A model generated the notes under the pieces. The model saw nothing but the letters and a program-made list of their open reading frames with translations. It was not told the DNA's origin and did not search any database. The position numbers and the translations under genes were made by a program. A stretch of 64,000 bases of DNA from positions 640-64,639 of the forward strand of contig VXRJ01000034.1 in NCBI GenBank assembly GCA_009838525.1. The letters are read 5' to 3'. The DNA is from Acidobacteriota bacterium. GTDB taxonomy: Bacteria; Acidobacteriota; Vicinamibacteria; Vicinamibacterales; UBA8438. Below, piece after piece: positions 1 through 64,000 of this stretch (positions are counted from its first letter, which is position 1; every line of letters begins with the position of its first letter).

Positions 1-820
1 GTCGGGGGTCGGCGAGGCCCCCCTCCCGGAGTTGGACGGTGCGATCGAGGCCTGCGGCACCCCGCCCCTTCCACTCGGCGGGACCGAGGTCGAGCCGCGG
101 CTCGACCTCGGTCAGCATCGCCTCGACGACGCGGGGATCGACCTTCAGGGCCGCGTCCTGGATCCCGGGAAGGGTCAGCGACGAGCCGGCCCGTACGCGC
201 GCCTGGCGGATCTCGTCCCGGGACGCCGGGAGCGCGTCCTCATCCAGATCGCCGCCGCTCGCCGCGGACGTGTAGCGGCGAATCTCCATGTGCTGCCGTT
301 CGCCGACGGTCACGAGTTGCATATCCACCCACGTGGAACGGCCGGACATCAGACTGATGCCGCTCGTCCGGCGGACCGGCGCATCCTCGCCGCAACGCAG
401 CTCGGCGTGCGTGTAGAGCCGGTAGCCATCGCTCGACCAGGTGCGTTGTTCCCAACCGCCGCAGCCGCCGTCGGCAATGTCGCGGCGGACACCGTCGGCG
501 ATGAGCGTCCGTTCCACGAGCACCTTGCCGTTGCCGCGCGCCGCGAGCCGGGTTCCGGCGCCGTCGGCGGTGGGGGTCATGCAAACGACGGTTCGCTCCG
601 GAAACTCGGAGCCGTTTTCGTCGGCACGCTCCATCTGCTCTTCCCAGAGCTGCCAGCAGCCGAGCCAGGGCAGCCAACGCGCATCCGGGTCGGCCGTCCC
701 GGCTTCCGACTGACCAGCGGCAACCGCTGCGGCGACGGTCCGGTCCTGCGCCGCGGATGGCGACGCCAGGATCAGGCTGACGGCGAGTATCGCGAGCAAC
801 GTCCGCTGCGTGATCCGCAT
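1..820 (-). CDS. Hypothetical exported protein, partial (3' end beyond window)
   Basis: An open frame runs leftward from an ATG at 818-820 to the window edge with no stop, so the C-terminus is missing; at least 273 residues are present. It begins MRITQRTLLAILAVSLILA and has a signal-peptidase-like SAAQ-D site, so it is probably periplasmic or secreted. The mature part starts with DARWLPWLGCWQLW and has four cysteines (GCW, VCM, GGCGG, RCGED) that could form two disulfides. I do not recognise the family. A 32-bp perfect palindrome lies within the frame, encoding the segment around EVEPRLDLG. The next gene, also leftward, ends 84 bp upstream of its start, so the two may be co-transcribed. The reading frame is credible because of the signal peptide and GC3 bias; function unknown. 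Confidence 0.75.
   Translation of the reverse strand, partial: MRITQRTLLAILAVSLILASPSAAQDRTVAAAVAAGQSEAGTADPDARWLPWLGCWQLWEEQMERADENGSEFPERTVVCMTPTADGAGTRLAARGNGKVLVERTLIADGVRRDIADGGCGGWEQRTWSSDGYRLYTHAELRCGEDAPVRRTSGISLMSGRSTWVDMQLVTVGERQHMEIRRYTSAASGGDLDEDALPASRDEIRQARVRAGSSLTLPGIQDAALKVDPRVVEAMLTEVEPRLDLGPAEWKGRGAAGLDRTVQLREGGLADPR
82..113. repeat. Perfect 32-bp palindrome inside a coding region
   Basis: Bases 82-97 are the exact reverse complement of 98-113 (16-bp arms, no spacer). It lies inside the partial exported-protein gene, where it encodes TEVEPRLDLG. No similar palindrome was noticed elsewhere in the window. It could form a very stable hairpin in the mRNA. Confidence 0.9.
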
Positions 821-903
821 GGTTCTTCCCTCTCTATGCGTCACGTTGTTCTGGCGGCTCGGGCGCGACAAGGCACGGCCCGACACCTACCGTCCACTAT
901 GCG

Positions 904-1722
904 TCAAAACGCCACGCGAATGCCAGCGCCAATCCGGAGTCCGGACAGATCGATCGGATCGAAGCCGGCGAAGTCCTCCGTCAACTGCCCGCTCCCGCGA
1001 CTGTGGCTGATCTCGATGGTCGTCGCCACGCTCGTCGTCAGCCGGACGTCGGCGCCGGCGATCAGGTGCGTAGTGCCGGCCCAGCCGGTCGACGCCAACT
1101 GGGCGGCAAAGAGCGCGCCGTCGACGGCGTCGACGAATTCACCGGCCTGCGTTAGCTTGTACCGGGTCATTCCGACACCGACGCCGACGTACGGCACCAC
1201 TCTGGCCGGGATCCAGACGTAGTTTCCTATCGCCTGGCCGCGCGGCAGGAGCGCCAGCGTTATGCTGCCGCTCAGTCCGGCCTGGGCCAACGTCGTCTCC
1301 TGCTCGATCGGGAGGCCGTCCGAACCGACGAAGTGGCGCTGCTCGGACGGCTGGAACGCCTGGAAGTAGTCGACGCCGACCCGGGCGTCCAACCTCGGCG
1401 TTACGGCGTACCCCACGAGGAAGGCGATGCCCGGGGCGTTGAAGTTCAGGTGGCCGGCGGCAGGGTCCGTGGGGTCGTCGTTCGGGCTCTGCCGCGCGAA
1501 CAGTTGTTCCTGAAAGAAGTCGTAGATATCCCCTTCGGCCTGCGCCCGCAGGCCGACGCCGCGGATGGCGACCGACCAGCGTGGCCAGCCGAAGGCAAAA
1601 TCGGCTTGCTGCTCTTCCTCAGCCGAGGCGGGGCTGGGCGTCACAAGCAGCCCGGCGGCGACCACGCAGGCCGCGAGCGCGATACGAACCATGCGGACGC
1701 GAGCGATCCGGCTGACGCGCAT
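904..1722 (-). CDS. Outer-membrane beta-barrel family protein
   Basis: 272 residues. The N-terminus is a signal peptide with a basic start, a hydrophobic core (ALAACVVAAGLLVTP) and a cleavage region SPASA-EEE. The rest alternates polar and hydrophobic residues with many glycines and aromatic girdle residues (for example RVVPYVGVGVGMTRYKL and RLDARVGVDYFQAF) and ends in a terminal phenylalanine (GAGIRVAF), the usual C-terminal signature for BAM-dependent insertion. The pattern fits an OmpW/OMP_b-brl type small barrel of about 8-10 strands. No specific substrate can be assigned. An internal methionine 10 codons downstream (start 1692) is an alternative start; neither has a strong ribosome binding site. 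It is divergent from the DUF4159 gene to the right. Confidence 0.75.
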   Translation of the reverse strand: MRVSRIARVRMVRIALAACVVAAGLLVTPSPASAEEEQQADFAFGWPRWSVAIRGVGLRAQAEGDIYDFFQEQLFARQSPNDDPTDPAAGHLNFNAPGIAFLVGYAVTPRLDARVGVDYFQAFQPSEQRHFVGSDGLPIEQETTLAQAGLSGSITLALLPRGQAIGNYVWIPARVVPYVGVGVGMTRYKLTQAGEFVDAVDGALFAAQLASTGWAGTTHLIAGADVRLTTSVATTIEISHSRGSGQLTEDFAGFDPIDLSGLRIGAGIRVAF

Positions 1723-1833
1723 GTAATGGAGGCAGGCCCAGTAAGCGTACCATCCCTCGGAGGCACGTTACAACCGTCCCGAACGGGCTGACCGGCTGTG
1801 CTATGCTGCGATTCAACCTCTCTGGAGCACCCG

Positions 1834-2724
1834 ATGCATCCGTCCCGAATTGTGCGGGTCGCGGTCGTTCTGACGGCATTGATCGCCGCAGTGGTGGCGG
1901 TTCGCCCGGGCGACACCGGTTCGGTGCCGCCGTCACCCGCGCCGCTCCCGGCCGCGGGCCCGGTTCACGGCGAACCGATCGGCGACGGCGTTCACGCCCA
2001 GCGGCAGGGACAGCAGCCCTTCGATCCGCGCGAGTTGCTGAGCCGCGGGCGGGGCACCCTCAACCGCCCCGTCGGGCCGCACGAGTTCTACTTCACCCGC
2101 GCCATCTACAGCAGCGGATGGGGCTATTCGCGCTGGGCGATCGACTATCCGAAGGCGGACCGGCAGTTCATGACCGTCGTCAACCGCCTGATTGACATCG
2201 ACGGTTCCCCGTACGAGAACGCGGTCCGGCTCGACGATCCGAACATCCGGAAGTTCCCCTTCCTCTATGCGCTCGAGGTGGGGGACATCGCGCTGAGCCG
2301 GTCCGAGATCGAGGGGTTGCGCAACTACCTGCTGGCGGGCGGCTTCCTGGTCATCGACGACTTTTGGGGATCGTGGCAATGGGCCGCTTTCGAACAGCAG
2401 ATCCGCGAGGTGTTCCCGGAGTATCCGATCATCGACGTTCCCCTGGAGCACCCCGTCTTCAACACCGTGTACCGGATCGACGAGATCATGCAGGTGCCGG
2501 CGATCGGCAACTTCTATGGCGGGCGGACCTGGGAGCAGGACGGTTACGAGGCGCACGTTCGTGGCATCTTCGACGACAAGGGCCGGTTGATGGTGCTGAT
2601 CAACTGGAACACCGACCTGGGGGATGCCTGGGAGTGGGCTGAGCGCCCGGAGTACCCGCTACGGTTCTCGACCTTCGCGGTGGAGATGGGAATCAACTTC
2701 ATCGTCTACGCGATGAGTCACTAG
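1834..2724 (+). CDS. DUF4159 domain protein 1 (first gene of MoxR-VWA operon)
   Basis: 296 residues from the ATG at 1834. This start is preferred over an in-frame ATG at 1798 because a hydrophobic leader (VAVVLTALIAAVVAV) follows directly and a GGAG lies just upstream. The region from about residue 70 is a DUF4159 domain, with signature segments FLVIDDFWGSWQW (in a GATase-like fold), IIDVPLEHPVF and MGINFIVYAMSH at the C-terminus. DUF4159 proteins are exported or membrane-anchored and usually sit beside MoxR/VWA genes; their biochemical role is unknown. It is followed after 21 bp by a VWA membrane protein, which starts the operon running to 14.79 kb. Two paralogues occur in this window (6071-6850 and 18157-18996). 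Confidence 0.85.
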   Translation: MHPSRIVRVAVVLTALIAAVVAVRPGDTGSVPPSPAPLPAAGPVHGEPIGDGVHAQRQGQQPFDPRELLSRGRGTLNRPVGPHEFYFTRAIYSSGWGYSRWAIDYPKADRQFMTVVNRLIDIDGSPYENAVRLDDPNIRKFPFLYALEVGDIALSRSEIEGLRNYLLAGGFLVIDDFWGSWQWAAFEQQIREVFPEYPIIDVPLEHPVFNTVYRIDEIMQVPAIGNFYGGRTWEQDGYEAHVRGIFDDKGRLMVLINWNTDLGDAWEWAERPEYPLRFSTFAVEMGINFIVYAMSH

Positions 2725-2745
2725 GGCGTCTGGCCCTTCCGCGCG

Positions 2746-5025
2746 ATGTTCGACGCGATTTTCGAGTTCTTCTTCAAGTACCGCCCGCTCATGTTCGAGC
2801 AGGGCGATTTCACCTTCCGTGCGTCCTGGATCGGCGGCATCGCGGCCCTGGCGGCAATCGCGGCCGGGGTCGTGACGTGGCGGTCGTATGCGCAGGTGCG
2901 GGGCAACAGCCAGCCGATCGATCGGCTGGTGCTGACGGTCGTGCGTCTCGCCGCCTTCGCGGTGCTGGCCTTCTGCCTGATGCAGCCGGTGCTGATCCTG
3001 TCGTCCGTGGTGCCGCAGCAAAACTTCCTCGGCGTCCTGATTGACGAGTCGCGCAGCATGCGGATCGCCGATACCGACGAGACGCCGCGCCTGCAGTTCG
3101 TCCAGGAGCAGCTGGCGTCTACGGACGCGCCGCTGCGCGCCGCCCTGAACGAGCGCTTCTCCCTCCGTTTCTTCGGTTTCGCCAACGAGACGGATCGTCT
3201 CGACGTCGTGAACGAACTGACCTATGACGGGACCCGCACACACCTGGGGCAGGCCCTCGAGCGGGCGCACGACGAGTTGTCCGATGTCCCCCTGTCCGGG
3301 CTGGTCGTGGTGACCGATGGGGCCGACAACGCGCCCGCCGGCCTCGCCGAATCGCTGCTGCCGGTCCAGGCGGCGGGCGTCCCGGTGTTCACGGTCGGCC
3401 TCGGGCGCGAGGAGTTCGACCGCGACATCCAGTTGGGCCGGGTCGAGACGCCGCGGCGCGTGCTTCGCGGCGCGTCGCTGGTCACCGACGTCGTCGTGTC
3501 GCACCGGGGCTACGAAGGCCAGGCGGTGAGCGTCCAGGTGGAGGACGAGGGGCGGATCGTCGGCTCCGAGGATGTCGTGCTGGGCGACGAAGACGACCTG
3601 CAGACCGTCCGGCTGCGCTTTACCGCCTCGGAGGAGGGTCCGCGGCTGTTCACCTTCCGCGTCACCCCGCAGCCGGGCGAGATGGTGACGCAGAACAACG
3701 TTCGCGATTCGCTGATCGTGGTCGAGGACCGGCGCGAGAAGATTCTCTATTTCGAGGGTGAGCCGCGCTTCGAAGTGAAGTTTCTCCGCCGCGCGGTCGA
3801 GGACGACGAGAATCTGCAGGTCGTGATCCTGCAGCGGACGGCGGAGAACAAGTTCATGCGGTTCAACGTCGACGGGCCGGACGACCTGGTCGGCGGCTTC
3901 CCCACGACGCGGGGCGAACTGTACGACTACAGCGGGCTGATCCTCGGCAGCATCGAGGCGAACCACTTCACGCCGGACCAGCTCCGCATGATCGGCGATT
4001 TCGTCAACCACCGCGGGGGCGGACTCCTGATGGTGGGCGGCCGCCGGTCGTTCGCGGAGGGGGGTTACGCCGGAACGCCGGTGTCGGACGTCCTCCCGGT
4101 CGTGCTCGCCGACGAGGGCGGCAACGGCGACGAGAGCTTTTTCACCGAGATCGGGGTCGAGACGACCCGCGCCGGGGCGACGCATGTCGCCACGCAGATC
4201 GCGGATACGGAAGAGGCCTCCGCGGCACGATGGAGCGAGCTGCCGCCGATCACCGTGGTCAACCCGATTACCGAGGTGAAGCCGGGCGCCACCACGCTCC
4301 TGACCGGCGCGGGCGGCGACCTCGTGCTGCTGGCCTTCCAGCGCTACGGGGCCGGCAAGTCGCTCGCCTTTCCGGTCCAGGATTCGTGGACCTGGCAGAT
4401 GCACGCCGACATCGAAGTCGACGACATGACCCACGAGACCTATTGGCGGCGGCTCCTCCGCTGGCTGGTGGACGGCGTGCCGGATCAGGTGACGATCGAC
4501 CTGCCCACCGATCGGGTCCAGCCCGAGGAGACGGTGGAGATTCTGGCATCGGTCGGCGACGCCAACTTCGAGGAGCTGAACAACAGCCTGGTGCTGGCGT
4601 CGATCACGCATCCGGACGGCAACTTCACGGATCTGCCGATGGAGTGGACGGCCCAGCGCGACGGCGAGTACCGCACGTCGTTCACGCCGCCCGCCGAGGG
4701 GTTCTACGAAGTGCGGGTCGAGGCGATGCTGGGTGATGACCTGCTGGGCGAGGATGTCGCCTACGTGCAGGTGGCGCCGAGCGACGCCGAGTTCTATGAC
4801 TCGACGATGCGGACTCCGCTGCTCGAGCGGGTTGCCGACGAGACGGGCGGACGGTTCTACACGCCGGAGACGGTGGGCACGCTCGCGGACGACATCCAGT
4901 ACGTCGGCGGCGGTGTGACCGTCGTCGAGGAGCACGACCTCTGGGATATGCCGGCGCTCCTCCTCCTCCTCACCGCCCTGGTGCTGGGCGAGTGGGGCTT
5001 CCGGCGGTTCCGGGGGCTGGCGTGA
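2746..5025 (+). CDS. VWA / glutamine-amidotransferase-like membrane protein
   Basis: 759 residues. Two N-terminal membrane helices (about 29-45 and 61-83) are followed by a von Willebrand A domain whose MIDAS motif D-E-S-R-S is at residues 100-104 (GVLIDESRSM). Next come Ig-like segments and a class-I glutamine-amidotransferase-like domain (ILYFEGEPRFEVKFLRRAV, then YSGLILGSIEANHF and GGGLLMVGGRRSFAEGGY) with no catalytic Cys. A single C-terminal helix (about 738-754) ends in basic residues. This architecture is typical of BatA/aerotolerance-type VWA proteins encoded with MoxR. The gene ends in TGATG, so its stop overlaps the next start. Probably a membrane-anchored, metal-binding adaptor of the MoxR complex. 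Confidence 0.85.
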   Translation: MFDAIFEFFFKYRPLMFEQGDFTFRASWIGGIAALAAIAAGVVTWRSYAQVRGNSQPIDRLVLTVVRLAAFAVLAFCLMQPVLILSSVVPQQNFLGVLIDESRSMRIADTDETPRLQFVQEQLASTDAPLRAALNERFSLRFFGFANETDRLDVVNELTYDGTRTHLGQALERAHDELSDVPLSGLVVVTDGADNAPAGLAESLLPVQAAGVPVFTVGLGREEFDRDIQLGRVETPRRVLRGASLVTDVVVSHRGYEGQAVSVQVEDEGRIVGSEDVVLGDEDDLQTVRLRFTASEEGPRLFTFRVTPQPGEMVTQNNVRDSLIVVEDRREKILYFEGEPRFEVKFLRRAVEDDENLQVVILQRTAENKFMRFNVDGPDDLVGGFPTTRGELYDYSGLILGSIEANHFTPDQLRMIGDFVNHRGGGLLMVGGRRSFAEGGYAGTPVSDVLPVVLADEGGNGDESFFTEIGVETTRAGATHVATQIADTEEASAARWSELPPITVVNPITEVKPGATTLLTGAGGDLVLLAFQRYGAGKSLAFPVQDSWTWQMHADIEVDDMTHETYWRRLLRWLVDGVPDQVTIDLPTDRVQPEETVEILASVGDANFEELNNSLVLASITHPDGNFTDLPMEWTAQRDGEYRTSFTPPAEGFYEVRVEAMLGDDLLGEDVAYVQVAPSDAEFYDSTMRTPLLERVADETGGRFYTPETVGTLADDIQYVGGGVTVVEEHDLWDMPALLLLLTALVLGEWGFRRFRGLA

Positions 5026-6074
5026 TGCGCGTGCTGGTTCGACGCGCGGCCGCCATCGGGGCGTTGCTGTTCCTCCTCTGCGCTGCCCCGGCGCACGCGC
5101 AGCAGACGCACCTGCTCCTGGTGGTCGGCCTCGGCGGCGATCCGATGTACACCGAACAGTTCCACGGCTGGGCGACTTCGCTGATCGATTCCGCGATGGA
5201 GAACTACGGTGTGCCCGCCGACAACATCACCTACCTGGGCGAGAAGGTCGACATCGATCCGGAGCGGATCGACGAGCGCTCCACGCGCGAGAACCTCGAC
5301 GCCGCGGTCGCGGCGATCGCCGACCGGGCCGGACCGACGGATCATGTCGCCATCGTGCTGTTCGGCCACGGGACGTTCACCGACGGCCCGAAGTTCAACC
5401 TGCCGGGGCGCGACCCCTCGGCGGAGGATTTCGCGCCGATGCTCGACCGGCTTGGCCGGCGCCGAGTCACGTTCGTCAATACGGCCAGCGCGAGCGGGCC
5501 GTTCGTCGAGACGCTGTCGGGCGAGGGCCGGGTCGTGATGACGGCGACGCGCAACGGTCGCGAGCGGAACGCGACGCGTTTCGGCGGCTACTTCGTCGAG
5601 GCGTTCGGTGAGGGCGGGGACGAGGCGGACCAGGATCGCGACTCGCGCGTGTCGATGCTGGAGGCCTTCACCTACGCGCGCCTGAAGGTGCTCGCGGAGT
5701 ACGAAACCGAGGGGATTCTCCGCACCGAGCACGCGCTGCTCGATGACAACGGCGACGGAGAGGGGACCGAGGAGCCGGATCCGCTGGAAGGCGACGGGAT
5801 GCTGGCGCGCACGGCGTTCCTGACGGCGGGCGAGGTGCTCGCGGCCGAACGGATGCCGTTCGCCGACGACCCCGAGCTGGCTCCCCTCTACGCCGAACGG
5901 ACGGAGCTGGAGCAGCGAATCGACGAGCTCCGGGTCCTTCGCAGCGGCGCCGATCAGGCGGCGTACGAGGCGGAACTGGAACGCCTGCTCGTTGAGCTGG
6001 CCCTCAAGAGCCGGCAGATCCGTCAGCTCGAGGAAGCCAGGGAAGGCGCGTCGGACGCCACGGATCCGCGATGA
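5025..6074 (+). CDS. Exported caspase-fold (C13/C14-like) protein lacking catalytic Cys
   Basis: 349 residues from the ATG at 5025, which overlaps the preceding stop (TGATG). This start gives a proper signal peptide ending APAHA-QQ. The fold is suggested by a typical caspase/legumain-like order: LLLVVGLGG strand, VAIVLFGHGTF with the predicted catalytic His (about residue 115), a FNLPGRD loop, then RRVTFVNTASASGPF where the catalytic Cys would normally sit after the strand. Here the position reads NTASASG, so no Cys is present. Downstream segments ATRNGRERNATRFGGYF and HALLDDNGDGEG are typical of this exported subfamily. The C-terminus is a predicted coiled coil (about 285-340). It sits in the MoxR-VWA operon and overlaps the next gene by four bases, so it is probably a binding or scaffold component rather than a protease. 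Confidence 0.75.
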   Translation: MRVLVRRAAAIGALLFLLCAAPAHAQQTHLLLVVGLGGDPMYTEQFHGWATSLIDSAMENYGVPADNITYLGEKVDIDPERIDERSTRENLDAAVAAIADRAGPTDHVAIVLFGHGTFTDGPKFNLPGRDPSAEDFAPMLDRLGRRRVTFVNTASASGPFVETLSGEGRVVMTATRNGRERNATRFGGYFVEAFGEGGDEADQDRDSRVSMLEAFTYARLKVLAEYETEGILRTEHALLDDNGDGEGTEEPDPLEGDGMLARTAFLTAGEVLAAERMPFADDPELAPLYAERTELEQRIDELRVLRSGADQAAYEAELERLLVELALKSRQIRQLEEAREGASDATDPR

Positions 6075-6850
6075 CCGTGCGGACCGTCGTTGCGGCGTTG
6101 CTCCTGGCGGCGGTCTCGGCCGCCGGGATCGCCGGCTTCGCGTACCCGGGCGCCGCTCTCGACGGGGCGGAAGATGTCCGGCCGGGGAATGTCCCTTACG
6201 ACGGGCGGTTCACCTTTGTCCGGATCAGCTACGAGATGTACTGGGGCCTGCAGACCGGCGCGTTTCTCGGCGACGTCAAGTGGGCGCACGACTACCCGCA
6301 CGCCGAGCAGAACTTCGGCCGGATCATCGAGGAGATCAGCGACCTCGACATCGTGCTCGCGCCGAACGGCGGCAACGTCCTGCCGCTCGACGATCCCATG
6401 CTTACCCGCTACCCGGTCGCCTACATGGCGGAACCCGGCTTCTGGCGGCCTTCCGAAGCGGATCTGGAGGCGCTCGGCAACTACCTTCGCAAGGGCGGCT
6501 TCATCATCTTCGACGACTTCACGGGCGATCACTGGTACAACCTGGTGCGGCAGCTCGACCTCGCCGTCCCGGGGCTCGTCCCGATCGAGCTGACCGCTGA
6601 GCACCCGATCTTTCACTCTTTCTTCGACATCGACACGCTCGAGATGGCGCCGATGTACGGCCCCCCTCCCACGTTCTGGGGCATCTTCGAGAACAACGAC
6701 CCGAACGGGCGGATGATGGGGATCATCAACTACGAGAACGACATCGGAGAGTACTGGGAATATTCGAACACCGGCTGGTTCGCCGTCGACGTGACGAACG
6801 AGGCTTACCGGTTCGGCGTCAATTACGTGATGTACGCGCTGACGCACTGA
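6071..6850 (+). CDS. DUF4159 domain protein 2
   Basis: 259 residues starting at an ATG that overlaps the previous stop (ATGA). The N-terminal hydrophobic leader (VVAALLLAAVSAAGIAGF) implies export. The DUF4159 signature is clear: FIIFDDFTGDHWYN, IELTAEHPIFHSFFDID and a C-terminal GVNYVMYALTH that closely matches the same position of the first paralogue (GINFIVYAMSH). Position in the operon, between a pseudo-caspase and a MoxR ATPase, supports a role in the same envelope complex. The stop is followed by 33 bp with a strong GGAGGA ribosome binding site for the MoxR gene. Confidence 0.85.
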   Translation: MTVRTVVAALLLAAVSAAGIAGFAYPGAALDGAEDVRPGNVPYDGRFTFVRISYEMYWGLQTGAFLGDVKWAHDYPHAEQNFGRIIEEISDLDIVLAPNGGNVLPLDDPMLTRYPVAYMAEPGFWRPSEADLEALGNYLRKGGFIIFDDFTGDHWYNLVRQLDLAVPGLVPIELTAEHPIFHSFFDIDTLEMAPMYGPPPTFWGIFENNDPNGRMMGIINYENDIGEYWEYSNTGWFAVDVTNEAYRFGVNYVMYALTH

Positions 6851-6883
6851 CGCTTACGCACCTGACCACTGGAGGACCGATTC

Positions 6884-8035
6884 GTGCCACTCAATATCAG
6901 CGGCAGACCCGAGCCGAGCGACGAAGAGCAATCGGGCACCGAGCAGACAGCCACGACCGAGGCGGCGGCGCCTTCCGCCCCGGAGCCGGACATCGCGGCG
7001 GCCGGGCCCGACGGCGCGGCGGGCGACCTGGAGTCGCCCGACGACATCGCGCTGGCCGACAAGATGAAGGCTGGCCGCGAGCAAATCCTCGTGGAGCTGC
7101 GGAAGAAGATCATCGGCCAGGAAGAGATCATCAACCAGGCGCTGCTGACGCTGTTTGTCGGTGGCAACAGCCTCATCGTCGGCGTGCCGGGACTGGCCAA
7201 GACCCTGTTGATCCAGACGATGGCGCAGGTCCTGGATCTCAAGTTCGCGCGGATTCAGTTCACGCCCGACCTGATGCCGTCCGACATTACCGGGACCGAC
7301 ATCATTCAGGACGATCCCGACACCGGCGGACGCAAGATGGTCTTCGCTCCGGGCCCGGTCTTCACCAACATCCTGCTGGCGGACGAGATCAACCGGACGC
7401 CGCCCAAGACGCAGTCGGCACTGCTCGAGGCGATGCAGGAACACCGCGTGACGGTGCAGGGGCGGACCTACCAGTTGCAGGAGCCGTTCTACGTCTTCGC
7501 AACGCAGAACCCGATCGAGCTCGAGGGAACCTATCCGCTGCCGGAGGCGCAGCTCGACCGGTTCATGTTTCACATCGTCATCGAGCATCCGCCCGAGGAC
7601 GAAGAACTCGAGGTGGTCCGGACCACGACCATCACCAACAACCCGACGTACAACCACGCGGTGACCGGGGCCGACCTCGTCGCGTTCCAGGAACTCGTCC
7701 GGAAGGTGCCGGTCTCGGAGCCGGTGATGCGCTACACCCTCGATCTGGTCCGGACCAGCCGGCTGAAGGATGGCGACGGGCCGGAGTTCGTCAAGAAGTG
7801 GGTCCAGTACGGAGCCAGCGTCCGCGCGGCGCAGTATCTGATCCTGGGGAGCAAGGCGCGGGCGCTGACGCAGGGACGCTACCACGTGAACTTCGAAGAC
7901 ATCCACGCGCTGGCGCGGCCGGTCCTGCGGCATCGCGTGCTGCTGAACTTCCACGCGGAGTCGGAGGGGGTCACGTCGGATCAGATCGTCGATCAGCTCC
8001 TTGAGGCGGTGCCGGTACCGGCGTCGCGAATGTAG
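6884..8035 (+). CDS. MoxR-family AAA+ ATPase
   Basis: 383 residues from a GTG at 6884, preceded by GGAGGA at 6871-6876. After an acidic, low-complexity N-terminal extension of about 55 residues comes a complete MoxR AAA+ module: Walker A GVPGLAKT (100-107), Walker B LLADE (164-168), the family segment TPPKTQSALLEAMQEH, sensor-1 ATQNP (206-210) and GTYPLPEAQLDRF. MoxR ATPases act as chaperones that use ATP to assemble or activate partner complexes, commonly through the VWA proteins encoded beside them. Here VWA-type genes lie both upstream (2746) and downstream (8102, 9042). The N-terminal extension is longer than in many MoxR proteins. Confidence 0.93.
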   Translation: MPLNISGRPEPSDEEQSGTEQTATTEAAAPSAPEPDIAAAGPDGAAGDLESPDDIALADKMKAGREQILVELRKKIIGQEEIINQALLTLFVGGNSLIVGVPGLAKTLLIQTMAQVLDLKFARIQFTPDLMPSDITGTDIIQDDPDTGGRKMVFAPGPVFTNILLADEINRTPPKTQSALLEAMQEHRVTVQGRTYQLQEPFYVFATQNPIELEGTYPLPEAQLDRFMFHIVIEHPPEDEELEVVRTTTITNNPTYNHAVTGADLVAFQELVRKVPVSEPVMRYTLDLVRTSRLKDGDGPEFVKKWVQYGASVRAAQYLILGSKARALTQGRYHVNFEDIHALARPVLRHRVLLNFHAESEGVTSDQIVDQLLEAVPVPASRM

Positions 8036-8101
8036 CGGCGCGATGCGGGACCGCGGCAGAAACCGGTAGAGGAAGAACCGGCAGGGAAGAGGCAGCGACG
8101 C

Positions 8102-9019
8102 ATGCCGACCACGACCAGCCCGCTCGCTCCCGGCGCCCGGTTCGTCGATCCGCAGGTGCTCGCCCGGATCGGCAACCTCAAGCTGCTGGCGCGCAATGTC
8201 GTCGACGGTTTCATCAACGGCCTGCACAAGGCGCCGTACCTCGGCGTGTCGATCGACTTTGCCGAGCACCGGGGCTACATGCCCGGGGATGACATCCGCT
8301 TCATCGACTGGCGCGTGTTCGCCCGGACCGATCGCTTCTACGTGAAGCAGTTCGAGGCGGATACGAACGCCAATTTCTCCGTGCTGTTCGACATTTCGAA
8401 GTCGATGAACTTCTCGAGCGGCGGTATCTCGAAGCTGGACTACGGGCGCTACCTCGCGGCGTGCCTCACGTACTTCGCGACGACCCAGCGCGATCGGGTC
8501 GGGATCGTCACGTTCGACGACGACATCGTCCTCCGCGTCCCGCCGTCGGCGAAGCATCTCGACGTCGTGCTCCATACCCTCGACAGGATCGAGGCCGGCA
8601 ACCCCGGCTCGTTCGCCAGACCTTTCTTCCGCGCGACCGAGTTCTTCAAGCGCCGCGGCATCCTGCTGGTGATCTCGGACTTCTACGACGAGCCGGAGGC
8701 AATCGTGAACGGACTGAAGCCGCTGACTTACGGCGGGAACGACGTGATGGTTTTTCACGTGCTCGATCCGGCCGAGGTCAACTTCCCGTACGACGACGCC
8801 ACGAACTTCAAGGACATCGAGACCGGGCGCCGCATGCCGGTGGTGCCGGAGAAATTACGCGAACAGTACCGGGTGCTGGTGCAGGAGCACATCACGGCGC
8901 TGTCGAAGCTCTGTGCCGAGAACCGGATCGACTACGCCTTCTTCAACACGTCGCAGCCAATGGATCACGGGCTGTTCAGGTTCCTGGCGATGCGCGAGAA
9001 GCTGAACCGCGTGCGGTAG
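8102..9019 (+). CDS. DUF58 domain protein
   Basis: 305 residues. The DUF58 signature is present: HRGYMPGDDIRFIDWRVFARTD followed by FYVKQFE (about residues 57-85). A VWA-like MIDAS D-I-S-K-S follows at 97-101. DUF58 proteins are the standard cytoplasmic partner of MoxR ATPases, and the gene lies 66 bp downstream of moxR-type ATPase and 22 bp before the BatA-type gene. No signal peptide or membrane helix is evident. The ribosome binding site is a purine-rich GGGAAGAGG run just upstream. Confidence 0.92.
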   Translation: MPTTTSPLAPGARFVDPQVLARIGNLKLLARNVVDGFINGLHKAPYLGVSIDFAEHRGYMPGDDIRFIDWRVFARTDRFYVKQFEADTNANFSVLFDISKSMNFSSGGISKLDYGRYLAACLTYFATTQRDRVGIVTFDDDIVLRVPPSAKHLDVVLHTLDRIEAGNPGSFARPFFRATEFFKRRGILLVISDFYDEPEAIVNGLKPLTYGGNDVMVFHVLDPAEVNFPYDDATNFKDIETGRRMPVVPEKLREQYRVLVQEHITALSKLCAENRIDYAFFNTSQPMDHGLFRFLAMREKLNRVR

Positions 9020-9041
9020 GCGCAAACGAGGGGTGGACTGA

Positions 9042-11123
9042 ATGGGCTTGCTGGCGCCGTTGTTCCTGCTCGGGGCGGTGACGATCGCCGTGCCGATCAT
9101 CATCCACATGATTCAGCGCGAGCGGAAGGAGGAGGTGGAGTTTCCTTCCCTGATGTTCGTCCGGAAGATTCCGTTCCACTCGTTCCGGCGCCAGCGGATC
9201 CGCAACTGGTTCCTGCTGCTGCTCCGATGCGCCGCGCTGCTGCTTTTGCTGTTTGCCTTCACGCGGCCCTTCTTCCGCGCCGCGGCGCTGGCCGCGGTCA
9301 CGGAGGGTGCGCGCGAGGTGGTCGTGCTGGTCGATCGTTCCTGGAGCATGGGTTTCGGCGACCGGTGGGCGGGCGCCCAGGCGGCGGCGGTCGACGTGCT
9401 GGATGACCTCGCGGCGGACGATCAGGCGACCGTGATCCTCTTCGACAGCGGCGCCGAGTCGGGCCAGCGCTCGACGACCGACCGGGCCAGTCTGCGCAGT
9501 CTCGTGTCGAACGCCGAGGTGGGATCGGGCGTCACCCGTTACGGTCCGGCCCTGAAGCTGGCCGAAGGGATCTTCGAAGCGTCGGACCTGCCGCGGCTCG
9601 AGGCGGTGCTCATCAGCGACTTTCAGCGGAGCGGTGTCGAGAGCGCGTCCGGCGTGCGCTTCCCACCGGGAACGGTGCTTACGCCGGTGCAGGTGGGCGG
9701 CGACGAGGGGGACCTCACGAACGTCAGCGTCGCCGGGGTTCTGTTTCAGCGCGAGTATTTCTCCGGCCGCGAGCGTATTCAGGTGGCGGCGCGGCTGACC
9801 AACCGGAACGCGGTCGCGGTGAGTGGCCTGGACGTAACACTGGAGGTAGAAGGGCGGGAGGTGGAATCGCTGACCGCCGATCTCCCGGAAAGCGGATCGA
9901 CGACGGTGGACTTCGCGCCCGTCACGCTGGGTGACGAACCGATGACGGGCGCCGTCCGCATCGAAGGCGATGCGCTTCCGGCGGACGATGTCTTCTGGTT
10001 CGTCGTTTCGCCCGGCCAGGTGGTGAGGGTGTTGCTGGTTGGGAACGGCCTCGCTGCCGATGACTCGCACCTGTTCCTGTCGAGGGCTCTGGGGATCGGG
10101 TCGGAACCGGCGTTCGACGTCCGGACCGTCACGATCGATGCGCTTGCCGCTTCCGATTTCGCGGACCGGGAGGTCGCGATCCTCAACGATACGCGGCCAC
10201 CGGCCGGAGCGGCCGGCACGGCGCTGGCGACGTTCGTCGAGGAGGGAGGCGGCCTGTTCGTCGTCTCGGGCGAGCGCAGCGCGTGGTCCGGCGCGCCCGA
10301 CCTGTTGCCGGGTGCGCTGGGGCCCCCCGCGGATCGCGCCGGCCGTGGCGGAGCGCTCGGCTTCGTCGACTACAGCCACCCGGTCTTCGAAGTGTTCAGC
10401 GCCCCGCGAAGCGGCGACGTGACGACGACGCGGTTCTTCCGGTACCGCCCCATCGAGCCGGCGGATGACGCGACCGTGCTGGCTCGCTTCGACGATGGCA
10501 GCCCTGCGCTCGTCGAGCGACGCATCGGCAGCGGCGCGGTGCTGCTCTGGGCTTCGACCATCGACACTTTCTGGAACGACTTCGCGAAGAAGCCGGTGTA
10601 CCTGCCGTGGGTGCACCGCGTGGTGGAGCATCTGGCGAACTATTCGCCGCCGACGCCCTGGTTCTCGTCGGGGCAGGTGCTGAATCTCGCCGAGCAGGAC
10701 GTCTCGCTCGGCGACGGGGGCGTCGGCGGGGCGGACTATGTCGTGATGTCGCCCTCCGGCCAGCGGATGCCCGTCGATGTCGGAGGACGCGCCGGCTACA
10801 TCGATCTCGCCGAGCAGGGGCTCTACGAGGTGCACGACGCGACGGCGCCGGACGCGTTTCCCGTGTCGCTGGCCGTGAACGTCGACCTCGCCGAATCGGA
10901 CCTCACCGTGGTCGATCCGGAGGAGTTGGCGAGCATGGTGACCGGGCGCGCCGGGGGCGCGCGGGCGGACGGGGCAGCGGCGCCGGAGCGTGTGATTCCG
11001 GCGGAGGATCTGGAGCGGCAGCAGTCCATCTGGTGGTATCTGCTGGTCGCGGCGGCGCTGCTGTTCTTGAGCGAGACGCTGGTTTCGAACCGGCTGTCCC
11101 GGACGCAATTGAACGCGGAATGA
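9042..11123 (+). CDS. BatA-domain / VWA membrane protein
   Basis: 693 residues. The N-terminus (about 1-75) is the BatA/aerotolerance region: helix LLAPLFLLGAVTIAVPIIIHMI, then the conserved basic segment with EVEFPSLMFVRKI and a second helix FLLLLRCAALLLLLFAF. A VWA domain follows with MIDAS D98-R-S100-W-S102 (VVLVDRSWSM). A GATase-like region (VVRVLLVGNG, EEGGGLFVVSGERSAW) and a last membrane helix near residue 670 (WWYLLVAAALLFLSETLV) complete it. The domain order parallels the gene at 2746, so the operon encodes two related VWA/GATase membrane proteins. Likely a membrane partner of the MoxR ATPase. Confidence 0.9.
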   Translation: MGLLAPLFLLGAVTIAVPIIIHMIQRERKEEVEFPSLMFVRKIPFHSFRRQRIRNWFLLLLRCAALLLLLFAFTRPFFRAAALAAVTEGAREVVVLVDRSWSMGFGDRWAGAQAAAVDVLDDLAADDQATVILFDSGAESGQRSTTDRASLRSLVSNAEVGSGVTRYGPALKLAEGIFEASDLPRLEAVLISDFQRSGVESASGVRFPPGTVLTPVQVGGDEGDLTNVSVAGVLFQREYFSGRERIQVAARLTNRNAVAVSGLDVTLEVEGREVESLTADLPESGSTTVDFAPVTLGDEPMTGAVRIEGDALPADDVFWFVVSPGQVVRVLLVGNGLAADDSHLFLSRALGIGSEPAFDVRTVTIDALAASDFADREVAILNDTRPPAGAAGTALATFVEEGGGLFVVSGERSAWSGAPDLLPGALGPPADRAGRGGALGFVDYSHPVFEVFSAPRSGDVTTTRFFRYRPIEPADDATVLARFDDGSPALVERRIGSGAVLLWASTIDTFWNDFAKKPVYLPWVHRVVEHLANYSPPTPWFSSGQVLNLAEQDVSLGDGGVGGADYVVMSPSGQRMPVDVGGRAGYIDLAEQGLYEVHDATAPDAFPVSLAVNVDLAESDLTVVDPEELASMVTGRAGGARADGAAAPERVIPAEDLERQQSIWWYLLVAAALLFLSETLVSNRLSRTQLNAE

Positions 11124-11214
11124 GCGTGAGCGGAAACGGGAGTAATATGGGACGTTCCCGGGTCTGCGGATTCGGACGGACGGGCCCGGCGGCTTAGAAC
11201 GGAAGGCGACAACG

Positions 11215-14200
11215 ATGCTGAACGAGCCACTGCTGACCGGTGAACGGGACGAGCTCCTGCGGGCGATCCGGCACGTACGGAACCGGTGGCGCCTTCGTGT
11301 CGGACTGCGGAGCATCGCGGTGCTCGTGGCGGCCGCGCTCGGCACGCTGCTCGCGTCGTCGTACGGCCTGGAACTGATGAAGTTCTCGCCGGCCGCCATC
11401 ATCGGTTTCCGCGTCGTCACCTACCTCGCGCTGCTGGCCGCGGGCTGGTGGTTCTTCATCCGTCCGATCTCGCGCCGCGTCTCCGACGAACAGGTGGCTC
11501 TCTACCTGGAAGAAAACGAGCCATCTCTGCAGGCAGCGGTGTTGAGCGCCGTTGAAGAGGCTGGCAAGGGGAAGCGGGAGCGTGCCGCGGATCACTCGCC
11601 GGAGCTGGTCCACCGGCTCATCGAGTCCGCGGCCGAGCGCGTCCGCGACGTCGACATGGGACGCAGCGTCGAGCAGAACCAGTTGCAGCGGTCCTCCGGC
11701 ATGTTGGTCGCGGCCGGTCTTGCCGCGGTCCTCCTGTTCGTTTTCGGTCCGGCCTACCTGCGGCACGGGCTGTCGGCCCTTCTGACTCCGATGGCCGACG
11801 TGGAGGCGTCCAGTCCGTACCAGATCGACGTACTGCCGGGCGACGCCACCGTCGCGCGCGGCGCCGATCAGACGATCACGGCGCGACTGCTCGGCTTCGA
11901 AGCGGAAGAAGTCAACCTGCTGATGCGCAGCGCCGGCGCCGGCGACACCGTCGAGCGCCTGCCGCTGATTCCGGTCGAGAACGACGCTGGCGAGATGGTG
12001 GCCGGGACCTACGAGGTGCTGCTATTCGATCTGCAGGAAGCGGTTGACTATCACGTCGAGTCGACCGGCGTGGAGTCGGCTACCTACACGCTCGACGTTC
12101 TCGACCTGCCGTACGTCGAGCGGCTGGAACTTGAGTACCACTTCCCGGCCTACACCGGTTTGGAACCTCGTCTCGTGGAGCAGGGCGGCGACATCGCGGT
12201 CCTGCGGGGAACGGAAGTGCGGCTGCGCGCCATCCCCACCATGGGGACTGCCGGCGGCATGTTGGTCTTCGATGATGGTGACGGGGAAACCCTCGACCTG
12301 ATCGGCGCGGAGGATGGATCTCTGACGGCCAGTTTCGTCGTGGAGGAAGAAGGCTTCTACCGGATCGATCTGCAGGCGCCGTCCGGAGATCTGGTTACCG
12401 CGTCGCCGCAGTACACGATCGATGTCCTGACGGATCAGCCGCCCTCGGCCATGTTCATCCGGCCGGGCCGCGACACCACCGCGAACGCCATCGAGGAAGT
12501 CTTCGTCGAGGCGCGCGCCGATGACGATTTCGGCCTCTACTCGCTCGACGTGGTCTACTCGGTGAACGGCGGACCGGAGGAATCGGTCAGCCTGTTCAGC
12601 AGCGGCGGCGCGGGCGACAACGCGCTCAAGGAAGTCTCCGCCGGGCACACGTTCTTCCTGGAGGAGCTGGAGCTGGAGCCCGGCGACTTCCTCAGCTACT
12701 ACGCGCGGGCGACCGACCGGAACCTGCTGCAGGAGAACGACGACGTCAAGTCGGACCTCTACTTCATCCAGATCCGCCGGTACAGTTCCGATTTCCGCCA
12801 GCAGCAGTCGCAGGGCGGCGGGATGGGCGGCGCGGGCGGCGGCGCCGACGCGCGCGAACTGTCGAAGGCGCAGCGAGAGATCATCTCCGCGACCTTCAAC
12901 CTCATCCGTGATCAGGAGGACTACACCGACGAGGAGTTCCAGGAGAACGTGGTCTTCCTGACGCTTGCGCAGGGACGGCTGCGGGAGCAGGTGGAGACCC
13001 TCATCCGCCGGATGAACAGCCGCGTCATGCCGGCCGATCCGGCGTTCCGCACCATCCAGGACATCCTGCCGCAGGCGGCCGAAGCGATGCGCGAGGCGGA
13101 GGACGAGCTGCAGGAGCAGGATGCCGATGGCGCGCTGCCGCACGAGCAGCGTTCGTTGCAGTTCCTGCAGCGGGCGGAGGAAGCGTACGAAGAGGTGATG
13201 GTCACCATGGGCGGTGGCGGAGGCGGCGGTGGCGGAGGCAACGCCCAGGCGGCCGAGGATCTTGCCGACTTGTTCGAGCTGGAGCTCGACAAGATGCGGA
13301 ACCAGTACGAGACGCTGCAGCGCGGCCAGCAGCAGCAGGCGGACGAGACGATCGACGAGCTCATGGAGCGGCTCCGCGAGCTGGCGCGCCGGCAGGAGCG
13401 CGAAGCGGAGCGCCAGCGCCGCCGTGCCCGCGGACAGCAGTCGACCCAGGGCGGCGGCGGTGGCCAGCGCGCCCTGGCCGAGGAGGCGGAAGAAGCCGCC
13501 CGGCGGCTCGAGCGGCTCGCGCGCGAGCAGAACTCCCCGCAGATGATGGACGCGGCGCGCCGTCTCCAGGAAGCGGCCGACGCGATGCGGCGCGCCGCCG
13601 CCAACGATGACAACCTCGGCTTCTCGGAGGCGGGGACCGCGCTCGATCGGCTGCGCGAAGTGCAGGAGCGTTTGGGCTCCGAGCAGCGGGGCCGGCTCGA
13701 GCGGGACATCCAGGAGCAATTGCAGCGAGCCAACCGCCTGGCCGATCAGCAGCGTGAGATGCAGGGCGAGGTGGCGGAGTTCCCCGGCCTTCCCGACGAG
13801 GATCGTGCCCCCGCGCTCCGCAGCATGTTGGAGCAGAAGACGGCGATGGAGGAGGAGGTGGCCGACCTGGAGCGGTCCATCGATTCCACGTCGGCCGAGT
13901 TCCGGCGCGACGAGCGGGACGCGTCGCGCGAGTTGCAGGAAGCGGCGGCGAGCATCCGCGACAACAAGCTGAAGGAGAAGATCCGGTACTCGCGCGGCCT
14001 GGTCCGGAGCCGTCCGGGCGAGACGGCCAACGCCTTCGAGTCGGAGATCGGCGGCGACATCGAGGAGCTCGCGGAGATGCTCGAGGAAGCTGCGGCCGCC
14101 GTCGGGCGCTCAGAGGGAGACCGGATGGCGCAGGCGCTGGAGCAGACGCGCGACCTGATGCGCAGCCTGGAGTCACTCGACCACCGGATGTGGCAGGAGG

Positions 14201-14790
14201 GCCAGGAAGGCCAGGAGGCGCAACCGGGCGAGGGCCAGGAAGGCCAGCAGGGACAACAGGCGCAGCAGGGCCAGTCAGGCCAGGAAGGCGGCCAGCAGGG
14301 ACAGCAGGGCGGCCAGCCGGGCCAGGGTGACAATCCGAGCGCGCAGCCGGGCGGTGTCGACGGGCAGCCGGGCGGCGGAAACAGCTACGGCGGCGTCTTG
14401 GGCGGCTATGGCTGGGGCGATCGCCGGCCGGGAACGACCGTCTGGGAACCGGGCGACATCCGACAGTGGAGCCGCGAGTACACGCAGCGCGCCGGCGAAA
14501 TGGAGGGGTTGCGCCGCCTGCTGAACGAGGAGCAGTTCGAGGTGGGCGACCTGGATGCGATCATCCAGCAGATGCGCGAACTCGACGATCTGCGCCGCTA
14601 CCAGGATCCGGAAGCGATTGCGAAGCTCCAGGCGTTCGTCCTCGAAGAGCTGAAGCGCTTCGAGTACCGCCTCCGCCGTGAGATCACCGAGGAAAACGAA
14701 GAGCTCTTCCTCGCGGGCAACGAGGAAATGCCGGACAGCTTCCGCGACCTGGTCGAGGAGTACTTCCGGTCGCTGTCGGAGGACGACTAG
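11215..14790 (+). CDS. DUF4175-family large membrane protein with coiled coil and QG-rich tail
   Basis: 1191 residues. Three N-terminal membrane helices (about 35-50, 60-83, 161-180) precede Ig-like beta segments (residues about 200-520), then long charged helical stretches rich in E, Q and R predicted to form coiled coils (about 545-990). A glycine linker is at about 666-673. A strongly biased Q/G/E segment follows at about residues 995-1040, then a conserved globular C-terminus including WSREYTQRAGEMEGLRRLL. This layout matches DUF4175/TIGR02302-like proteins that close MoxR-VWA operons. It is the last gene of the operon; a 91-bp gap separates it from the BatA-type gene, so an extra promoter is possible. 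The coding strand is convergent with the lipoprotein gene at 14818. Confidence 0.85.
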   Translation: MLNEPLLTGERDELLRAIRHVRNRWRLRVGLRSIAVLVAAALGTLLASSYGLELMKFSPAAIIGFRVVTYLALLAAGWWFFIRPISRRVSDEQVALYLEENEPSLQAAVLSAVEEAGKGKRERAADHSPELVHRLIESAAERVRDVDMGRSVEQNQLQRSSGMLVAAGLAAVLLFVFGPAYLRHGLSALLTPMADVEASSPYQIDVLPGDATVARGADQTITARLLGFEAEEVNLLMRSAGAGDTVERLPLIPVENDAGEMVAGTYEVLLFDLQEAVDYHVESTGVESATYTLDVLDLPYVERLELEYHFPAYTGLEPRLVEQGGDIAVLRGTEVRLRAIPTMGTAGGMLVFDDGDGETLDLIGAEDGSLTASFVVEEEGFYRIDLQAPSGDLVTASPQYTIDVLTDQPPSAMFIRPGRDTTANAIEEVFVEARADDDFGLYSLDVVYSVNGGPEESVSLFSSGGAGDNALKEVSAGHTFFLEELELEPGDFLSYYARATDRNLLQENDDVKSDLYFIQIRRYSSDFRQQQSQGGGMGGAGGGADARELSKAQREIISATFNLIRDQEDYTDEEFQENVVFLTLAQGRLREQVETLIRRMNSRVMPADPAFRTIQDILPQAAEAMREAEDELQEQDADGALPHEQRSLQFLQRAEEAYEEVMVTMGGGGGGGGGGNAQAAEDLADLFELELDKMRNQYETLQRGQQQQADETIDELMERLRELARRQEREAERQRRRARGQQSTQGGGGGQRALAEEAEEAARRLERLAREQNSPQMMDAARRLQEAADAMRRAAANDDNLGFSEAGTALDRLREVQERLGSEQRGRLERDIQEQLQRANRLADQQREMQGEVAEFPGLPDEDRAPALRSMLEQKTAMEEEVADLERSIDSTSAEFRRDERDASRELQEAAASIRDNKLKEKIRYSRGLVRSRPGETANAFESEIGGDIEELAEMLEEAAAAVGRSEGDRMAQALEQTRDLMRSLESLDHRMWQEGQEGQEAQPGEGQEGQQGQQAQQGQSGQEGGQQGQQGGQPGQGDNPSAQPGGVDGQPGGGNSYGGVLGGYGWGDRRPGTTVWEPGDIRQWSREYTQRAGEMEGLRRLLNEEQFEVGDLDAIIQQMRELDDLRRYQDPEAIAKLQAFVLEELKRFEYRLRREITEENEELFLAGNEEMPDSFRDLVEEYFRSLSEDD
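14198..14335 (+). repeat. Low-complexity GGCCAG(GAA/CAG) repeat encoding Q/G/E-rich tract
   Basis: Imperfect tandem units of ggccagga/ggccagca encode a GQEGQEGQE and GQQGQQ style tract in the DUF4175 protein. The units are degenerate and in frame, so it is a coding low-complexity region rather than an array. Confidence 0.8.
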
Positions 14791-14817
14791 TCCCGCCGAG
14801 CCAGCCGCCCTGCCGCC

Positions 14818-15708
14818 TCACTCCGCCGCCAGAAGGCGGATGGACCCGTTCCGGGTCTTGAGACGCAGGTCGCGGCCGCCATTGCCAAGCCGGCCTTCCA
14901 GGTGGCGGCGTTTGTCCGTATGGGCGTCGACCGCGAGGTCGGTGCGGATGGAGCCGCGGTCGGTCCGTATCGACACGTCGGCGTCGATCGTTTCCGGCAC
15001 CCTCACCGTCACGCTGCCGTTTCGCGTCTCGAACGCGGCATCCCCGGTCCAGTCCGCACTGCCCAGCGTGGCGTTGACGCTGCCGTTTCGCGTGCGGGCT
15101 CGCGCCCGGCCGCCCGCCTCCACGCGGATGCGGCCGTTGCGAGTCCGGAGGTCGGCGTTGCCGTCGGCCGTCACCGTGACACTACCGTTGCGGGTCACCG
15201 CCCGCGCGTCCCCGACAATGCCAGTCAAGGTGACCGACCCGTTCCGCGTCTCGACGTCCACATCGCCGTCGAGGCCTTCCGCTGCGACGCTACCGTTGCG
15301 GCTGCGCGCTACCAGGTCCACATCGGCGGGAACGGCGACAGAGAAGTTGATACGCGGGGACGGCCCGAACCAGCCACGGGGCCACCAGTCCCGTTCGGGA
15401 TAGACCGCTTCGATGGTGACGCCATCGGCATGCTCGGTCACCTCGATGCGGATCTCATCCGCGTAGTGGCCGCGCCGTTCGCCATGCACCTCGACTTGAC
15501 CGCTCGATGACGGCTCGGCCCTGATCCGGCCGTTCCGCCCGATGATCTTCACCTGATTTCCGGCCGCGAGTTCACCCTCCCACGTAAACGGCTCGCCCGA
15601 GACTGCTTCCTGCGCACTGAGCGAAGACGTGAGGAGTGCCGTGTTCACGCAACCTGTCGTCGCGGCGACGACGATTCCGACGAGTACCAACCTGGGTATC
15701 CACTGCAT
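14818..15708 (-). CDS. Lipoprotein with DUF4097-type beta-helix repeats
   Basis: 296 residues. The leader ends in a lipobox ATTGC with Cys20, so it should be lipidated and anchored in the outer or inner membrane. The body consists of short beta repeats, each carrying the motif RNGS or RNGR: about eight copies (for example SRNGSV, ETRNGSV, VTRNGSV, RTRNGRI, KTRNGSI), spaced 17-25 residues. This is the DUF4097 putative adhesin fold, a right-handed beta-helix-like stack with a turn Asn-Gly at each rung. Function is not established for the family. Transcribed leftward, convergent with the DUF4175 gene (27 bp apart) and divergent from the phosphodiesterase gene. Confidence 0.85.
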   Translation of the reverse strand: MQWIPRLVLVGIVVAATTGCVNTALLTSSLSAQEAVSGEPFTWEGELAAGNQVKIIGRNGRIRAEPSSSGQVEVHGERRGHYADEIRIEVTEHADGVTIEAVYPERDWWPRGWFGPSPRINFSVAVPADVDLVARSRNGSVAAEGLDGDVDVETRNGSVTLTGIVGDARAVTRNGSVTVTADGNADLRTRNGRIRVEAGGRARARTRNGSVNATLGSADWTGDAAFETRNGSVTVRVPETIDADVSIRTDRGSIRTDLAVDAHTDKRRHLEGRLGNGGRDLRLKTRNGSIRLLAAE

Positions 15709-15779
15709 CGCCTACCCTCCTCTGCTCCGGCGTGGGTATTCCGTTATACGCGTAGCGTCGCAATGAGGTTCCCGGCCGG

Positions 15780-15806
15780 TTGACGGACCGCAGATCCGAC
15801 TATGAT
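15780..15806 (+). promoter_or_regulatory. Predicted promoter of the phosphodiesterase lipoprotein gene
   Basis: TTGACG (15780-15785) and TATGAT (15801-15806) with a 15-bp spacer lie 18 bp before the ATG at 15824; a GGGAAGGAT ribosome binding site falls between. Spacing is shorter than the usual 17 bp. Confidence 0.5.
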
Positions 15807-15823
15807 TCTTCGACGGGAAGGAT

Positions 15824-17359
15824 ATGAAGGCATTGCCGCGCATCGCCATCGTCTGCCTGTCCGCAGTGCTCCTGGCCGGTTGCGGCCAGCCGTCCCCGAG
15901 CGACGCGGAACTCGACGGGCCCGGGTCCGCTCCCGGCTCCGCACAGACCGCGCCGAGCCGCAACCTCCTGATCGTCCTCGACGGCCTCCGGCCCGACTAC
16001 GTCACGCCGGAGACGATGCCGAATCTGTACGCGCTCGGCGAGCGGGGCGTCGTATTCACGAATCATCATGCCGTCTATCCCACGGTGACGCGCGTGAATG
16101 CGGCCTCTATCTCGACCGGCGCCTACCCGGAAACGCACGGGTTGATGGGGAACGCGGTCTTCTTTCCGGAGGTGGACGCGACGCGGTTCCTCACCACCTC
16201 CGATCGGGCGAACCTGCTGCGCGTCGAGGAGGCCGAAGGAGGGCAACTGCTGACGGCCCCGACGCTGGGAGAGCTCCTGCAGGAGGCGGGCGAGCGCCTG
16301 CTGGCCGTGAGCGCCGGGTCGAGCGGATCGTCGTTCCTGCTGAACCACACCGTCGCCGGAGGGGGAATCATCCACTACGAATACGTGTTGCCGGAGTCTC
16401 TGGCCGAGCGCGTGGCGCAGCAGCTCGGGCCGCCACCCACGCTCGAATCGCCGAGCGACGAGCGGAACCGGTACATCGTCGATGCGTTCCTCGAGGTTGG
16501 GCTGGACGTCGTCGACCCAACCGTCACGTTCATGTGGCTCACTGATCCCGACACCACCGCCCATGTGCATGGCGTCGGACATCCGACGTCGATGGAGTCG
16601 ATACGTGCCGTGGACGCGGAGCTGGGGCGGCTGCAGGACGCGCTGGACGCGTCCGGGCGGCGGGACGACTTCAACATCTGGGTGACGTCGGACCATGGAT
16701 TCTCGACGCACACCGGCTTTGTCGACCTCCCGGCGCTGGTTGAGCCCTTCTTGGGGACGCTGGCGGACGGATCGCCACGTGTCGTCGCCGGGTCGGACGC
16801 GATTTACGTCCGCGACGGAGACGCGGATTCGGTGTCGGGGATCGTCGAGGCGCTGCAAGCCTCGGAGCGGGTCGGGGCGATCTTCACGCGCGGCGGGCGG
16901 GTGCCCGGGACGCTGTCGTTCGAAGTCGCGCGATGGGACCATCCGCGCGCCGCCGACATCCTCTACTCACCGGCATGGACCGACGCCGAGAACGAGTACG
17001 GCTATCGTGGGACCGCTGCCTCGTATGGCACGGCGGGCCACGGCAGCACCAGCCCGTTCGATATCCACAATACGTTGATCGCCGCCGGCCCGGACCTGAG
17101 ATCCGGCGTGGAGGTGTCGCTGCCGTCATCGAATGTCGACTTCGCGCCGACGATTCTCTCTCTGCTCGGCCTGCCGGCCGGATCCGCCATGGCCGGCCGC
17201 GCGCTGACCGAGGCGTTCGTCGACGGGCCGGAAGCGGAAGGGGACGTGGAGTCAGATGAAGTGACGGCGGAAACGCCCGACGCGGGTTACCGCGTCACGG
17301 CCCAGACGTCCGTGGTGGCCGGGCGTCGCTATCTCGACGGGGCGACGGCAGAGCGTTGA
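15824..17359 (+). CDS. Type I phosphodiesterase / nucleotide pyrophosphatase lipoprotein
   Basis: 511 residues. A lipobox LAGC places the lipidated Cys at residue 20. The alkaline-phosphatase-superfamily core follows: metal-binding Asp in LLIVLDGLRPDYV (Asp53), nucleophile region YPTVTRVNAASI (predicted Thr89), WLTDPDTTAHVHG, VTSDHGFSTHTG and GTAGHGSTSPFDI providing the remaining Asp/His metal ligands, all present. Such enzymes hydrolyse phosphodiester or pyrophosphate bonds with two zinc ions in the periplasm; the substrate cannot be read from sequence. It stands alone between a leftward lipoprotein gene and a leftward toxin-antitoxin pair. The ATG at 15824 is backed by GGGAAGG. Confidence 0.9.
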   Translation: MKALPRIAIVCLSAVLLAGCGQPSPSDAELDGPGSAPGSAQTAPSRNLLIVLDGLRPDYVTPETMPNLYALGERGVVFTNHHAVYPTVTRVNAASISTGAYPETHGLMGNAVFFPEVDATRFLTTSDRANLLRVEEAEGGQLLTAPTLGELLQEAGERLLAVSAGSSGSSFLLNHTVAGGGIIHYEYVLPESLAERVAQQLGPPPTLESPSDERNRYIVDAFLEVGLDVVDPTVTFMWLTDPDTTAHVHGVGHPTSMESIRAVDAELGRLQDALDASGRRDDFNIWVTSDHGFSTHTGFVDLPALVEPFLGTLADGSPRVVAGSDAIYVRDGDADSVSGIVEALQASERVGAIFTRGGRVPGTLSFEVARWDHPRAADILYSPAWTDAENEYGYRGTAASYGTAGHGSTSPFDIHNTLIAAGPDLRSGVEVSLPSSNVDFAPTILSLLGLPAGSAMAGRALTEAFVDGPEAEGDVESDEVTAETPDAGYRVTAQTSVVAGRRYLDGATAER

Positions 17360-17379
17360 TCAGGCGGCACGCGCAGAAG

Positions 17380-17790
17380 TCAGCGCGCTCCCTGCCCGAA
17401 GAGCCAGTTCTCCACTTTCAGCCCCGGTACCCGTCGGAAGTGCCCTTCGTCGTTGGTGACCAGGGTCGCGCTCATGCTTCGAGCATGCGCGGCGATCAGC
17501 ATGTCGTTTGCCGTGATCGGCCGTCCGTGCCGGACAAGCGCCTGGCGGATCACACCGTAGTGACCACCCGCCGCCGTGTCGAACGGCACGATATCGAGGT
17601 TCCTTCGAAACTCCTTGAGCTCCCGAACGTTCCGGCGGCGCTGGACTGAGTGCTCGACCCCGTAGCAGAGTTCGGCCCACGTAATCGCGGAAATGCAAAT
17701 GTCGCCGGCTTCTGCTTCGAATCGCTCCAGCAAGACTCTGTCGCGCTCATTGATGACATAAATGCAGATATTGGTGTCCAGCATGAACAT
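17380..17790 (-). CDS. vapC: VapC-type PIN-domain ribonuclease toxin
   Basis: 136 residues, starting MFMLDTNICIYVI at an ATG that overlaps the antitoxin stop by one base (TGATG). The PIN-domain acidic residues are in place: Asp5, Glu40 (SAITWAELCYG), Asp96 (PITANDMLIAAHA) and Asp114 (LVTNDEGHF). These bind Mg2+ in VapC toxins, which cleave RNA, often tRNA. A longer open frame upstream is rejected because the antitoxin occupies it. The C-terminal VPGLKVENWL is typical of the VapC family. Confidence 0.93.
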   Translation of the reverse strand: MFMLDTNICIYVINERDRVLLERFEAEAGDICISAITWAELCYGVEHSVQRRRNVRELKEFRRNLDIVPFDTAAGGHYGVIRQALVRHGRPITANDMLIAAHARSMSATLVTNDEGHFRRVPGLKVENWLFGQGAR

Positions 17791-18032
17791 CAGCGCACCC
17801 GGTCCCGTTCGTCGAGCGGCAGGTCTTCCCGCGCCGGCAGGGACCCGCGCGATCGGGCGCTGAAGTACGCGCGCCAATCCTTGCCGCGCGGGCGCAGAGT
17901 CAACTGATCGTCCACCTTGACGATTTCGACTTCCGTTGTCTCGAAACGGCATGCGGCCGGGAGACGCACGGCCTGGCTGCGTCCGCTCCAGAACACCTTG
18001 GCGACGCCTCGATAGTCGGGTGCCGACTTCAT
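17790..18032 (-). CDS. vapB: VapB-type antitoxin
   Basis: 80 residues, from the ATG at 18030-18032 with an AGGGGAG ribosome binding site seven bases upstream. The N-terminal AbrB/MazE-like swapped-hairpin DNA-binding segment is recognisable (KVFWSGRSQAVRLPAACRF, then VEIVKVDDQLTLRPRG). The C-terminal half is the likely VapC-wrapping tail. It is co-transcribed with and overlaps vapC. A 14-bp palindrome upstream is the likely operator through which VapBC represses itself. Confidence 0.9.
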   Translation of the reverse strand: MKSAPDYRGVAKVFWSGRSQAVRLPAACRFETTEVEIVKVDDQLTLRPRGKDWRAYFSARSRGSLPAREDLPLDERDRVR

Positions 18033-18059
18033 GACGGATGCTCCCCTATGTAATATCCC

Positions 18060-18073
18060 ATGATATATATCAT
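18060..18073. promoter_or_regulatory. Palindromic operator upstream of vapBC
   Basis: ATGATATATATCAT is a perfect 14-bp palindrome and an AT-rich island in GC-rich DNA, 28 bp upstream of the vapB start and overlapping the probable -10 area. VapB antitoxins bind such palindromes; binding here is inferred. Confidence 0.6.
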
Positions 18074-18104
18074 ACCCGGCGACGTTCCTACGCGCCGCGA
18101 GGAG

Positions 18105-18130
18105 TTGGCGGTCGGCTCGTGGGGTATGAT
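18105..18130 (+). promoter_or_regulatory. Predicted promoter of third DUF4159 gene
   Basis: TTGGCG (18105-18110) and TATGAT (18125-18130), 14 bp apart, precede the ATG at 18157; GGGAGGG between them and the start is the ribosome binding site. Confidence 0.35.
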
Positions 18131-18156
18131 GCCGAATACGCAGGGAGGGACTGCGC

Positions 18157-18996
18157 ATGCGCTGGAAGCTGGCGGCGGCGTTGGGCATCGGGGCGATCGC
18201 ACTCGCGGTTGCCGGCGGGCCGGACGCCCTCGCACAGCGCGGCTGGCGGGGCGGCTGGTACCGGATGCCGCCGAAGTTCCCGGAGGCCTCGCCCACGCAC
18301 CGCGCCTTCACCTTCTCGCGCATCCTGTATGACAGCGACCGCCGCGAGCCGGGCGGTCAGGGCTGGTACACCGACTATCCGTCAGCGGATCAGAATCTGA
18401 TGATCCGCCTGTCGGAAATGACGACGACCCACGTCGGCTTCGACCACCGCAACGATCCGGATCACGTTGTCGTCCGGCTGACCGACGACGAGCTGTTCAA
18501 CTATCCGTTCATCTTCATGTCGGACGTCGGCACGATTTACCTGAGCGCGCTCGAAGTGGACCGCCTGCGCGACTACCTGCTGAAGGGGGGCTTCCTCTGG
18601 GTGGACGATTTCTGGGGGCCCTACGCCTGGGAGCAGTGGCTCAATGAGATCAGCAAGGTGCTACCGCCGGGGAACTACCCGATCTTCGACATCCCCGACG
18701 ACCACCCGATCCACAGCGTGCAGTACGACGTGGACGAAATCCCCCAGATCCCCTCCATTCAGCACTGGCGGCGGAGCGGCGGCGCCACGACGTCGGAACG
18801 CGGCATGCGGAGCGACGAGGTGCACTTCCGTGGCATCGCCGACGCCAACGGCCGGCTGATGGTGCTGATGAGTCACAACACGGACATCGCCGACGGCTGG
18901 GAGCGGGAAGGGGAGGACTACGAGTTCTTCTACCGCTTCTCCGTCAAGGCCTACGCCGTGGGAATCAACACCGTCGTCCACGCGATGACGAACTAG
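18157..18996 (+). CDS. DUF4159 domain protein 3
   Basis: 279 residues with a signal peptide (LAAALGIGAIALAVAGG, cleavage near DALAQ). DUF4159 signature elements match the two paralogues in the first operon: FLWVDDFWGPYAWEQW, IFDIPDDHPIHSVQYDVDEIPQIP, and C-terminal VGINTVVHAMTN. Unlike those, it is outside the MoxR operon, divergent from vapBC, and followed with a one-base stop/start overlap (TAGTG) by a carboxylesterase gene. A GGGAGGG ribosome binding site precedes the start. Exported; biochemical function unknown. Confidence 0.87.
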   Translation: MRWKLAAALGIGAIALAVAGGPDALAQRGWRGGWYRMPPKFPEASPTHRAFTFSRILYDSDRREPGGQGWYTDYPSADQNLMIRLSEMTTTHVGFDHRNDPDHVVVRLTDDELFNYPFIFMSDVGTIYLSALEVDRLRDYLLKGGFLWVDDFWGPYAWEQWLNEISKVLPPGNYPIFDIPDDHPIHSVQYDVDEIPQIPSIQHWRRSGGATTSERGMRSDEVHFRGIADANGRLMVLMSHNTDIADGWEREGEDYEFFYRFSVKAYAVGINTVVHAMTN

Positions 18997-19697
18997 TGGT
19001 CGATATCGCTGGACGGACGGATCCGCTGCCTGCCACGCTGCTCCTCGACACGCTGGAAATCGACCCGCCGGGTCCGCCCGGGGCATCCGTCATCTGGATG
19101 CATGGGCTCGGGGCAGACGCGCACGACTTCTACGGGATACCTCCGGAGCTGGGGCTTCCGGCGGATCTGAACGTGCGCTACGTGTTTCCGAACGCGCCGC
19201 GGATGCCGGTGACCATCAACCAGGGATGGGTGATGCCGGCCTGGTACGACATCCGGGGCTTCGGGCCGCGCGATCAGGACGAAACCGGGATCCGGGCATC
19301 AGCAGAGCGGATCGGCCAGTTGATCGGGCACGAGGTGGAGCGTGGCGTCCCGGAGCGCCGGATCGTGCTGGCCGGATTCTCGCAGGGCGGCGCGATGGCG
19401 TTGTTCACCGGCCTGCGGCATCCGGCGGCCCTGGCGGGGGTGATGTGCCTGTCCGGCTACCTGGTGCTGCACGAGACGCTGGAGGCGGAGTTGTCGGAGG
19501 CGAACCGGGCTGTCCCGGTCTTCCAGGGGCATGGGACCGACGACCCGATGGTGCCGGTGAGATTGGCGCATGGGACGCGGGATCTCCTGACGTCGACGGG
19601 TTACCAGGTGGAATACCACGAGTATCAGATGCCGCACACCGTCTGTGGGGAGGAGGTACGGGACATCGGAGCATGGCTGGCGCGCGTGCTCGCGTAG
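18996..19697 (+). CDS. Carboxylesterase/phospholipase, alpha/beta hydrolase (abhydrolase_2)
   Basis: 233 residues from a GTG that shares its first base with the previous stop. The fold and motifs are those of the short-chain carboxylesterase / lysophospholipase-like family (YpfH, EstB): oxyanion loop WMHGLGADAHDF, nucleophile elbow GFSQGG with Ser129, Asp183 in GTDDPMVPV and His214 in QMPHTVC. No signal peptide, so cytoplasmic. Translational coupling to a DUF4159 gene is unusual and may link the two. Substrate unknown. Confidence 0.93.
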   Translation: MVDIAGRTDPLPATLLLDTLEIDPPGPPGASVIWMHGLGADAHDFYGIPPELGLPADLNVRYVFPNAPRMPVTINQGWVMPAWYDIRGFGPRDQDETGIRASAERIGQLIGHEVERGVPERRIVLAGFSQGGAMALFTGLRHPAALAGVMCLSGYLVLHETLEAELSEANRAVPVFQGHGTDDPMVPVRLAHGTRDLLTSTGYQVEYHEYQMPHTVCGEEVRDIGAWLARVLA

Positions 19698-19774
19698 GGC
19701 AGTGAACGGTTGGCGCAGCATTGCGCATGTCGGGAGGTTCCGGCGGACCGCGATGGCCGGAAAGGGGGCATCTC

Positions 19775-20347
19775 ATGAGCACCGTTGACGAAACTGGTTC
19801 GACCGCCGCTTCGCCTTCAGCCAGGAGCGCGCCCGGCGCGAATTCCGGTTTCATGGCCCGGATCGCCCGCGTCTTTTCCTTTGATACGAGCGTCTACCCG
19901 GAAGTTGCGGCTGCGCCCGCCACGGGCCAGGCGATTGTCGTCGTCAGCGTCGCCGCGACATTGAGCGGCGGTGTGGCGAGCCTCGTTCTCTTCTTCTTCG
20001 TCGTGCCCGGCGCACTCGTCTTCCTCGCGGTTCAGGCGCTCCTGGTCATGCTGGTCACGCGGCTGTTCGGCGGCCACCCCGCCGCCTTCATCGAGTGGTA
20101 TCGAGCGCTCGGTTTTGCCCAGGCGCCGCTCGTCGTCGGCCTCGTGCCGCTTCTGGGGTGGATCGTCGCGCCCTTCTACAGCGCGGCTGCCCAGGTAACG
20201 GCCATCTCTCGCGTCGCTCGGCTATCGACCGGCATGGCCTTTCTTGCGCTGCTGCTGACCTGGCTGCCGTTCTTCCTTGCGGGCCTGCTGTTCGCGCTCG
20301 TCGCCGGGGTCGCTCTACTCGGCGTCCTTGGCCTGGCGTCGACGTAG
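19775..20347 (+). CDS. Yip1-like multi-pass membrane protein
   Basis: 190 residues from the ATG at 19775, preferred over one at 19721 because AAAGGGGG lies at 19761-19768. After a short hydrophilic N-terminus there are four to five hydrophobic segments: GQAIVVVSVAATLSGGVASL, LVFLAVQALLVMLVTRLF, LVVGLVPLLGWIVAPF and a long C-terminal pair from MAFLALLLTWLPFF. The pattern and the segment AFIEWYRALGFAQAP resemble bacterial Yip1-domain proteins, which have no defined function. Single-gene unit between the esterase and a leftward DapA-family gene. Confidence 0.75.
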   Translation: MSTVDETGSTAASPSARSAPGANSGFMARIARVFSFDTSVYPEVAAAPATGQAIVVVSVAATLSGGVASLVLFFFVVPGALVFLAVQALLVMLVTRLFGGHPAAFIEWYRALGFAQAPLVVGLVPLLGWIVAPFYSAAAQVTAISRVARLSTGMAFLALLLTWLPFFLAGLLFALVAGVALLGVLGLAST

Positions 20348-20389
20348 GTTCAGCCGCCGCGTGCAATGCGCGCCGCCGGGGACTTGCTG

Positions 20390-21391
20390 CTACGCGCGGA
20401 AGTACGGTCTTAGCGCTTCCAGGCGGTAGTCGATCTCCGCCGTCTGATCCGGCGTAAAGCTGTAGTCGCCGCGCCGGGACTGCATCGTCTTGAAGATGCC
20501 GCGCTTCTTCAGGACGTAGAGCCGGATCCCCGGGATGGAGCGATCGAGATTCAGCATCAGGAGCAGCCGGCTGAACAGGTCGCGGAGCTCGTCCTTCTTG
20601 CCCGCCTCGTGCAGCTCCCAGAGCCGGGCGTAGATGTCGGCGTACATGACGCCGCCGGTCATCACACCGTCCATGCCGAGTCGCATCTCGTAGAGCCACT
20701 GCCGCCCGAACGCGGCGCCGAAGATGGACTTGATGGTGTCCGGCCGGTGCGGCTTCAGCGCGAGCATCCGCTCGTGAACCGGCTCCCGCTCTTCCTTCAC
20801 GTAGGCTAGGTTCGGGAACTCCCGCGCCATGTCCACCATGAACTCGACGGTCGGAACGACGTCCGGCGCGCCGCCACTGGTCTGGAAGAAGATGGGGCGG
20901 TCGGTGACGCCGCAGAGCGCCGCGTAGTAGTCACGGAACTCCTGCAGGGTCGTCGCCTCGGTCGGCGGGATGGCAATCATGCCGTCCGGGCTCAGGGCCT
21001 CCGCGTGTCGGGCGTACTCCAGCATGCCCTTCGTGTCGTCCCCCTGCACGCCGAAGACGAGCGCGGGCTGCCGGCCCTTGGCGGCTTCGGCCAGCACGTC
21101 GAAACCGCGCAGCCGTTCCCGCTTCGACAGGTGCCGTTGCTCGCTCGAGTTCTGCGGCCAGACCAGGCCGTGGATGCCGCAGCGCTCGCAGAAATCCACC
21201 TGGTTTGCGAGATCCTCGTAGTCGACCTCGTTGGCATCGGTGTACGGAGTGCTCAGAATCATGAACGCCCCGCGCATCGGTTTCGCCTCCGCCGCCCGCA
21301 ACGACAGCGACGGCATCAGCGCCGCCGCTCCGGCGGCGCCGCCGACGGTGGTCAACCACTGGCGACGGGTGTAGGTGTGCGCGTTCTGCAT
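20390..21391 (-). CDS. Tat-exported dihydrodipicolinate synthase (DapA) family protein
   Basis: 333 residues from the ATG at 21389-21391. The N-terminus TRRQWLTTVGGAAGAAAL is a twin-arginine signal, so the protein is predicted periplasmic, which is unusual for this aldolase family. The TIM-barrel shows GIHGLVWPQNSSEQRHLSKRER and the Schiff-base lysine segment NLAYVKEER. Where DapA/NAL enzymes have a catalytic Tyr (consensus YN.P), the sequence reads IFFQTSGGAP, so the Tyr seems to be replaced by Phe. Possibly a lyase or a binding protein acting on a keto-acid or sugar in the periplasm. A much longer open frame upstream is not used, since it covers the adjacent barrel gene in another frame. 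It lies 35 bp downstream of that barrel gene on the same strand. Confidence 0.85.
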   Translation of the reverse strand: MQNAHTYTRRQWLTTVGGAAGAAALMPSLSLRAAEAKPMRGAFMILSTPYTDANEVDYEDLANQVDFCERCGIHGLVWPQNSSEQRHLSKRERLRGFDVLAEAAKGRQPALVFGVQGDDTKGMLEYARHAEALSPDGMIAIPPTEATTLQEFRDYYAALCGVTDRPIFFQTSGGAPDVVPTVEFMVDMAREFPNLAYVKEEREPVHERMLALKPHRPDTIKSIFGAAFGRQWLYEMRLGMDGVMTGGVMYADIYARLWELHEAGKKDELRDLFSRLLLMLNLDRSIPGIRLYVLKKRGIFKTMQSRRGDYSFTPDQTAEIDYRLEALRPYFRA

Positions 21392-21426
21392 GGTCTCCCC
21401 CGGTCTCGCTCCCGGTGTCCAGACTA

Positions 21427-21879
21427 TCACCAGCCGACGAACAAGCCTGCGCGGGACAAGGTGAACTCCCGCGCGCGGTCGACCGAGGCCATGACGCCGA
21501 CGCGCCTTCCAATCCGCACGCCCGCGCCGACGGTCGCGTTGACGTCCGGATCGACCGCCGGGCCGCTGACGGCCGTGCTGGTGCCGAATCGGAGCAGGAC
21601 GCGCGCCGCGTCCATGCGCATGACCGGCACGGCGACGCCGGCCTGTATCGCCCAGACGCCGGCATCGTGACTCACATAGCCGTACGGCTCGACGCTCCAG
21701 ACCTCGACCGCCAACCCGCCGAATCCGCCTATGAAAGCGACCTCGCCGGTGGCGAAGCGCATCACCCCGCCGACGGCAACCCCGTCCGCCGCCGCGGCCG
21801 GCACGGCGAAAGCGAACGCCAGCGCGAACGTCGCCAAGATCAGAACCGGGAGGATCATCCTCGACCGTGGGATCGGCAT
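21427..21879 (-). CDS. Small exported beta-barrel-like protein
   Basis: 150 residues from the ATG at 21879 (an alternative ATG seven codons later at 21858 would give a cleaner signal peptide). The leader ILPVLILATFALAFAFAVPAAA-ADG is a strong signal peptide. The mature part alternates glycine and hydrophobic residues (GVMRFATGEVAFIGGFGGLAVEVW, VGAGVRIGRRVGVMASVD) and ends LSRAGLFVGW, consistent with a small outer-membrane barrel. It probably forms a two-gene operon with the downstream DapA-family gene. Function unknown. Confidence 0.65.
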   Translation of the reverse strand: MPIPRSRMILPVLILATFALAFAFAVPAAAADGVAVGGVMRFATGEVAFIGGFGGLAVEVWSVEPYGYVSHDAGVWAIQAGVAVPVMRMDAARVLLRFGTSTAVSGPAVDPDVNATVGAGVRIGRRVGVMASVDRAREFTLSRAGLFVGW

Positions 21880-21980
21880 GGGTTGCCCAATGGTGCCACA
21901 ACTGAAGGTCGGACCTCCGCATCTCGACGCAGATGCCGCAAGATGCGCTACGCTGAGTGTTTCGAGGTTCGGAGGAGAAC

Positions 21981-24083
21981 ATGGCCGGATTGCGACAGGG
22001 CGCCTGGATTGCCGCCACCGCGTTGCTGACCGCCTGCGTAGGGGAGACCGTGATCGATCGGGGCATCGAGGTGCCACCACCACCGCCCACCGACGTACGT
22101 GAAGTCGTCGACACACTCCACGGCGTCGAGATCGCGGACCCGTACCGCTGGCTGGAGGATCAGGACGCACCGGAGACGCGGGCGTGGATTGATGCCCAGA
22201 ATGCCTACACGGACAGCCTTCTGGATGGCCTCCCCGGCCGCGAAGCGCTTCGCGAGCGAGCCGCGGCGGTGCTGGAGCGTGACACGATTGGCCTGCCGAA
22301 CGAGCGGGGCGGGCGCTACTTCTTCAGCCGTCGTCGCGCGGATCAGGACCTGTCAGTCCTCTACTGGCGCGACGGCCTCGACGGCGCGGATCAGGTGCTG
22401 ATCGACCCGCATCCGATGAGCCCGGACCACACGACGTCGGTCGAGTTGCGGGACCTGTCGGACGACGGGACCATGGCGGTCTATGCCGTACGTGAAGGAG
22501 GCGTCGACGAGGTGGCGATCCATGTCCGCAACGTCGACAGCGGCGAGGACTTGCCGGACGTGCTGCCGCCCGCGCGCCACGGGTCCGTGCTGCTGGCTCC
22601 CGACGGCAGCGGCCTCTTTTACGAGCGCTACGGGGATGTGACGCCGCGCGTCATGTTCCACGCGTTCGGGTCGCCGATGGCGGAGGACGTGCAGCTCTTC
22701 GGCGAGGGTTATGAGCAGCATCAGATCCCCTCGACGGTGATCTCCGACGACGGCCGGTGGATGGCCGTGCACGTGATCGAAGGATCGTCCGGTCCGACCG
22801 AAATCCACATCAAGGACCTCGCGAACGACACGCCGTTCGTGACCGTCATTGCCGATGGCGTTTCGGAGTCGTGGGGCCACTTTGCCGGCGATCAGTTCGT
22901 CATCGTCACGAACCTGGATGCGCCGAACAAGCGGGTCGTCGTGGCCGATCCGGCGAACCCGGCGGTCGAGGAGTGGCGCGAGGTAATCCCGGAACGGGAG
23001 GGTGTGGTCGTGCAGGGGGCCAGTTCGCTCGGAGGAAAGCTGGTCGTGTTCTTTCTGCAGGACGTCCAGCCGGGCGTCGCCATCCACGAGTTGGACGGTG
23101 CGCATGTCCGGGATCTCGCCTTCGACACGGTCGGATCCGTCGGTGGCGGCGCCGGTCGCTGGATGAGCGACGAAGCGTTCTTCACGTTTCAAACCTTCCA
23201 TGTCCCGCGCACGATCTACCGCTATGACATCGCGACCGGCGAGCAGTCTGTCTGGGCCGCGCCGGAAACGCCGGTCGATCCGGCCGCCTACGAAGTGACG
23301 CAGCGGTGGTTCCATTCAAAGGACGGCACGCGCGTCCCGATGTTCGTCGTCGCCCCACCCGGGGTAACGCTGGACGGCGCGAACCCAACGCTGCTCACGG
23401 GATACGGCGGCTTCAACAACGCGATGACGCCGCTGTTCTCCGCCCTCGCGACGACCTGGCTCGAGTCGGGCGGCGTCTTCGCCCTTGCCAACATCCGCGG
23501 CGGGAGCGAGTTTGGCGAGGGATGGCACGAGGCAGGCATGCTAGCGAACAAGCAGAATGTCTACGATGACTTCATCGCCGCCGCCGAGCACCTGATCGCC
23601 GAGGGGTACACCAGCAGCGAGCACCTGGCGATCCGGGGCGGAAGCAACGGCGGCTTGCTGGTGGGCGCCGTCTCGAATCAGCGCCCAGACCTGTTCGGCG
23701 CGGTCGTCTGCACCTATCCGCTGCTCGATATGATCCGCTACCACCAGTTCCTGGTCGCCAGCTTCTGGGTGCCCGAGTACGGTTCGAGCGAGGATCCCGA
23801 ACAGTTCGAGTGGTTGCACGCTTACTCGCCGTACCACAACGTGACCGACGGCGGCGACTATCCGGCAACCCTCTATCTTTCCGGCGACGGCGATACACGC
23901 GTCGCGCCGCTGCACGCGCGTAAGATGGCGGCGCTGATGCAGGCAAGGAACGGATCGAAGAACCCGATTCTGCTGCGTTATCACACGCAGGCGGGTCACT
24001 CCGGGGGCCAGCCGGTGAGCCAGCAGATCGACGAGATGGTCGACACGATCAGCTTTCTGCTCTGGCAGGTGGGACGCGAATAG
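21981..24083 (+). CDS. Prolyl oligopeptidase family (S9A) lipoprotein
   Basis: 700 residues from the ATG at 21981, chosen because GGAGGAG lies at 21971-21977 and a lipobox LLTAC (Cys19) follows. An N-terminal seven-bladed propeller (DPYRWLEDQDAPETRAWID is the family-typical start) gates the C-terminal alpha/beta hydrolase domain. The catalytic triad is visible: Ser555 in RGGSNGG, Asp near 638 in SGDGDTRV, His673 in QAGHSGG. S9A peptidases cleave after proline in short peptides; the lipoprotein signal places this one in the periplasm or on the outer membrane. The next gene, 27 bp downstream, is another peptidase lipoprotein, suggesting a peptide-degrading operon. Confidence 0.95.
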   Translation: MAGLRQGAWIAATALLTACVGETVIDRGIEVPPPPPTDVREVVDTLHGVEIADPYRWLEDQDAPETRAWIDAQNAYTDSLLDGLPGREALRERAAAVLERDTIGLPNERGGRYFFSRRRADQDLSVLYWRDGLDGADQVLIDPHPMSPDHTTSVELRDLSDDGTMAVYAVREGGVDEVAIHVRNVDSGEDLPDVLPPARHGSVLLAPDGSGLFYERYGDVTPRVMFHAFGSPMAEDVQLFGEGYEQHQIPSTVISDDGRWMAVHVIEGSSGPTEIHIKDLANDTPFVTVIADGVSESWGHFAGDQFVIVTNLDAPNKRVVVADPANPAVEEWREVIPEREGVVVQGASSLGGKLVVFFLQDVQPGVAIHELDGAHVRDLAFDTVGSVGGGAGRWMSDEAFFTFQTFHVPRTIYRYDIATGEQSVWAAPETPVDPAAYEVTQRWFHSKDGTRVPMFVVAPPGVTLDGANPTLLTGYGGFNNAMTPLFSALATTWLESGGVFALANIRGGSEFGEGWHEAGMLANKQNVYDDFIAAAEHLIAEGYTSSEHLAIRGGSNGGLLVGAVSNQRPDLFGAVVCTYPLLDMIRYHQFLVASFWVPEYGSSEDPEQFEWLHAYSPYHNVTDGGDYPATLYLSGDGDTRVAPLHARKMAALMQARNGSKNPILLRYHTQAGHSGGQPVSQQIDEMVDTISFLLWQVGRE

Positions 24084-24110
24084 CCCGCGGGAACGCGGTA
24101 GGAGGATGGG

Positions 24111-25805
<1,695 letters not shown>

Positions 25806-25832
25806 GAGCCTATCGACCGGCACTTCGTGGAC

Positions 25833-28800
25833 CTATTGAGCGAAAGGTATCGCTTCAGCGAGCTCCAGGAAGCGGCAGAAGGGATTGGCCAGGCGCATCT
25901 GCTGCGGGGTGCGGCAGTCCGGCGCGAACAGGCTCGGGCTGGCGACGATGGCCGCCACGCAGCGGGCGCGGGAGGTGGCGACGTTGAGGCGGTGCAGGCT
26001 GTACAGGAACTCCATTCCGCGCGGCGCCTCGTCGGCGCTCGAAGTGGCCATCGAGTAAACAACGATCGGCGCTTCCTGCCCCTGGAACTTGTCCACGGTG
26101 CCGGCCCGCGCGCCGTCCGGAAGCCGTGCCCGCAGCGTCGCTACATGCGCGTTGTAGGGCGCCACGATCAGGATGTCCGCCACACGCAGCGGCTTCCGAA
26201 CGCCGTCCTGGTCGATCCAGGCGGCGTCGGCCTCGAGCAGGTCACGAACCAAGGCCGCGACACGTTCGGCCTCTTCGTCCGAGGCATTCGTGTTCCCGGC
26301 ATGCGCAACGGGGATGAAGCGGAGGCCGCGGCCGGCCAGAGGGCCCGTGCCGAGCACAATCTGCCGGTCAAGGCCGGGGCGCGAGCGGAGCCGCCCCGCG
26401 TAGAACTGTTCGGTCGTGAATCCGCAGACGTCGGGGTGCATGCGCCAGGTATGGTCGAGGAAGACGCCGCGGGCCGGATCGACCGTCGCCGATCCGCCGA
26501 GGAGGTGGCCGAGCGCCGACACGTCGGCTCCCGGCGGATGGATGCCCTGGATGGGCTGATCGAGCTGTCGCGGGTCGCCGAGCAACACGAGGCTGGACGC
26601 CGCCTGGGAGACGGCAAGCGTGTTGGCGAGACTCATCTGCCCCGCCTCGTCGATGACAAGCACGTCCACCGCGCTCGCCATCTCCTCGCGCGCCCATAGC
26701 CAGGCGGTGCCGCCGGCGAGGTTCGCCTCGCCGGACGCGAGCGCCGCGGCCACTGCGTCGTTGGACGTGACCTGGACGATGCGTTGGTCAGGGCAGCCGT
26801 CGTCGTCTTTCGCCTTCTGGATTCCACGCACGTCGACCGGGGCCGCGCGGCAGACGGCGCCGAGCAGGTTGGAAATCACCTTGTGGCTGTTGGCCGTCAC
26901 GCCGACGCGTCGACCGTCGGCCAGTAGATCGAGGATGGCCTGCGCGCCGGTATAGGTTTTCCCGCTGCCGGGCGGACCCTGGACCGGCAGGACCGAGCGA
27001 TCGAGTTGCCGCGCGATACGCCGCACCGCCTCGAGCGGACTCTCGCCGGGCGCCACGAGGTGCCCCCTCGGATCGGCGCACGATGGGTCCGGCTCAGAGA
27101 CTGTCGGCGCCACGCGCGGTGGGAAGCGCCGCAGCAGGTCGAACGCGGCGCGGCGCGGGCTGTCGGGTTGGAATCCGTCGGCTATGACTTCCTGGGCCAG
27201 CCGGACGAGACTCTCCTGCAACACCCCGCTGGTAACCACCTCCAACGGGACGAGCGCTTCGGGATGTGGAACCGGTGAGTTGCTTACTCGCTTCAGATCG
27301 ACGGTTCCGGCCGCGTCGTCGATGTCGACGACCTTGCCGCAAGATCCCCACTTGAATTCCTCCGATTCGGCGGTTGCCGGATTCTTTGGCGAGTCTCCCG
27401 CTTCGATCTCGTGTTGCTGCTCCGGGAAGCGGTAACGATGGACGACGGATCGCTTGACCTGCCCGACTTCGCTGACGTAGGTCAACCCTCCCAACGTCGC
27501 CCGGTTCTCGATGAACTCCTCCCCCTTGAGACCGCAGCGGTCGAAGAACTCCCACCACATCGACTTGTCCTCGCGACGGTGGAATTCCAGCAGGTACGCC
27601 AGGAGCCGCCGCGCCCGCTGATCGACGTCCAGATCGTCGTCGTCGACGGGCAGATCGCGAGTTAGCGCCTCGAAGAGCGCCGCCGCTTCAGTCGTTTCTT
27701 CCCGCTCCCGATCGCCTTCCGCGTCCCGGCTGGCCGGCCGGGGAACCGCTTCGCCGGTCAGATTCTCCAACTCACCGCGGCATGTCTCCAGCCACTCGGC
27801 GAGGCGAAGCGTCGAGAGGCAGTCGTCCCGGTTGTAACCCTCGATTTCCGTGCGAAGTGTCTCCGCCATGACGCCCGGGTTACCCGATTCCAGTGCCGCC
27901 TCGAACCGCACGAGCGCCCGCGTAGCGGCCGTCAGATCGACGTCGCGCGCGTAGCCGTAGAACGGCTCCAGGTTCTTGATGGAGTACCTCTCGACCGAGG
28001 CTCGCAGCCCTTGCCGCACTGCGCGGTGCAGGTCGACGAACACCCTGCCGCGCAGCAGGCAGTCCACTTCGTCCTCGCGAGTGGCGTAACGGCTCATCAA
28101 ACGTTTGACGGCGACAGTCTCGTAGGCGCCGTAGTGGTAGATGTGAAAGCCGGGATGTTGCGCCCAGTTCGCCAGGGCCCGGTCGATGAAGCGTTCGAAC
28201 GCGTGCTTCTCGCTCTCGTGATCGAGCGCCCAGGACGCGTCGTAGCGGCCGTTCCGATCCGCAACGCCGAACAGGTACTCGAAGCCGCCGTCCGCCGCGA
28301 AAGCGTCTCCTTCGAGGTCGAAGAAAAGGTCTTCGCCGGAGGGTTCCGGCAACGAAGCAAGCCCCTTGTCCGCCTCGACGGGCGTGATCAACTCGTGGAC
28401 GTGCCGGCGTTCAAGCTGTCCCTGGACCTGCAGTCGGGCCTGCTCCCGGATCCGGGTCAGCGCGCCCGCAGTGACACCCTCCAGTCGAGGGTTCATAGGC
28501 AAGCGGAGTGCGGCGAGATCGGTCATCGTCGTCACGTTCCGCTCGACAAGCCGGCGCCGCTGGCCGCGCGCTATGCCGGCGACGAGCGACAGGTGATCGT
28601 CGGCGCGGCGCTGTCTTGCGCACGATTGCCTCCAGTCGCAGATGTCGCAGTGGCTGACCGGCTCCGGATACGTCTCCGGCGGTGCGGCAGCGTGGGCCTC
28701 GAACCGCCGGCGGACGGCGCGATAGTAGGCCGCATACTCCACCACCCGAAACTTCGTCGTGCCTTCGTGGTCCGTCCCTCCCAGCGCGAGGTGCATCCAC

Positions 28801-29318
28801 TCGGGGCCGGTTCCCTGCGCCTGGCTCAACAGGTCCGAGTACAAGAGGAGCTGCAGCAGCGCCTCGCTCTTGGCCGTTCGCGCCAGCTTCGCGTCGAGCG
28901 CCTCGTACGACCAGCCGCCCAGGCGGCTCGGCCGGCCCACCCGGAGCAGGAAGTCGGGGTAGCCGCTCCAGCGCCCGGCCCCGTCCCGCAGGCGCCCCTG
29001 GTAGATCACGTCGACGCCGCGGCGCATCGCCTCTTCGGTGCGCGCAGCGGCAGCGGCGGGATCGCGCTCCAGGAATGGTGCGTCGGCCGCGGTGATGACC
29101 TCCACCGTGAGGCCGCTGGCCGTGAACTGCTCCAAAAGGCGCTGCTCGTGCTCAAGTCCGCGCTGCTTCAGCACATCGGCGCGCGGATCGTCGTACGGCG
29201 GCGGTGATTCGATCGTTCCGAGGGCGACGGCGCGGCGCAAGCTCGTCAGGTGGTTGCACGCGAGATGCCGGCTGAGATCGGTGGCCGAGAACAGAAGCTG
29301 GCTGTCGGCATGGCGCAT
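25833..29318 (-). CDS. TM0106-type nuclease fused to DEDD exonuclease and SF1 helicase
   Basis: About 1161 residues from the ATG at 29318 (an ATG at 29336 is also possible). Three modules in order: (1) a RecB/Cas4-like PD-(D/E)XK nuclease, with GYPDFLLRV and ALDAKLA (D-x-K), plus a predicted iron-sulfur staple formed by an early Cys (HLACNHL) and CDICDWRQSC near residue 225; (2) a DEDD-type exonuclease (RNase_H_2) with FFDLEGD, HIYHYGAYE and YNRDDCLSTL, near residues 340-520; (3) an SF1 helicase of the UPF1/Dna2 kind with Walker A GPPGSGKT, VLVIDEAGQMSL (Walker B), LLGDPRQLDQP and a C-terminal motif NVATSRARC. The known TM0106 family has this layout; it is presumed to act in DNA repair or recombination, though a defence role is possible. 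Confidence 0.9.
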   Translation of the reverse strand: MRHADSQLLFSATDLSRHLACNHLTSLRRAVALGTIESPPPYDDPRADVLKQRGLEHEQRLLEQFTASGLTVEVITAADAPFLERDPAAAAARTEEAMRRGVDVIYQGRLRDGAGRWSGYPDFLLRVGRPSRLGGWSYEALDAKLARTAKSEALLQLLLYSDLLSQAQGTGPEWMHLALGGTDHEGTTKFRVVEYAAYYRAVRRRFEAHAAAPPETYPEPVSHCDICDWRQSCARQRRADDHLSLVAGIARGQRRRLVERNVTTMTDLAALRLPMNPRLEGVTAGALTRIREQARLQVQGQLERRHVHELITPVEADKGLASLPEPSGEDLFFDLEGDAFAADGGFEYLFGVADRNGRYDASWALDHESEKHAFERFIDRALANWAQHPGFHIYHYGAYETVAVKRLMSRYATREDEVDCLLRGRVFVDLHRAVRQGLRASVERYSIKNLEPFYGYARDVDLTAATRALVRFEAALESGNPGVMAETLRTEIEGYNRDDCLSTLRLAEWLETCRGELENLTGEAVPRPASRDAEGDREREETTEAAALFEALTRDLPVDDDDLDVDQRARRLLAYLLEFHRREDKSMWWEFFDRCGLKGEEFIENRATLGGLTYVSEVGQVKRSVVHRYRFPEQQHEIEAGDSPKNPATAESEEFKWGSCGKVVDIDDAAGTVDLKRVSNSPVPHPEALVPLEVVTSGVLQESLVRLAQEVIADGFQPDSPRRAAFDLLRRFPPRVAPTVSEPDPSCADPRGHLVAPGESPLEAVRRIARQLDRSVLPVQGPPGSGKTYTGAQAILDLLADGRRVGVTANSHKVISNLLGAVCRAAPVDVRGIQKAKDDDGCPDQRIVQVTSNDAVAAALASGEANLAGGTAWLWAREEMASAVDVLVIDEAGQMSLANTLAVSQAASSLVLLGDPRQLDQPIQGIHPPGADVSALGHLLGGSATVDPARGVFLDHTWRMHPDVCGFTTEQFYAGRLRSRPGLDRQIVLGTGPLAGRGLRFIPVAHAGNTNASDEEAERVAALVRDLLEADAAWIDQDGVRKPLRVADILIVAPYNAHVATLRARLPDGARAGTVDKFQGQEAPIVVYSMATSSADEAPRGMEFLYSLHRLNVATSRARCVAAIVASPSLFAPDCRTPQQMRLANPFCRFLELAEAIPFAQ

Positions 29319-29433
29319 CGCGCCGGACCATAGCACGGGGCCGATTCAGAACTTGTTCAGCGGGCATCAAGCCGCGTTCGGAACACTGTGCATCGGTGTG
29401 CTCCTGTACCATCGACCAAGGGTGAAAGACCAG

Positions 29434-29625
29434 ATGGACGAGAAGGACATCCGGAGCGATCCAAGGCAACAACCCGCCGGAGGCGGGGATGCGCTGGCGG
29501 CGCTCGAGAAGCTTCAGTCGTCGCTGCGTGCGCGCAACGTCGACCTGGAGCAGTGGGCGCTGGATGTGGAGTCCGAGCGGCAGGCGACGGGCCTGCATCG
29601 CGGCGCCGCACCACGTAGGAACTGA
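29434..29625 (+). CDS. Small hypothetical protein (63 aa)
   Basis: Short frame from an ATG at 29434 (a GTG at 29422 is an alternative) with AAGGG just upstream. The product is hydrophilic, with a helical segment ALAALEKLQSSLRARNVDLEQWALDVES and a basic C-terminus. It is divergent from the large helicase-nuclease gene and ends 28 bp before the convergent NIPSNAP gene. No family recognised. The frame may be real because it fills an otherwise empty gap and has GC-rich third positions, but evidence is thin. Confidence 0.4.
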   Translation: MDEKDIRSDPRQQPAGGGDALAALEKLQSSLRARNVDLEQWALDVESERQATGLHRGAAPRRN

Positions 29626-29653
29626 GACCGACTGGGGCGACCGGGTGACCGGG

Positions 29654-30112
29654 CTACTTCATGTTGGAGTAGTCGGCCGCGCTCATCATGAACGCCTCGA
29701 TCTCAATCGGCACCTGGTACTTCGCGAGGAGCTCCTTCCAGTCCGGGTCGGCGAGGAAGTTGGCGAACACCTCGTCGCGGTGGGCCCGGTCGCGGTAGGC
29801 CAGCATCCAGATGAGCGTGTTGGGATTCTCCAGGCTCTGCCAGTTCCCCACGATCACGGCGCCGTGCTTCTCGAACAACTCCACCTCGCCCTCGCGGAAG
29901 CGCCGGTGCAGATTGTCGATGCCGCCCGCGCCGTCCCTCTCCGGCTCGGCGGTGTACATGCGGATCTCAAAGCAGCGGGAATCCGGCGCGACGTTCTTCG
30001 CGAATTCCGCGGCGAGGCCGCCGGCCGGGCCGCAGGGCGCGGGATCGTCCTGCGCGTAGGCCGCGCCGCCCAAACCGAGGGTGATGACGAGGGCGAGAAG
30101 AGTGGTTCTCAT
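29654..30112 (-). CDS. Exported NIPSNAP-family protein
   Basis: 152 residues from the ATG at 30112, chosen over the longer frame start at 30175 because AAAGGA lies just upstream and a signal peptide follows (TLLALVITLGLGGAAYAQ-DD). The mature part shows the ferredoxin-like NIPSNAP pattern: CFEIRMYTAEPERDGAGG, LFEKHGAVIVGNWQSLENPNTLIWMLAYRDRAHRDEVF. Two cysteines (PCGP and RCFE) could pair. Such proteins are stress- or metabolism-linked with no fixed reaction. It is divergent from the PQQ dehydrogenase gene across a 131-bp gap. Confidence 0.87.
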   Translation of the reverse strand: MRTTLLALVITLGLGGAAYAQDDPAPCGPAGGLAAEFAKNVAPDSRCFEIRMYTAEPERDGAGGIDNLHRRFREGEVELFEKHGAVIVGNWQSLENPNTLIWMLAYRDRAHRDEVFANFLADPDWKELLAKYQVPIEIEAFMMSAADYSNMK

Positions 30113-30185
30113 GACTGTTTTCCTTTCTGAATCGGCCAATGACGGAACACTAACCGAAATCCGTCCGAACCGCACGGATCACCAC

Positions 30186-30211
30186 TTGGGCTCACGCGCC
30201 GGTGGCATAAT
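30186..30211 (+). promoter_or_regulatory. Predicted promoter of first PQQ dehydrogenase gene
   Basis: TTGGGC (30186-30191) and CATAAT (30206-30211) with a 14-bp spacer precede the GAGAGGAGG ribosome binding site and the ATG at 30244. Confidence 0.35.
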
Positions 30212-30243
30212 CGGCCAGGATCTCGGTACGGAGAGGAGGCAGC

Positions 30244-32028
30244 ATGCCCGCACCCGGCTGGCCGTCGTTTCTGCTGAGGTTTCTCGCCTGCGGCATTGCC
30301 GCCATCTTCGTGACTGGCGTGATCGGGCCCGTGCTGTTCGCGCAGGACGCCGATCGCATCCGGCCGGTCACCGACGTGGAACTCGAGAACCCGAGCCCCG
30401 ACGAGTGGCTGATGTGGCGCCGGACGCTCGACGGCTGGGGCTACAGCCCGCTCGACCAGGTCAATCGAGACAACGTGGCCGACCTCCGGCTGGTCTGGTC
30501 ACGCGCCCTCCAGCCAGGGCGCCAGCAGGGGACGCCGCTGGTTCGTGGCGGCGTCATGTTCATGCCGAACCCGCGCGACATCATCCAGGCCATAGACGCG
30601 GTGACGGGCGATCTGATCTGGGAGCACCGCCGCGATCGCCCCGACGATCTGGCCGACTACATGATCGGCACGCTGATCGACACCAACCGGAACATCGCCA
30701 TCCATGGCGAGCTGATTATCGATACCAGCATGGACGACCACATCTTCGCCCTGCACGCGGAGACCGGCGAGGTGGTGTGGGACACCGAGATTCTCGACTA
30801 CCAGGTGAACCCGGCCAACCAGACGTCGGGGCCGATCGTCTCCGGCGGAAGGGTGTTCTCCGGACGGAGTTGCGACCCGCGCGGCGGCCCGAACGGTTGC
30901 GTCATCACCGCGCACGATGCGGCGACCGGCGAGGAGCTGTGGCGTCGGCGGCTGATTCCGGCCCCCGGCGAGCCGGGCGACGAGACGTGGGGCGACGTCC
31001 CGTTCGAGCAGAGGACGCATGTCGGTTCGTGGATGGTTCCGAGCTACGACCCGGAGCTGAACCTGGTCTACGTCGGCACGTCGGTTACGTCGCCGGCGCC
31101 GAAGTACATGCTTGGAGGCACGGACCTTGCACACCTCTACCACAACTCCACCCTCGCCCTGCACGGGGATACCGGCGAGATCGTCTGGTATTACCAGCAC
31201 ATGAACGACCACTGGGATCTCGACCACCCGTTCGAGCGCCTGCTCGTCGATACCGCCGTGCGGCCGGATCCGTCCGCCGTGAGCTGGATCAACCCGCGGC
31301 TGCAACCGGGCGAGGAGCGGCGCGTCGTGACCGGCATTCCCGGCAAGACGGGCATCGTCTACACCCTGGACCGCGAGACCGGGGAGTTCCTGTGGGCGAC
31401 GCCGACCATCGTCCAGAACGTCGTCAGCGGCATCGACGGCGCGACCGGCGCGGTGACCGAGAACGCGGAGCTGATCTTCACCTCCCAGGGCCAGACGGTG
31501 CTGGCCTGCCCGCACGCCAGCGGCGGGAAGGACTGGGAAGCCGGAGCCTACAGCCCGCTGACCAACACGATGTACATGCCGCTACGCAACGTCTGCTCCC
31601 AGATGATGGCAATGGCCGAGCCTGACGAGCTGGACGAGGCCCGCCGGCTCTACGCCATCGCCTGGCGCCCCGAGATCGCGCCCGGGACCGACCAGGTCGG
31701 GAGCGTCCAGGCGATCTCGGCCGAGACCGGGGAGGTGGTCTGGAACTACCAGCAGCGGGCCGCCACCATGGCGCTCGCGGCCACCGGGGGCGGGCTCATC
31801 TTCGGCGGCGACGTAAACGGACGATTCCGGGCCTTCGACCACGAGACGGGTGAGATCCTGTGGGAAGTCAACCTCGGCTCGCCCGTTTCCGGCTTCCCTA
31901 TCACTTACGCGGTGGACGGCCGGCAGTACGTCGCGGTCAGCACCGGCTATGGTCGCTTTCTGGAACTGACGCCGGAACTACGCCCCAGCACCGGGAACAA
32001 CCTCTTCGTCTTCACCCTGTCTGAGTGA
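30244..32028 (+). CDS. PQQ-dependent dehydrogenase, eight-bladed quinoprotein (paralogue 1)
   Basis: 594 residues with an N-terminal signal/anchor (FLACGIAAIFVTGVIG). Repeated W-motifs such as GDLIWEH, GEVVWDT, GEELWRRR, GEIVWYYQ and GEILWEVN mark a beta-propeller of the PQQ alcohol dehydrogenase type. The active-site region reads NDHWDLDHP: the catalytic Asp (about 325) is followed by a second Asp at +2 (327), the DxD signature known for lanthanide-dependent (XoxF-type) enzymes. It lacks a fused cytochrome c domain. About 80% similar by eye to the gene at 46674 and sharing the same N-terminal layout. A good GAGGAGGC ribosome binding site precedes the start. Probable substrate: an alcohol or aldehyde in the periplasm. 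Confidence 0.9.
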   Translation: MPAPGWPSFLLRFLACGIAAIFVTGVIGPVLFAQDADRIRPVTDVELENPSPDEWLMWRRTLDGWGYSPLDQVNRDNVADLRLVWSRALQPGRQQGTPLVRGGVMFMPNPRDIIQAIDAVTGDLIWEHRRDRPDDLADYMIGTLIDTNRNIAIHGELIIDTSMDDHIFALHAETGEVVWDTEILDYQVNPANQTSGPIVSGGRVFSGRSCDPRGGPNGCVITAHDAATGEELWRRRLIPAPGEPGDETWGDVPFEQRTHVGSWMVPSYDPELNLVYVGTSVTSPAPKYMLGGTDLAHLYHNSTLALHGDTGEIVWYYQHMNDHWDLDHPFERLLVDTAVRPDPSAVSWINPRLQPGEERRVVTGIPGKTGIVYTLDRETGEFLWATPTIVQNVVSGIDGATGAVTENAELIFTSQGQTVLACPHASGGKDWEAGAYSPLTNTMYMPLRNVCSQMMAMAEPDELDEARRLYAIAWRPEIAPGTDQVGSVQAISAETGEVVWNYQQRAATMALAATGGGLIFGGDVNGRFRAFDHETGEILWEVNLGSPVSGFPITYAVDGRQYVAVSTGYGRFLELTPELRPSTGNNLFVFTLSE

Positions 32029-32127
32029 CCCATAGTTGTCTGCCAGAGTCCAGAGTAGTGCAGACATGAGCGTAGACTACTGACGCTCGCGCGATGCTCG
32101 TGTAGACACTCGCGATCCTCGAGGGGC

Positions 32128-33513
32128 ATGAAAGTCGAATTCTCCGTCGGGCAGTGGATTGCGGTAGCGGCAGTGACGCTCGCACTGTTAACCGCGCTGC
32201 TTGGTGGAGTCGTGTGGATTATCGAGCGCATGGACCCGACGCGCGAGGATCTTGAGCGCGAGATTCGTTCTGTTTCGAATGCACTGACGCCGGCAAGAGA
32301 CACGGCTGGCACCCAGCGCGGCACCACGCGGGAGCAGATGGACGAGGTGCCAGGCTGGGGAATCCACGAGACTGTCGCCGCCTATTTGGAACAGAGCGCC
32401 CTCGAGGTCGCCCTGGGTGCTGAGGGAAGGCTCGAAGGGCCTGCGGCGGAGTGGTTTCGCGCCGAGGCGGCCGAGGCCCAATTTGTATTCATCGGCGAAG
32501 AGCATGATGTCCGGGAGGTCCCGATTCTAGCGGGCGCTCTTTGGCGGGAGCTCGTCCCTCTGGGCTACAAGCACGTAGCGGTCGAAGCTGGCCCTTGGCT
32601 CGGCGACAGGCTCGACAAGTTCGCAAGATTCGCCGATCAACAGGCCCTTGCTCATTTCCGGGAGGCAACCTTGCCTCGTCTGCCGAACAATAGCGTGCCG
32701 CCGATCTCGGAGGAGGATGTTGCCTTCTACAAGTTACTTGGCAGCGTCAGCGGCCCACACCGGAAGTCTGCGGCTCCTTTGATTTGGGGACTGGATGCCG
32801 AGTATCGAGCCGCTCCATTACTGGAAAGGCTGGCGGCGCTGTCGCCGCGGCTCGCGCAGCGACAGGCCGCACAGTCCTTGTTGGAGGAAGTAGGGGCTGC
32901 GGAGAGAAGCGGCGATTACAATACTCGTGCCTTCCGAAGTGCCATCGAGCAAGTCATCCAGCAGGCGGGAGCCAAGCCGGAGACCGAGGTGCGCTACATA
33001 CTTGATGCGTTGCGTTGGCGAATTACCGCCCCCCAGGAACACACGAGTCGCGACCTCAAGAAGGAGCTCTTCTTGCGCCAATACGAAGCTGCGAAGGAAG
33101 AAGGCGAACCGAAGCCGCGCGTGATGTTCCGGCTCGGTGCTTACCATGCCGCCCGCGGATTGATGCATGACTTCGGCTCCTCTACACTCGCTAATTTTGT
33201 CGGGGAATTGGCGATCGCTGAGGGATCGAAGATGCTGAACCTTGCGATTATCAACTGCCAGGATACTTCTCCCGGGGACTTTCCCAGACCTTGCACCTGG
33301 GAGCAACAGAGAGCGCTGCAGCCATTTCGCTCCGCCGCCGTAGCAGACTGGACATTGTTCGACCTTCGAGGGCTGCGCGCACCGCTGAGACAAGCGCGAC
33401 TGAACGCACTGCAGTCTTATCCGGCTGGGTGGGAGTATTGGAATCTCGTAATGTCGTTTGACGCCGTGGTCCTTCTAGGCCGTTCCGAGCCAAGCCGGCT
33501 TGCGGGCGAATAG
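32128..33513 (+). CDS. Membrane-anchored EreA/ChaN-like fold protein
   Basis: 461 residues. One N-terminal helix (WIAVAAVTLALLTALLGGVVWII) anchors it. The rest resembles the erythromycin-esterase/ChaN superfamily: FVFIGEEHDVREVPILAGALWREL (conserved Glu-His-Asp-x-Arg-Glu), HVAVEAGPWLG and RLGAYHAARGL near the C-terminus. No macrolide resistance role is implied. Codon use is visibly richer in A/T-ending codons than in the flanking genes, so recent acquisition is possible. The upstream 99-bp gap is AT-richer and contains short repeated gtagac/cagac sequences. Confidence 0.6.
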   Translation: MKVEFSVGQWIAVAAVTLALLTALLGGVVWIIERMDPTREDLEREIRSVSNALTPARDTAGTQRGTTREQMDEVPGWGIHETVAAYLEQSALEVALGAEGRLEGPAAEWFRAEAAEAQFVFIGEEHDVREVPILAGALWRELVPLGYKHVAVEAGPWLGDRLDKFARFADQQALAHFREATLPRLPNNSVPPISEEDVAFYKLLGSVSGPHRKSAAPLIWGLDAEYRAAPLLERLAALSPRLAQRQAAQSLLEEVGAAERSGDYNTRAFRSAIEQVIQQAGAKPETEVRYILDALRWRITAPQEHTSRDLKKELFLRQYEAAKEEGEPKPRVMFRLGAYHAARGLMHDFGSSTLANFVGELAIAEGSKMLNLAIINCQDTSPGDFPRPCTWEQQRALQPFRSAAVADWTLFDLRGLRAPLRQARLNALQSYPAGWEYWNLVMSFDAVVLLGRSEPSRLAGE

Positions 33514-33531
33514 GGAGTCCCGTTCAGCTCG

Positions 33532-34092
33532 TCATGGCCACAGCCATCCGAAGGCGCCTCCGGTGAGCAGGCCGTAGATCAGCCCGTCGAACATGCTGCG
33601 CACGGTCGCAGCCCAGCCCTGGGACAGCCAGATCGCGTCCTGGGCGTGCGCGAGGGCGTAGCCCATGAAGGCTGTGGTCGATGCGACTTGGAAGACGGAC
33701 AGGTACGCGGCATCCGGCCCGAGCGCCAGCCCGGTGACGTAGGCCGTAAACAGACCCACGACTACGCAATACGCAAACCACTGCGCTAACTGCTTGCCCA
33801 TCCCGGAAGGACCGCCGCCTTGCAGCACGGTCATGAATGCGCAGGGACCCCGCTCGGCCCTGGCCTGGAACTCCTTGCTCCTGAGCACTTCCATGCTCTT
33901 CGCATAGGGGATCGAGTAGTTGCCCGGCTGGAGGTCAAAACCGCGCAGGGCGTCCATGACGCCGTCCTCGTCGGGCACGCCCTGGAAGTCGTTCTTGTGC
34001 CAGTTGAGAAACATGTGGATGACTGAACTCGCAACGAAGACGAGTACGGCGGACACCAGGATCGGCAGCCAGAGGCTGAAGGCGGAAACCAT
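33532..34092 (-). CDS. Four-helix membrane protein of unknown function
   Basis: 186 residues, with a strong AAAGGAG ribosome binding site eight bases before the ATG at 34092. An N-terminal helix (LWLPILVSAVLVFVASSVIHMF) is followed by a soluble loop with NWHKNDFQGVPDEDGVMDALR, then three C-terminal helices (WFAYCVVVGLFTAYVTGL, VFQVASTTAFMGYALA, SMFDGLIYGLLTGGAFGW). I do not know the family. The invariant-looking HMFLNWHKNDF segment is worth a profile search. The gene stands alone between genes on the other strand. Confidence 0.75.
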   Translation of the reverse strand: MVSAFSLWLPILVSAVLVFVASSVIHMFLNWHKNDFQGVPDEDGVMDALRGFDLQPGNYSIPYAKSMEVLRSKEFQARAERGPCAFMTVLQGGGPSGMGKQLAQWFAYCVVVGLFTAYVTGLALGPDAAYLSVFQVASTTAFMGYALAHAQDAIWLSQGWAATVRSMFDGLIYGLLTGGAFGWLWP

Positions 34093-34254
34093 GTGATCAC
34101 TCCTTTGTATGGCGGCTGGAGTCAGGAGCTACGGCCGGGGCCGGACAGTCGTCCTCGGTCATGACGCGGTTCGACTAGACTATAAGTCAATCCCCGCGGG
34201 CTCACTCCCAGGGTCGCCCGTTGGTATTCGGCCACAATCCGGGCGGAACTTCCC

Positions 34255-35094
34255 ATGAGATCGTCAGCGTTCGGCGTCCTGTTTGCGGCGCTGCTGGTGC
34301 TTGCCCCGGGAGCAACGCCATGGCTGCGGGCGGCGCACGCCCAGACGCCCCCGCCACGCGGCCCGTACATCAGCATCGGGCTGGCGGCATTGGCCGCGCA
34401 GGGCGCCCGGTTCGCCGACGGCGCTGACGAAGGCCACGCCCCGCTGTATGGCCGGCCAGAGCTGTTCACAATCGGCGACTTCGATACCGTGCTGCTGTCG
34501 CAGGCCGCCGCCGGGTATCGCTTCACGCCGCGCCTCCGCTTCCAGGTGGGATTCGGCATGGCCCGGCAGTTCGAATTCCGCGGCACGGCCAACTACCCTC
34601 GGGCGGGTGCGGTCCAGCCCGCAGCGGCCGATCTGCGCACCCGGCAACTTCTGGCGGCCGGGTTCTATGACGTTGCTGTCTGGCCGATCGGACGAGGCCT
34701 GCAGATCGAGCCGTACGTAGGCGCCGGTATTGGGTTCACGGATTACCGCCTGGACAACTTCGTCCAGCGGTTTCCTGATCCCGATGATGCGGCGGGTTAC
34801 TTGCGGCGGGGGCCGGCGGGAGAGGTGCCGTTCACCGGCCTGCCGTCGGGCCGCGGCCGGTCGGCGACGGGCATGGTGACGGTCGGTGTGGCGGTCCCCA
34901 TGGCTGACCGCGTGCGCTTCGACGTGGCGTACCGCTACACGGACGCCGGATCCGTGGGCACTGCGGCTGGTGGCGACATCCTCATAGTGCGGTACCACCG
35001 CGGGAACCGGTCGGAGGTAGAGGTCCCCATCAACGAGACGACCGCCGATTTCCGCACACACGGTGTGCTGGCTACGCTCCGGGTCGAATTCTGA
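34255..35094 (+). CDS. Outer-membrane beta-barrel protein
   Basis: 279 residues. The signal peptide ends at AAHAQ-TPP. The mature chain alternates hydrophobic and polar residues with aromatic girdles (YISIGLAALAAQGARF, FQVGFGMARQFEFRG, LQIEPYVGAGIGFTDYRL, RFDVAYRYTDAGSV) and ends ATLRVEF with a C-terminal Phe. This is the OMP_b-brl pattern. The substrate is unknown. The coding end lies four bases from the convergent stop of the DASS transporter gene. Confidence 0.8.
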   Translation: MRSSAFGVLFAALLVLAPGATPWLRAAHAQTPPPRGPYISIGLAALAAQGARFADGADEGHAPLYGRPELFTIGDFDTVLLSQAAAGYRFTPRLRFQVGFGMARQFEFRGTANYPRAGAVQPAAADLRTRQLLAAGFYDVAVWPIGRGLQIEPYVGAGIGFTDYRLDNFVQRFPDPDDAAGYLRRGPAGEVPFTGLPSGRGRSATGMVTVGVAVPMADRVRFDVAYRYTDAGSVGTAAGGDILIVRYHRGNRSEVEVPINETTADFRTHGVLATLRVEF

Positions 35095-35098
35095 CGCG

Positions 35099-36532
35099 TC
35101 AACCTGCAGTGAACGCCTGTAGCGCCGGCACGAGGATCATGCTCAGCACGATCACGAGGACCGACGTGACGACGGTGGCGACGGCTCCGACTCTGAACAT
35201 CGTCCCGAATCCAACCGCTCCGAACGCGAACGTCGCGGCCACGGCCGGGCTGGACCAGGGAAGCGCCACCGCCTGCGCGGTCCCCGCGATAATCCGCGCG
35301 AGAATCGCGGGGTTGTAGCCGAGAGCCTCCGCAATCGGGAAGAGCATCGTGGAGACCATCACGGACGTCGCCGTGCCGCTGGCCAATTGCGTCAACGCTG
35401 GCGTGGCCAGGCCCGCCACCCAGGGTAACGCTCCCGCGGTGACGTTGCCCGTGAGCATGGCGACCAGCCAATCGAGCAGGCCCAGACTGGCCAGCACGTC
35501 GGCGAGCGCCGCCCCGCCGACGACCAGGAACAGCACGTTCCACCCGACGCCTTCCTGGAAGTCCTTCGCCTCCAGGGTCATTTCGCCTCGCCTGGTATCC
35601 GCCGGAAGCAGGAAGAGCAGCACCATCGCCACCGGAGGCACGTACCAGATGTCGAGAAACTCGGCCGTGACGATCGTGGGGAGGGTCCACAGGACCAGCA
35701 TCAGGATCAGCACGAACAGGACGTTCTTTTCCCCCTGGCTCATCGGTCCAAGCTGTTCGAGTTCCTTCCGAAAGCGGGCGCGGGCGTCGGAGATGTCGTA
35801 CGCCTCGGGCCGCAGCATGAACTTCAGGATCAAGTAGCAGACCGGAAGGTGAGCGGCCGTCAGGAGAACTCCGGTCGATGTCCACTGTGCGAACGTGACG
35901 CTGTAGCCGGTCAACTGTTCCAGCAACGAAACGGTCAGCGCGTTGAAGACGATGCCGGCCGGTGTTGCCAGTCCGCCGGCGGCCGCACCGTACAGAACGG
36001 CCAGGCTCGCCGCCGCGGCCATCCGCGACGCGCCGGGCGCCACGGACCGGGTGAGCGACAAGACGACCGGTGTCACCGTCACGATGACCGCCAGGTCGCT
36101 GACCGCCGCGGACATCACCGCCGACACGACCAGGATCGCGAGTATGAGCCCGCTGCCGGAACCCGCCACTCCCGGCAGGCAGAGCGCGGTCAAGGCGATT
36201 CTGCGCGCCAGGCCGTGTTTCTGAAACGCGTGCCCGAAGAGCATGATGCCCAGCAGCCAGGGAAGGATGACCTGGCCGTACCGGGCGGCTACCTCGGAGA
36301 AGGGCATCGCACCGAGCGGAAGCAGAACGAGCGGCAGGAAGCTGCTGACGGCCCACGGCACCGGCATGGTCACCCACCACACCACCGTCCAGGCGCAACT
36401 GCTCAGGGCGAAGTGCGCTTCCGGCGCCAGGCCGTTCAGCGGTACGGCGTAGACGATGGCGAACGCCAGCGGTCCCGCGAGCAGGCGCGGCACGAACGTC
36501 CGCGGGCTGGTCGGGCTCTCAGCGGCCGCCAC
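35099..36532 (-). CDS. SLC13/DASS-family sodium:dicarboxylate-type transporter
   Basis: 477 residues from a GTG at 36532. About eleven hydrophobic helices. DASS-family features include the SNT-like motif in the first repeat (ILVVSAVMSAAVSDLAVIVTVTPV) and the second repeat (ATPALTQLASGTATSVMVSTMLFPIAEALG) with family-typical PA/ASG context. The family moves citrate, succinate or sulfate with sodium. The start overlaps the 3' end of the NCS2 permease gene by 14 bases, so the two are co-translated. Substrate is not predictable; the second motif's Asn is replaced by Thr. Confidence 0.85.
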   Translation of the reverse strand: MAAAESPTSPRTFVPRLLAGPLAFAIVYAVPLNGLAPEAHFALSSCAWTVVWWVTMPVPWAVSSFLPLVLLPLGAMPFSEVAARYGQVILPWLLGIMLFGHAFQKHGLARRIALTALCLPGVAGSGSGLILAILVVSAVMSAAVSDLAVIVTVTPVVLSLTRSVAPGASRMAAAASLAVLYGAAAGGLATPAGIVFNALTVSLLEQLTGYSVTFAQWTSTGVLLTAAHLPVCYLILKFMLRPEAYDISDARARFRKELEQLGPMSQGEKNVLFVLILMLVLWTLPTIVTAEFLDIWYVPPVAMVLLFLLPADTRRGEMTLEAKDFQEGVGWNVLFLVVGGAALADVLASLGLLDWLVAMLTGNVTAGALPWVAGLATPALTQLASGTATSVMVSTMLFPIAEALGYNPAILARIIAGTAQAVALPWSSPAVAATFAFGAVGFGTMFRVGAVATVVTSVLVIVLSMILVPALQAFTAG

Positions 36533-38282
36533 GGCTCGCCTCCGGGACTTCGACGTGGATCGTCACGATATCCGAGTCGTGGAACTGCTGGTGGCGAACG
36601 GAGGACGCGATGTGGCGCAACAGTCGAAGCGAGACTTCCCGCTCCATCAGCACGTCGTCGGGCCTGTCCGCCAGCAGTCCGATCTGGTCCTGAACGTTCT
36701 CCTCGCCAGCTCCCGCAATGAACTCGAGGACGGCGCCACCGCTCTCCTTGCGGGCCCTCAGCAGCAGGCGCCGCCGGTCGCGGTCTTCCCGCTTCTCATC
36801 CTGACCGGCAAGCGTCAGCAACGTTTCCTCGCTGGCGGCGTCGAGACGGTCGACCATCTTCGTTCCCCAGCCGTTCCGGGATGCGAACGCGCCCAGAAAC
36901 TTCCTGATCTTCGGCAACACGGACGGATCGAGCTCGACTTCGATCTGACTGCGGCGGGGCGCCGTCGCTTCCAGAAACAGGGTCATGAAGATGGCTGCGA
37001 GACCGCCGGCCGTAATCCCGTTCTGCAGCAGGCCACCCGCGAGTTCCGCCAGCAGCTCGGGGAATATCAGGTCGTTCTGGCAGCCGACGCCGACCCAGAA
37101 TGCCACGCCGGCGATGAGTGCCTTGCGATGATCGATTCCGCCCTGCACGACTTCCGTCATGCCGCGGACAAAGCTCATCGCCAGCACGACGGTCAGGTAG
37201 GCGACGACGACCGGGCTGGGTATCGCGAGGATCATCGCAATCAGTTTGGGCAGGAACGCCAGGGCGATCAGCACGCAACCGCCGGCGATTCCGACGCGGC
37301 GGGCCGCGACTCCCGTCAGCTCGACGGTGGGGACGCTGACTCCGATGGTCTGGGTCGGCATTATGCCCGTGAGTCCGGACAGCAGCTTGCCGATACCGTC
37401 CGCGGCCACCGCCCCCTCGACCGCCCGGTAGTCCACGGCCCGCGGCCGGCGCCACGACACGCGCTGGATGGCGACGGCCCCGGTGATCGTCTGGATGGCG
37501 CCGATGAGGGCCACGAAAACGAAGGCGGGAAAGAGCTCCACGAACGCCGGGCCCAGGTCGGGGCCGATACCGGGCCAGCCACCCTCCGGCAGGCCGATCC
37601 ACGGCGTCCGGCCGACGCGATCCGGATCGTACAGGCCCAGCGATCCGGCAACCACCGAGCCGACTACAACCCCGATGAGGGGAGCCCACAGGCGGAGCGT
37701 CGCGCTCCCCTTCAGAGAGATGGTGCTGATGACGGCAATCGTCGCCAACGCGGTGAGGGGCGCGTCGAGAGGTGCCGCGTCGCCTGGCACGGCGGTCAGG
37801 CGGCCGAATACGACCGGCAGCACGGTAGCCGGTACGAGCATGTTGACCGTACCGACGATGGTCGGGGTCAGAAGCCGCCTGAACAGGGAAAGCCGCATCG
37901 AAATGACGATCGGGACAAGTGACGATGCGACGACCAGAGTGGCGAGCAGCGCCGGACCCCCCTCGATGAGGGCGCTGACGCAGACGCCGATATAAGCGCC
38001 CGCGGGGCCCATCGCAAGCACGTAACCGGCTCCGATCCGGCCCAGCCGTACCGCTTGCAGCGCCGTGGAGATGCCGCTGACGGCGACCGCGCTGAACACG
38101 GCCCAGGACAGGTACGCTTCCGTCCCGCCTGCGGTCTGGATGACGATGGTGGGGATCAGGACGATACTGGCCAGTCCGAGAACGACGAGCTGGACGCCGG
38201 AGCCGAGGGTCAGGGCTGCCGGGGGATTCTCGTCGGGCTGGTAGCGAACGGTTGGAGCGCGCCGCGCGTCACCGTCGGTCAC
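36519..38282 (-). CDS. NCS2 (xanthine/uracil) permease with extra C-terminal domain
   Basis: 587 residues from a GTG at 38282, longer than the usual 430-480. The N-terminal 430 residues form the 14-helix NCS2/UraA fold: AAYLSWAVFSAVAVSGISTALQ, GYVLAMGPAGAYIG, and IMPTQTIGVSVPTVELTGVAARRVG, a form of the NCS2 signature motif. The C-terminal ~140 residues are soluble, beginning KIRKFLGAFASRNGWGTKMVDRLDAASEE. They look like a histidine-kinase/RsbW-type ATPase-like fold, but the Asn and Asp residues for ATP are not visible, so it is likely degenerate. It may regulate transport. The gene precedes and overlaps the DASS transporter gene. Confidence 0.85.
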   Translation of the reverse strand: MTDGDARRAPTVRYQPDENPPAALTLGSGVQLVVLGLASIVLIPTIVIQTAGGTEAYLSWAVFSAVAVSGISTALQAVRLGRIGAGYVLAMGPAGAYIGVCVSALIEGGPALLATLVVASSLVPIVISMRLSLFRRLLTPTIVGTVNMLVPATVLPVVFGRLTAVPGDAAPLDAPLTALATIAVISTISLKGSATLRLWAPLIGVVVGSVVAGSLGLYDPDRVGRTPWIGLPEGGWPGIGPDLGPAFVELFPAFVFVALIGAIQTITGAVAIQRVSWRRPRAVDYRAVEGAVAADGIGKLLSGLTGIMPTQTIGVSVPTVELTGVAARRVGIAGGCVLIALAFLPKLIAMILAIPSPVVVAYLTVVLAMSFVRGMTEVVQGGIDHRKALIAGVAFWVGVGCQNDLIFPELLAELAGGLLQNGITAGGLAAIFMTLFLEATAPRRSQIEVELDPSVLPKIRKFLGAFASRNGWGTKMVDRLDAASEETLLTLAGQDEKREDRDRRRLLLRARKESGGAVLEFIAGAGEENVQDQIGLLADRPDDVLMEREVSLRLLRHIASSVRHQQFHDSDIVTIHVEVPEASRGGR

Positions 38283-38353
38283 CAGGTTCCCCCGTCCGGG
38301 TCCTGCGCGTCCCGTTGAACCTCACGCCCTGAGGCGGTTGGCGCGCCGTGCGC

Positions 38354-38653
38354 TTAGCCGGGTCGGCCCGTCAACCAGTTCCAGGGCCTGATGTGGGATT
38401 CGGCCAAGAGGTCCGCCTGCCAGTAGGGACTGTCGGTCACGAAAGCGCGTGCTGCGTCGAGCGAGGGAGCTTCCAGCACCAGCATCAGGCCGTTCGGAGT
38501 CCCTCCGCTCTCGTCGAGCGTCGGCCCGGCATGATGAACAGTCACGTCACGGTGCTGCGGGTGATCGTGAAGGTAGGCCGAGAATTCATCCCTCAGGCGG
38601 AGCCGCTCCTGTGTCGTTCCTTCTCTTTGCGTGGCGAAGACTACGTAATGCAT
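38354..38653 (-). CDS. YCII-like domain protein
   Basis: 99 residues from an ATG at 38653, chosen over an upstream ATG because the YCII fold starts here and a GGAGGA lies eight bases upstream. The sequence MHYVVFATQREGTTQER, HAGPTLDES, GLMLVLEAPSLDAARAFV, DSPYW and ESHIRPWNW is the YCII pattern of short ferredoxin-like proteins, with the conserved His and Asp (HHAGP, TDSPY) that form the putative active site. Function in the family is poorly defined; possibly a small hydrolase or isomerase. It lies downstream of the beta-lactamase-family gene and the 54-residue membrane protein on the same strand. Confidence 0.87.
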   Translation of the reverse strand: MHYVVFATQREGTTQERLRLRDEFSAYLHDHPQHRDVTVHHAGPTLDESGGTPNGLMLVLEAPSLDAARAFVTDSPYWQADLLAESHIRPWNWLTGRPG

Positions 38654-38760
38654 GTGGCACAGTCCTCCTTTGGACGGCTGCAGGGCCAACCGGCGATGCC
38701 TTGGAGTCTACAAGAACAGAATGCGCCCGTCAGCCGGGAAAGCAGTCGGGTAAGCGATGG

Positions 38761-38925
38761 CTACTTGCGGACGAAGCCCACGTACACGTAGAGCCCGGCC
38801 AGGACGGCAAACGCCACCAACCCGATGTTGCCGTAGAGGGGATTGACCTGGAGTCCCAGGAACAAGGCAAACGAGAATGCCAGGTACAGCCCGATTATTG
38901 CGGCGGCGTGAGCGAGGACCTTCAC
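38761..38925 (-). CDS. Small two-helix membrane protein (54 aa)
   Basis: A GTG at 38923-38925 opens a 54-codon frame ending at TAG 38761-38763. The product, MKVLAHAAAIIGLYLAFSF onwards, has two hydrophobic helices (about 8-25 and 33-51) joined by NPLYGNIG and ends in VGFVRK, with basic residues at both ends. It is too short for ORF-length filters. It starts 16 bp after the stop of the beta-lactamase-family gene on the same strand, suggesting one operon. No family recognised. The clean membrane topology is the main support. Confidence 0.65.
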   Translation of the reverse strand: MKVLAHAAAIIGLYLAFSFALFLGLQVNPLYGNIGLVAFAVLAGLYVYVGFVRK

Positions 38926-38935
38926 TGTTAACAGT
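38924..38935. promoter_or_regulatory. 12-bp palindrome at the beta-lactamase/small-protein junction
   Basis: ACTGTTAACAGT is a perfect palindrome overlapping the GTG start of the 54-residue protein. Could be an operator or a chance site. Confidence 0.3.
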
Positions 38936-38940
38936 TCGGC

Positions 38941-40197
38941 CTAGTCAACCAGCGATTGGTAGACCGCCTCGACGAATCCCTCCCGAAAACCGTTCCCGTA
39001 GGCCGGAGAGGCAGCGGCCATGATGACGGTCACCATGTCCTGCACCGGGTCGATGAAGAACCGGGTGCCGGACGAACCGTCCCACCAGAAGGTGCCCTCG
39101 GGGACTGGGAGGGGAGACGCGTCGGCGTCCATGACGACACAGAACCCGAGGGTCCATCCACGACCGGGCTGCGGGCTGCCGAAGCCGATGGGCAGGAGAG
39201 CGTCGGGAACCCGGTTGACGGTCATCAGGGCGACGGTAGCCGGCTGAAGAACGCGCACACCGTCGAGTTCGCCGCCGTTCAGAAACATCTGCGAGAAGCG
39301 GAGGTAGTCGCGCACGGTAGAGACTAGGCCGACGCCGCCCTCGATCAAAGCCGGCTGGTCGGTGAACGGCACTACCTCAATTGCGTGCGGCCGCAGCTCG
39401 CCGTCGGGCCCGGGACGGTACGCCGGTCCGAAGCGATCGGCTCGGGGGGCATCGACCCGAAACACGGTATCGGTCATGCCGAGTGGTTCGAAGATCCGCT
39501 CCTGAAGGAACTCGTCGAACGGCAGCCCGGACCAGACCTCGACGAGCCGGCCGAGGATGGTGGTGGAGATGCCGTAGCGCCAGCGCGTGCCTGGATCCTC
39601 GAAGAGCGGCACGCGGGCGGCGTTGCCAACCATCTGGGGCAGCGTGATGGAGCGTAGCCGGACCTGTTCGGCGCGATAGATGGACGAGCTTCGGCTGCCG
39701 AGTCCGGACGTGTGCAGCAGGAGGTGCTCGACCGTCATCTCGGCACGCCGCGGCCGGGTCGCGGTCAGGTCGGGGTTGGACGCGTCGGCGAAGACGCGCT
39801 GATCCGCGAACTCGGGCAGATACACCGAAACGGGATCGTCGAGCTCGAAGCGGTCCTCCTCCCAAAGGATCATCGCGGCAAGGCTCGTGATAGGCCGCGT
39901 CATGGAGTAGAGGCGGAACAGGGCGTCGTCGCGCATCGCGAGGCCGCGCTCGCGGTCCAGCTCGCCGAGGGCTTCGAGATAGACGAGTTGGCCGTGCCGG
40001 GCTACTGCGGCCACGACGCCGGCGATGTCTCCGGCGTCTACATGGGATTGCAGCCCGCGTGTTGCTTGGTCCAGTCGTTCGGACGACAGGCCGACCGACT
40101 CCGGGACTGCAGTGGGCAGATCCTGTGCCCGGACCGGACTGCCACCGCCAGCAAGACCGCCAAAGGCGAGAAGAACGATGATGAACCGGGAAATCAC
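38941..40197 (-). CDS. Beta-lactamase-fold serine hydrolase family protein with altered SxxK
   Basis: 418 residues from a GTG at 40197 (a longer frame from 40281 lacks a good start; GGAG lies nine bases upstream of this GTG). Signal peptide FIIVLLAFGGLAGGGSPVRAQ. The beta-lactamase/class-C/esterase-VIII fold is clear: LYSMTRPITSLAAMILWEE (Ser98), LLLHTSGLG, RWRYGISTTILGRLVE (Tyr-x-x) and FFIDP with WWDGSSGTRF. The S-x-x-K motif reads S-M-T-R, with Arg (CGG codon) where the catalytic Lys is expected. Family members hydrolyse esters, amides or peptidoglycan-like substrates. Divergent from the nucleotidyltransferase pair. Confidence 0.88.
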   Translation of the reverse strand: MISRFIIVLLAFGGLAGGGSPVRAQDLPTAVPESVGLSSERLDQATRGLQSHVDAGDIAGVVAAVARHGQLVYLEALGELDRERGLAMRDDALFRLYSMTRPITSLAAMILWEEDRFELDDPVSVYLPEFADQRVFADASNPDLTATRPRRAEMTVEHLLLHTSGLGSRSSSIYRAEQVRLRSITLPQMVGNAARVPLFEDPGTRWRYGISTTILGRLVEVWSGLPFDEFLQERIFEPLGMTDTVFRVDAPRADRFGPAYRPGPDGELRPHAIEVVPFTDQPALIEGGVGLVSTVRDYLRFSQMFLNGGELDGVRVLQPATVALMTVNRVPDALLPIGFGSPQPGRGWTLGFCVVMDADASPLPVPEGTFWWDGSSGTRFFIDPVQDMVTVIMAAASPAYGNGFREGFVEAVYQSLVD

Positions 40198-40211
40198 GGT
40201 GACGCTCCGAC

Positions 40212-40217
40212 TATACT
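40212..40217 (+). promoter_or_regulatory. Predicted -10 box directly before a possible leaderless gene
   Basis: TATACT at 40212-40217 ends six bases before the ATG at 40224, so the transcript would begin at or next to the start codon. No clear -35. Confidence 0.3.
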
Positions 40218-40223
40218 GCGGGG

Positions 40224-40418
40224 ATGCAGCCTTCCGGGAATCACCGCGCCGACTGGACCGGAATCCGGCCGGACGACTCACCGATCAGGCCGCTCGACAG
40301 CCAATCGTTTCTAGCGCGGCTGCGGATGCTCAGCGAGCGCGTCCGTGAACTGACCTTGCTTCGCCAGGCTCGGACGGAACAGCACACGCATGAAGAGCGG
40401 CTTCCTCGGGATTCTTAA
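40224..40418 (+). CDS. Small helical protein paired with nucleotidyltransferase (64 aa)
   Basis: 64 residues, MQPSGNHRADWTGIRPDD onwards, hydrophilic, with a helix SFLARLRMLSERVRELTLLRQ. It overlaps the start of the downstream nucleotidyltransferase gene by 29 bases in another frame, suggesting co-translation. A -10-like TATACT lies at 40212-40217. Small genes overlapping minimal nucleotidyltransferases are often antitoxin or partner genes, but this one has no recognised family. Real coding is likely but not certain. Confidence 0.5.
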   Translation: MQPSGNHRADWTGIRPDDSPIRPLDSQSFLARLRMLSERVRELTLLRQARTEQHTHEERLPRDS

Positions 40419-40884
40419 TGCGCTTCACGACCGTCACGTTGAATTCGTGATTGTCGGTGGAGTCGCCGCGGCCTTGCACGGCGGTTCGCGTGTAACTTTC
40501 GATCTGGATCTGGTGCCCAGTCTGAGGCCTGCTTCCTGGCGGGCAACGGTCGACCTGCTGTGGTCACTCGGAGCCCGCCCCCGGATTCCGGAACCTGTTG
40601 AACGGATCCGCGATGTCGAGCGAGTCCGTCGCTGGCGGCGGGAGAAGGGCATGCTGGCACTGCGCTTCCAGACGGCGGACGGCAGCATGGAGGTATACCT
40701 GTTGGTCGGCGAGAGCGACGGGTTCTATGGACTCAGGCAGCGGGCGGTCGACGTGACGGTCGATCAGCGCACGTTCCTGGTGGCGTCGATAAACGACCTC
40801 ATCTCCATGAAGCGGCGTGCCGGCGGACCACAAGACCGGCTGGATATCGCCGAACTGCGCAACATCCAGAAACGGCTGGACTGA
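40390..40884 (+). CDS. Minimal nucleotidyltransferase (DUF6036/AbiEii-like)
   Basis: 164 residues. The polymerase-beta-like nucleotidyltransferase signature is present: FVIVGGVAAALHGGSRVTFDLDLV (GG...HG..R.T.D.D, Asp57 and Asp59), then SMEVYLLVGE with a third acidic residue and a C-terminal SINDLISMKRRAGGPQDRLDIAEL typical of the AbiEii/DUF6036 group. Such proteins act as AMP- or nucleotide-transferring toxins or regulatory enzymes, commonly with an antitoxin. Here a 64-residue gene overlaps the start. The gene is an isolated pair between a leftward hydrolase gene and the DUF1501 gene. Confidence 0.87.
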   Translation: MKSGFLGILNALHDRHVEFVIVGGVAAALHGGSRVTFDLDLVPSLRPASWRATVDLLWSLGARPRIPEPVERIRDVERVRRWRREKGMLALRFQTADGSMEVYLLVGESDGFYGLRQRAVDVTVDQRTFLVASINDLISMKRRAGGPQDRLDIAELRNIQKRLD

Positions 40885-40915
40885 AGCGCGTTCTCCCTCG
40901 AGGCGCGGGGCGCCC

Positions 40916-42175
40916 CTACGCGAACATCCCGAGCGTATCGAACCTGCCCCCGAGGATGTCCTCCGACCTGGAATGGCCGAGGTACCCTTCGATGAGCGAG
41001 GCGTAGACGCGCCGGAAGTCGGTCGTGTACTGCAGATTGTCTCCGTACACGAGGTCGGTCAGGCTGGGCGGCGTGCTGTACTGGCCGCCGTTCACGCCGC
41101 CGCCGAGCACGAACGACACGTTGGCGGTGCCGTGGTCGGTGCCGAGGTTGGTGTTCTCGGGCACGCGCCGGCCGAACTCGCTGTGGATGAAGACGCACAC
41201 CTCGTCCTGCTTGCCGAGGCGCTTCATTTCCTCGAAGAAGCCCCAGACCGCGTCGGAGCAGTACTGCACCTGGCGGTTGTGGGGGCTCTCCTGATTGACG
41301 TGCGTGTCGAAGAGGCTGTTGCGCAGCCGCACGTAGTAGAGCCGGGCCGGGAAGTCGTTCTCGATGAGCGCGACGACCTTGTCGAGGTCCAGCAGCCGGA
41401 GCTCCGTGTTGCGGCCTTGGTTGTAGTTCGCCCAGGCCTCGCTCACAAGGGCCGAGGCCTCGCGGGCGCTCTGGTTGACGTCGAGCAGGAACTTGTGGAT
41501 TTCGCCGCGGGCGGCCTGGCCGTTCCCCAGCTGCTCGACGTACGGGCTCTGGGGATGAAACAGATCGCGCCGGAACGCGCCCGGATCCTGGAAGACCACC
41601 GGGACGTGCTCGTGGGCCCGCACGGCGAGTGACTGCGCGGACGCGACGTTCACCAGGAAGTTGGGGCTGCCCGACGGATCGAGGGCGTCGGCGGTCCGGC
41701 CGTACCAGCCATAGGCTTCCCCGCTGTTCGGAGCGCCGGTGTGCCAGAACGAGCTGGAGGCGAAGTGGGAGAACGACGGTTGGTCGTAACCCGCCCCGTG
41801 AATGACGGCGCAGTTGCCCTCCTCCCAGAGGCGGTGCATGCCCACCATCGATTTCTGGAAGCCGAAGTGCTCGTCCACCTTGATCACGTCGGCCTCCCGG
41901 ACGCCGATCGTGGGGCGGCGCCGGTACAGCTCGTCGTCGCCGTACGGCACGAACGTGCTCAGGCCGTCGTAGCCGCCGAACCACTCGAACACCACCAGGA
42001 TCTTGCCCTCGGTGGCGGCCAGCGCCTCCGACGTGGCGCCGAACAGCGGCGGCAGGGGCCCCAGCCCGCTCCCCAGCAGGCCGAGGCCGATCCCCTTGGC
42101 GCCGATCTTGAGCGCCTGCCGGCGGGATACCCCGCTGGCGTCACACAGCTTCTTGCCGCGATTGGTCAGGGTCAT
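40916..42175 (-). CDS. Tat-exported DUF1501 protein
   Basis: 419 residues from the ATG at 42173-42175 with GAGG upstream. The N-terminus SRRQALKIGAKGIGLGLLGSG is a twin-arginine signal. The sulfatase-like DUF1501 core shows VVFEWFGGYDGLSTFVPYGDDELY, AVIHGAGYDQPSFSHFAS, VFIHSEFGRRVPEN and GTDHGTANVSFVLGGGVNGG, all standard for the family. DUF1501 proteins occur in tandem with DUF1800 proteins across Planctomycetes, Acidobacteria and marine Proteobacteria; their reaction is unknown. Downstream partner of the DUF1800 gene in the same operon, with a 24-bp gap. Confidence 0.93.
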   Translation of the reverse strand: MTLTNRGKKLCDASGVSRRQALKIGAKGIGLGLLGSGLGPLPPLFGATSEALAATEGKILVVFEWFGGYDGLSTFVPYGDDELYRRRPTIGVREADVIKVDEHFGFQKSMVGMHRLWEEGNCAVIHGAGYDQPSFSHFASSSFWHTGAPNSGEAYGWYGRTADALDPSGSPNFLVNVASAQSLAVRAHEHVPVVFQDPGAFRRDLFHPQSPYVEQLGNGQAARGEIHKFLLDVNQSAREASALVSEAWANYNQGRNTELRLLDLDKVVALIENDFPARLYYVRLRNSLFDTHVNQESPHNRQVQYCSDAVWGFFEEMKRLGKQDEVCVFIHSEFGRRVPENTNLGTDHGTANVSFVLGGGVNGGQYSTPPSLTDLVYGDNLQYTTDFRRVYASLIEGYLGHSRSEDILGGRFDTLGMFA

Positions 42176-42199
42176 GGTCGTGCACCTCTATTTCGGACG

Positions 42200-44047
42200 T
42201 CAGTCGATCTGGTACTCCGGCGTGCTCATGATGAGATGGGTCACCATACGCAGCGGGTCCTCCAGGTAGGTCCGGGCGCGCTGGAGATCCGAGGTTCCCA
42301 GCTCCTCTTCCAGAAGCTCCACCAGGCCGGTGCGCATCTCCGCCGATATCGGGACCCGCAGGAACCGCCCGAGCAGATGGTCGACCGCCTCGGTGGCGGT
42401 CGTCGCCCCCGCATCCAGCACCATCCGGCTCATGTCGAAGCGGGCCGCACCGCGCGGGGTCGGAATCAGCTTGCGGCCTGCCTCGGCCCACGCCTTGTAG
42501 CCGGAGACCCGCGTGTTGAACATCTCGTCCCGCTCCAGGGCAGACAGGTCGAACGCGGTCATCTGGTTCGGATCGCCGTCGATGGCGATGGCGGCGCCGT
42601 AGTCGAAGCCGCGCCGCAGGCGCTCGCCCACCAGCCCGTCCCCGGTCGGGGAGAGGAAGTTCGGATCCTTGAAGTCGATGATGTCCGGGAACAGGTACTC
42701 GAAGGCGACGTTGCCCCGTTCCTGCAGGAGCGCCGGCGTTATCCACGACCGGCCCTGCGCCCAGCCCGCGACCGACGGCGGATTCAGCAGGTGCTGGCCC
42801 AGGCCGATGGTGGTGCGGTTGAAGTCCGGCACGCCGGGCACGTCCGGGGCGCCAAGCTGTCTTAGCATCGCGATCACGTGCTCGACCGGCCCCTTGATAT
42901 GGGCGCCGTAACTCGCCTCGCTGTAGAAGTCGCGTGACAGGAAAATCGTCCGCAGGAGCGGCTTGAGCTCGTAATGGTGGTTGCGGAGGACGTCGCCGAG
43001 TTCGGCCTGCAGTTCCGGCGACGGGTCCTCCCGGACGAAGAAGCGGTAGATCTTGGCCGCGATGTACTCGGCCGTGATCGGCTGCTCCAGAATGATGTGG
43101 AGCACGTCCACGCCGTCGAAGTTGCCCGTGTGGCCCAGGAAGGTCTTCGGGCCCTCGTCGTGCTGGTCCTGGTTGACGACGAAGTCGAGGTTCACGAAGT
43201 TCCAGCCCGTGAACGCCCGTGCCGCCTCGCGGACATCCTGCTCGCTGTAGTTGCCCACGCCCATCGTGAACAGCTCCATCACCTCGCGGGCGAAGTTCTC
43301 GTTGGCGGCGCCCTTCACGTTCACGCCGGCGTCGAGGTAGTAGAGCATCCCCGGGTCCTGGGCAACGGCGACGGCCAGCTCGCCAAAGTTCCCGGTCGCG
43401 TGACGCTCGAATGTCTCGACCTGAAGCAGCATCTTCCGGTAGTCGCGGACCTTGTTCTGAGCGGTGGCGAAGTGCCCGTGCCAGAACAGGGCCATCTTCT
43501 CCTCGAGGGGGCGGTTGGTGTCGAGCATCCGCTCCGCCCACCAGTAGCCGACCCGGCGGGTTTCCAGCGCGCTCGCTCGCAGCCAGTAGAAGAAGCGGTC
43601 GGAGACCGGTTGCATGTGGCGGTTGACGAACTCAGGCTTCACCCGGATGCCCATGCTCTCGCCGCGCACCATGGCCAGGTCGGTCGCGGCGGGCCGGCTG
43701 GGCGGGAAGTTCATCAGCGTCTCGTCCCAAAAGCCCGAGTGCTCGAACGGCAGTAGATGGTCGTTCGGGATGTCGTCGTAATCGACGAGGGAGCGGACCG
43801 CCTCGTCCGGTGTCATGTCCGCCAGGCGCTGGACGTCCTCCGGCGTACCGCTGAAGCCCGCGCGCCCGAGCAGGTGTTCGGCGCGGTCGTAGTTCCAGTC
43901 CGCCGCGGTGATGGCGGTCAGGTCCCCCGTCCAGGAAGCGGGTCCGGGATCCCAGTCCTGCGCGCCGGCCGTCGCGGCGTGGCCGCTGACAAGAAGCGCC
44001 AGCGCGGCGGCGGCGACCACGGCGGAACGGCGGTGTCGAGTCGGCAT
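42200..44047 (-). CDS. Exported DUF1800 protein
   Basis: 615 residues from the ATG at 44045-44047, preferred to one at 44056 because GAGGAG lies at the correct distance for it. Signal peptide: AVVAAAALALLVSGHAATAGAQ. The DUF1800 signatures are present: AEHLLGRAGFSGTPEDVQRLA, RVGYWWAERMLDTNRPLEEKMALFWHGHF, NENFAREVMELFTMGVGNYSEQDVREAARAFTGW, and a C-terminal SPRTPEYQID-like end (MSTPEYQID). The family and DUF1501 are always partners; role unknown. First gene of the two-gene operon; its promoter is at 44118-44145. Confidence 0.93.
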   Translation of the reverse strand: MPTRHRRSAVVAAAALALLVSGHAATAGAQDWDPGPASWTGDLTAITAADWNYDRAEHLLGRAGFSGTPEDVQRLADMTPDEAVRSLVDYDDIPNDHLLPFEHSGFWDETLMNFPPSRPAATDLAMVRGESMGIRVKPEFVNRHMQPVSDRFFYWLRASALETRRVGYWWAERMLDTNRPLEEKMALFWHGHFATAQNKVRDYRKMLLQVETFERHATGNFGELAVAVAQDPGMLYYLDAGVNVKGAANENFAREVMELFTMGVGNYSEQDVREAARAFTGWNFVNLDFVVNQDQHDEGPKTFLGHTGNFDGVDVLHIILEQPITAEYIAAKIYRFFVREDPSPELQAELGDVLRNHHYELKPLLRTIFLSRDFYSEASYGAHIKGPVEHVIAMLRQLGAPDVPGVPDFNRTTIGLGQHLLNPPSVAGWAQGRSWITPALLQERGNVAFEYLFPDIIDFKDPNFLSPTGDGLVGERLRRGFDYGAAIAIDGDPNQMTAFDLSALERDEMFNTRVSGYKAWAEAGRKLIPTPRGAARFDMSRMVLDAGATTATEAVDHLLGRFLRVPISAEMRTGLVELLEEELGTSDLQRARTYLEDPLRMVTHLIMSTPEYQID

Positions 44048-44117
44048 CGGTCGCATCTCCTCGGTCCGGCGGTCCGTCCCCTCGGGGCAGGCACACCTCG
44101 TCCCCGCCGGAATCTCC

Positions 44118-44145
44118 ATTGTGGACGCCCGCGCGGCTTTGTCAA
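44118..44145 (-). promoter_or_regulatory. Predicted promoter of the DUF1800-DUF1501 operon
   Basis: On the minus strand TTGACA (44145-44140) is followed, after 16 bases, by CACAAT (44123-44118), a good consensus match. It lies about 70 bp before the DUF1800 start. Confidence 0.55.
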
Positions 44146-44201
44146 GCTCGCAGGAGCAACAGGGGCAGCCAACCGGACAAGGCTCCGCCGGTCTCGCCGG
44201 G

Positions 44202-45242
44202 TCATTCTTCGCTGTTCGGAGCGGATGCATCGGTCTCGCCCGCATCCCCAGACGCCGTCGGCGCCGTGTCGATCGCCGGATACAGCCAGGAGTGCTCAAG
44301 GCCTGGATGCCGCGCGCCGTAGCGGGCCGGGATGTCTTGGGTCCAGTTGCTGGGAATCGTGAGGCAGAACGCCAGCAGGCCGGCGAACGCAAGACGCTGC
44401 CAGGCGAGCGGCGGGGCATGGTCCGGCCGGCCGATGCCGGCCGCGGCGCGGAGCCCCCAGCTGGCGCTGCCCCGGAGCCGACCCAGCCGGCGCAGCCGCG
44501 AGCGGTAGAGGCCCGCGGCGCCAATCACGGCCATGACGATGTTCAGGGTTTGACCGGTGCCGAGGGCGAGGCGGTGGGTGGGGTACTCGCGGAACAGGTC
44601 AATGAAGAAGCGCGGGAATGCGTACCAGAAGACGAAGCGGGCGGCGACCGCGCCGGGAGTCGAGTTGACCCGCCGCACGTGTAGCAGATACGCCATGAGC
44701 AGCAGGTTCTTGGCCCCGTCGTAGAGCACGACGGGATGGCGAAAGCCCTCCGCGTAAGGAAACTCGACCGCCCACGGGACATCGGTCACGGCGCCCACGA
44801 TCTGCCCGTCGATGAAGTTGCCTATGCGTCCCATGCCCATCAGGAACGCGGCCGGAATGACCAGAGCATCGGCCACCAGCAGGAACGGTTTCCCGTGCCG
44901 GCGCGCGAATGCCGCCGCGGCCAGCGCCCCGCCGAGCAGCAGACCGTGCGTCGCCATCCCACCAAGCCACCAGGCAGGGAGCAGGTGCAGGTGCTCGCGA
45001 TAGAAGGGCCATTCGTCGAAGGCGATCTCGACGGCGCGTCCCCCGACCAGCACGCCGATCGTGATGTACAGGCTCAGGCTCCACACCTCGCGGGGCGACA
45101 GCCGCAGCCGACCGCCGCCGCGCCTGAGGAACAGGTGGAGCTCCAGGAAGCCGAGGGCAAAGCCCAAGCCGTACCACCAGAGGTAGAGGCCGCCCAGATC
45201 GAGCAGAATCGGGTCGATCCGATGGGTGTACGGCCCCAGCAT
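44202..45242 (-). CDS. lgt: Divergent prolipoprotein diacylglyceryl transferase (Lgt-like)
   Basis: 346 residues from the ATG at 45240-45242. Seven membrane helices. Lgt landmarks: LYLWWYGLGFALGF near the start, GGMATHGLLLGG (His of the HGG motif present), the signature GRIGNFIDGQIVG, and FPRFFIDLFREYP. The canonical signature is GRxGNFINxExxG; here the second Asn is Asp and the Glu is Gln. Lgt transfers diacylglycerol to the Cys of prolipoproteins, fitting a genome rich in lipoproteins, but a second canonical Lgt may exist. The C-terminal tail of about 70 residues after the last core helix is unusual. Confidence 0.82.
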   Translation of the reverse strand: MLGPYTHRIDPILLDLGGLYLWWYGLGFALGFLELHLFLRRGGGRLRLSPREVWSLSLYITIGVLVGGRAVEIAFDEWPFYREHLHLLPAWWLGGMATHGLLLGGALAAAAFARRHGKPFLLVADALVIPAAFLMGMGRIGNFIDGQIVGAVTDVPWAVEFPYAEGFRHPVVLYDGAKNLLLMAYLLHVRRVNSTPGAVAARFVFWYAFPRFFIDLFREYPTHRLALGTGQTLNIVMAVIGAAGLYRSRLRRLGRLRGSASWGLRAAAGIGRPDHAPPLAWQRLAFAGLLAFCLTIPSNWTQDIPARYGARHPGLEHSWLYPAIDTAPTASGDAGETDASAPNSEE

Positions 45243-45295
45243 GCGTGCTTCCCCGTCGACGTACTACAACGGGCCGCCGCAGTCGGCGCGGCCCA

Positions 45296-46546
45296 TCACT
45301 CGGCCGGTTCGATGCGCAGCAGGGCCGCTTCGCTGCCGTCCGGATCGTTGGTAAGGAACGCGCCACCCGTCAGGACGTACAGGAGGCCATCGGGACCCTG
45401 CCTGACGTCGCGGATGCGCCGCCGGAGGTCGGCCAGCAACCATTCCCGGCGGAACTCCAGGCCCTGCCGATTGAACTCGATCCGCTCCAGGTGGCCGGTG
45501 CGCTCGACACGGCCGACCATCAGCGAACCCACGAACAGGTCGCCCTGCCAGGAGGGGAACCGATCCCCGGTGTAGAAGACGAGCCCGGAGGGCGCGATCG
45601 AGGGTAACCATACGATCTCCGGCTGCTCGAACTGCTCCTGCCAGGGCCGTTCCGCCACGCGGGGGCCGAAGTACTCCCGCGAGTAGGAGACGTCCGGCCA
45701 GCCGTAGTTGCGACCCGGCAGGATGATGTTCACTTCGTCGCCGCCCATTACGCCGTGCTCGCTCGCCCATAGGTCGCCGGTTTCAGGGTGTATCGCCACG
45801 CCCATCGGGTTACGGTGGCCGAGCGAGAAGACCTCGGGCGCAAACCCTTCCTGACCGGCGAACGGGTTGTCGTCCGGCGCGGTTCCATCGTCGCGCAGCC
45901 GGAGCACTTTGCCGGCGTGGCTTGCGGCGTCCTGGGCGTTCGATCGGATTCCGCCGAACGCTCCCCCGACCGTCATGTAGAGCATGCCGTCCGGCGCGAA
46001 CGCGAGGCGCGCGGCGCCGCCCGCGGTGGTCCCTTCCGACACGAACAGATCGCGGACCTCCGAGAGCGCTCCGCCTTCGAAGCGTCCGCGGGCCAGCGCG
46101 ACCCGCGACCCGTCCTCGACGGGCTTCGAGTAGGTCAGGTAGACGAACCGATTGTCGGCGAATTCCGGGTGCACGGCGACGTCCATCAGCCCCGCGAGCG
46201 GACTTCCGGTGAAGACCTCGGGAACGCCGGCAATCGGATCCGGGTCCAGCGCGCCGTCGCGGATTCGCCGCAGCGTGCCGAGGCGCTCGGTGACGAGCAG
46301 GCTTCCGTCCGGCAGGAACGTCAGGCCCCAGGGATAGCGCAGCCCCTCCGTGACGACGACCACCCGGATCCGCTGTCCCGATGCCGTCTCGTACTCGCGC
46401 GGACCGTCGGGGAGCGGAACGGCCGGGATGCCCTCGGCCGTAAACGGCTCCGGTTCGGGGTCCGGACCGTCCTGCTGTGCGCCGGGGGCGGTCGAGCAGA
46501 CGAACGCCAGCAGCGTCGCGGTGAGGAGCGTGGTCCGTCTCTTCAT
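45296..46546 (-). CDS. Soluble PQQ sugar/aldose dehydrogenase-like propeller
   Basis: 416 residues from the ATG at 46544-46546 with GGAGG upstream, starting with a signal peptide (LLTATLLAFVCSTAPGAQ). The family-typical blocks are present: PWGLTFLPDGSLLVTERLG, GHRNPMGVAIHPETGDLWASEHG, GGDEVNIILPGRNYGWP and FPSWQGDLFVGSL. The segment that usually carries the catalytic His (HxGG near GRLxFGPDG) reads GTTAGGAARLAFAPDG, so this His is missing. It may be an inactive binder, or use another residue. Leftward gene just upstream of, and divergent from, the second PQQ dehydrogenase gene. Confidence 0.85.
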   Translation of the reverse strand: MKRRTTLLTATLLAFVCSTAPGAQQDGPDPEPEPFTAEGIPAVPLPDGPREYETASGQRIRVVVVTEGLRYPWGLTFLPDGSLLVTERLGTLRRIRDGALDPDPIAGVPEVFTGSPLAGLMDVAVHPEFADNRFVYLTYSKPVEDGSRVALARGRFEGGALSEVRDLFVSEGTTAGGAARLAFAPDGMLYMTVGGAFGGIRSNAQDAASHAGKVLRLRDDGTAPDDNPFAGQEGFAPEVFSLGHRNPMGVAIHPETGDLWASEHGVMGGDEVNIILPGRNYGWPDVSYSREYFGPRVAERPWQEQFEQPEIVWLPSIAPSGLVFYTGDRFPSWQGDLFVGSLMVGRVERTGHLERIEFNRQGLEFRREWLLADLRRRIRDVRQGPDGLLYVLTGGAFLTNDPDGSEAALLRIEPAE

Positions 46547-46673
46547 AGTCGTGCCTCCGGCGGCCGCCCGCGGCCACCGGCCCATGCTATCCGACAACCG
46601 TGAACGTTAAGTACGGACTCGCCCGGCTTCTGGAGTAATAATCAACGGGCATCAGAAGCCACAGGAGGGCGCC

Positions 46674-48473
46674 ATGCTCGCATCCGGCTTGCCGTCGTTC
46701 CGGTTCCGCCCGTCGGTTCCCGTGTGCGGTCTCGCCGCCGCGCTGGTGGCGGCGGCGGGACTGGCGGGCTTCGCGCAGGAAACCGATCGCATCCGGCCCG
46801 TGACCGACGCGGAACTTCAGGCTCCGAGCCCGGACGAGTGGCTGATGTGGCGCCGGACCCACAACGGCTGGGGCTACAGCCCGCTCGACCAGATCACCCG
46901 CGGCAACGTAGCCGACCTCCAGATGGTCTGGACTCGCGGCATGGGGGAGGGACGGCAGCAAGGAACGCCGCTCGTGCGTGGCGGCGTGCTGTTCATGCCG
47001 AACCCGCGCGACATCATCCAGGCGATCGACGCGGTGACCGGCGACCTGATCTGGGAATACCGCCGCAACCGCCCGGACGATCTGGGCGACTACATGATCG
47101 GCAGTCTGATCGACACCAACCGCAATATCGCCATCCACGACGAGCTGATCATCAATACGAGCATGGACGACTACCTCTACGCGCTGAACGCTGAAACCGG
47201 CGCGGTGGTGTGGGAGACGCAGGTCCTCGACTACACGGTCAACCCGGCCAACCAGACGTCCGGGCCGATCGTCGCCAACGGCAAGGTCTACTCGGGGCGG
47301 AGCTGCGATCCGCGGGGCGGTCCGAACGGGTGTGTCATCACGGCGCACGAGGCGGCAACCGGGGAGGAACTGTGGCGGCGCCGGCTCATCCCCGGTCCGG
47401 GTGAGCCGGGCAACGAGACCTGGGGCGACGTGCCGTTCGAGGAGAGAGGGCACGTCGGCTCGTGGATGGTCCCGAGCTACGATCCGGAACTGAACCTAGT
47501 CTACGTGGGCACGTCGGTCACTTCACCGGCGCCGAAGTTCATGCTGGGCGGCGCCGACCTGACGCACCTGTACCACAACTCCACCCTCGCCCTGAACGGC
47601 GATACCGGCGAGATCGTCTGGCATTACCAGCACATGAACGATCACTGGGATCTCGACCATCCGTTCGAGCGGATCCTGTTGGACACGCCGGTCCGCCCCA
47701 ACGCGTCCGCCGTGAGCTGGATCAATCCGCGCATCCGGCCCGGCGAGGAACGCCGCGTCGTCACCGGCATCCCCGGCAAGACCGGCATCGTCTACACCCT
47801 CGATCGCGCCACCGGCGAGTTCCTCTGGGCGACGCCCACGATTACGCAGAACGTCGTGAGCGGTATCGACGGCGCGACCGGCAACGTCACGGAGAATGCG
47901 GAACTGATCTTCACGTCCGCCGGCCAGCAGGTGCTTGCCTGCCCGCACGCGAGCGGCGGCAAGGACTGGGAGGCGGGCGCCTATTCTCCGCTGACCAACA
48001 TGATGTACATGCCGCTCCGGAACGTCTGCGCCCAGATGATGGCGGAGGATCCGGACCAGCGGACGAACCGGCTGTACGCCATCGCCTGGAAGTCGCAGCT
48101 CGCGCCCGGTTATGACGACGTGGGGAGCGTGCAGGCCATCTCGGCGGAGACCGGCGAGGTGGTCTGGAACTACCAGCAGCGGGCGGCGACGATGTCGCTG
48201 GTTACCACCGGCGGAGGACTGGTCTTCGGCGGCGACGTGAACGGACGCTTCCGGGCGTTCGATCAGGAGACGGGTGATACTCTCTGGGAGGTCAACCTCG
48301 GCTCTCCCGTCTCCGGCTTCCCGATCAGCTACGCTGTGGATGGCCGTCAGTACATCGCGGTCAGCACCGGCACTGGCCGCTTCCTGGATCTGACGCCGGA
48401 GCTGCGGCCCAGCACCACCCCGAACCTCTTCGTCTTTGCTTTGCCGGAACAAGAAAAGCGAGGTCCATCATGA
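46674..48473 (+). CDS. PQQ-dependent dehydrogenase, quinoprotein (paralogue 2)
   Basis: 599 residues. Signal peptide VCGLAAALVAAAGLAGFAQ. The propeller W-motifs recur and the active site reads NDHWDLDHP with Asp326 and Asp328, again the DxD (lanthanide-type) pattern. The sequence follows the 30244 gene through almost every block, including RSCDPRGGPNGC and the C-terminal TPELRPSTTPNLFVFAL, so the two are recent paralogues 14 kb apart. The stop overlaps the next start (ATGA). Ribosome binding site CAGGAGGG. First gene of a likely operon of dehydrogenase, SMP-30-like propeller, cytochrome c and a further dehydrogenase. Confidence 0.9.
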   Translation: MLASGLPSFRFRPSVPVCGLAAALVAAAGLAGFAQETDRIRPVTDAELQAPSPDEWLMWRRTHNGWGYSPLDQITRGNVADLQMVWTRGMGEGRQQGTPLVRGGVLFMPNPRDIIQAIDAVTGDLIWEYRRNRPDDLGDYMIGSLIDTNRNIAIHDELIINTSMDDYLYALNAETGAVVWETQVLDYTVNPANQTSGPIVANGKVYSGRSCDPRGGPNGCVITAHEAATGEELWRRRLIPGPGEPGNETWGDVPFEERGHVGSWMVPSYDPELNLVYVGTSVTSPAPKFMLGGADLTHLYHNSTLALNGDTGEIVWHYQHMNDHWDLDHPFERILLDTPVRPNASAVSWINPRIRPGEERRVVTGIPGKTGIVYTLDRATGEFLWATPTITQNVVSGIDGATGNVTENAELIFTSAGQQVLACPHASGGKDWEAGAYSPLTNMMYMPLRNVCAQMMAEDPDQRTNRLYAIAWKSQLAPGYDDVGSVQAISAETGEVVWNYQQRAATMSLVTTGGGLVFGGDVNGRFRAFDQETGDTLWEVNLGSPVSGFPISYAVDGRQYIAVSTGTGRFLDLTPELRPSTTPNLFVFALPEQEKRGPS

Positions 48474-49483
48474 GCAGACTGACTTTCCTCGGCGCCGCAT
48501 GCGCCACCGCCATCTTGCTGTTCGGCGCCATGCCGCCCGCGGCGGCGCAGGAGTGTGCGCCCGACGGCGACGTGCAGTTCGTCTGCGGCCCGGTCAGCCC
48601 GGAGGACTTCGCGCAGGTGCCCGATTCCCCCTGGGTGATCGTCCCCAACATGGTGGACAACGGGCCGATTCAGGCGATCGACATCCGCGACAACAGCACC
48701 GTCACCATCTTCCCGGCTACGGCCGGGGCGCGGCATGACCGTTCGATGTACGGCGACTGCCCGGGCCCGGTGACATCCAATATCCGGCCGCACGGTCTGA
48801 ACCTCCGCCCCGGGAGCGGCGGCCGCCACACGCTGTATGTCGTCGGCCACGGTGGGCGCGAGTCGATTGAGGTCTTCGAGCTGGATGCAACCGGGTCGCA
48901 GCCGGTCCTCACCTGGGTGGGCTGCGCGGTTGCGCCGGAGGGGATCGGACTCAACTCCGTCGTGGCGCTGCCTGACGGCGGCTTCACCGCGACCAGCCCC
49001 AGGACGCTCGACATGTGGGAATGGCAGTCGGGTGATGGCTGGACCCGCGTTCCCGGGAGCGAGGAGATCGGGCCGAACGGCATCGAGCTGTCGCGCGACG
49101 GTAAGTGGTACTACGTGGGCGGCTACGGCGATCAGGCGTTGATCCGCCTCTCGCGAAATCGCACCCCGCCCGAGAAGCACCCGATTCCCGTCGGCTTCCA
49201 CATCGACAACGTGCGCTGGGGTCCTGGGAACACGCTGCTCGCGGCTGGCCACATCGGACCGACCCGCGAGGCGATCGGCCTGTGCATCCGGCAGGGGCAG
49301 TGCGACGGCGTGTCGTCGCGCGTCGCCCGGATCAACCTCGATGACAACACGGCGGAGGAAGTCGTCAACTATCCGTCGAACGGCCTGCTTATCCTCGGCA
49401 CCGCCGCGATCCAGGTCGGTGACGAGATCTGGGTGGGGCAGGTCGCCGAAGGCAATCGCATTGGGCGTTTCCCGGCGCGATAG
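48470..49483 (+). CDS. Exported SMP-30/gluconolactonase-like propeller
   Basis: 337 residues, start overlapping the previous stop (ATGA). Signal peptide TFLGAACATAILLFGAMPPAAAQ-EC. The mature protein is a propeller of the SMP-30/paraoxonase kind: TSNIRPHGLNLRPG, LYVVGHGGRESIEVFEL, APEGIGLNSVVALPDGG, NGIELSRDGKWYYVGGYGDQ and NVRWGPGNTLLAAGH, with metal-site-like Asn and Asp residues in each. Six cysteines suggest disulfides. It may hydrolyse the lactone produced by the dehydrogenase next door, a plausible inference from synteny. Confidence 0.8.
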   Translation: MSRLTFLGAACATAILLFGAMPPAAAQECAPDGDVQFVCGPVSPEDFAQVPDSPWVIVPNMVDNGPIQAIDIRDNSTVTIFPATAGARHDRSMYGDCPGPVTSNIRPHGLNLRPGSGGRHTLYVVGHGGRESIEVFELDATGSQPVLTWVGCAVAPEGIGLNSVVALPDGGFTATSPRTLDMWEWQSGDGWTRVPGSEEIGPNGIELSRDGKWYYVGGYGDQALIRLSRNRTPPEKHPIPVGFHIDNVRWGPGNTLLAAGHIGPTREAIGLCIRQGQCDGVSSRVARINLDDNTAEEVVNYPSNGLLILGTAAIQVGDEIWVGQVAEGNRIGRFPAR

Positions 49484-49557
49484 GGGTGCGCCGGCAGGAC
49501 AGGCACGACAGGGAGTGGCTGCGTGCCGGGCGCATGGCCGCACGGCGCGAGGTTCGC

Positions 49558-50052
49558 ATGAGGACGAGAGCGAGTAGAAGAAGCCGCGCGGGGCGTGGTC
49601 CCACGGTCTTGGGGATCCTGTTGGTCATCGGCGTCATCTGGGCGGGTTGGGTGTCGGTTCCCGCGGCCGAGCCAAAAGGGCGCCCGGCCCGCGCTGCGTC
49701 TCGGGGCGCGACAGGTTGGCAGTCGCACGCCTCGGTAGCGGAAGGGGTATTCAGCGCTGCCCAGGCGTCGCGCGGCGAGCAGACGTTCCGGCAGGTCTGC
49801 GCCGCCTGTCACGACACCGGGGAGTTCTCCGGCGGGCGGTTCCGCCTGACGTGGGTCGGCCAGACCGCCGGTGACCTGTTCGACACCATCGCGACCCTCA
49901 TGCCGGAGGGTGATCCGGGAAGCCTCCGTCCCGCGGAGTACGCGGCGGTGGTGGCCTACCTCCTGCAATTGAATGGCTATCCGGCCGGGGAGACGGACTT
50001 GTCGGCCAGCATGCAGGAGCTGCGCGGTATGGAGATCGTGGAGGCGCCATGA
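49558..50052 (+). CDS. Membrane-anchored cytochrome c
   Basis: 164 residues from the ATG at 49558, preceded by GAGG (a GTG at 49486 would extend it by 24 residues). A helix (TVLGILLVIGVIWAGWVSV) anchors it to the membrane. A single heme c site CAACH (C81-H85) follows, and a Met in TLMPEG is the likely distal ligand. It is the probable electron acceptor of the flanking PQQ dehydrogenases. The stop overlaps the next start (ATGA). Confidence 0.87.
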   Translation: MRTRASRRSRAGRGPTVLGILLVIGVIWAGWVSVPAAEPKGRPARAASRGATGWQSHASVAEGVFSAAQASRGEQTFRQVCAACHDTGEFSGGRFRLTWVGQTAGDLFDTIATLMPEGDPGSLRPAEYAAVVAYLLQLNGYPAGETDLSASMQELRGMEIVEAP

Positions 50053-52133
50053 GACGGGTTGCAAGCGTCCGGAATCGCCTTGGTTTCCTCGTGGCGGTGA
50101 TGGCAGTGGCCGCGGTTGCGGCCGGCGTGGTCGCTGGCGCGCGGCTCCTGCCGGTTTCGGCCAGCGCGCAGGGAGGTGAGACTCCGGCCGGCGAGTGGCG
50201 CTACATCGGCGGCGACGCCGCGCACACGCGCTACTCCGGCCTCGATCAGATCACGGCCGACAACTTCGACGACCTCGAGGTTGCCTGGGTGTGGCGGGGC
50301 GACAATTTCGGCCCGGGCACGCTCGGGACATCGCGCTCGACCCCGATCTACGTCGACGGCGTGCTCTATACCGTTGCCGGCGAGCGCCGCAACGTGGTGG
50401 CGATAGACCCGGCCACCGGCGAGACGCTCTGGACCTACCGCGAGCCGCACACCACCCGCTTCGACCGCGGAATGCGCAACGGCTACGGAAAGGGCGTGGC
50501 CTACGCCGAGGTGGACGGCCGCGGCATCCTCTACATCATCAGTCCCGCCTTCTTCCTTCACGCCCTCGACGCGACGACCGGGCGGCCGCTGGAGAACTGG
50601 GGCAGCCCGGTGCCGCTGCCTGGCTTCCCGCAGACGGGCGTCGTCGACATGCTGCCCGACCTGATCGCCGACTGGGGACCCTGGGAGAGCTGGGACGGCG
50701 CCTACGATCCCGATTTCGGCATCCCGCGGGAGTTGGGCTACATCACCAGCTCGTCGCCGCCCATCGTCGTCAACGGCGTCGTCGTGGTGGGCAACTCGGC
50801 CGAGCAGGGCTACAACCAGACCCGCATCGAGAACGTGCCGGGCGACATTCTCGGCTACGACGCGCGGACCGGTGAACACAAGTGGAAGTTCCACGTCATC
50901 CCGCGTCCCGGCGAGTTCGGGCACGAGACCTGGGAGAACGACGCCTGGGAATGGACGGGCGACGTCTCGTCCTGGGCTCCCATTTCCGCCGACCCGGAAC
51001 GGGGGCTCGTCTACGTGCCGACCAATCCGCCCACCATCGACTTCTACGGCGGCTTCCGTCCTGGCGCCGGGCTGTTCGGGACGAGCGTCATCGCCCTCGA
51101 CGTCGAGACCGGCCAGCGGGCCTGGCACTTCCAGACGGTGCACCACGACATCTGGAACTTCGACAATCCGACCGCGCCGGTGGCCCTCGACGTCACCGTG
51201 GATGGCCGGCCTCGGGAGATCGTGGTCCAGACCACGAAACAGGGCTGGGCGTTCACGTTCGACCGGGTGACGGGCGAGCCGATCTGGCCGATCGAGGAGC
51301 GGCCGGTACCGCAGTCCGAGGTGCCGGGGGAGCAGCTTTCGCCCACCCAGCCGATGCCGACCCGTCCGGCCGCCTACGAGATGCAGGGCCTCACCGAGGA
51401 TGACCTGATCGACTTCACGCCGGAGCTGCGGGCGGAGGCGCTCGAGATCGTCCGGAACTACCGGATCGGGCCCATCTTCAATCCGCCGATCGAGCGGGGC
51501 CATCCGTCGGGCCTGCGTTCGTTCGTCAGTTGCCCGAGCGGGGCGTCGAACATCTTCGGGCCGACGTCGGCGGACCCCGAGACCGGCATCCTCTACGTCT
51601 CGACGCAACGCGGCTGCCGCTCCGAGAACATCGTGCCGGGGGAACTAATCGACGCGCCGGCCGACATCAAGACCACCGGCCGAACCATCGCCGACTTCGC
51701 GGTCGTCAACCGCGGCGACTTCCGTGGGCCGCAGGGGCTGCCCATCTTCAAGCCGCCCTACAGCCGCATCGTCGCCATCGACATGAACACCGGGGAGCAT
51801 CTCTGGGAGACGCCGAACGGCGACACGCCGGAGAACATCCGCAACCATCCGGCGCTGCGGGGCCTCGACGTGCCCAACACGGGCCGGCGATCGCACGCCG
51901 TCACGATGGTCACGAAGACGCTGCTGATCACGGCCGAGGGAACCGGCGGCACGCCCCGTCTGCACGCCATCGACAAACGGACCGGCGAGCGCCTGGGCAC
52001 GGTCGAGCTTCCCGCCTCGGGGCAGTACGGAATGATGGGCTACCTGCACGAGGGCCAGCAGTACATCGTCGTTCAGGTGGCGGGACCGGATCTTCCCGGA
52101 TCGCTCGCCGCGCTGCGCCTGCCCTTGCGCTGA
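50049..52133 (+). CDS. PQQ-dependent dehydrogenase, membrane glucose-dehydrogenase-like (paralogue 3)
   Basis: 694 residues, overlapping the cytochrome gene by four bases. The signal peptide is LGFLVAVMAVAAVAAGVVAGA. Propeller motifs such as GETLWTYREP, HKWKFHVIPRP and GQRAWHFQTVHHD are of the PQQ glucose/quinate dehydrogenase type. The catalytic-Asp region reads HHDIWNFDNP, with Asn370 in place of the first Asp of the DxD seen in the other three paralogues. Two segments, QPMPTRPAAY and FTPELRAEALEIV, are typical of this subfamily. It has no N-terminal multi-helix domain, so it is periplasmic. The last eleven codons, GPDLPGSLAALRL in outline, recur in decayed form after the stop. Confidence 0.9.
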   Translation: MRRVASVRNRLGFLVAVMAVAAVAAGVVAGARLLPVSASAQGGETPAGEWRYIGGDAAHTRYSGLDQITADNFDDLEVAWVWRGDNFGPGTLGTSRSTPIYVDGVLYTVAGERRNVVAIDPATGETLWTYREPHTTRFDRGMRNGYGKGVAYAEVDGRGILYIISPAFFLHALDATTGRPLENWGSPVPLPGFPQTGVVDMLPDLIADWGPWESWDGAYDPDFGIPRELGYITSSSPPIVVNGVVVVGNSAEQGYNQTRIENVPGDILGYDARTGEHKWKFHVIPRPGEFGHETWENDAWEWTGDVSSWAPISADPERGLVYVPTNPPTIDFYGGFRPGAGLFGTSVIALDVETGQRAWHFQTVHHDIWNFDNPTAPVALDVTVDGRPREIVVQTTKQGWAFTFDRVTGEPIWPIEERPVPQSEVPGEQLSPTQPMPTRPAAYEMQGLTEDDLIDFTPELRAEALEIVRNYRIGPIFNPPIERGHPSGLRSFVSCPSGASNIFGPTSADPETGILYVSTQRGCRSENIVPGELIDAPADIKTTGRTIADFAVVNRGDFRGPQGLPIFKPPYSRIVAIDMNTGEHLWETPNGDTPENIRNHPALRGLDVPNTGRRSHAVTMVTKTLLITAEGTGGTPRLHAIDKRTGERLGTVELPASGQYGMMGYLHEGQQYIVVQVAGPDLPGSLAALRLPLR

Positions 52134-52173
52134 GGAGATCGATCTGCCGGGGTCGCTGGCGGCGTTACGGCTA
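52132..52173 (+). pseudogene. Remnant of a deleted PQQ-dehydrogenase 3' end
   Basis: Just after the stop of the PQQ gene, the +1 frame reads EEIDLPGSLAALRL. The 33 bases 52141-52173 match the gene's own 3' end (52089-52121) at every amino acid, with nine differences that are all synonymous. That pattern indicates the tail of a former paralogous gene whose body has been lost. Confidence 0.65.
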
Positions 52174-52189
52174 TCTCCGCTGCACTGGC

Positions 52190-52219
52190 TTGCATATTGC
52201 CCACAGTGCGGGCGATAAT
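52190..52219 (+). promoter_or_regulatory. Predicted promoter of the AAA_14/DUF4143 ATPase gene
   Basis: TTGCAT (52190-52195) and GATAAT (52214-52219) with an 18-bp spacer; the -10 box ends five bases before the ATG at 52225, so the transcript would be leaderless. Confidence 0.4.
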
Positions 52220-52224
52220 GGCCC

Positions 52225-53466
52225 ATGTCGTGGTCGGTGCCCAGCTACCTGCCTCGATACGCGGCCGGCCTGCTGAAGCGCGCGCTTGACGCCTTCCCCG
52301 TCGTCGTGCTGATGGGCGCGCGCCAGACCGGCAAGAGCACGCTCGCGCGGACCGAGCCGTTTCTGGCCGACCGCCTCTACCTTACCCTCGACGATCCGGA
52401 GACGCACGAGCGGGCCCGGCGGGCCGCGCCGGACCTGGTGTGCAGCGCGCCGCGGCTGACCCTGGACGAGGTGCAGCGCGAGCCCGACCTCCTGCTCGCC
52501 GTCAAGCGCGCGGTGGACGAGGACCGGCCGCGCCGCAACGGCCGTTTCCTGCTCACCGGCTCGGCGAACCTGCTGCTCATGCGACGCGTGTCCGAAACGC
52601 TGGCGGGCCGGGCGACGTACCTGAACCTCTGGCCGCTCTGCCGCCAGGAGCGGCTGGGGCGCGGGCGCCCGGGCGTCTGGTCCGATCTGCTCGCCGCTCC
52701 CGTTGCCGATTGGCCGGACTTCTTCGAGTCGCGCAACGAGACGCCCGCCGCCTGGCGGACCGAAGTGTGCGTCAGCGGCTACCCCACGCCGGCGGTCGAG
52801 CTCGGCGCCGTCGACGCCCGGTCGCTCTGGTTCGACGGCTACGTCCGCACGTATCTGGAGCGCGATCTGCAGGCCCTGACGGCGGTGAGTAATCTGGTCG
52901 ATTTCCGGCGGCTAATGCGCGTGGCGAGCCATCGTCTCGGCGGCCTGATCAACCAGGCGGACATCGGACGCGATCTCCAGTTGCCGCGCACCACGGTGCA
53001 ACGCCATCTCAGCCTGCTGGAGACCTCCTTCCAATTGGTGCCGCTGCCGCCGTACTCGGTGAACCGGAGCAAGCGGCTGGTCAAGAGTCCGAAGCTCTAC
53101 TGGAGCGATCCGGCCCTCGCGCTCTGGCTGAGCGGTGCGAACGGCGCGTCGGGCGAGCACCTCGAGAATCTCGTCCTGACCGATCTGCTGGTGTGGCGCG
53201 ACGGGCAGGCGCCGGCTCCGGACGTGCTGTTCTGGCGGACGACAACGGATCGCGAGGTGGACTTCGTCGTCGAAGCCGGCGGTCGGCTCTTGGCCGTCGA
53301 GGTGAAGGCCGACGCGACTCCCGGATTGGCGGACATGCGCGGCCTACGGCTGTTTCGCGAGGAATATCGAGATCAGTTCGCCGGGGGCCTGCTGCTGCAC
53401 GGGGGCCGCGACATGCAGTGGATGGGCGATGGTGTGCTGGCCGTGCCGTGGTGGCAGGTGGTGTAG
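52225..53466 (+). CDS. AAA_14 / DUF4143 ATPase
   Basis: 413 residues. Walker A GARQTGKST at 31-39, Walker B LTLDEVQREPDLL, sensor region FLLTGSANLLLM, and the C-terminal DUF4143 domain with DIGRDLQLPRTTVQRHLSLLETSFQLVPLPPYSVN and FWRTTTDREVDFVVEAGGRLLAVEVKA (a PD-(D/E)XK-like acidic/EVK core). These ATPases are patchily distributed and frequently exchanged between genomes; function unclear. It lies between two PQQ dehydrogenase genes and directly after a decayed PQQ gene end, so it may mark an insertion or recombination point. Confidence 0.93.
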   Translation: MSWSVPSYLPRYAAGLLKRALDAFPVVVLMGARQTGKSTLARTEPFLADRLYLTLDDPETHERARRAAPDLVCSAPRLTLDEVQREPDLLLAVKRAVDEDRPRRNGRFLLTGSANLLLMRRVSETLAGRATYLNLWPLCRQERLGRGRPGVWSDLLAAPVADWPDFFESRNETPAAWRTEVCVSGYPTPAVELGAVDARSLWFDGYVRTYLERDLQALTAVSNLVDFRRLMRVASHRLGGLINQADIGRDLQLPRTTVQRHLSLLETSFQLVPLPPYSVNRSKRLVKSPKLYWSDPALALWLSGANGASGEHLENLVLTDLLVWRDGQAPAPDVLFWRTTTDREVDFVVEAGGRLLAVEVKADATPGLADMRGLRLFREEYRDQFAGGLLLHGGRDMQWMGDGVLAVPWWQVV

Positions 53467-53576
53467 CTTGTCCCGGCAGAGCCGCTGTTGCGCCGGCCGC
53501 CCGCATGGAGGATGATGCCCGAGTTCGGGATTAGAGAACGAAACCGGGCCCCGGCGCTCGGTTGAGGAGACGGACG

Positions 53577-55304
53577 ATGCGAGAGATGGGACGCTGCCGA
53601 GTAGTGCTGGTGTGCCTGGCCACCTTCCTGATGCTCCAGGCCGACGCGAGCGCGCAGTCGCAGGATCGGGCCTGGGAGCCGATCACCGAGGAGCGGCTGC
53701 TCAACCCGGAGGACGGGGACTGGATGAACTACCGGCGGACCTACGACGTGACGGGGTTCAGTCCGCTCGATCAGATCAACCGCGACAACGTCGGCGACCT
53801 GCGCATGGTCTGGGCCTGGTCGGTACGGGACAACAGCCGCTGGGTGCCGACGCCGATCGTGGCCAACGGGCTGATGTATGTCTCCGAGGGGAGCGGCCGC
53901 GTGATCGCCTTCGACGCGGTCTCGGGCGACGTGGCCTGGATGCACACGCGGAGCTACCCGGAGGACATAGAGAAGTCGCAGGCGCTCGGCCGGCATCGCG
54001 GCGTCTCGGTTTACGGCGACACCATCTACTGGGGGACCGCCGACGCCGCGCTGGTCGCGCTGGATGCCCTGACCGGCGAACAGCGCTGGGAGGTGAGCAC
54101 CGGTGACTACACGAGCGGCCTCGGGCACAGCCACCCCGCCTTGATCGCTGACGGAAAGGTGGTGCTGGGCTTCGCGGGGGGTGATCGGAGCGGACGCGGA
54201 GTGGTCGTGGCCCACGATGCGGAGACCGGCGAACACATCTGGACCACGTACACCGTGCCGGCTCCGGGAGAGCCGGGCTACGAGACCTGGACCGAGCGCG
54301 AGATTCCGCCGCTCGGCGGGCTGACCTGGAACACGATCAGCTACGACCCGGAGCTCCGCCTGGTTTATCTGGGCACGGGGCAGCCGACGCCGTGGGCGTC
54401 CACCCTGCGGGGACCCGGCGACGCGCTCTATACCAACTGCATCCTGGCCCTCGACCTCGACACCGGCGAGATCGAGTGGTACTTCCAGGTCGTGCCGTCC
54501 GACAACTGGGACATGGATGCGACGCACGAAAGCATGTTGGTCGATCTGGTCATCAACGGCGTCGAGCACAAGGCGCTGATCGAGACCAGCAAGATCGGTT
54601 GGGGTATCGTCCTCGACCGCGAGACCGGCCGCTTCATCAACGCGTTCCGGACCGGCTACGACAACATCATCACCGGTTGGACCGACACCGGCAGCCCGAT
54701 CTTCAATCCGGAGCAGATACCGACCCTGGACGACGTCGATTCGGACCGGATATTCGAGGTGTGCCCCCACTTCCATGGCGCGCGGAACCTGAATTCTCCG
54801 AGTTTCAGCCCCGAGACTGGCCTCTATTACACCGGCATCAACAACAGTTGCATGGACGTGACGTTTGTCTCGGAGGAGTACCAACCGGGGCGCATCTATC
54901 GGGGCATGGGGAGCCGAGTCAAGATGGTTCCCGGCTACGACTACATCGGGGAGTTCGTCGCGTTCAATCCGGTCTCCGGTGAGCGGGCGTGGGAGTACCG
55001 GCCGGAAAGCGGAGCGCCGATGACCGCGTCGGCGCTTGCGACCGCCGGCGGCATCGTCTTCGGCGGTACCGCGGACCGCCGGTTCTTCGCACTCGACGCC
55101 GACAACGGCGACCTGCTCTGGGAAACGCGCCTCAACGGCGACATCTCCGGCGCGCCGGTCACCTTCGAGATCAACGGCCGCCAGTACCTTGCAGTCGGCG
55201 CCGGCGGCCGGATCGGTCAGACTACTTCCTACGCCCGGCTCACCGACATCACGCTCCCGCAGGGGAGCGGCGTCGTCTGGGTGTTCGCGCTGCCGGAGGA
55301 GTAG
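53577..55304 (+). CDS. PQQ-dependent dehydrogenase, quinoprotein (paralogue 4)
   Basis: 575 residues from the ATG at 53577, preceded by GAGGAGA; a TTG at 53562 is rejected. Signal peptide VVLVCLATFLMLQADASAQ. The propeller W-motifs are GDVAWMH, EQRWEVS, GEHIWTT, GEIEWYFQ and GDLLWET. The active-site region reads SDNWDMDAT, with Asp312 and Asp314 in DxD spacing. More distant from the 30 kb and 46 kb genes. It is followed 55 bp downstream on the same strand by a TonB-dependent receptor gene, suggesting uptake of the substrate or of PQQ/metal. Confidence 0.9.
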   Translation: MREMGRCRVVLVCLATFLMLQADASAQSQDRAWEPITEERLLNPEDGDWMNYRRTYDVTGFSPLDQINRDNVGDLRMVWAWSVRDNSRWVPTPIVANGLMYVSEGSGRVIAFDAVSGDVAWMHTRSYPEDIEKSQALGRHRGVSVYGDTIYWGTADAALVALDALTGEQRWEVSTGDYTSGLGHSHPALIADGKVVLGFAGGDRSGRGVVVAHDAETGEHIWTTYTVPAPGEPGYETWTEREIPPLGGLTWNTISYDPELRLVYLGTGQPTPWASTLRGPGDALYTNCILALDLDTGEIEWYFQVVPSDNWDMDATHESMLVDLVINGVEHKALIETSKIGWGIVLDRETGRFINAFRTGYDNIITGWTDTGSPIFNPEQIPTLDDVDSDRIFEVCPHFHGARNLNSPSFSPETGLYYTGINNSCMDVTFVSEEYQPGRIYRGMGSRVKMVPGYDYIGEFVAFNPVSGERAWEYRPESGAPMTASALATAGGIVFGGTADRRFFALDADNGDLLWETRLNGDISGAPVTFEINGRQYLAVGAGGRIGQTTSYARLTDITLPQGSGVVWVFALPEE

Positions 55305-55358
55305 CAGGGGCCACAGCCAACCCCGCCGGCGGCCGGATCCGGGCGCACCAGTAGCAGT

Positions 55359-58316
55359 TTGCGAAGTCTCCAATATCGTACGCGCGGTCGTCGTCGGCAG
55401 GCATGTGGGGTTGCCACGGTCACAGTTTCCCTCATCTTCGCCGTTGCCACGACGGGTGCCGCTCAGTCCCTCGCATCGGTCCAGGGGTTCGTGAGCGACG
55501 AAACCGGGGCCTTCCTTCCGGGGGTGACGGTCGAACTCGTGGACCTCGAGCGAGGCCAGCGCCGCATGGCGGTGACGAACCGGCAAGGCCTCTTCGTCCT
55601 CCGCGCGATTCCCGGCGGGCGGTACGACCTCGTCGCAACCCTGGAGGGATTCCGCACGACTCGCCGCGAAAATATCCGCCTCCTCGTCGGGCAGAGCCTC
55701 GACGTGGATCTGAGGCTCGGCCTCGCCTCGGTCGAGGAGACCGTCCTGGTCGTCGGCGAGACGCCGCTGCTTGAAGTGGGGCGCGCGGGCGTGGCCGGGT
55801 ACGTGAACGAGGAAGAGATCGCCAATCTGCCGATCTCGGGCCGTGACTTCGTGCGGTTCGCCCTCCTGATGCCGACGGTGCAGGTGGACGCGCGCGGCAG
55901 GCTGTCGTTCAGCGGCCAGCGCGCAGTGAACTCGGGATTCACCATCGACGGCGCCGACGCGAAGAGCGCGTTCTTCGGCTTCGGGCGGGGCGGGCTGGCC
56001 AGGGAGGGCGGCGGCGCTCTGGTCGCGCAGGAATCCGTCCAGGAGTTCCAGGTGGTCACGAGCGGGTACTCGGCCGAAGCCGGCCGCTCGGGCGGCGGCG
56101 CCATGAACGTGATCACCAAGAGCGGCACCAACGACTTGGCTGGTTCCGTCGTTCTCTTCGGGCGCGACGATCAACTGGCGGCCCGGCTGCCGCGTTCGCC
56201 GCTCGACGCCGCCCGCGGCGTGCCCGCGGACGACTTGCGCTACGAGGTGGACGAGTTCCGCCGCTACAACTGGGGGGCCTCCCTCGGCGGGCCGATCCGG
56301 CGCGACCGCACCCACTTCTTCGTCTCTTACGATCAGACCGCCCAGAACCAGCCCTTCCTCAGGCACATCCGTGGACGCGGGCAGTACGACGCGGTCCTCG
56401 GGAGCTTCCCGGAGCTTCTGGCCGGTTACGTGCCGAACGACGACGGGGCCGCCGCCGCCGACCCCCACAACGGACGAACCGCGAGCGGACGATTCGTGCG
56501 GGAGACCGACAACCTGATTCTGTTCGGCAAGCTCAATCACCGGGCGACAGACCGGCACTCGCTCGCGTTGCGCTACAACTTCACCCGCTATTCGCGCGTG
56601 TCGGACTTCGTCGGCGAGGAATCACGGCGGTTCGTGAAGAGCCACTCCACGGTGGGCGAGCTCGTCTCGATGGTCGGACGGAGCGGCGTCAACGAGCTCC
56701 GCGCCCAGTTCGCCTACGACGACTTCGACCGTCGGTCGCACCTGCCCGACAGCGCGCTTCAGGCGCACTTCAGCATCTTCTATCCGTCGTTCGGATCCTT
56801 CGGCAAACCCTGGTGGCTGCCGGTCTCCAACGACGAGCACAAGCTCGAGATCCAGGAGCGGTTCTCCTATGTATCGGGGAACCACGAGCTGCGCGCGGGC
56901 TTCTCCCTGAGCCACGACGCCCTGAGCGAGTTCTTCGCGGGGAACGCCGACGGAAACTACGACTTCGACACGCTTCAGGACTTCGCTGCCGGCACGCCCG
57001 CGCGCGCCATCATCTTCTTCGGGATCATGGAGAACCCCAACTTCGAGGTGTCCCAGCAGATTCTCGGCGCCTACGTCCAGGACTCCTGGAGCCCGAGCCG
57101 GAGCCTCACGCTGCAGATCGGCGCCCGTTGGGACGGCACCCTGAACCCCGGCGGGATCGAGCACGTGCTGCCCGCGGGGCGACGCATCCCCGATGATCTC
57201 GACAACTTCTCACCCCGCGCCGGCGTGGTCTGGTCGCCCGACTCGCGGAGCGTCGTCCGGGCCTCGGCGGGGGTCTTTTACGCTCGCACGCCGACGCTGC
57301 TCTTTTCGACCGCCCACAGCGACACCGGCATCTATCCGCGCTACGGAAACGCGATCGTGTCGCCGGGAGACACGGGCTTCGTGCCCCTGGGTTCGCCGAT
57401 CGCCAACGACAGCCCGCCGGCCGGCCTGATTCCCGCGCTGAGCCACTTCGATCCCGGCTTCGAGGATCCGCGCACGATCCGCGTCAACGTCGGGTACGAG
57501 CGCGAGCTCGGCGGCAACCTCGCCGCCTCGTTCGATCTGCTGCATGCGCGGGGCGACTCGCTCGCCTCGAACTTCGATGCGAACGTCCCGGCGCCGACAC
57601 GCGACCCGTTCGGGCGGCCGGTATACGCCGGCAAGCGCATCAACCCGGCCTACGGGCCCATCCTGGTGCGCGCCTCACCGGCCCGCTCCGACTACCTGGC
57701 GCTCACCGCCGGCCTGCGTCGGCGTTTCAGCGACGGGGTCCAGTTCCAGGCTCACTACACGTGGTCGCGCGACCGCTCGAACGACGACAACGAACGCTCG
57801 GGGAGCCTGACGCTCACCGACCCCACGGATCCTGACTACGACTGGGGGCTCTCGATCCGCGACATCCCCCACCGCCTTGTGGCGAGCGGCATCTTCGCTC
57901 TGCCCTTCGACGTCACCGCGAGCGCGATTCTGACGGCCCAGTCGGGCGCTCCCTTTACCGCGCTCGATCCGGCGGTGGGCTTCCACAACCACCCCGGCTT
58001 CGCCATCGGTCCGCATGGGGCCCAGACCCGGGCGGTGGTCGACGGCGAGCTCGCGCCCGTGAACGGCGAGCGGAACGCGTCGTGGACCAACCTCGATCTG
58101 CGGCTGACCCGGCACTTTCAACTGGCCGGAGCGCGGGTGGAGGGGCTTTTCGAGGTTTTCAACCTCCTGAACACCGGCGCCTTCCGGGTCGGGCACGCCG
58201 ACCAGCAAGAGGTCTTCCAGAACGACGGCGTGACCCCGAACCCGGAGTTCGGCCTTGCCGGCGTGCTCGTCGGCGCTCCGCGCCAGGCGCAGCTCGGCCT
58301 GCGCATCGCGTTCTGA
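55359..58316 (+). CDS. TonB-dependent receptor with carboxypeptidase-regulatory domain (Oar-like)
   Basis: 985 residues from a TTG at 55359 (no better start is visible; there is no clear ribosome binding site). Signal peptide VATVTVSLIFAVATTGAAQ. A CarboxypepD_reg-like Ig domain follows (about residues 38-120, GFVSDETGAFLPGVTVELV), then a plug domain (VVTSGYSAEAGRSGGGAMNVITKSGTN) and a long beta-barrel with alternating aromatic segments (SLTLQIGARWDG, NVGYERELGGNLAASFDLLHARG) ending GLRIAF with a C-terminal Phe. It belongs to the Oar-like group common in Acidobacteria and Bacteroidetes. The substrate is unknown; neighbours suggest a sugar/alcohol or a metal complex. Confidence 0.93.
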   Translation: MRSLQYRTRGRRRQACGVATVTVSLIFAVATTGAAQSLASVQGFVSDETGAFLPGVTVELVDLERGQRRMAVTNRQGLFVLRAIPGGRYDLVATLEGFRTTRRENIRLLVGQSLDVDLRLGLASVEETVLVVGETPLLEVGRAGVAGYVNEEEIANLPISGRDFVRFALLMPTVQVDARGRLSFSGQRAVNSGFTIDGADAKSAFFGFGRGGLAREGGGALVAQESVQEFQVVTSGYSAEAGRSGGGAMNVITKSGTNDLAGSVVLFGRDDQLAARLPRSPLDAARGVPADDLRYEVDEFRRYNWGASLGGPIRRDRTHFFVSYDQTAQNQPFLRHIRGRGQYDAVLGSFPELLAGYVPNDDGAAAADPHNGRTASGRFVRETDNLILFGKLNHRATDRHSLALRYNFTRYSRVSDFVGEESRRFVKSHSTVGELVSMVGRSGVNELRAQFAYDDFDRRSHLPDSALQAHFSIFYPSFGSFGKPWWLPVSNDEHKLEIQERFSYVSGNHELRAGFSLSHDALSEFFAGNADGNYDFDTLQDFAAGTPARAIIFFGIMENPNFEVSQQILGAYVQDSWSPSRSLTLQIGARWDGTLNPGGIEHVLPAGRRIPDDLDNFSPRAGVVWSPDSRSVVRASAGVFYARTPTLLFSTAHSDTGIYPRYGNAIVSPGDTGFVPLGSPIANDSPPAGLIPALSHFDPGFEDPRTIRVNVGYERELGGNLAASFDLLHARGDSLASNFDANVPAPTRDPFGRPVYAGKRINPAYGPILVRASPARSDYLALTAGLRRRFSDGVQFQAHYTWSRDRSNDDNERSGSLTLTDPTDPDYDWGLSIRDIPHRLVASGIFALPFDVTASAILTAQSGAPFTALDPAVGFHNHPGFAIGPHGAQTRAVVDGELAPVNGERNASWTNLDLRLTRHFQLAGARVEGLFEVFNLLNTGAFRVGHADQQEVFQNDGVTPNPEFGLAGVLVGAPRQAQLGLRIAF

Positions 58317-58402
58317 CGGCAAGGTCGGTGATCCCGGTTCGGCTAGTGGTCGTCACGGCGTGTTGCGTCCGCGCCTCTTGCGCGTTGGGCTCGAAACTGG
58401 GA

Positions 58403-58428
58403 TTGCCGGCGGCGCCCTGCAATACACT
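58403..58428 (+). promoter_or_regulatory. Predicted promoter of the sterol methyltransferase gene
   Basis: TTGCCG (58403-58408) and TACACT (58423-58428) with a 14-bp spacer lie in the 150-bp gap, 38 bp before the ATG at 58467. Confidence 0.35.
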
Positions 58429-58466
58429 AGCCACTGTTTGGGGGGTGGGAAAGCGGGAACGCGGCC

Positions 58467-59519
58467 ATGAAGGGCACCAGACAAATCCGCGAACTATCCG
58501 AGGGGTTGAGAACCGCGTTCGACGGCTCGAACGTCGCGCACCGAGTGCAGGACTTCGAGGGATGGACCGACCGGGTGTCCGACGAGGATTCCGCCGGGGG
58601 GTACGACCACACGCGGACCGTCGGGGAGTACTACGACCTTTGTACCGAGTTCATGGTCTGGGGTTGGGGAGAATCCCTGCACTTCGCGCCGCTGTTTCCT
58701 CGCGAAAGCCTGGAGGACTCCAAGATCCGGCACCAGAAATCCATGATCTCGAAGCTCGAACTGCGTCCGGGCATGACGGTCGTGGATGTCGGCTGTGGGA
58801 TCGGCGGTCCGATGCGCCGGGTTGCCCGCGAGTCCGGTGTCCGTGTTGTCGGGATCAACCTCAGTGAAGTCCAGTGCAACACCGCCCGGCGGTTGAATGC
58901 CGCCGCGGGGCTCGCTGACCAGACCGACTGCCTCCGGTGCAGTTTCATGGACATGAGCGCGATCGCGGATCAGACCTTCGACCGGGGCTACGCGATCGAG
59001 TCAACCTGCCATGCGCCCGACAAGGCTGGCGCGTTCGCCGAAATCTACCGGGTCCTGAAGCCCGGCGCCCTCTTCTGGGGTCAGGAAATGTGCATGACCG
59101 ACCTGTACGACCCTGGGCGCGACCTGCACCGCGCCATCAAGCGGGAGCTCAGGCACGGCATCGCACTCAAGGACATTGCGACGTGCGGGGAGGTGAACCG
59201 GGCGCTCGAAACCGCGGGATTCGAAGTCGTGGAGGGTGAAGACCTCGCCGCCCGGCAGCGCGGCCCGGGCACATCGTGGTATCAGCCCATGGACACCCGG
59301 CGCGGGCTGCCGGGCGGCGCCTTCCGCCGGATTCCGATAGGCCGCAAGGCGACGCGGTGGGGAATCAGGATGGCCGAGTTCTTCGGTGTGTTCCCGAAGG
59401 GCTCGGCGGAGGTGGTCGCGCTGCTGGATCGGACCGCAAATGCCTATGTCGCGGGGGGCAGGGCAGGGATCTTCACGCCGCTCTACTGTTTCCTGGCGCG
59501 CCGGCCGCTGTCGGGTTAG
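58467..59519 (+). CDS. Sterol C-24 methyltransferase-like (ERG6/SMT) protein
   Basis: 350 residues, about the length of eukaryotic SMTs. All four SMT signature regions are recognisable: region I VWGWGESLHFAP (64-75; eukaryotes have YEYGWG.SFHFA), the SAM-binding motif VDVGCGIGGPMRRVAR (106-121), region III YAIESTCHAP (175-184) and region IV CMTDLYDPGRDLHRAIKREL. The C-terminal Sterol_MT_C-like part (about 275-350) ends GIFTPLYCFLARRPL, very like plant and fungal SMTs. SMTs add a methyl group to C-24 of the sterol side chain. No signal peptide. It sits alone on this strand, convergent with the RND and P450 genes. Bacterial SMTs are known only from a few uncultured lineages. Confidence 0.85.
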   Translation: MKGTRQIRELSEGLRTAFDGSNVAHRVQDFEGWTDRVSDEDSAGGYDHTRTVGEYYDLCTEFMVWGWGESLHFAPLFPRESLEDSKIRHQKSMISKLELRPGMTVVDVGCGIGGPMRRVARESGVRVVGINLSEVQCNTARRLNAAAGLADQTDCLRCSFMDMSAIADQTFDRGYAIESTCHAPDKAGAFAEIYRVLKPGALFWGQEMCMTDLYDPGRDLHRAIKRELRHGIALKDIATCGEVNRALETAGFEVVEGEDLAARQRGPGTSWYQPMDTRRGLPGGAFRRIPIGRKATRWGIRMAEFFGVFPKGSAEVVALLDRTANAYVAGGRAGIFTPLYCFLARRPLSG

Positions 59520-59555
59520 CCCCGTTCCCCTTGGGGCCCTGCCCCCGAGCGCCCG

Positions 59556-62500
59556 TCAAGTGGAGGCGTTGCGGGCCAGTTCTTGCCGCGTCGAGGTCAG
59601 GCGCAGGTGCAGCGAGGAAAGCGCGGGTACCAGGAACATGACGATCACCGTTGTGAAGAGGATGCCGCAGCCGATCGAGGCGGAGAAGGGCACAAAGAAC
59701 TGCGCCTGAATCGCGTCCTCGAGAATCAGGGGGGTGAAGCCGAGGAAGGTCGTCAGGGAAGTCAGCATGATCGGGCGAAAGCGTCCCTTCGCACCCTCGA
59801 TGATCGCGGTTCGTCCCGGAATGTCCTCCCTGAGCTTCTGATCGGTGAAATCGATCATCACCAGGGAATCGTTCACCACCACGCCGGCGAGGCCGAATAT
59901 CCCGACAAAGGACTCCGCGCTCAGCGCCACCCCCAGGGCCCAGTGACCCAGGATCACGCCGATGAACCCAAACGGGATGATGGCCATGATGATGAACGGT
60001 TTGGTATAGGAGCGCAGCGGAATGGCCAGCAGCGCGAAGATCATGAGCAACGCGATCGCGAATCCGCGATAGAGACCGCCCAATGAGTCGAGTTGCTGCT
60101 GCTGTTCACCTCCGAAGGTGTACGTGAGTTCCGGGTTTTCGTCGATGAGTTCCGCCAGGATGGTGTTCTCCAGAATGTCATTGGCGGTCGCCGCGGAAAC
60201 CACACTGGCATCCACATCGGCGGTCACCGTGACAATGCGCTGGCCATCCTGGCGCCGGATGGCCGGCGGCGATGTGCCCGAACTCAGCGAAGCCACGCGG
60301 CTTACCGGCACGTCGGCGCCGGTTGGGGTACGGAGCCAATATCTCTCGACGTCGGTAATCGAGTTGCGCTGCTCCTCGGGTAGCCGCACGTAAACCCGAA
60401 CTTCTTCACGTCCTCGCTGCACCCGGACGGCTTCCGCGCCGAAGAAAGCGGCTCGCGTCTGCCAGGCAAGATCGTCAAGCGTGAGGCCGAGGGTGCGCGC
60501 ATCGGGAAGCAATCCCACCTGAACTTCCGGGATACCGGGAGTGTGATCAGAGCGTATGTCGAAGACGCCTCCGACTCCGCCGAGGTCCGCGACGGCGGAA
60601 TTCGCCATCGCGGTCAGGCGTTCCGGATCCGGGTGGGACAGCGCGGCCTCGACGGGGTTCCCCAGTGTGTAGATCTCGCTGATGAAGGTGACCGCGCGCA
60701 CCTGCGGCAGGACACCCACCTCCTCGCGCCATGCCTGCACGACTTCTCCCGAAGTGATGCGCCGCTGCTGCGCGCTCAGGAGCTTGAACTCGATGGTGGC
60801 GATGTTGGTTTCCGGGTTCAGGGTGGGCGAGGGGTTGAGGCCCCCGGTTTCGATCCGCGAACGCTGACCGACGACGACCGTAACGCCGGACAGCAGAGGA
60901 GGCGCATCCGCGGGCCGGCCTTCGGAAAGCCGCTCCACGGCCCGGCGACCGGCTGATTCGAGTTCCTGCGCCACGGCGTACGTCTGCGGCGCGGTCGTTC
61001 CGTCCGGCATTTCGAGAGTGGCGATTGCGAAATCGCCTTCGACCTCGGTCGCAAAGGTGGACCGGACGATACCGGCCGGAATGAGGGAAACGCTCACGAC
61101 GAGCAGCGCAACGGCCGCCGAGACCGTCACCCCGGGCCAGTCCGTCGCGAACTGGATTCCCCGGTCCAGGGGTCCCTGCACAAAACGGTGCAACAGGGAA
61201 TCGACACGACTCCGGATCCGGTTAACGAATCGTTCCCCGCGTGTAGTGGGCGCCCAATCCGGACCGTGCACATGATGGGAGAGGTGGTTGGGCAGCACCA
61301 GCAGCGATTCGGCCAGCGAGATCAACAGCGTGGCAATGACGACGATCGGCAGTGCCTTCCAGACCTCTCCGAAGCCCGCGGGTATGAAGAGCAGCGGCAG
61401 GAACGCCACGACGGTCGTCAGCACCGCGAAGATCAGCGGCACCTTGATGCGTCGCGCACCCCGGATCGCTGCAACAACCCCCGGCGTGCCGCGCATTCGT
61501 TCCAGGTGAATGTGCTCGGACACGACGATCGCATCGTCCACGACGATTCCGATGGCAAGCACGAAAGCGAACAGCGACACCTCATGGAGCGGGATGTCGA
61601 ACATCATCATGGCGGCCAGGGCGCCGATCGCGGAAACGCCGAGACCGACGGCGACCCAAAACGCCAGCCGGATTTCGAGAAAAAGGCCGAGCGCGAGCAA
61701 GACCAGCAACAGCCCCAAGGCTCCGTTCTTGAGGAGAAGGAGGCCGCGCTCCACGAAGATCGAAGAGTCGTCGCTCCAGATGTTGATGCCCACCCCGTCG
61801 GGAAGCGCGGGGGTCAACTCGTTCGCAACGTAGTCACGAACAGCGCTCGCCACGTCCATCACCCTCTCGCCGTCGGCTCGCGAGACTTCGACGAACACGG
61901 CGGGGCGCCCCTCGTGCCGGACGAGCAAGCCGGAATCCTCGAAGCCGTCGCGCACCTCGGCGATGTCACCCAGGCGCACCACCGTGCCGTCTTCGCGGCC
62001 GAGGATGACGATGTTCTCGAAATCCTGCTGATCGTAGCTCTGGCCGAGCGTCCGAACCCGCACCTCGGACCGCTCGGTATTGATGCTGCCCGCGGACAGG
62101 TCCAGGGAACCGCGGCGAATCGTACTGGCGACATCGGTCAGCGTGAGCCCCAGGGCTCGCAGCCGCTGCAGCGGCACCTCGATCGAGATTTCGTAGTTGC
62201 GAACCCCGCTGGTCTCGACCTGGGACACGTCCGGGAGCGAAGCGAGATCGTCCTCGATACGGTAGGCGAGCTCTTTCAGCGAGCGCTCGGGAACGTCGCC
62301 GTAGAGGACGAGACGCATCATGCTCTGGGCGTTGGTCATTTCCCGGATTTGGGGCCGTTCGGCTGCGCCCGGGAACGTCTGAATGCGCCCGACCGCCGAC
62401 TCGACTTCATCCCTCTTCGCGCCCATGTCCGTCCCCGAATCGAATTCGACCCTGACGGACGCCATTCCCGGGGCCGCTACGGAGCGGACCGTCTTCACGT

Positions 62501-62765
62501 CGGCCAGTCCCCGGACCTCATCCTCGATCTTGACGACGATGGCCTCCTCCACCTCTTCGGGGGTTGCTCCGGGGAGCGCCACGGAGATTTCGAACTGGTT
62601 GAAGGGCACCGTGGGCCACGCTTCCTGCTCGAGGCCGGTCAGCGACACGAGGCCCACCGCGAGGATGCCGAACATCAACAGATTGGACGCGACGCCGTTG
62701 CTCGCCATGTAGGCGATCGGTCCACCGGGTTCGGCGTGGTCGCCTCGGTTGGGGCTCATTGGCAA
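59556..62765 (-). CDS. RND efflux permease (AcrB/HAE1 family)
   Basis: 1069 residues with a start ATG at 62765 (another at 62759). Twelve helices in two repeats; the first helix region ASNGVASNLLMFGILAVGLVSL is followed by the periplasmic pore domain (EEAIVVKIEDEVRGL). The proton-relay Asp pair is present in helix 4 (IGIVVDDAIVVSEH), and the second repeat has GVVVNDSLVMIDF at the position where AcrB carries Lys, so this belongs to the Lys-lacking NDSLV subgroup. The family exports lipids, drugs or metals together with a periplasmic adaptor and an outer-membrane channel, which are not in this window. It is 61 bp downstream of the P450 gene on the same strand, so both are probably co-transcribed. 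Confidence 0.93.
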   Translation of the reverse strand: MPMSPNRGDHAEPGGPIAYMASNGVASNLLMFGILAVGLVSLTGLEQEAWPTVPFNQFEISVALPGATPEEVEEAIVVKIEDEVRGLADVKTVRSVAAPGMASVRVEFDSGTDMGAKRDEVESAVGRIQTFPGAAERPQIREMTNAQSMMRLVLYGDVPERSLKELAYRIEDDLASLPDVSQVETSGVRNYEISIEVPLQRLRALGLTLTDVASTIRRGSLDLSAGSINTERSEVRVRTLGQSYDQQDFENIVILGREDGTVVRLGDIAEVRDGFEDSGLLVRHEGRPAVFVEVSRADGERVMDVASAVRDYVANELTPALPDGVGINIWSDDSSIFVERGLLLLKNGALGLLLVLLALGLFLEIRLAFWVAVGLGVSAIGALAAMMMFDIPLHEVSLFAFVLAIGIVVDDAIVVSEHIHLERMRGTPGVVAAIRGARRIKVPLIFAVLTTVVAFLPLLFIPAGFGEVWKALPIVVIATLLISLAESLLVLPNHLSHHVHGPDWAPTTRGERFVNRIRSRVDSLLHRFVQGPLDRGIQFATDWPGVTVSAAVALLVVSVSLIPAGIVRSTFATEVEGDFAIATLEMPDGTTAPQTYAVAQELESAGRRAVERLSEGRPADAPPLLSGVTVVVGQRSRIETGGLNPSPTLNPETNIATIEFKLLSAQQRRITSGEVVQAWREEVGVLPQVRAVTFISEIYTLGNPVEAALSHPDPERLTAMANSAVADLGGVGGVFDIRSDHTPGIPEVQVGLLPDARTLGLTLDDLAWQTRAAFFGAEAVRVQRGREEVRVYVRLPEEQRNSITDVERYWLRTPTGADVPVSRVASLSSGTSPPAIRRQDGQRIVTVTADVDASVVSAATANDILENTILAELIDENPELTYTFGGEQQQQLDSLGGLYRGFAIALLMIFALLAIPLRSYTKPFIIMAIIPFGFIGVILGHWALGVALSAESFVGIFGLAGVVVNDSLVMIDFTDQKLREDIPGRTAIIEGAKGRFRPIMLTSLTTFLGFTPLILEDAIQAQFFVPFSASIGCGILFTTVIVMFLVPALSSLHLRLTSTRQELARNAST

Positions 62766-62826
62766 AGGTCGGAGCGGGTCTGGAAAAGCACTCGGGGGTC
62801 GGCTGGGCCGCTACGCGCTTCCGCGC

Positions 62827-64000
62827 TCACACGGGATTCGGAATCTGGGCGACGCGGAACTTCAGTTTCTTGTTGGGGGCCAGGGTCGGGAACGGGTTGA
62901 TTCCCATGCTGTAATTGGCGGGCACCACTTCGAGCTGCAGGTGATGGGCGATGAGCAGGACATTCACAGCCATCTGCAGTTCCACCCACCGATGGCCGAG
63001 GCACATGTGCGTACCCAGGCCGTAGGGAGCGTAAGCGCCCGGCTGCAAGTGTTCGGCTCGCTCTGGCAGGTACCGATCTATGTCGAACTTCGACGGTTCC
63101 GGGTACAGATCGTCGTCGTAGTGCGGCGCCGTCTGGCAAATCAACGCCATCGTCTTCGTCGGGATCTCGTAGCCGCTGACGATGCACTCGTTCATGACCG
63201 TTCTCAACTGCCAGGGAATCACGGGGTACATACGCGAGGACTCCATGCAGAGACGAACCGTGACGTCGATGCTGTCGTGATTGAAATCGCCGTCCTCCGG
63301 TTCACGACCGTTCCCGAAGAGCGACTCGGCTTCGCTCCGAACTCTTGCATACACGTCCGGGTGACGAGCCATGTTGTATATGGTGAAGGCCAATCCACTG
63401 CCGAGATAGATGCTGGCAACCATGGCCGCCACGAACGGAAACGTGAGGTCGGTTTCAGGAAGAAACTGTGGATCGCTCTTGTGGAGTTCGAGGAGCGCGT
63501 CCGCTATGTCCCGCGGCTTTCCCTTGCGTTGGGCCGGCGTGTGCGATTCCAGAATCGCCTCCTGGAGCCTATTGACATGCTTCCCGTAGCGTTTCATCCT
63601 CGGCGTGGACAGCATGAAATCCGGCAAAGCGCCCTGGATCCGCGTCACCAGCGCGCGGTGTTCAAAAGCCAACAGTTCGTCAACATAGTGGCTGCAATCC
63701 ACTCCCATCGTGAGATGGGAGATCTGGCTGCTGATGTGGTTTTGAAAGTCCTCGGTGCCGCGGAAGACGTCCCCTTCCTTCCACCGACTGAGTGATTTCC
63801 GGCAGTTGTCTATCAGCTCCGGCAACCGCGACGCCAACGTGGCGCGGGAATACGCACTCTGGAGCGATTTGCGCATTCGATAGTGTTCTGCGCCATCCAT
63901 CCCCGGCATGCTCCGGGAGGCGCCGAATGCCCTCTCCAGCCCTTCGATGTAGTCCTTGGAACGGAAGTAGAACCGCCCGTGCCTGTTAATCCAATGATTG
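62827..64000 (-). CDS. Cytochrome P450, partial (5' end beyond window), atypical I-helix
   Basis: The frame is open to the right window edge; about 391 residues are present and the N-terminus is missing. Heme-binding loop PYGLGTHMCLGHRW (F/Y-x-x-G-x-x-x-C-x-G), K-helix ExxR as ESSRMYP, and the PEPSKFDIDRYLPER meander are all present. In the I-helix, where most P450s read AG-x-D/E-T, the sequence is VASIYLGSGLAFTIYNM, with no acidic residue and no Thr. That resembles P450s that do not activate oxygen in the usual way (isomerases, peroxygenases). By eye the region around the C-terminal half recalls CYP51-type sterol enzymes, but the CYP51 I-helix motif is absent. It precedes the RND gene and faces the sterol methyltransferase. 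Confidence 0.88.
   Translation of the reverse strand, partial: NHWINRHGRFYFRSKDYIEGLERAFGASRSMPGMDGAEHYRMRKSLQSAYSRATLASRLPELIDNCRKSLSRWKEGDVFRGTEDFQNHISSQISHLTMGVDCSHYVDELLAFEHRALVTRIQGALPDFMLSTPRMKRYGKHVNRLQEAILESHTPAQRKGKPRDIADALLELHKSDPQFLPETDLTFPFVAAMVASIYLGSGLAFTIYNMARHPDVYARVRSEAESLFGNGREPEDGDFNHDSIDVTVRLCMESSRMYPVIPWQLRTVMNECIVSGYEIPTKTMALICQTAPHYDDDLYPEPSKFDIDRYLPERAEHLQPGAYAPYGLGTHMCLGHRWVELQMAVNVLLIAHHLQLEVVPANYSMGINPFPTLAPNKKLKFRVAQIPNPV

Follow-up and report, generated by a model that had tools for sequence, protein, structure and literature searches.

A sterol C-24 methyltransferase gene in an acidobacterial genome lacking squalene epoxidase and oxidosqualene cyclase, and the putative sterol-tailoring genes that accompany it

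The SMT gene and its neighbours

The stretch of DNA analysed here (the window, 64,000 nucleotides) lies on a 300-kb contig (C34) of a 4.29-Mb Acidobacteriota genome that is 96.9% complete and 0.32% contaminated. Towards its end it carries a gene of the sterol C-24 methyltransferase (SMT/ERG6) family, hereafter SMT, in the following setting:

50049-52133, upstream of SMT: PQQ-type alcohol/glucose dehydrogenase-like gene (Pfam)
53562-55304, upstream of SMT: second PQQ-type alcohol/glucose dehydrogenase-like gene (by resemblance)
55359-58316, after the PQQ genes: large outer-membrane protein (OMP_b-brl/CarboxypepD_reg, TonB-like)
58467-59519, plus strand: SMT, 350 aa (Pfam, motifs and relatives)
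59556-62765, minus strand: RND (AcrB-type) permease, 1069 aa (PF00873, 1.4e-154)
62827-64000, minus strand: C-terminal part of a GPP34-cytochrome P450 fusion, continuing past the window to C34:65487
C34:68517-69875 (L002:8518-9876), beyond the window: flavin amine-oxidase-like protein

Also encoded near SMT on C34 are TolC-type and HlyD-type proteins and a Rieske oxygenase that carries KshA_C. The SMT frame is open throughout, with ATG first and a stop at its end, while the opposite strand is broken by stops. Its GC content is 66% (GC3 83%), and its codon-position pattern matches that of the bacterial neighbours. The bacterial context proposed in the earlier note is thus borne out by the adjoining PQQ dehydrogenase and OMP_b-brl/CarboxypepD_reg genes, the neighbour-like GC, the length of the contig and the low contamination.

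In Pfam searches, SMT matches Sterol_MT_C (PF08498, 3.6e-16, 59 bits against a cut-off of 21.7) over residues 286-347, and also Methyltransf_11 (7e-17) and CMAS (1.7e-18); it is the sole Sterol_MT_C protein in the genome. The four signature regions of the family can be located from the sequence and its alignment with Erg6: region I is EYYDLCTEFMVWGWGESLHF (residues 54-73), the SAM-binding region II (VDVGCGIGGP) is VVDVGCGIGGPMRRVA (residues 105-120), region III is YAIESTCHAPDKAGAFAEIYRVLKPG (residues 175-200) and region IV is FWGQEMCMTDLYD (residues 203-215). The C-terminus reads FTPLYCFLARRP. The sterol-specific regions I, III and IV (YxxWGWGxSxHF, YAIExTCHAP and MTD) are all found in the alignment. 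Against an approximate sequence of yeast Erg6, SMT scores 219 bits, with 36.9% identity across 331 residues. Like yeast ERG6 and plant SMT1, SMT has all four signature regions and the Sterol_MT_C domain, and it is about 37% identical to the approximate Erg6; unlike them, it is bacterial and stands apart from a de novo pathway. At the position of region I Tyr-81 of Erg6, it has Trp, and its relatives have Phe or Tyr.

The assignment is independent of the approximate Erg6 sequence, and at sequence level membership of the SMT family is close to certain. The four regions and the C-terminal sterol domain verify this part of the earlier note, and the gamma-tocopherol methyltransferase that it had named as an alternative is excluded by Sterol_MT_C together with the Erg6-like motifs. 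A tocopherol or ubiquinone methyltransferase is likewise rejected, the NCBIfam methyltransferase models scoring far under their cut-offs.

Genes that accompany SMT across phyla

Searching 84,980 species genomes turns up at least 129 SMT relatives. The best 80 of these are 62-85% identical to SMT and apparently all belong to sponge MAGs; by their labels, they span at least nine phyla (Acidobacteriota, Gemmatimonadota, Chloroflexota, Pseudomonadota, Actinomycetota, Nitrospirota, Nitrospinota, Dadabacteria and Deinococcota). The relatives that carry the accompanying genes appear to be symbionts of marine sponges, judged from isolate codes and known sponge projects. The MPM/MPN bins are presumably the Aplysina aerophoba set, and the codes RHO, COS, IRC and APA match sponge projects (species list in PMC8163846).

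The gene set proposed here as a sterol-tailoring kit would consist of SMT, a KshA/SdmA-like Rieske protein, the GPP34-P450 fusion, the flavin oxidase-like protein, an ERG4/ERG24-type reductase and a lipid-type transporter, its enzymes being annotated purely by homology. Their presence beside SMT is no accident. Synteny was counted over the 56 loci in which SMT is flanked by 9 kb or more in each direction. Of these, 41 encode the Rieske protein and 40 the GPP34-P450; the flavin protein occurs at 23 loci, an MMPL transporter similar to sterol-sensing-domain proteins at 18, and the RND permease at 12. Genome-wide, 50 of 51 SMT genomes have a GPP34-P450 homologue, and 38 of 51 have the ERG4/ERG24 sterol reductase, which occurs in none of 14 control genomes. 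Among 162 genomes of the order, SMT, a close Rieske homologue and a full-length reductase (>100 bits) are confined to the same two genomes; the same pair would recur by chance once in 13,041 per further gene, a figure that ignores kinship, both genomes belonging to one family. The second of these genomes has its Rieske and reductase genes side by side (C108:40726-41709 and 41771-42826).

The fusion protein is 673 aa in full and combines cytochrome P450 (PF00067, 3e-36) with GPP34 (PF05719, 1.1e-34), the Golgi phosphoprotein 3 domain, in one open reading frame. Our literature search found no description of such a fusion. Among PDB sequences, CYP51 is the best match to the P450 half, and cholesterol 24-hydroxylase comes lower in the ranking. 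In an alignment of the kit P450s, ASVYLGD or a similar sequence stands where the I-helix normally has its acid/alcohol pair (the outlier L088 excepted), so their chemistry may be unusual. An AlphaFold model (pLDDT 84) matches CYP184, CYP3A, CYP51, BM3 and CYP46 about equally, and the structure is therefore not diagnostic of the reaction. The fusion is also not exclusive to the kit: family members that have no SMT carry distant homologues (33-38%), so the fusion by itself is not diagnostic.

The Rieske oxygenase (PF00355 and PF19298, KshA_C) has both the CxH/CxxH and the mononuclear iron D..H....H motifs, with conserved CPHLG/CPFHG, ENsVDxxHLxYxH and DVxQDxxIW. Its best solved relatives are KshA 3-ketosteroid 9alpha-hydroxylases, and among NCBIfam models it matches SdmA weakly. 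The nearest solved relative of the flavin protein is LkcE. The reductase (ERG4/ERG24 family, 379 aa) lies on another contig of the acidobacterial genome, C32. It aligns over its full length with its best solved relative, the bacterial delta14-sterol reductase 4quv (120 bits), of the family that includes human TM7SF2/LBR; the double bond that the C32 reductase would reduce may be 14, 7 or 24(28). The transporter near SMT varies, being RND/TolC/HlyD in the acidobacterium and the MMPL protein in Chloroflexota, and an RND permease also adjoins SMT in Acidobacteriota, Gemmatimonadota and some Gammaproteobacteria loci.

In the SMT tree, in which the approximate Erg6 is the only eukaryotic sequence, one starred clade holds 81 members with at least nine phyla interleaved. 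It lies beside second-copy bacterial SMTs, and its stem from the Erg6-like SMTs measures 1.48 changes per column. Monophyly of the Gemmatimonadota SMTs is rejected (p-AU 1.4e-6), and with it vertical descent for the one phylum tested. Across phyla, the flavin protein is nearly invariant (75-88% identical, above the identity of the adjoining SMT), and the C32 reductase shares 84% identity with its Dadabacteria copy. Transfer between phyla is supported by these comparisons. Most of the genomes are MAGs, and some absences and cross-phylum placements may be binning errors; bin contamination can mimic part of the transfer signal, but not the repeated linkage of several genes in varied orders.

Some loci carry a second SMT, more Erg6-like, within 20 kb of the first (L027, L056, L063, L064, L068, L089 and L122). 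It is 42-45% identical to the approximate Erg6 (six loci measured) and usually lies on the opposite strand to the first SMT. In the Dadabacteria chromosome, the second SMT (L122:1450-2451) is followed immediately by the genes for the GPP34-P450 and the flavin protein.

Squalene epoxidase and oxidosqualene cyclase in SMT genomes

The earlier note looked to the rest of the genome for sterol-synthesis genes, and here its expectation fails: both committed enzymes, squalene epoxidase (SQE) and oxidosqualene cyclase (OSC), are absent. No SQE (PF08491) match is found in the 96.9%-complete acidobacterial genome. No OSC is found in it either, the sole squalene/oxidosqualene-cyclase-like protein being resident on contig C16:

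C16:174072-176135 (L009:6072-8135): divergent class II terpene cyclase of the squalene-cyclase superfamily, 687 aa

This protein has the SHC-type DADDT motif and scores 57 bits to the bacterial OSC model TIGR03463, under the NCBIfam cut-offs; there is no obvious hopanoid cluster in its neighbourhood. As an SHC-like enzyme with the DADDT motif, it was rejected as the bacterium's own OSC.

The SQE and OSC searches were repeated over 51 SMT-bearing genomes. OSC (723-742 bits) and SQE (77-99 bits) occur together in exactly seven, where the two are encoded in one open frame of 1116-1223 aa. The same searches find no such pair in the other 44; because both enzymes were found in the seven, the searches are sensitive and absence is the rule. 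A few of these 44 genomes (G186, G192 and G202), which have no OSC, give borderline PF08491 matches of 20-23 bits, which are read as UbiH-like flavoproteins because the model also matches in E. coli. A triterpene cyclase above 100 bits is lacking in 30 of the 51 genomes. The kit is also present without SQE and OSC in five records titled as chromosomes, from Dadabacteria (L039/G180), Dehalococcoidia (L047/G183, L070/G198 and L079/G204) and Nitrospirales (L058/G192), which makes missing contigs an unlikely cause of the absence there.

The one-frame SQE-OSC loci are L094-L100 and L109-L115 (genomes G194, G195, G197, G199, G208, G209 and G210), and in several of them an ERG24-type reductase and a roughly 500-aa P450 are encoded nearby. 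The fusion is not a novelty, as fused SMO/OSC homologues are already mentioned in an earlier study (PMC10070321).

SMT might nevertheless serve an ordinary pathway of bacterial sterol synthesis as its side-chain enzyme, with SQE and OSC either in the missing 3% of the genome or too divergent to be recognized. The one-frame SQE-OSC of seven other SMT genomes, the widespread sterol clusters of Ircinia symbionts (PMC9531527) and the sub-cut-off TIGR03463 similarity of the C16 cyclase would fit such a pathway. Against it stand the absence of SQE and OSC both here and in 44 of 51 SMT genomes, chromosome-labelled records included, the DADDT motif of the C16 cyclase, and the many genomes devoid of any high-scoring triterpene cyclase. 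The Ircinia type of cluster, with clustered LSS, CYP51 and ERG24, does not occur in the acidobacterial genome, which has no LSS, has its reductase on another contig and has the GPP34 fusion as its P450. De novo sterol synthesis by the acidobacterium is thus unlikely. Since SQE and OSC are absent, any sterol that is methylated would have to be acquired.

Probable modification of acquired sterols

We favour the reading that the gene encodes a true SMT acting on acquired sterols, as part of a horizontally exchanged tailoring kit in a bacterium with no sterol synthesis of its own (probability roughly two in three). The broader proposal, that the kit is mobile among at least nine phyla of sponge symbionts and lets bacteria that make no sterols alkylate and remodel those of the host, we hold to be slightly better than an even bet. 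The sterols remodelled by kit bacteria are probably made by others, most likely the sponge.

SMTs transfer a methyl group from SAM to the 24(25) double bond of a sterol side chain, giving a 24-methylene or 24-methyl sterol. From the gene set, we infer the following order of reactions. The RND or MMPL transporter would take up sterols from the sponge or from other symbionts, and SMT would then alkylate the side chain with SAM at the 24(25) double bond, after which the ERG4/ERG24-family reductase could saturate the new bond. The Rieske enzyme may oxidize the sterol nucleus, and the GPP34 domain may tether the P450 to the membrane, so that the kit as a whole would remodel both side chain and nucleus. 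The products might be used in the bacterial membrane, returned to the host or serve as a signal. Cholesterol, the commonest animal sterol, lacks the 24(25) double bond that SMT needs, which counts against this reading.

The presence of other sterol-type enzymes beside SMT supports a sterol as the presumed substrate. Non-sterol isoprenoids are methylated by some enzymes of the SMT family, such as the triterpene methyltransferases of Botryococcus, and squalene, a botryococcene-type compound, a polyprenoid or a hopanoid could be the acceptor here too. A genome without a sterol pathway and the long stem that separates the clade from Erg6-like SMTs would both suit such a substrate, which we nonetheless consider rather unlikely: SMT retains all four sterol-SMT regions and Sterol_MT_C, a sterol reductase and enzymes of the KshA/SdmA-like and CYP51-like kinds are found together with it, and no cyclase is consistently present to supply hopanoids. 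The kinship of the Rieske protein to KshA raises another alternative, in which the Rieske, P450 and flavin enzymes break down host sterols along the lines of 9,10-seco steroid catabolism, with SMT in a secondary role. This is very unlikely, as side-chain methylation is anabolic, a sterol reductase accompanies SMT, and no further catabolic genes recur in the neighbourhoods of SMT.

The preferred reading, a kit that modifies acquired sterols, can be set beside two recent studies. Of the 24 bacterial SMTs that Brown et al. (2023) assayed in vitro, 20 alkylated sterols; C-24 methylation, ethylation and isopropylation were observed, and three SMTs produced the 24-isopropyl side chain (PMC10070321). 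One of these enzymes, from Chlamydiae, was active though its genome has no other sterol genes (PMC10070321), and it is the nearest precedent for the modification of acquired sterols. Their SMTs belong to the same family and come from similar sources, metagenomes of Aplysina aerophoba symbionts among them. The emphasis of that work was on OSC/SdmAB clusters, 13 of the 24 SMTs having an OSC in the cluster or MAG (PMC10070321), whereas the acidobacterial genome and most SMT relatives analysed here have none. Kelly et al. (2022) described OSC-centred clusters (CSGs, with ERG24, CYP51 and LSS) in Ircinia symbionts of ten phyla, with evidence of horizontal transfer and with SMT1/ERG6 enriched in the symbiont MAGs (PMC9531527). 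Sponge symbionts, many phyla, horizontal transfer and SMT are common to both systems, but the Ircinia clusters are built around lanosterol synthase, which is missing from the present kit in 44 of 51 genomes, and the oxidative enzymes of the kit are different ones. The kit of GPP34-P450, Rieske, flavin protein and transporter is not mentioned in the main text of PMC10070321, and we found no OSC-free kit of this kind in the text of PMC10070321 or PMC9531527.

The earlier note had presented C-24 alkylation by a bacterium as a surprise. Its family assignment holds, but the surprise does not, since bacterial ownership of SMTs was established in 2022-2023 through the Ircinia symbiont MAGs (PMC9531527) and in vitro activity (PMC10070321); nor do SQE and OSC, the committed enzymes of sterol synthesis, occur elsewhere in the genome. 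The SMT gene is a new member of a known family, and what is new is the kit in genomes that do not make sterols.

Steranes alkylated at C-24, above all 24-isopropylcholestane, are taken as the earliest sign of animal life. If our reading is true, part of the unusual sterols of demosponges, including the precursors of C-24 alkylated biomarkers, would be made by host and bacteria together. If most SMTs of sponge symbionts reside in non-making genomes with the kit, OSC genes cannot be used to separate host from symbiont sterol chemistry. The kit would also supply candidate genes for steps in sponges that have no assigned enzymes, such as C-26 methylation, whose enzymes are described as undiscovered (PMC10070321). 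The source of sponge-type sterols would in this way become a testable question of host-symbiont co-metabolism.
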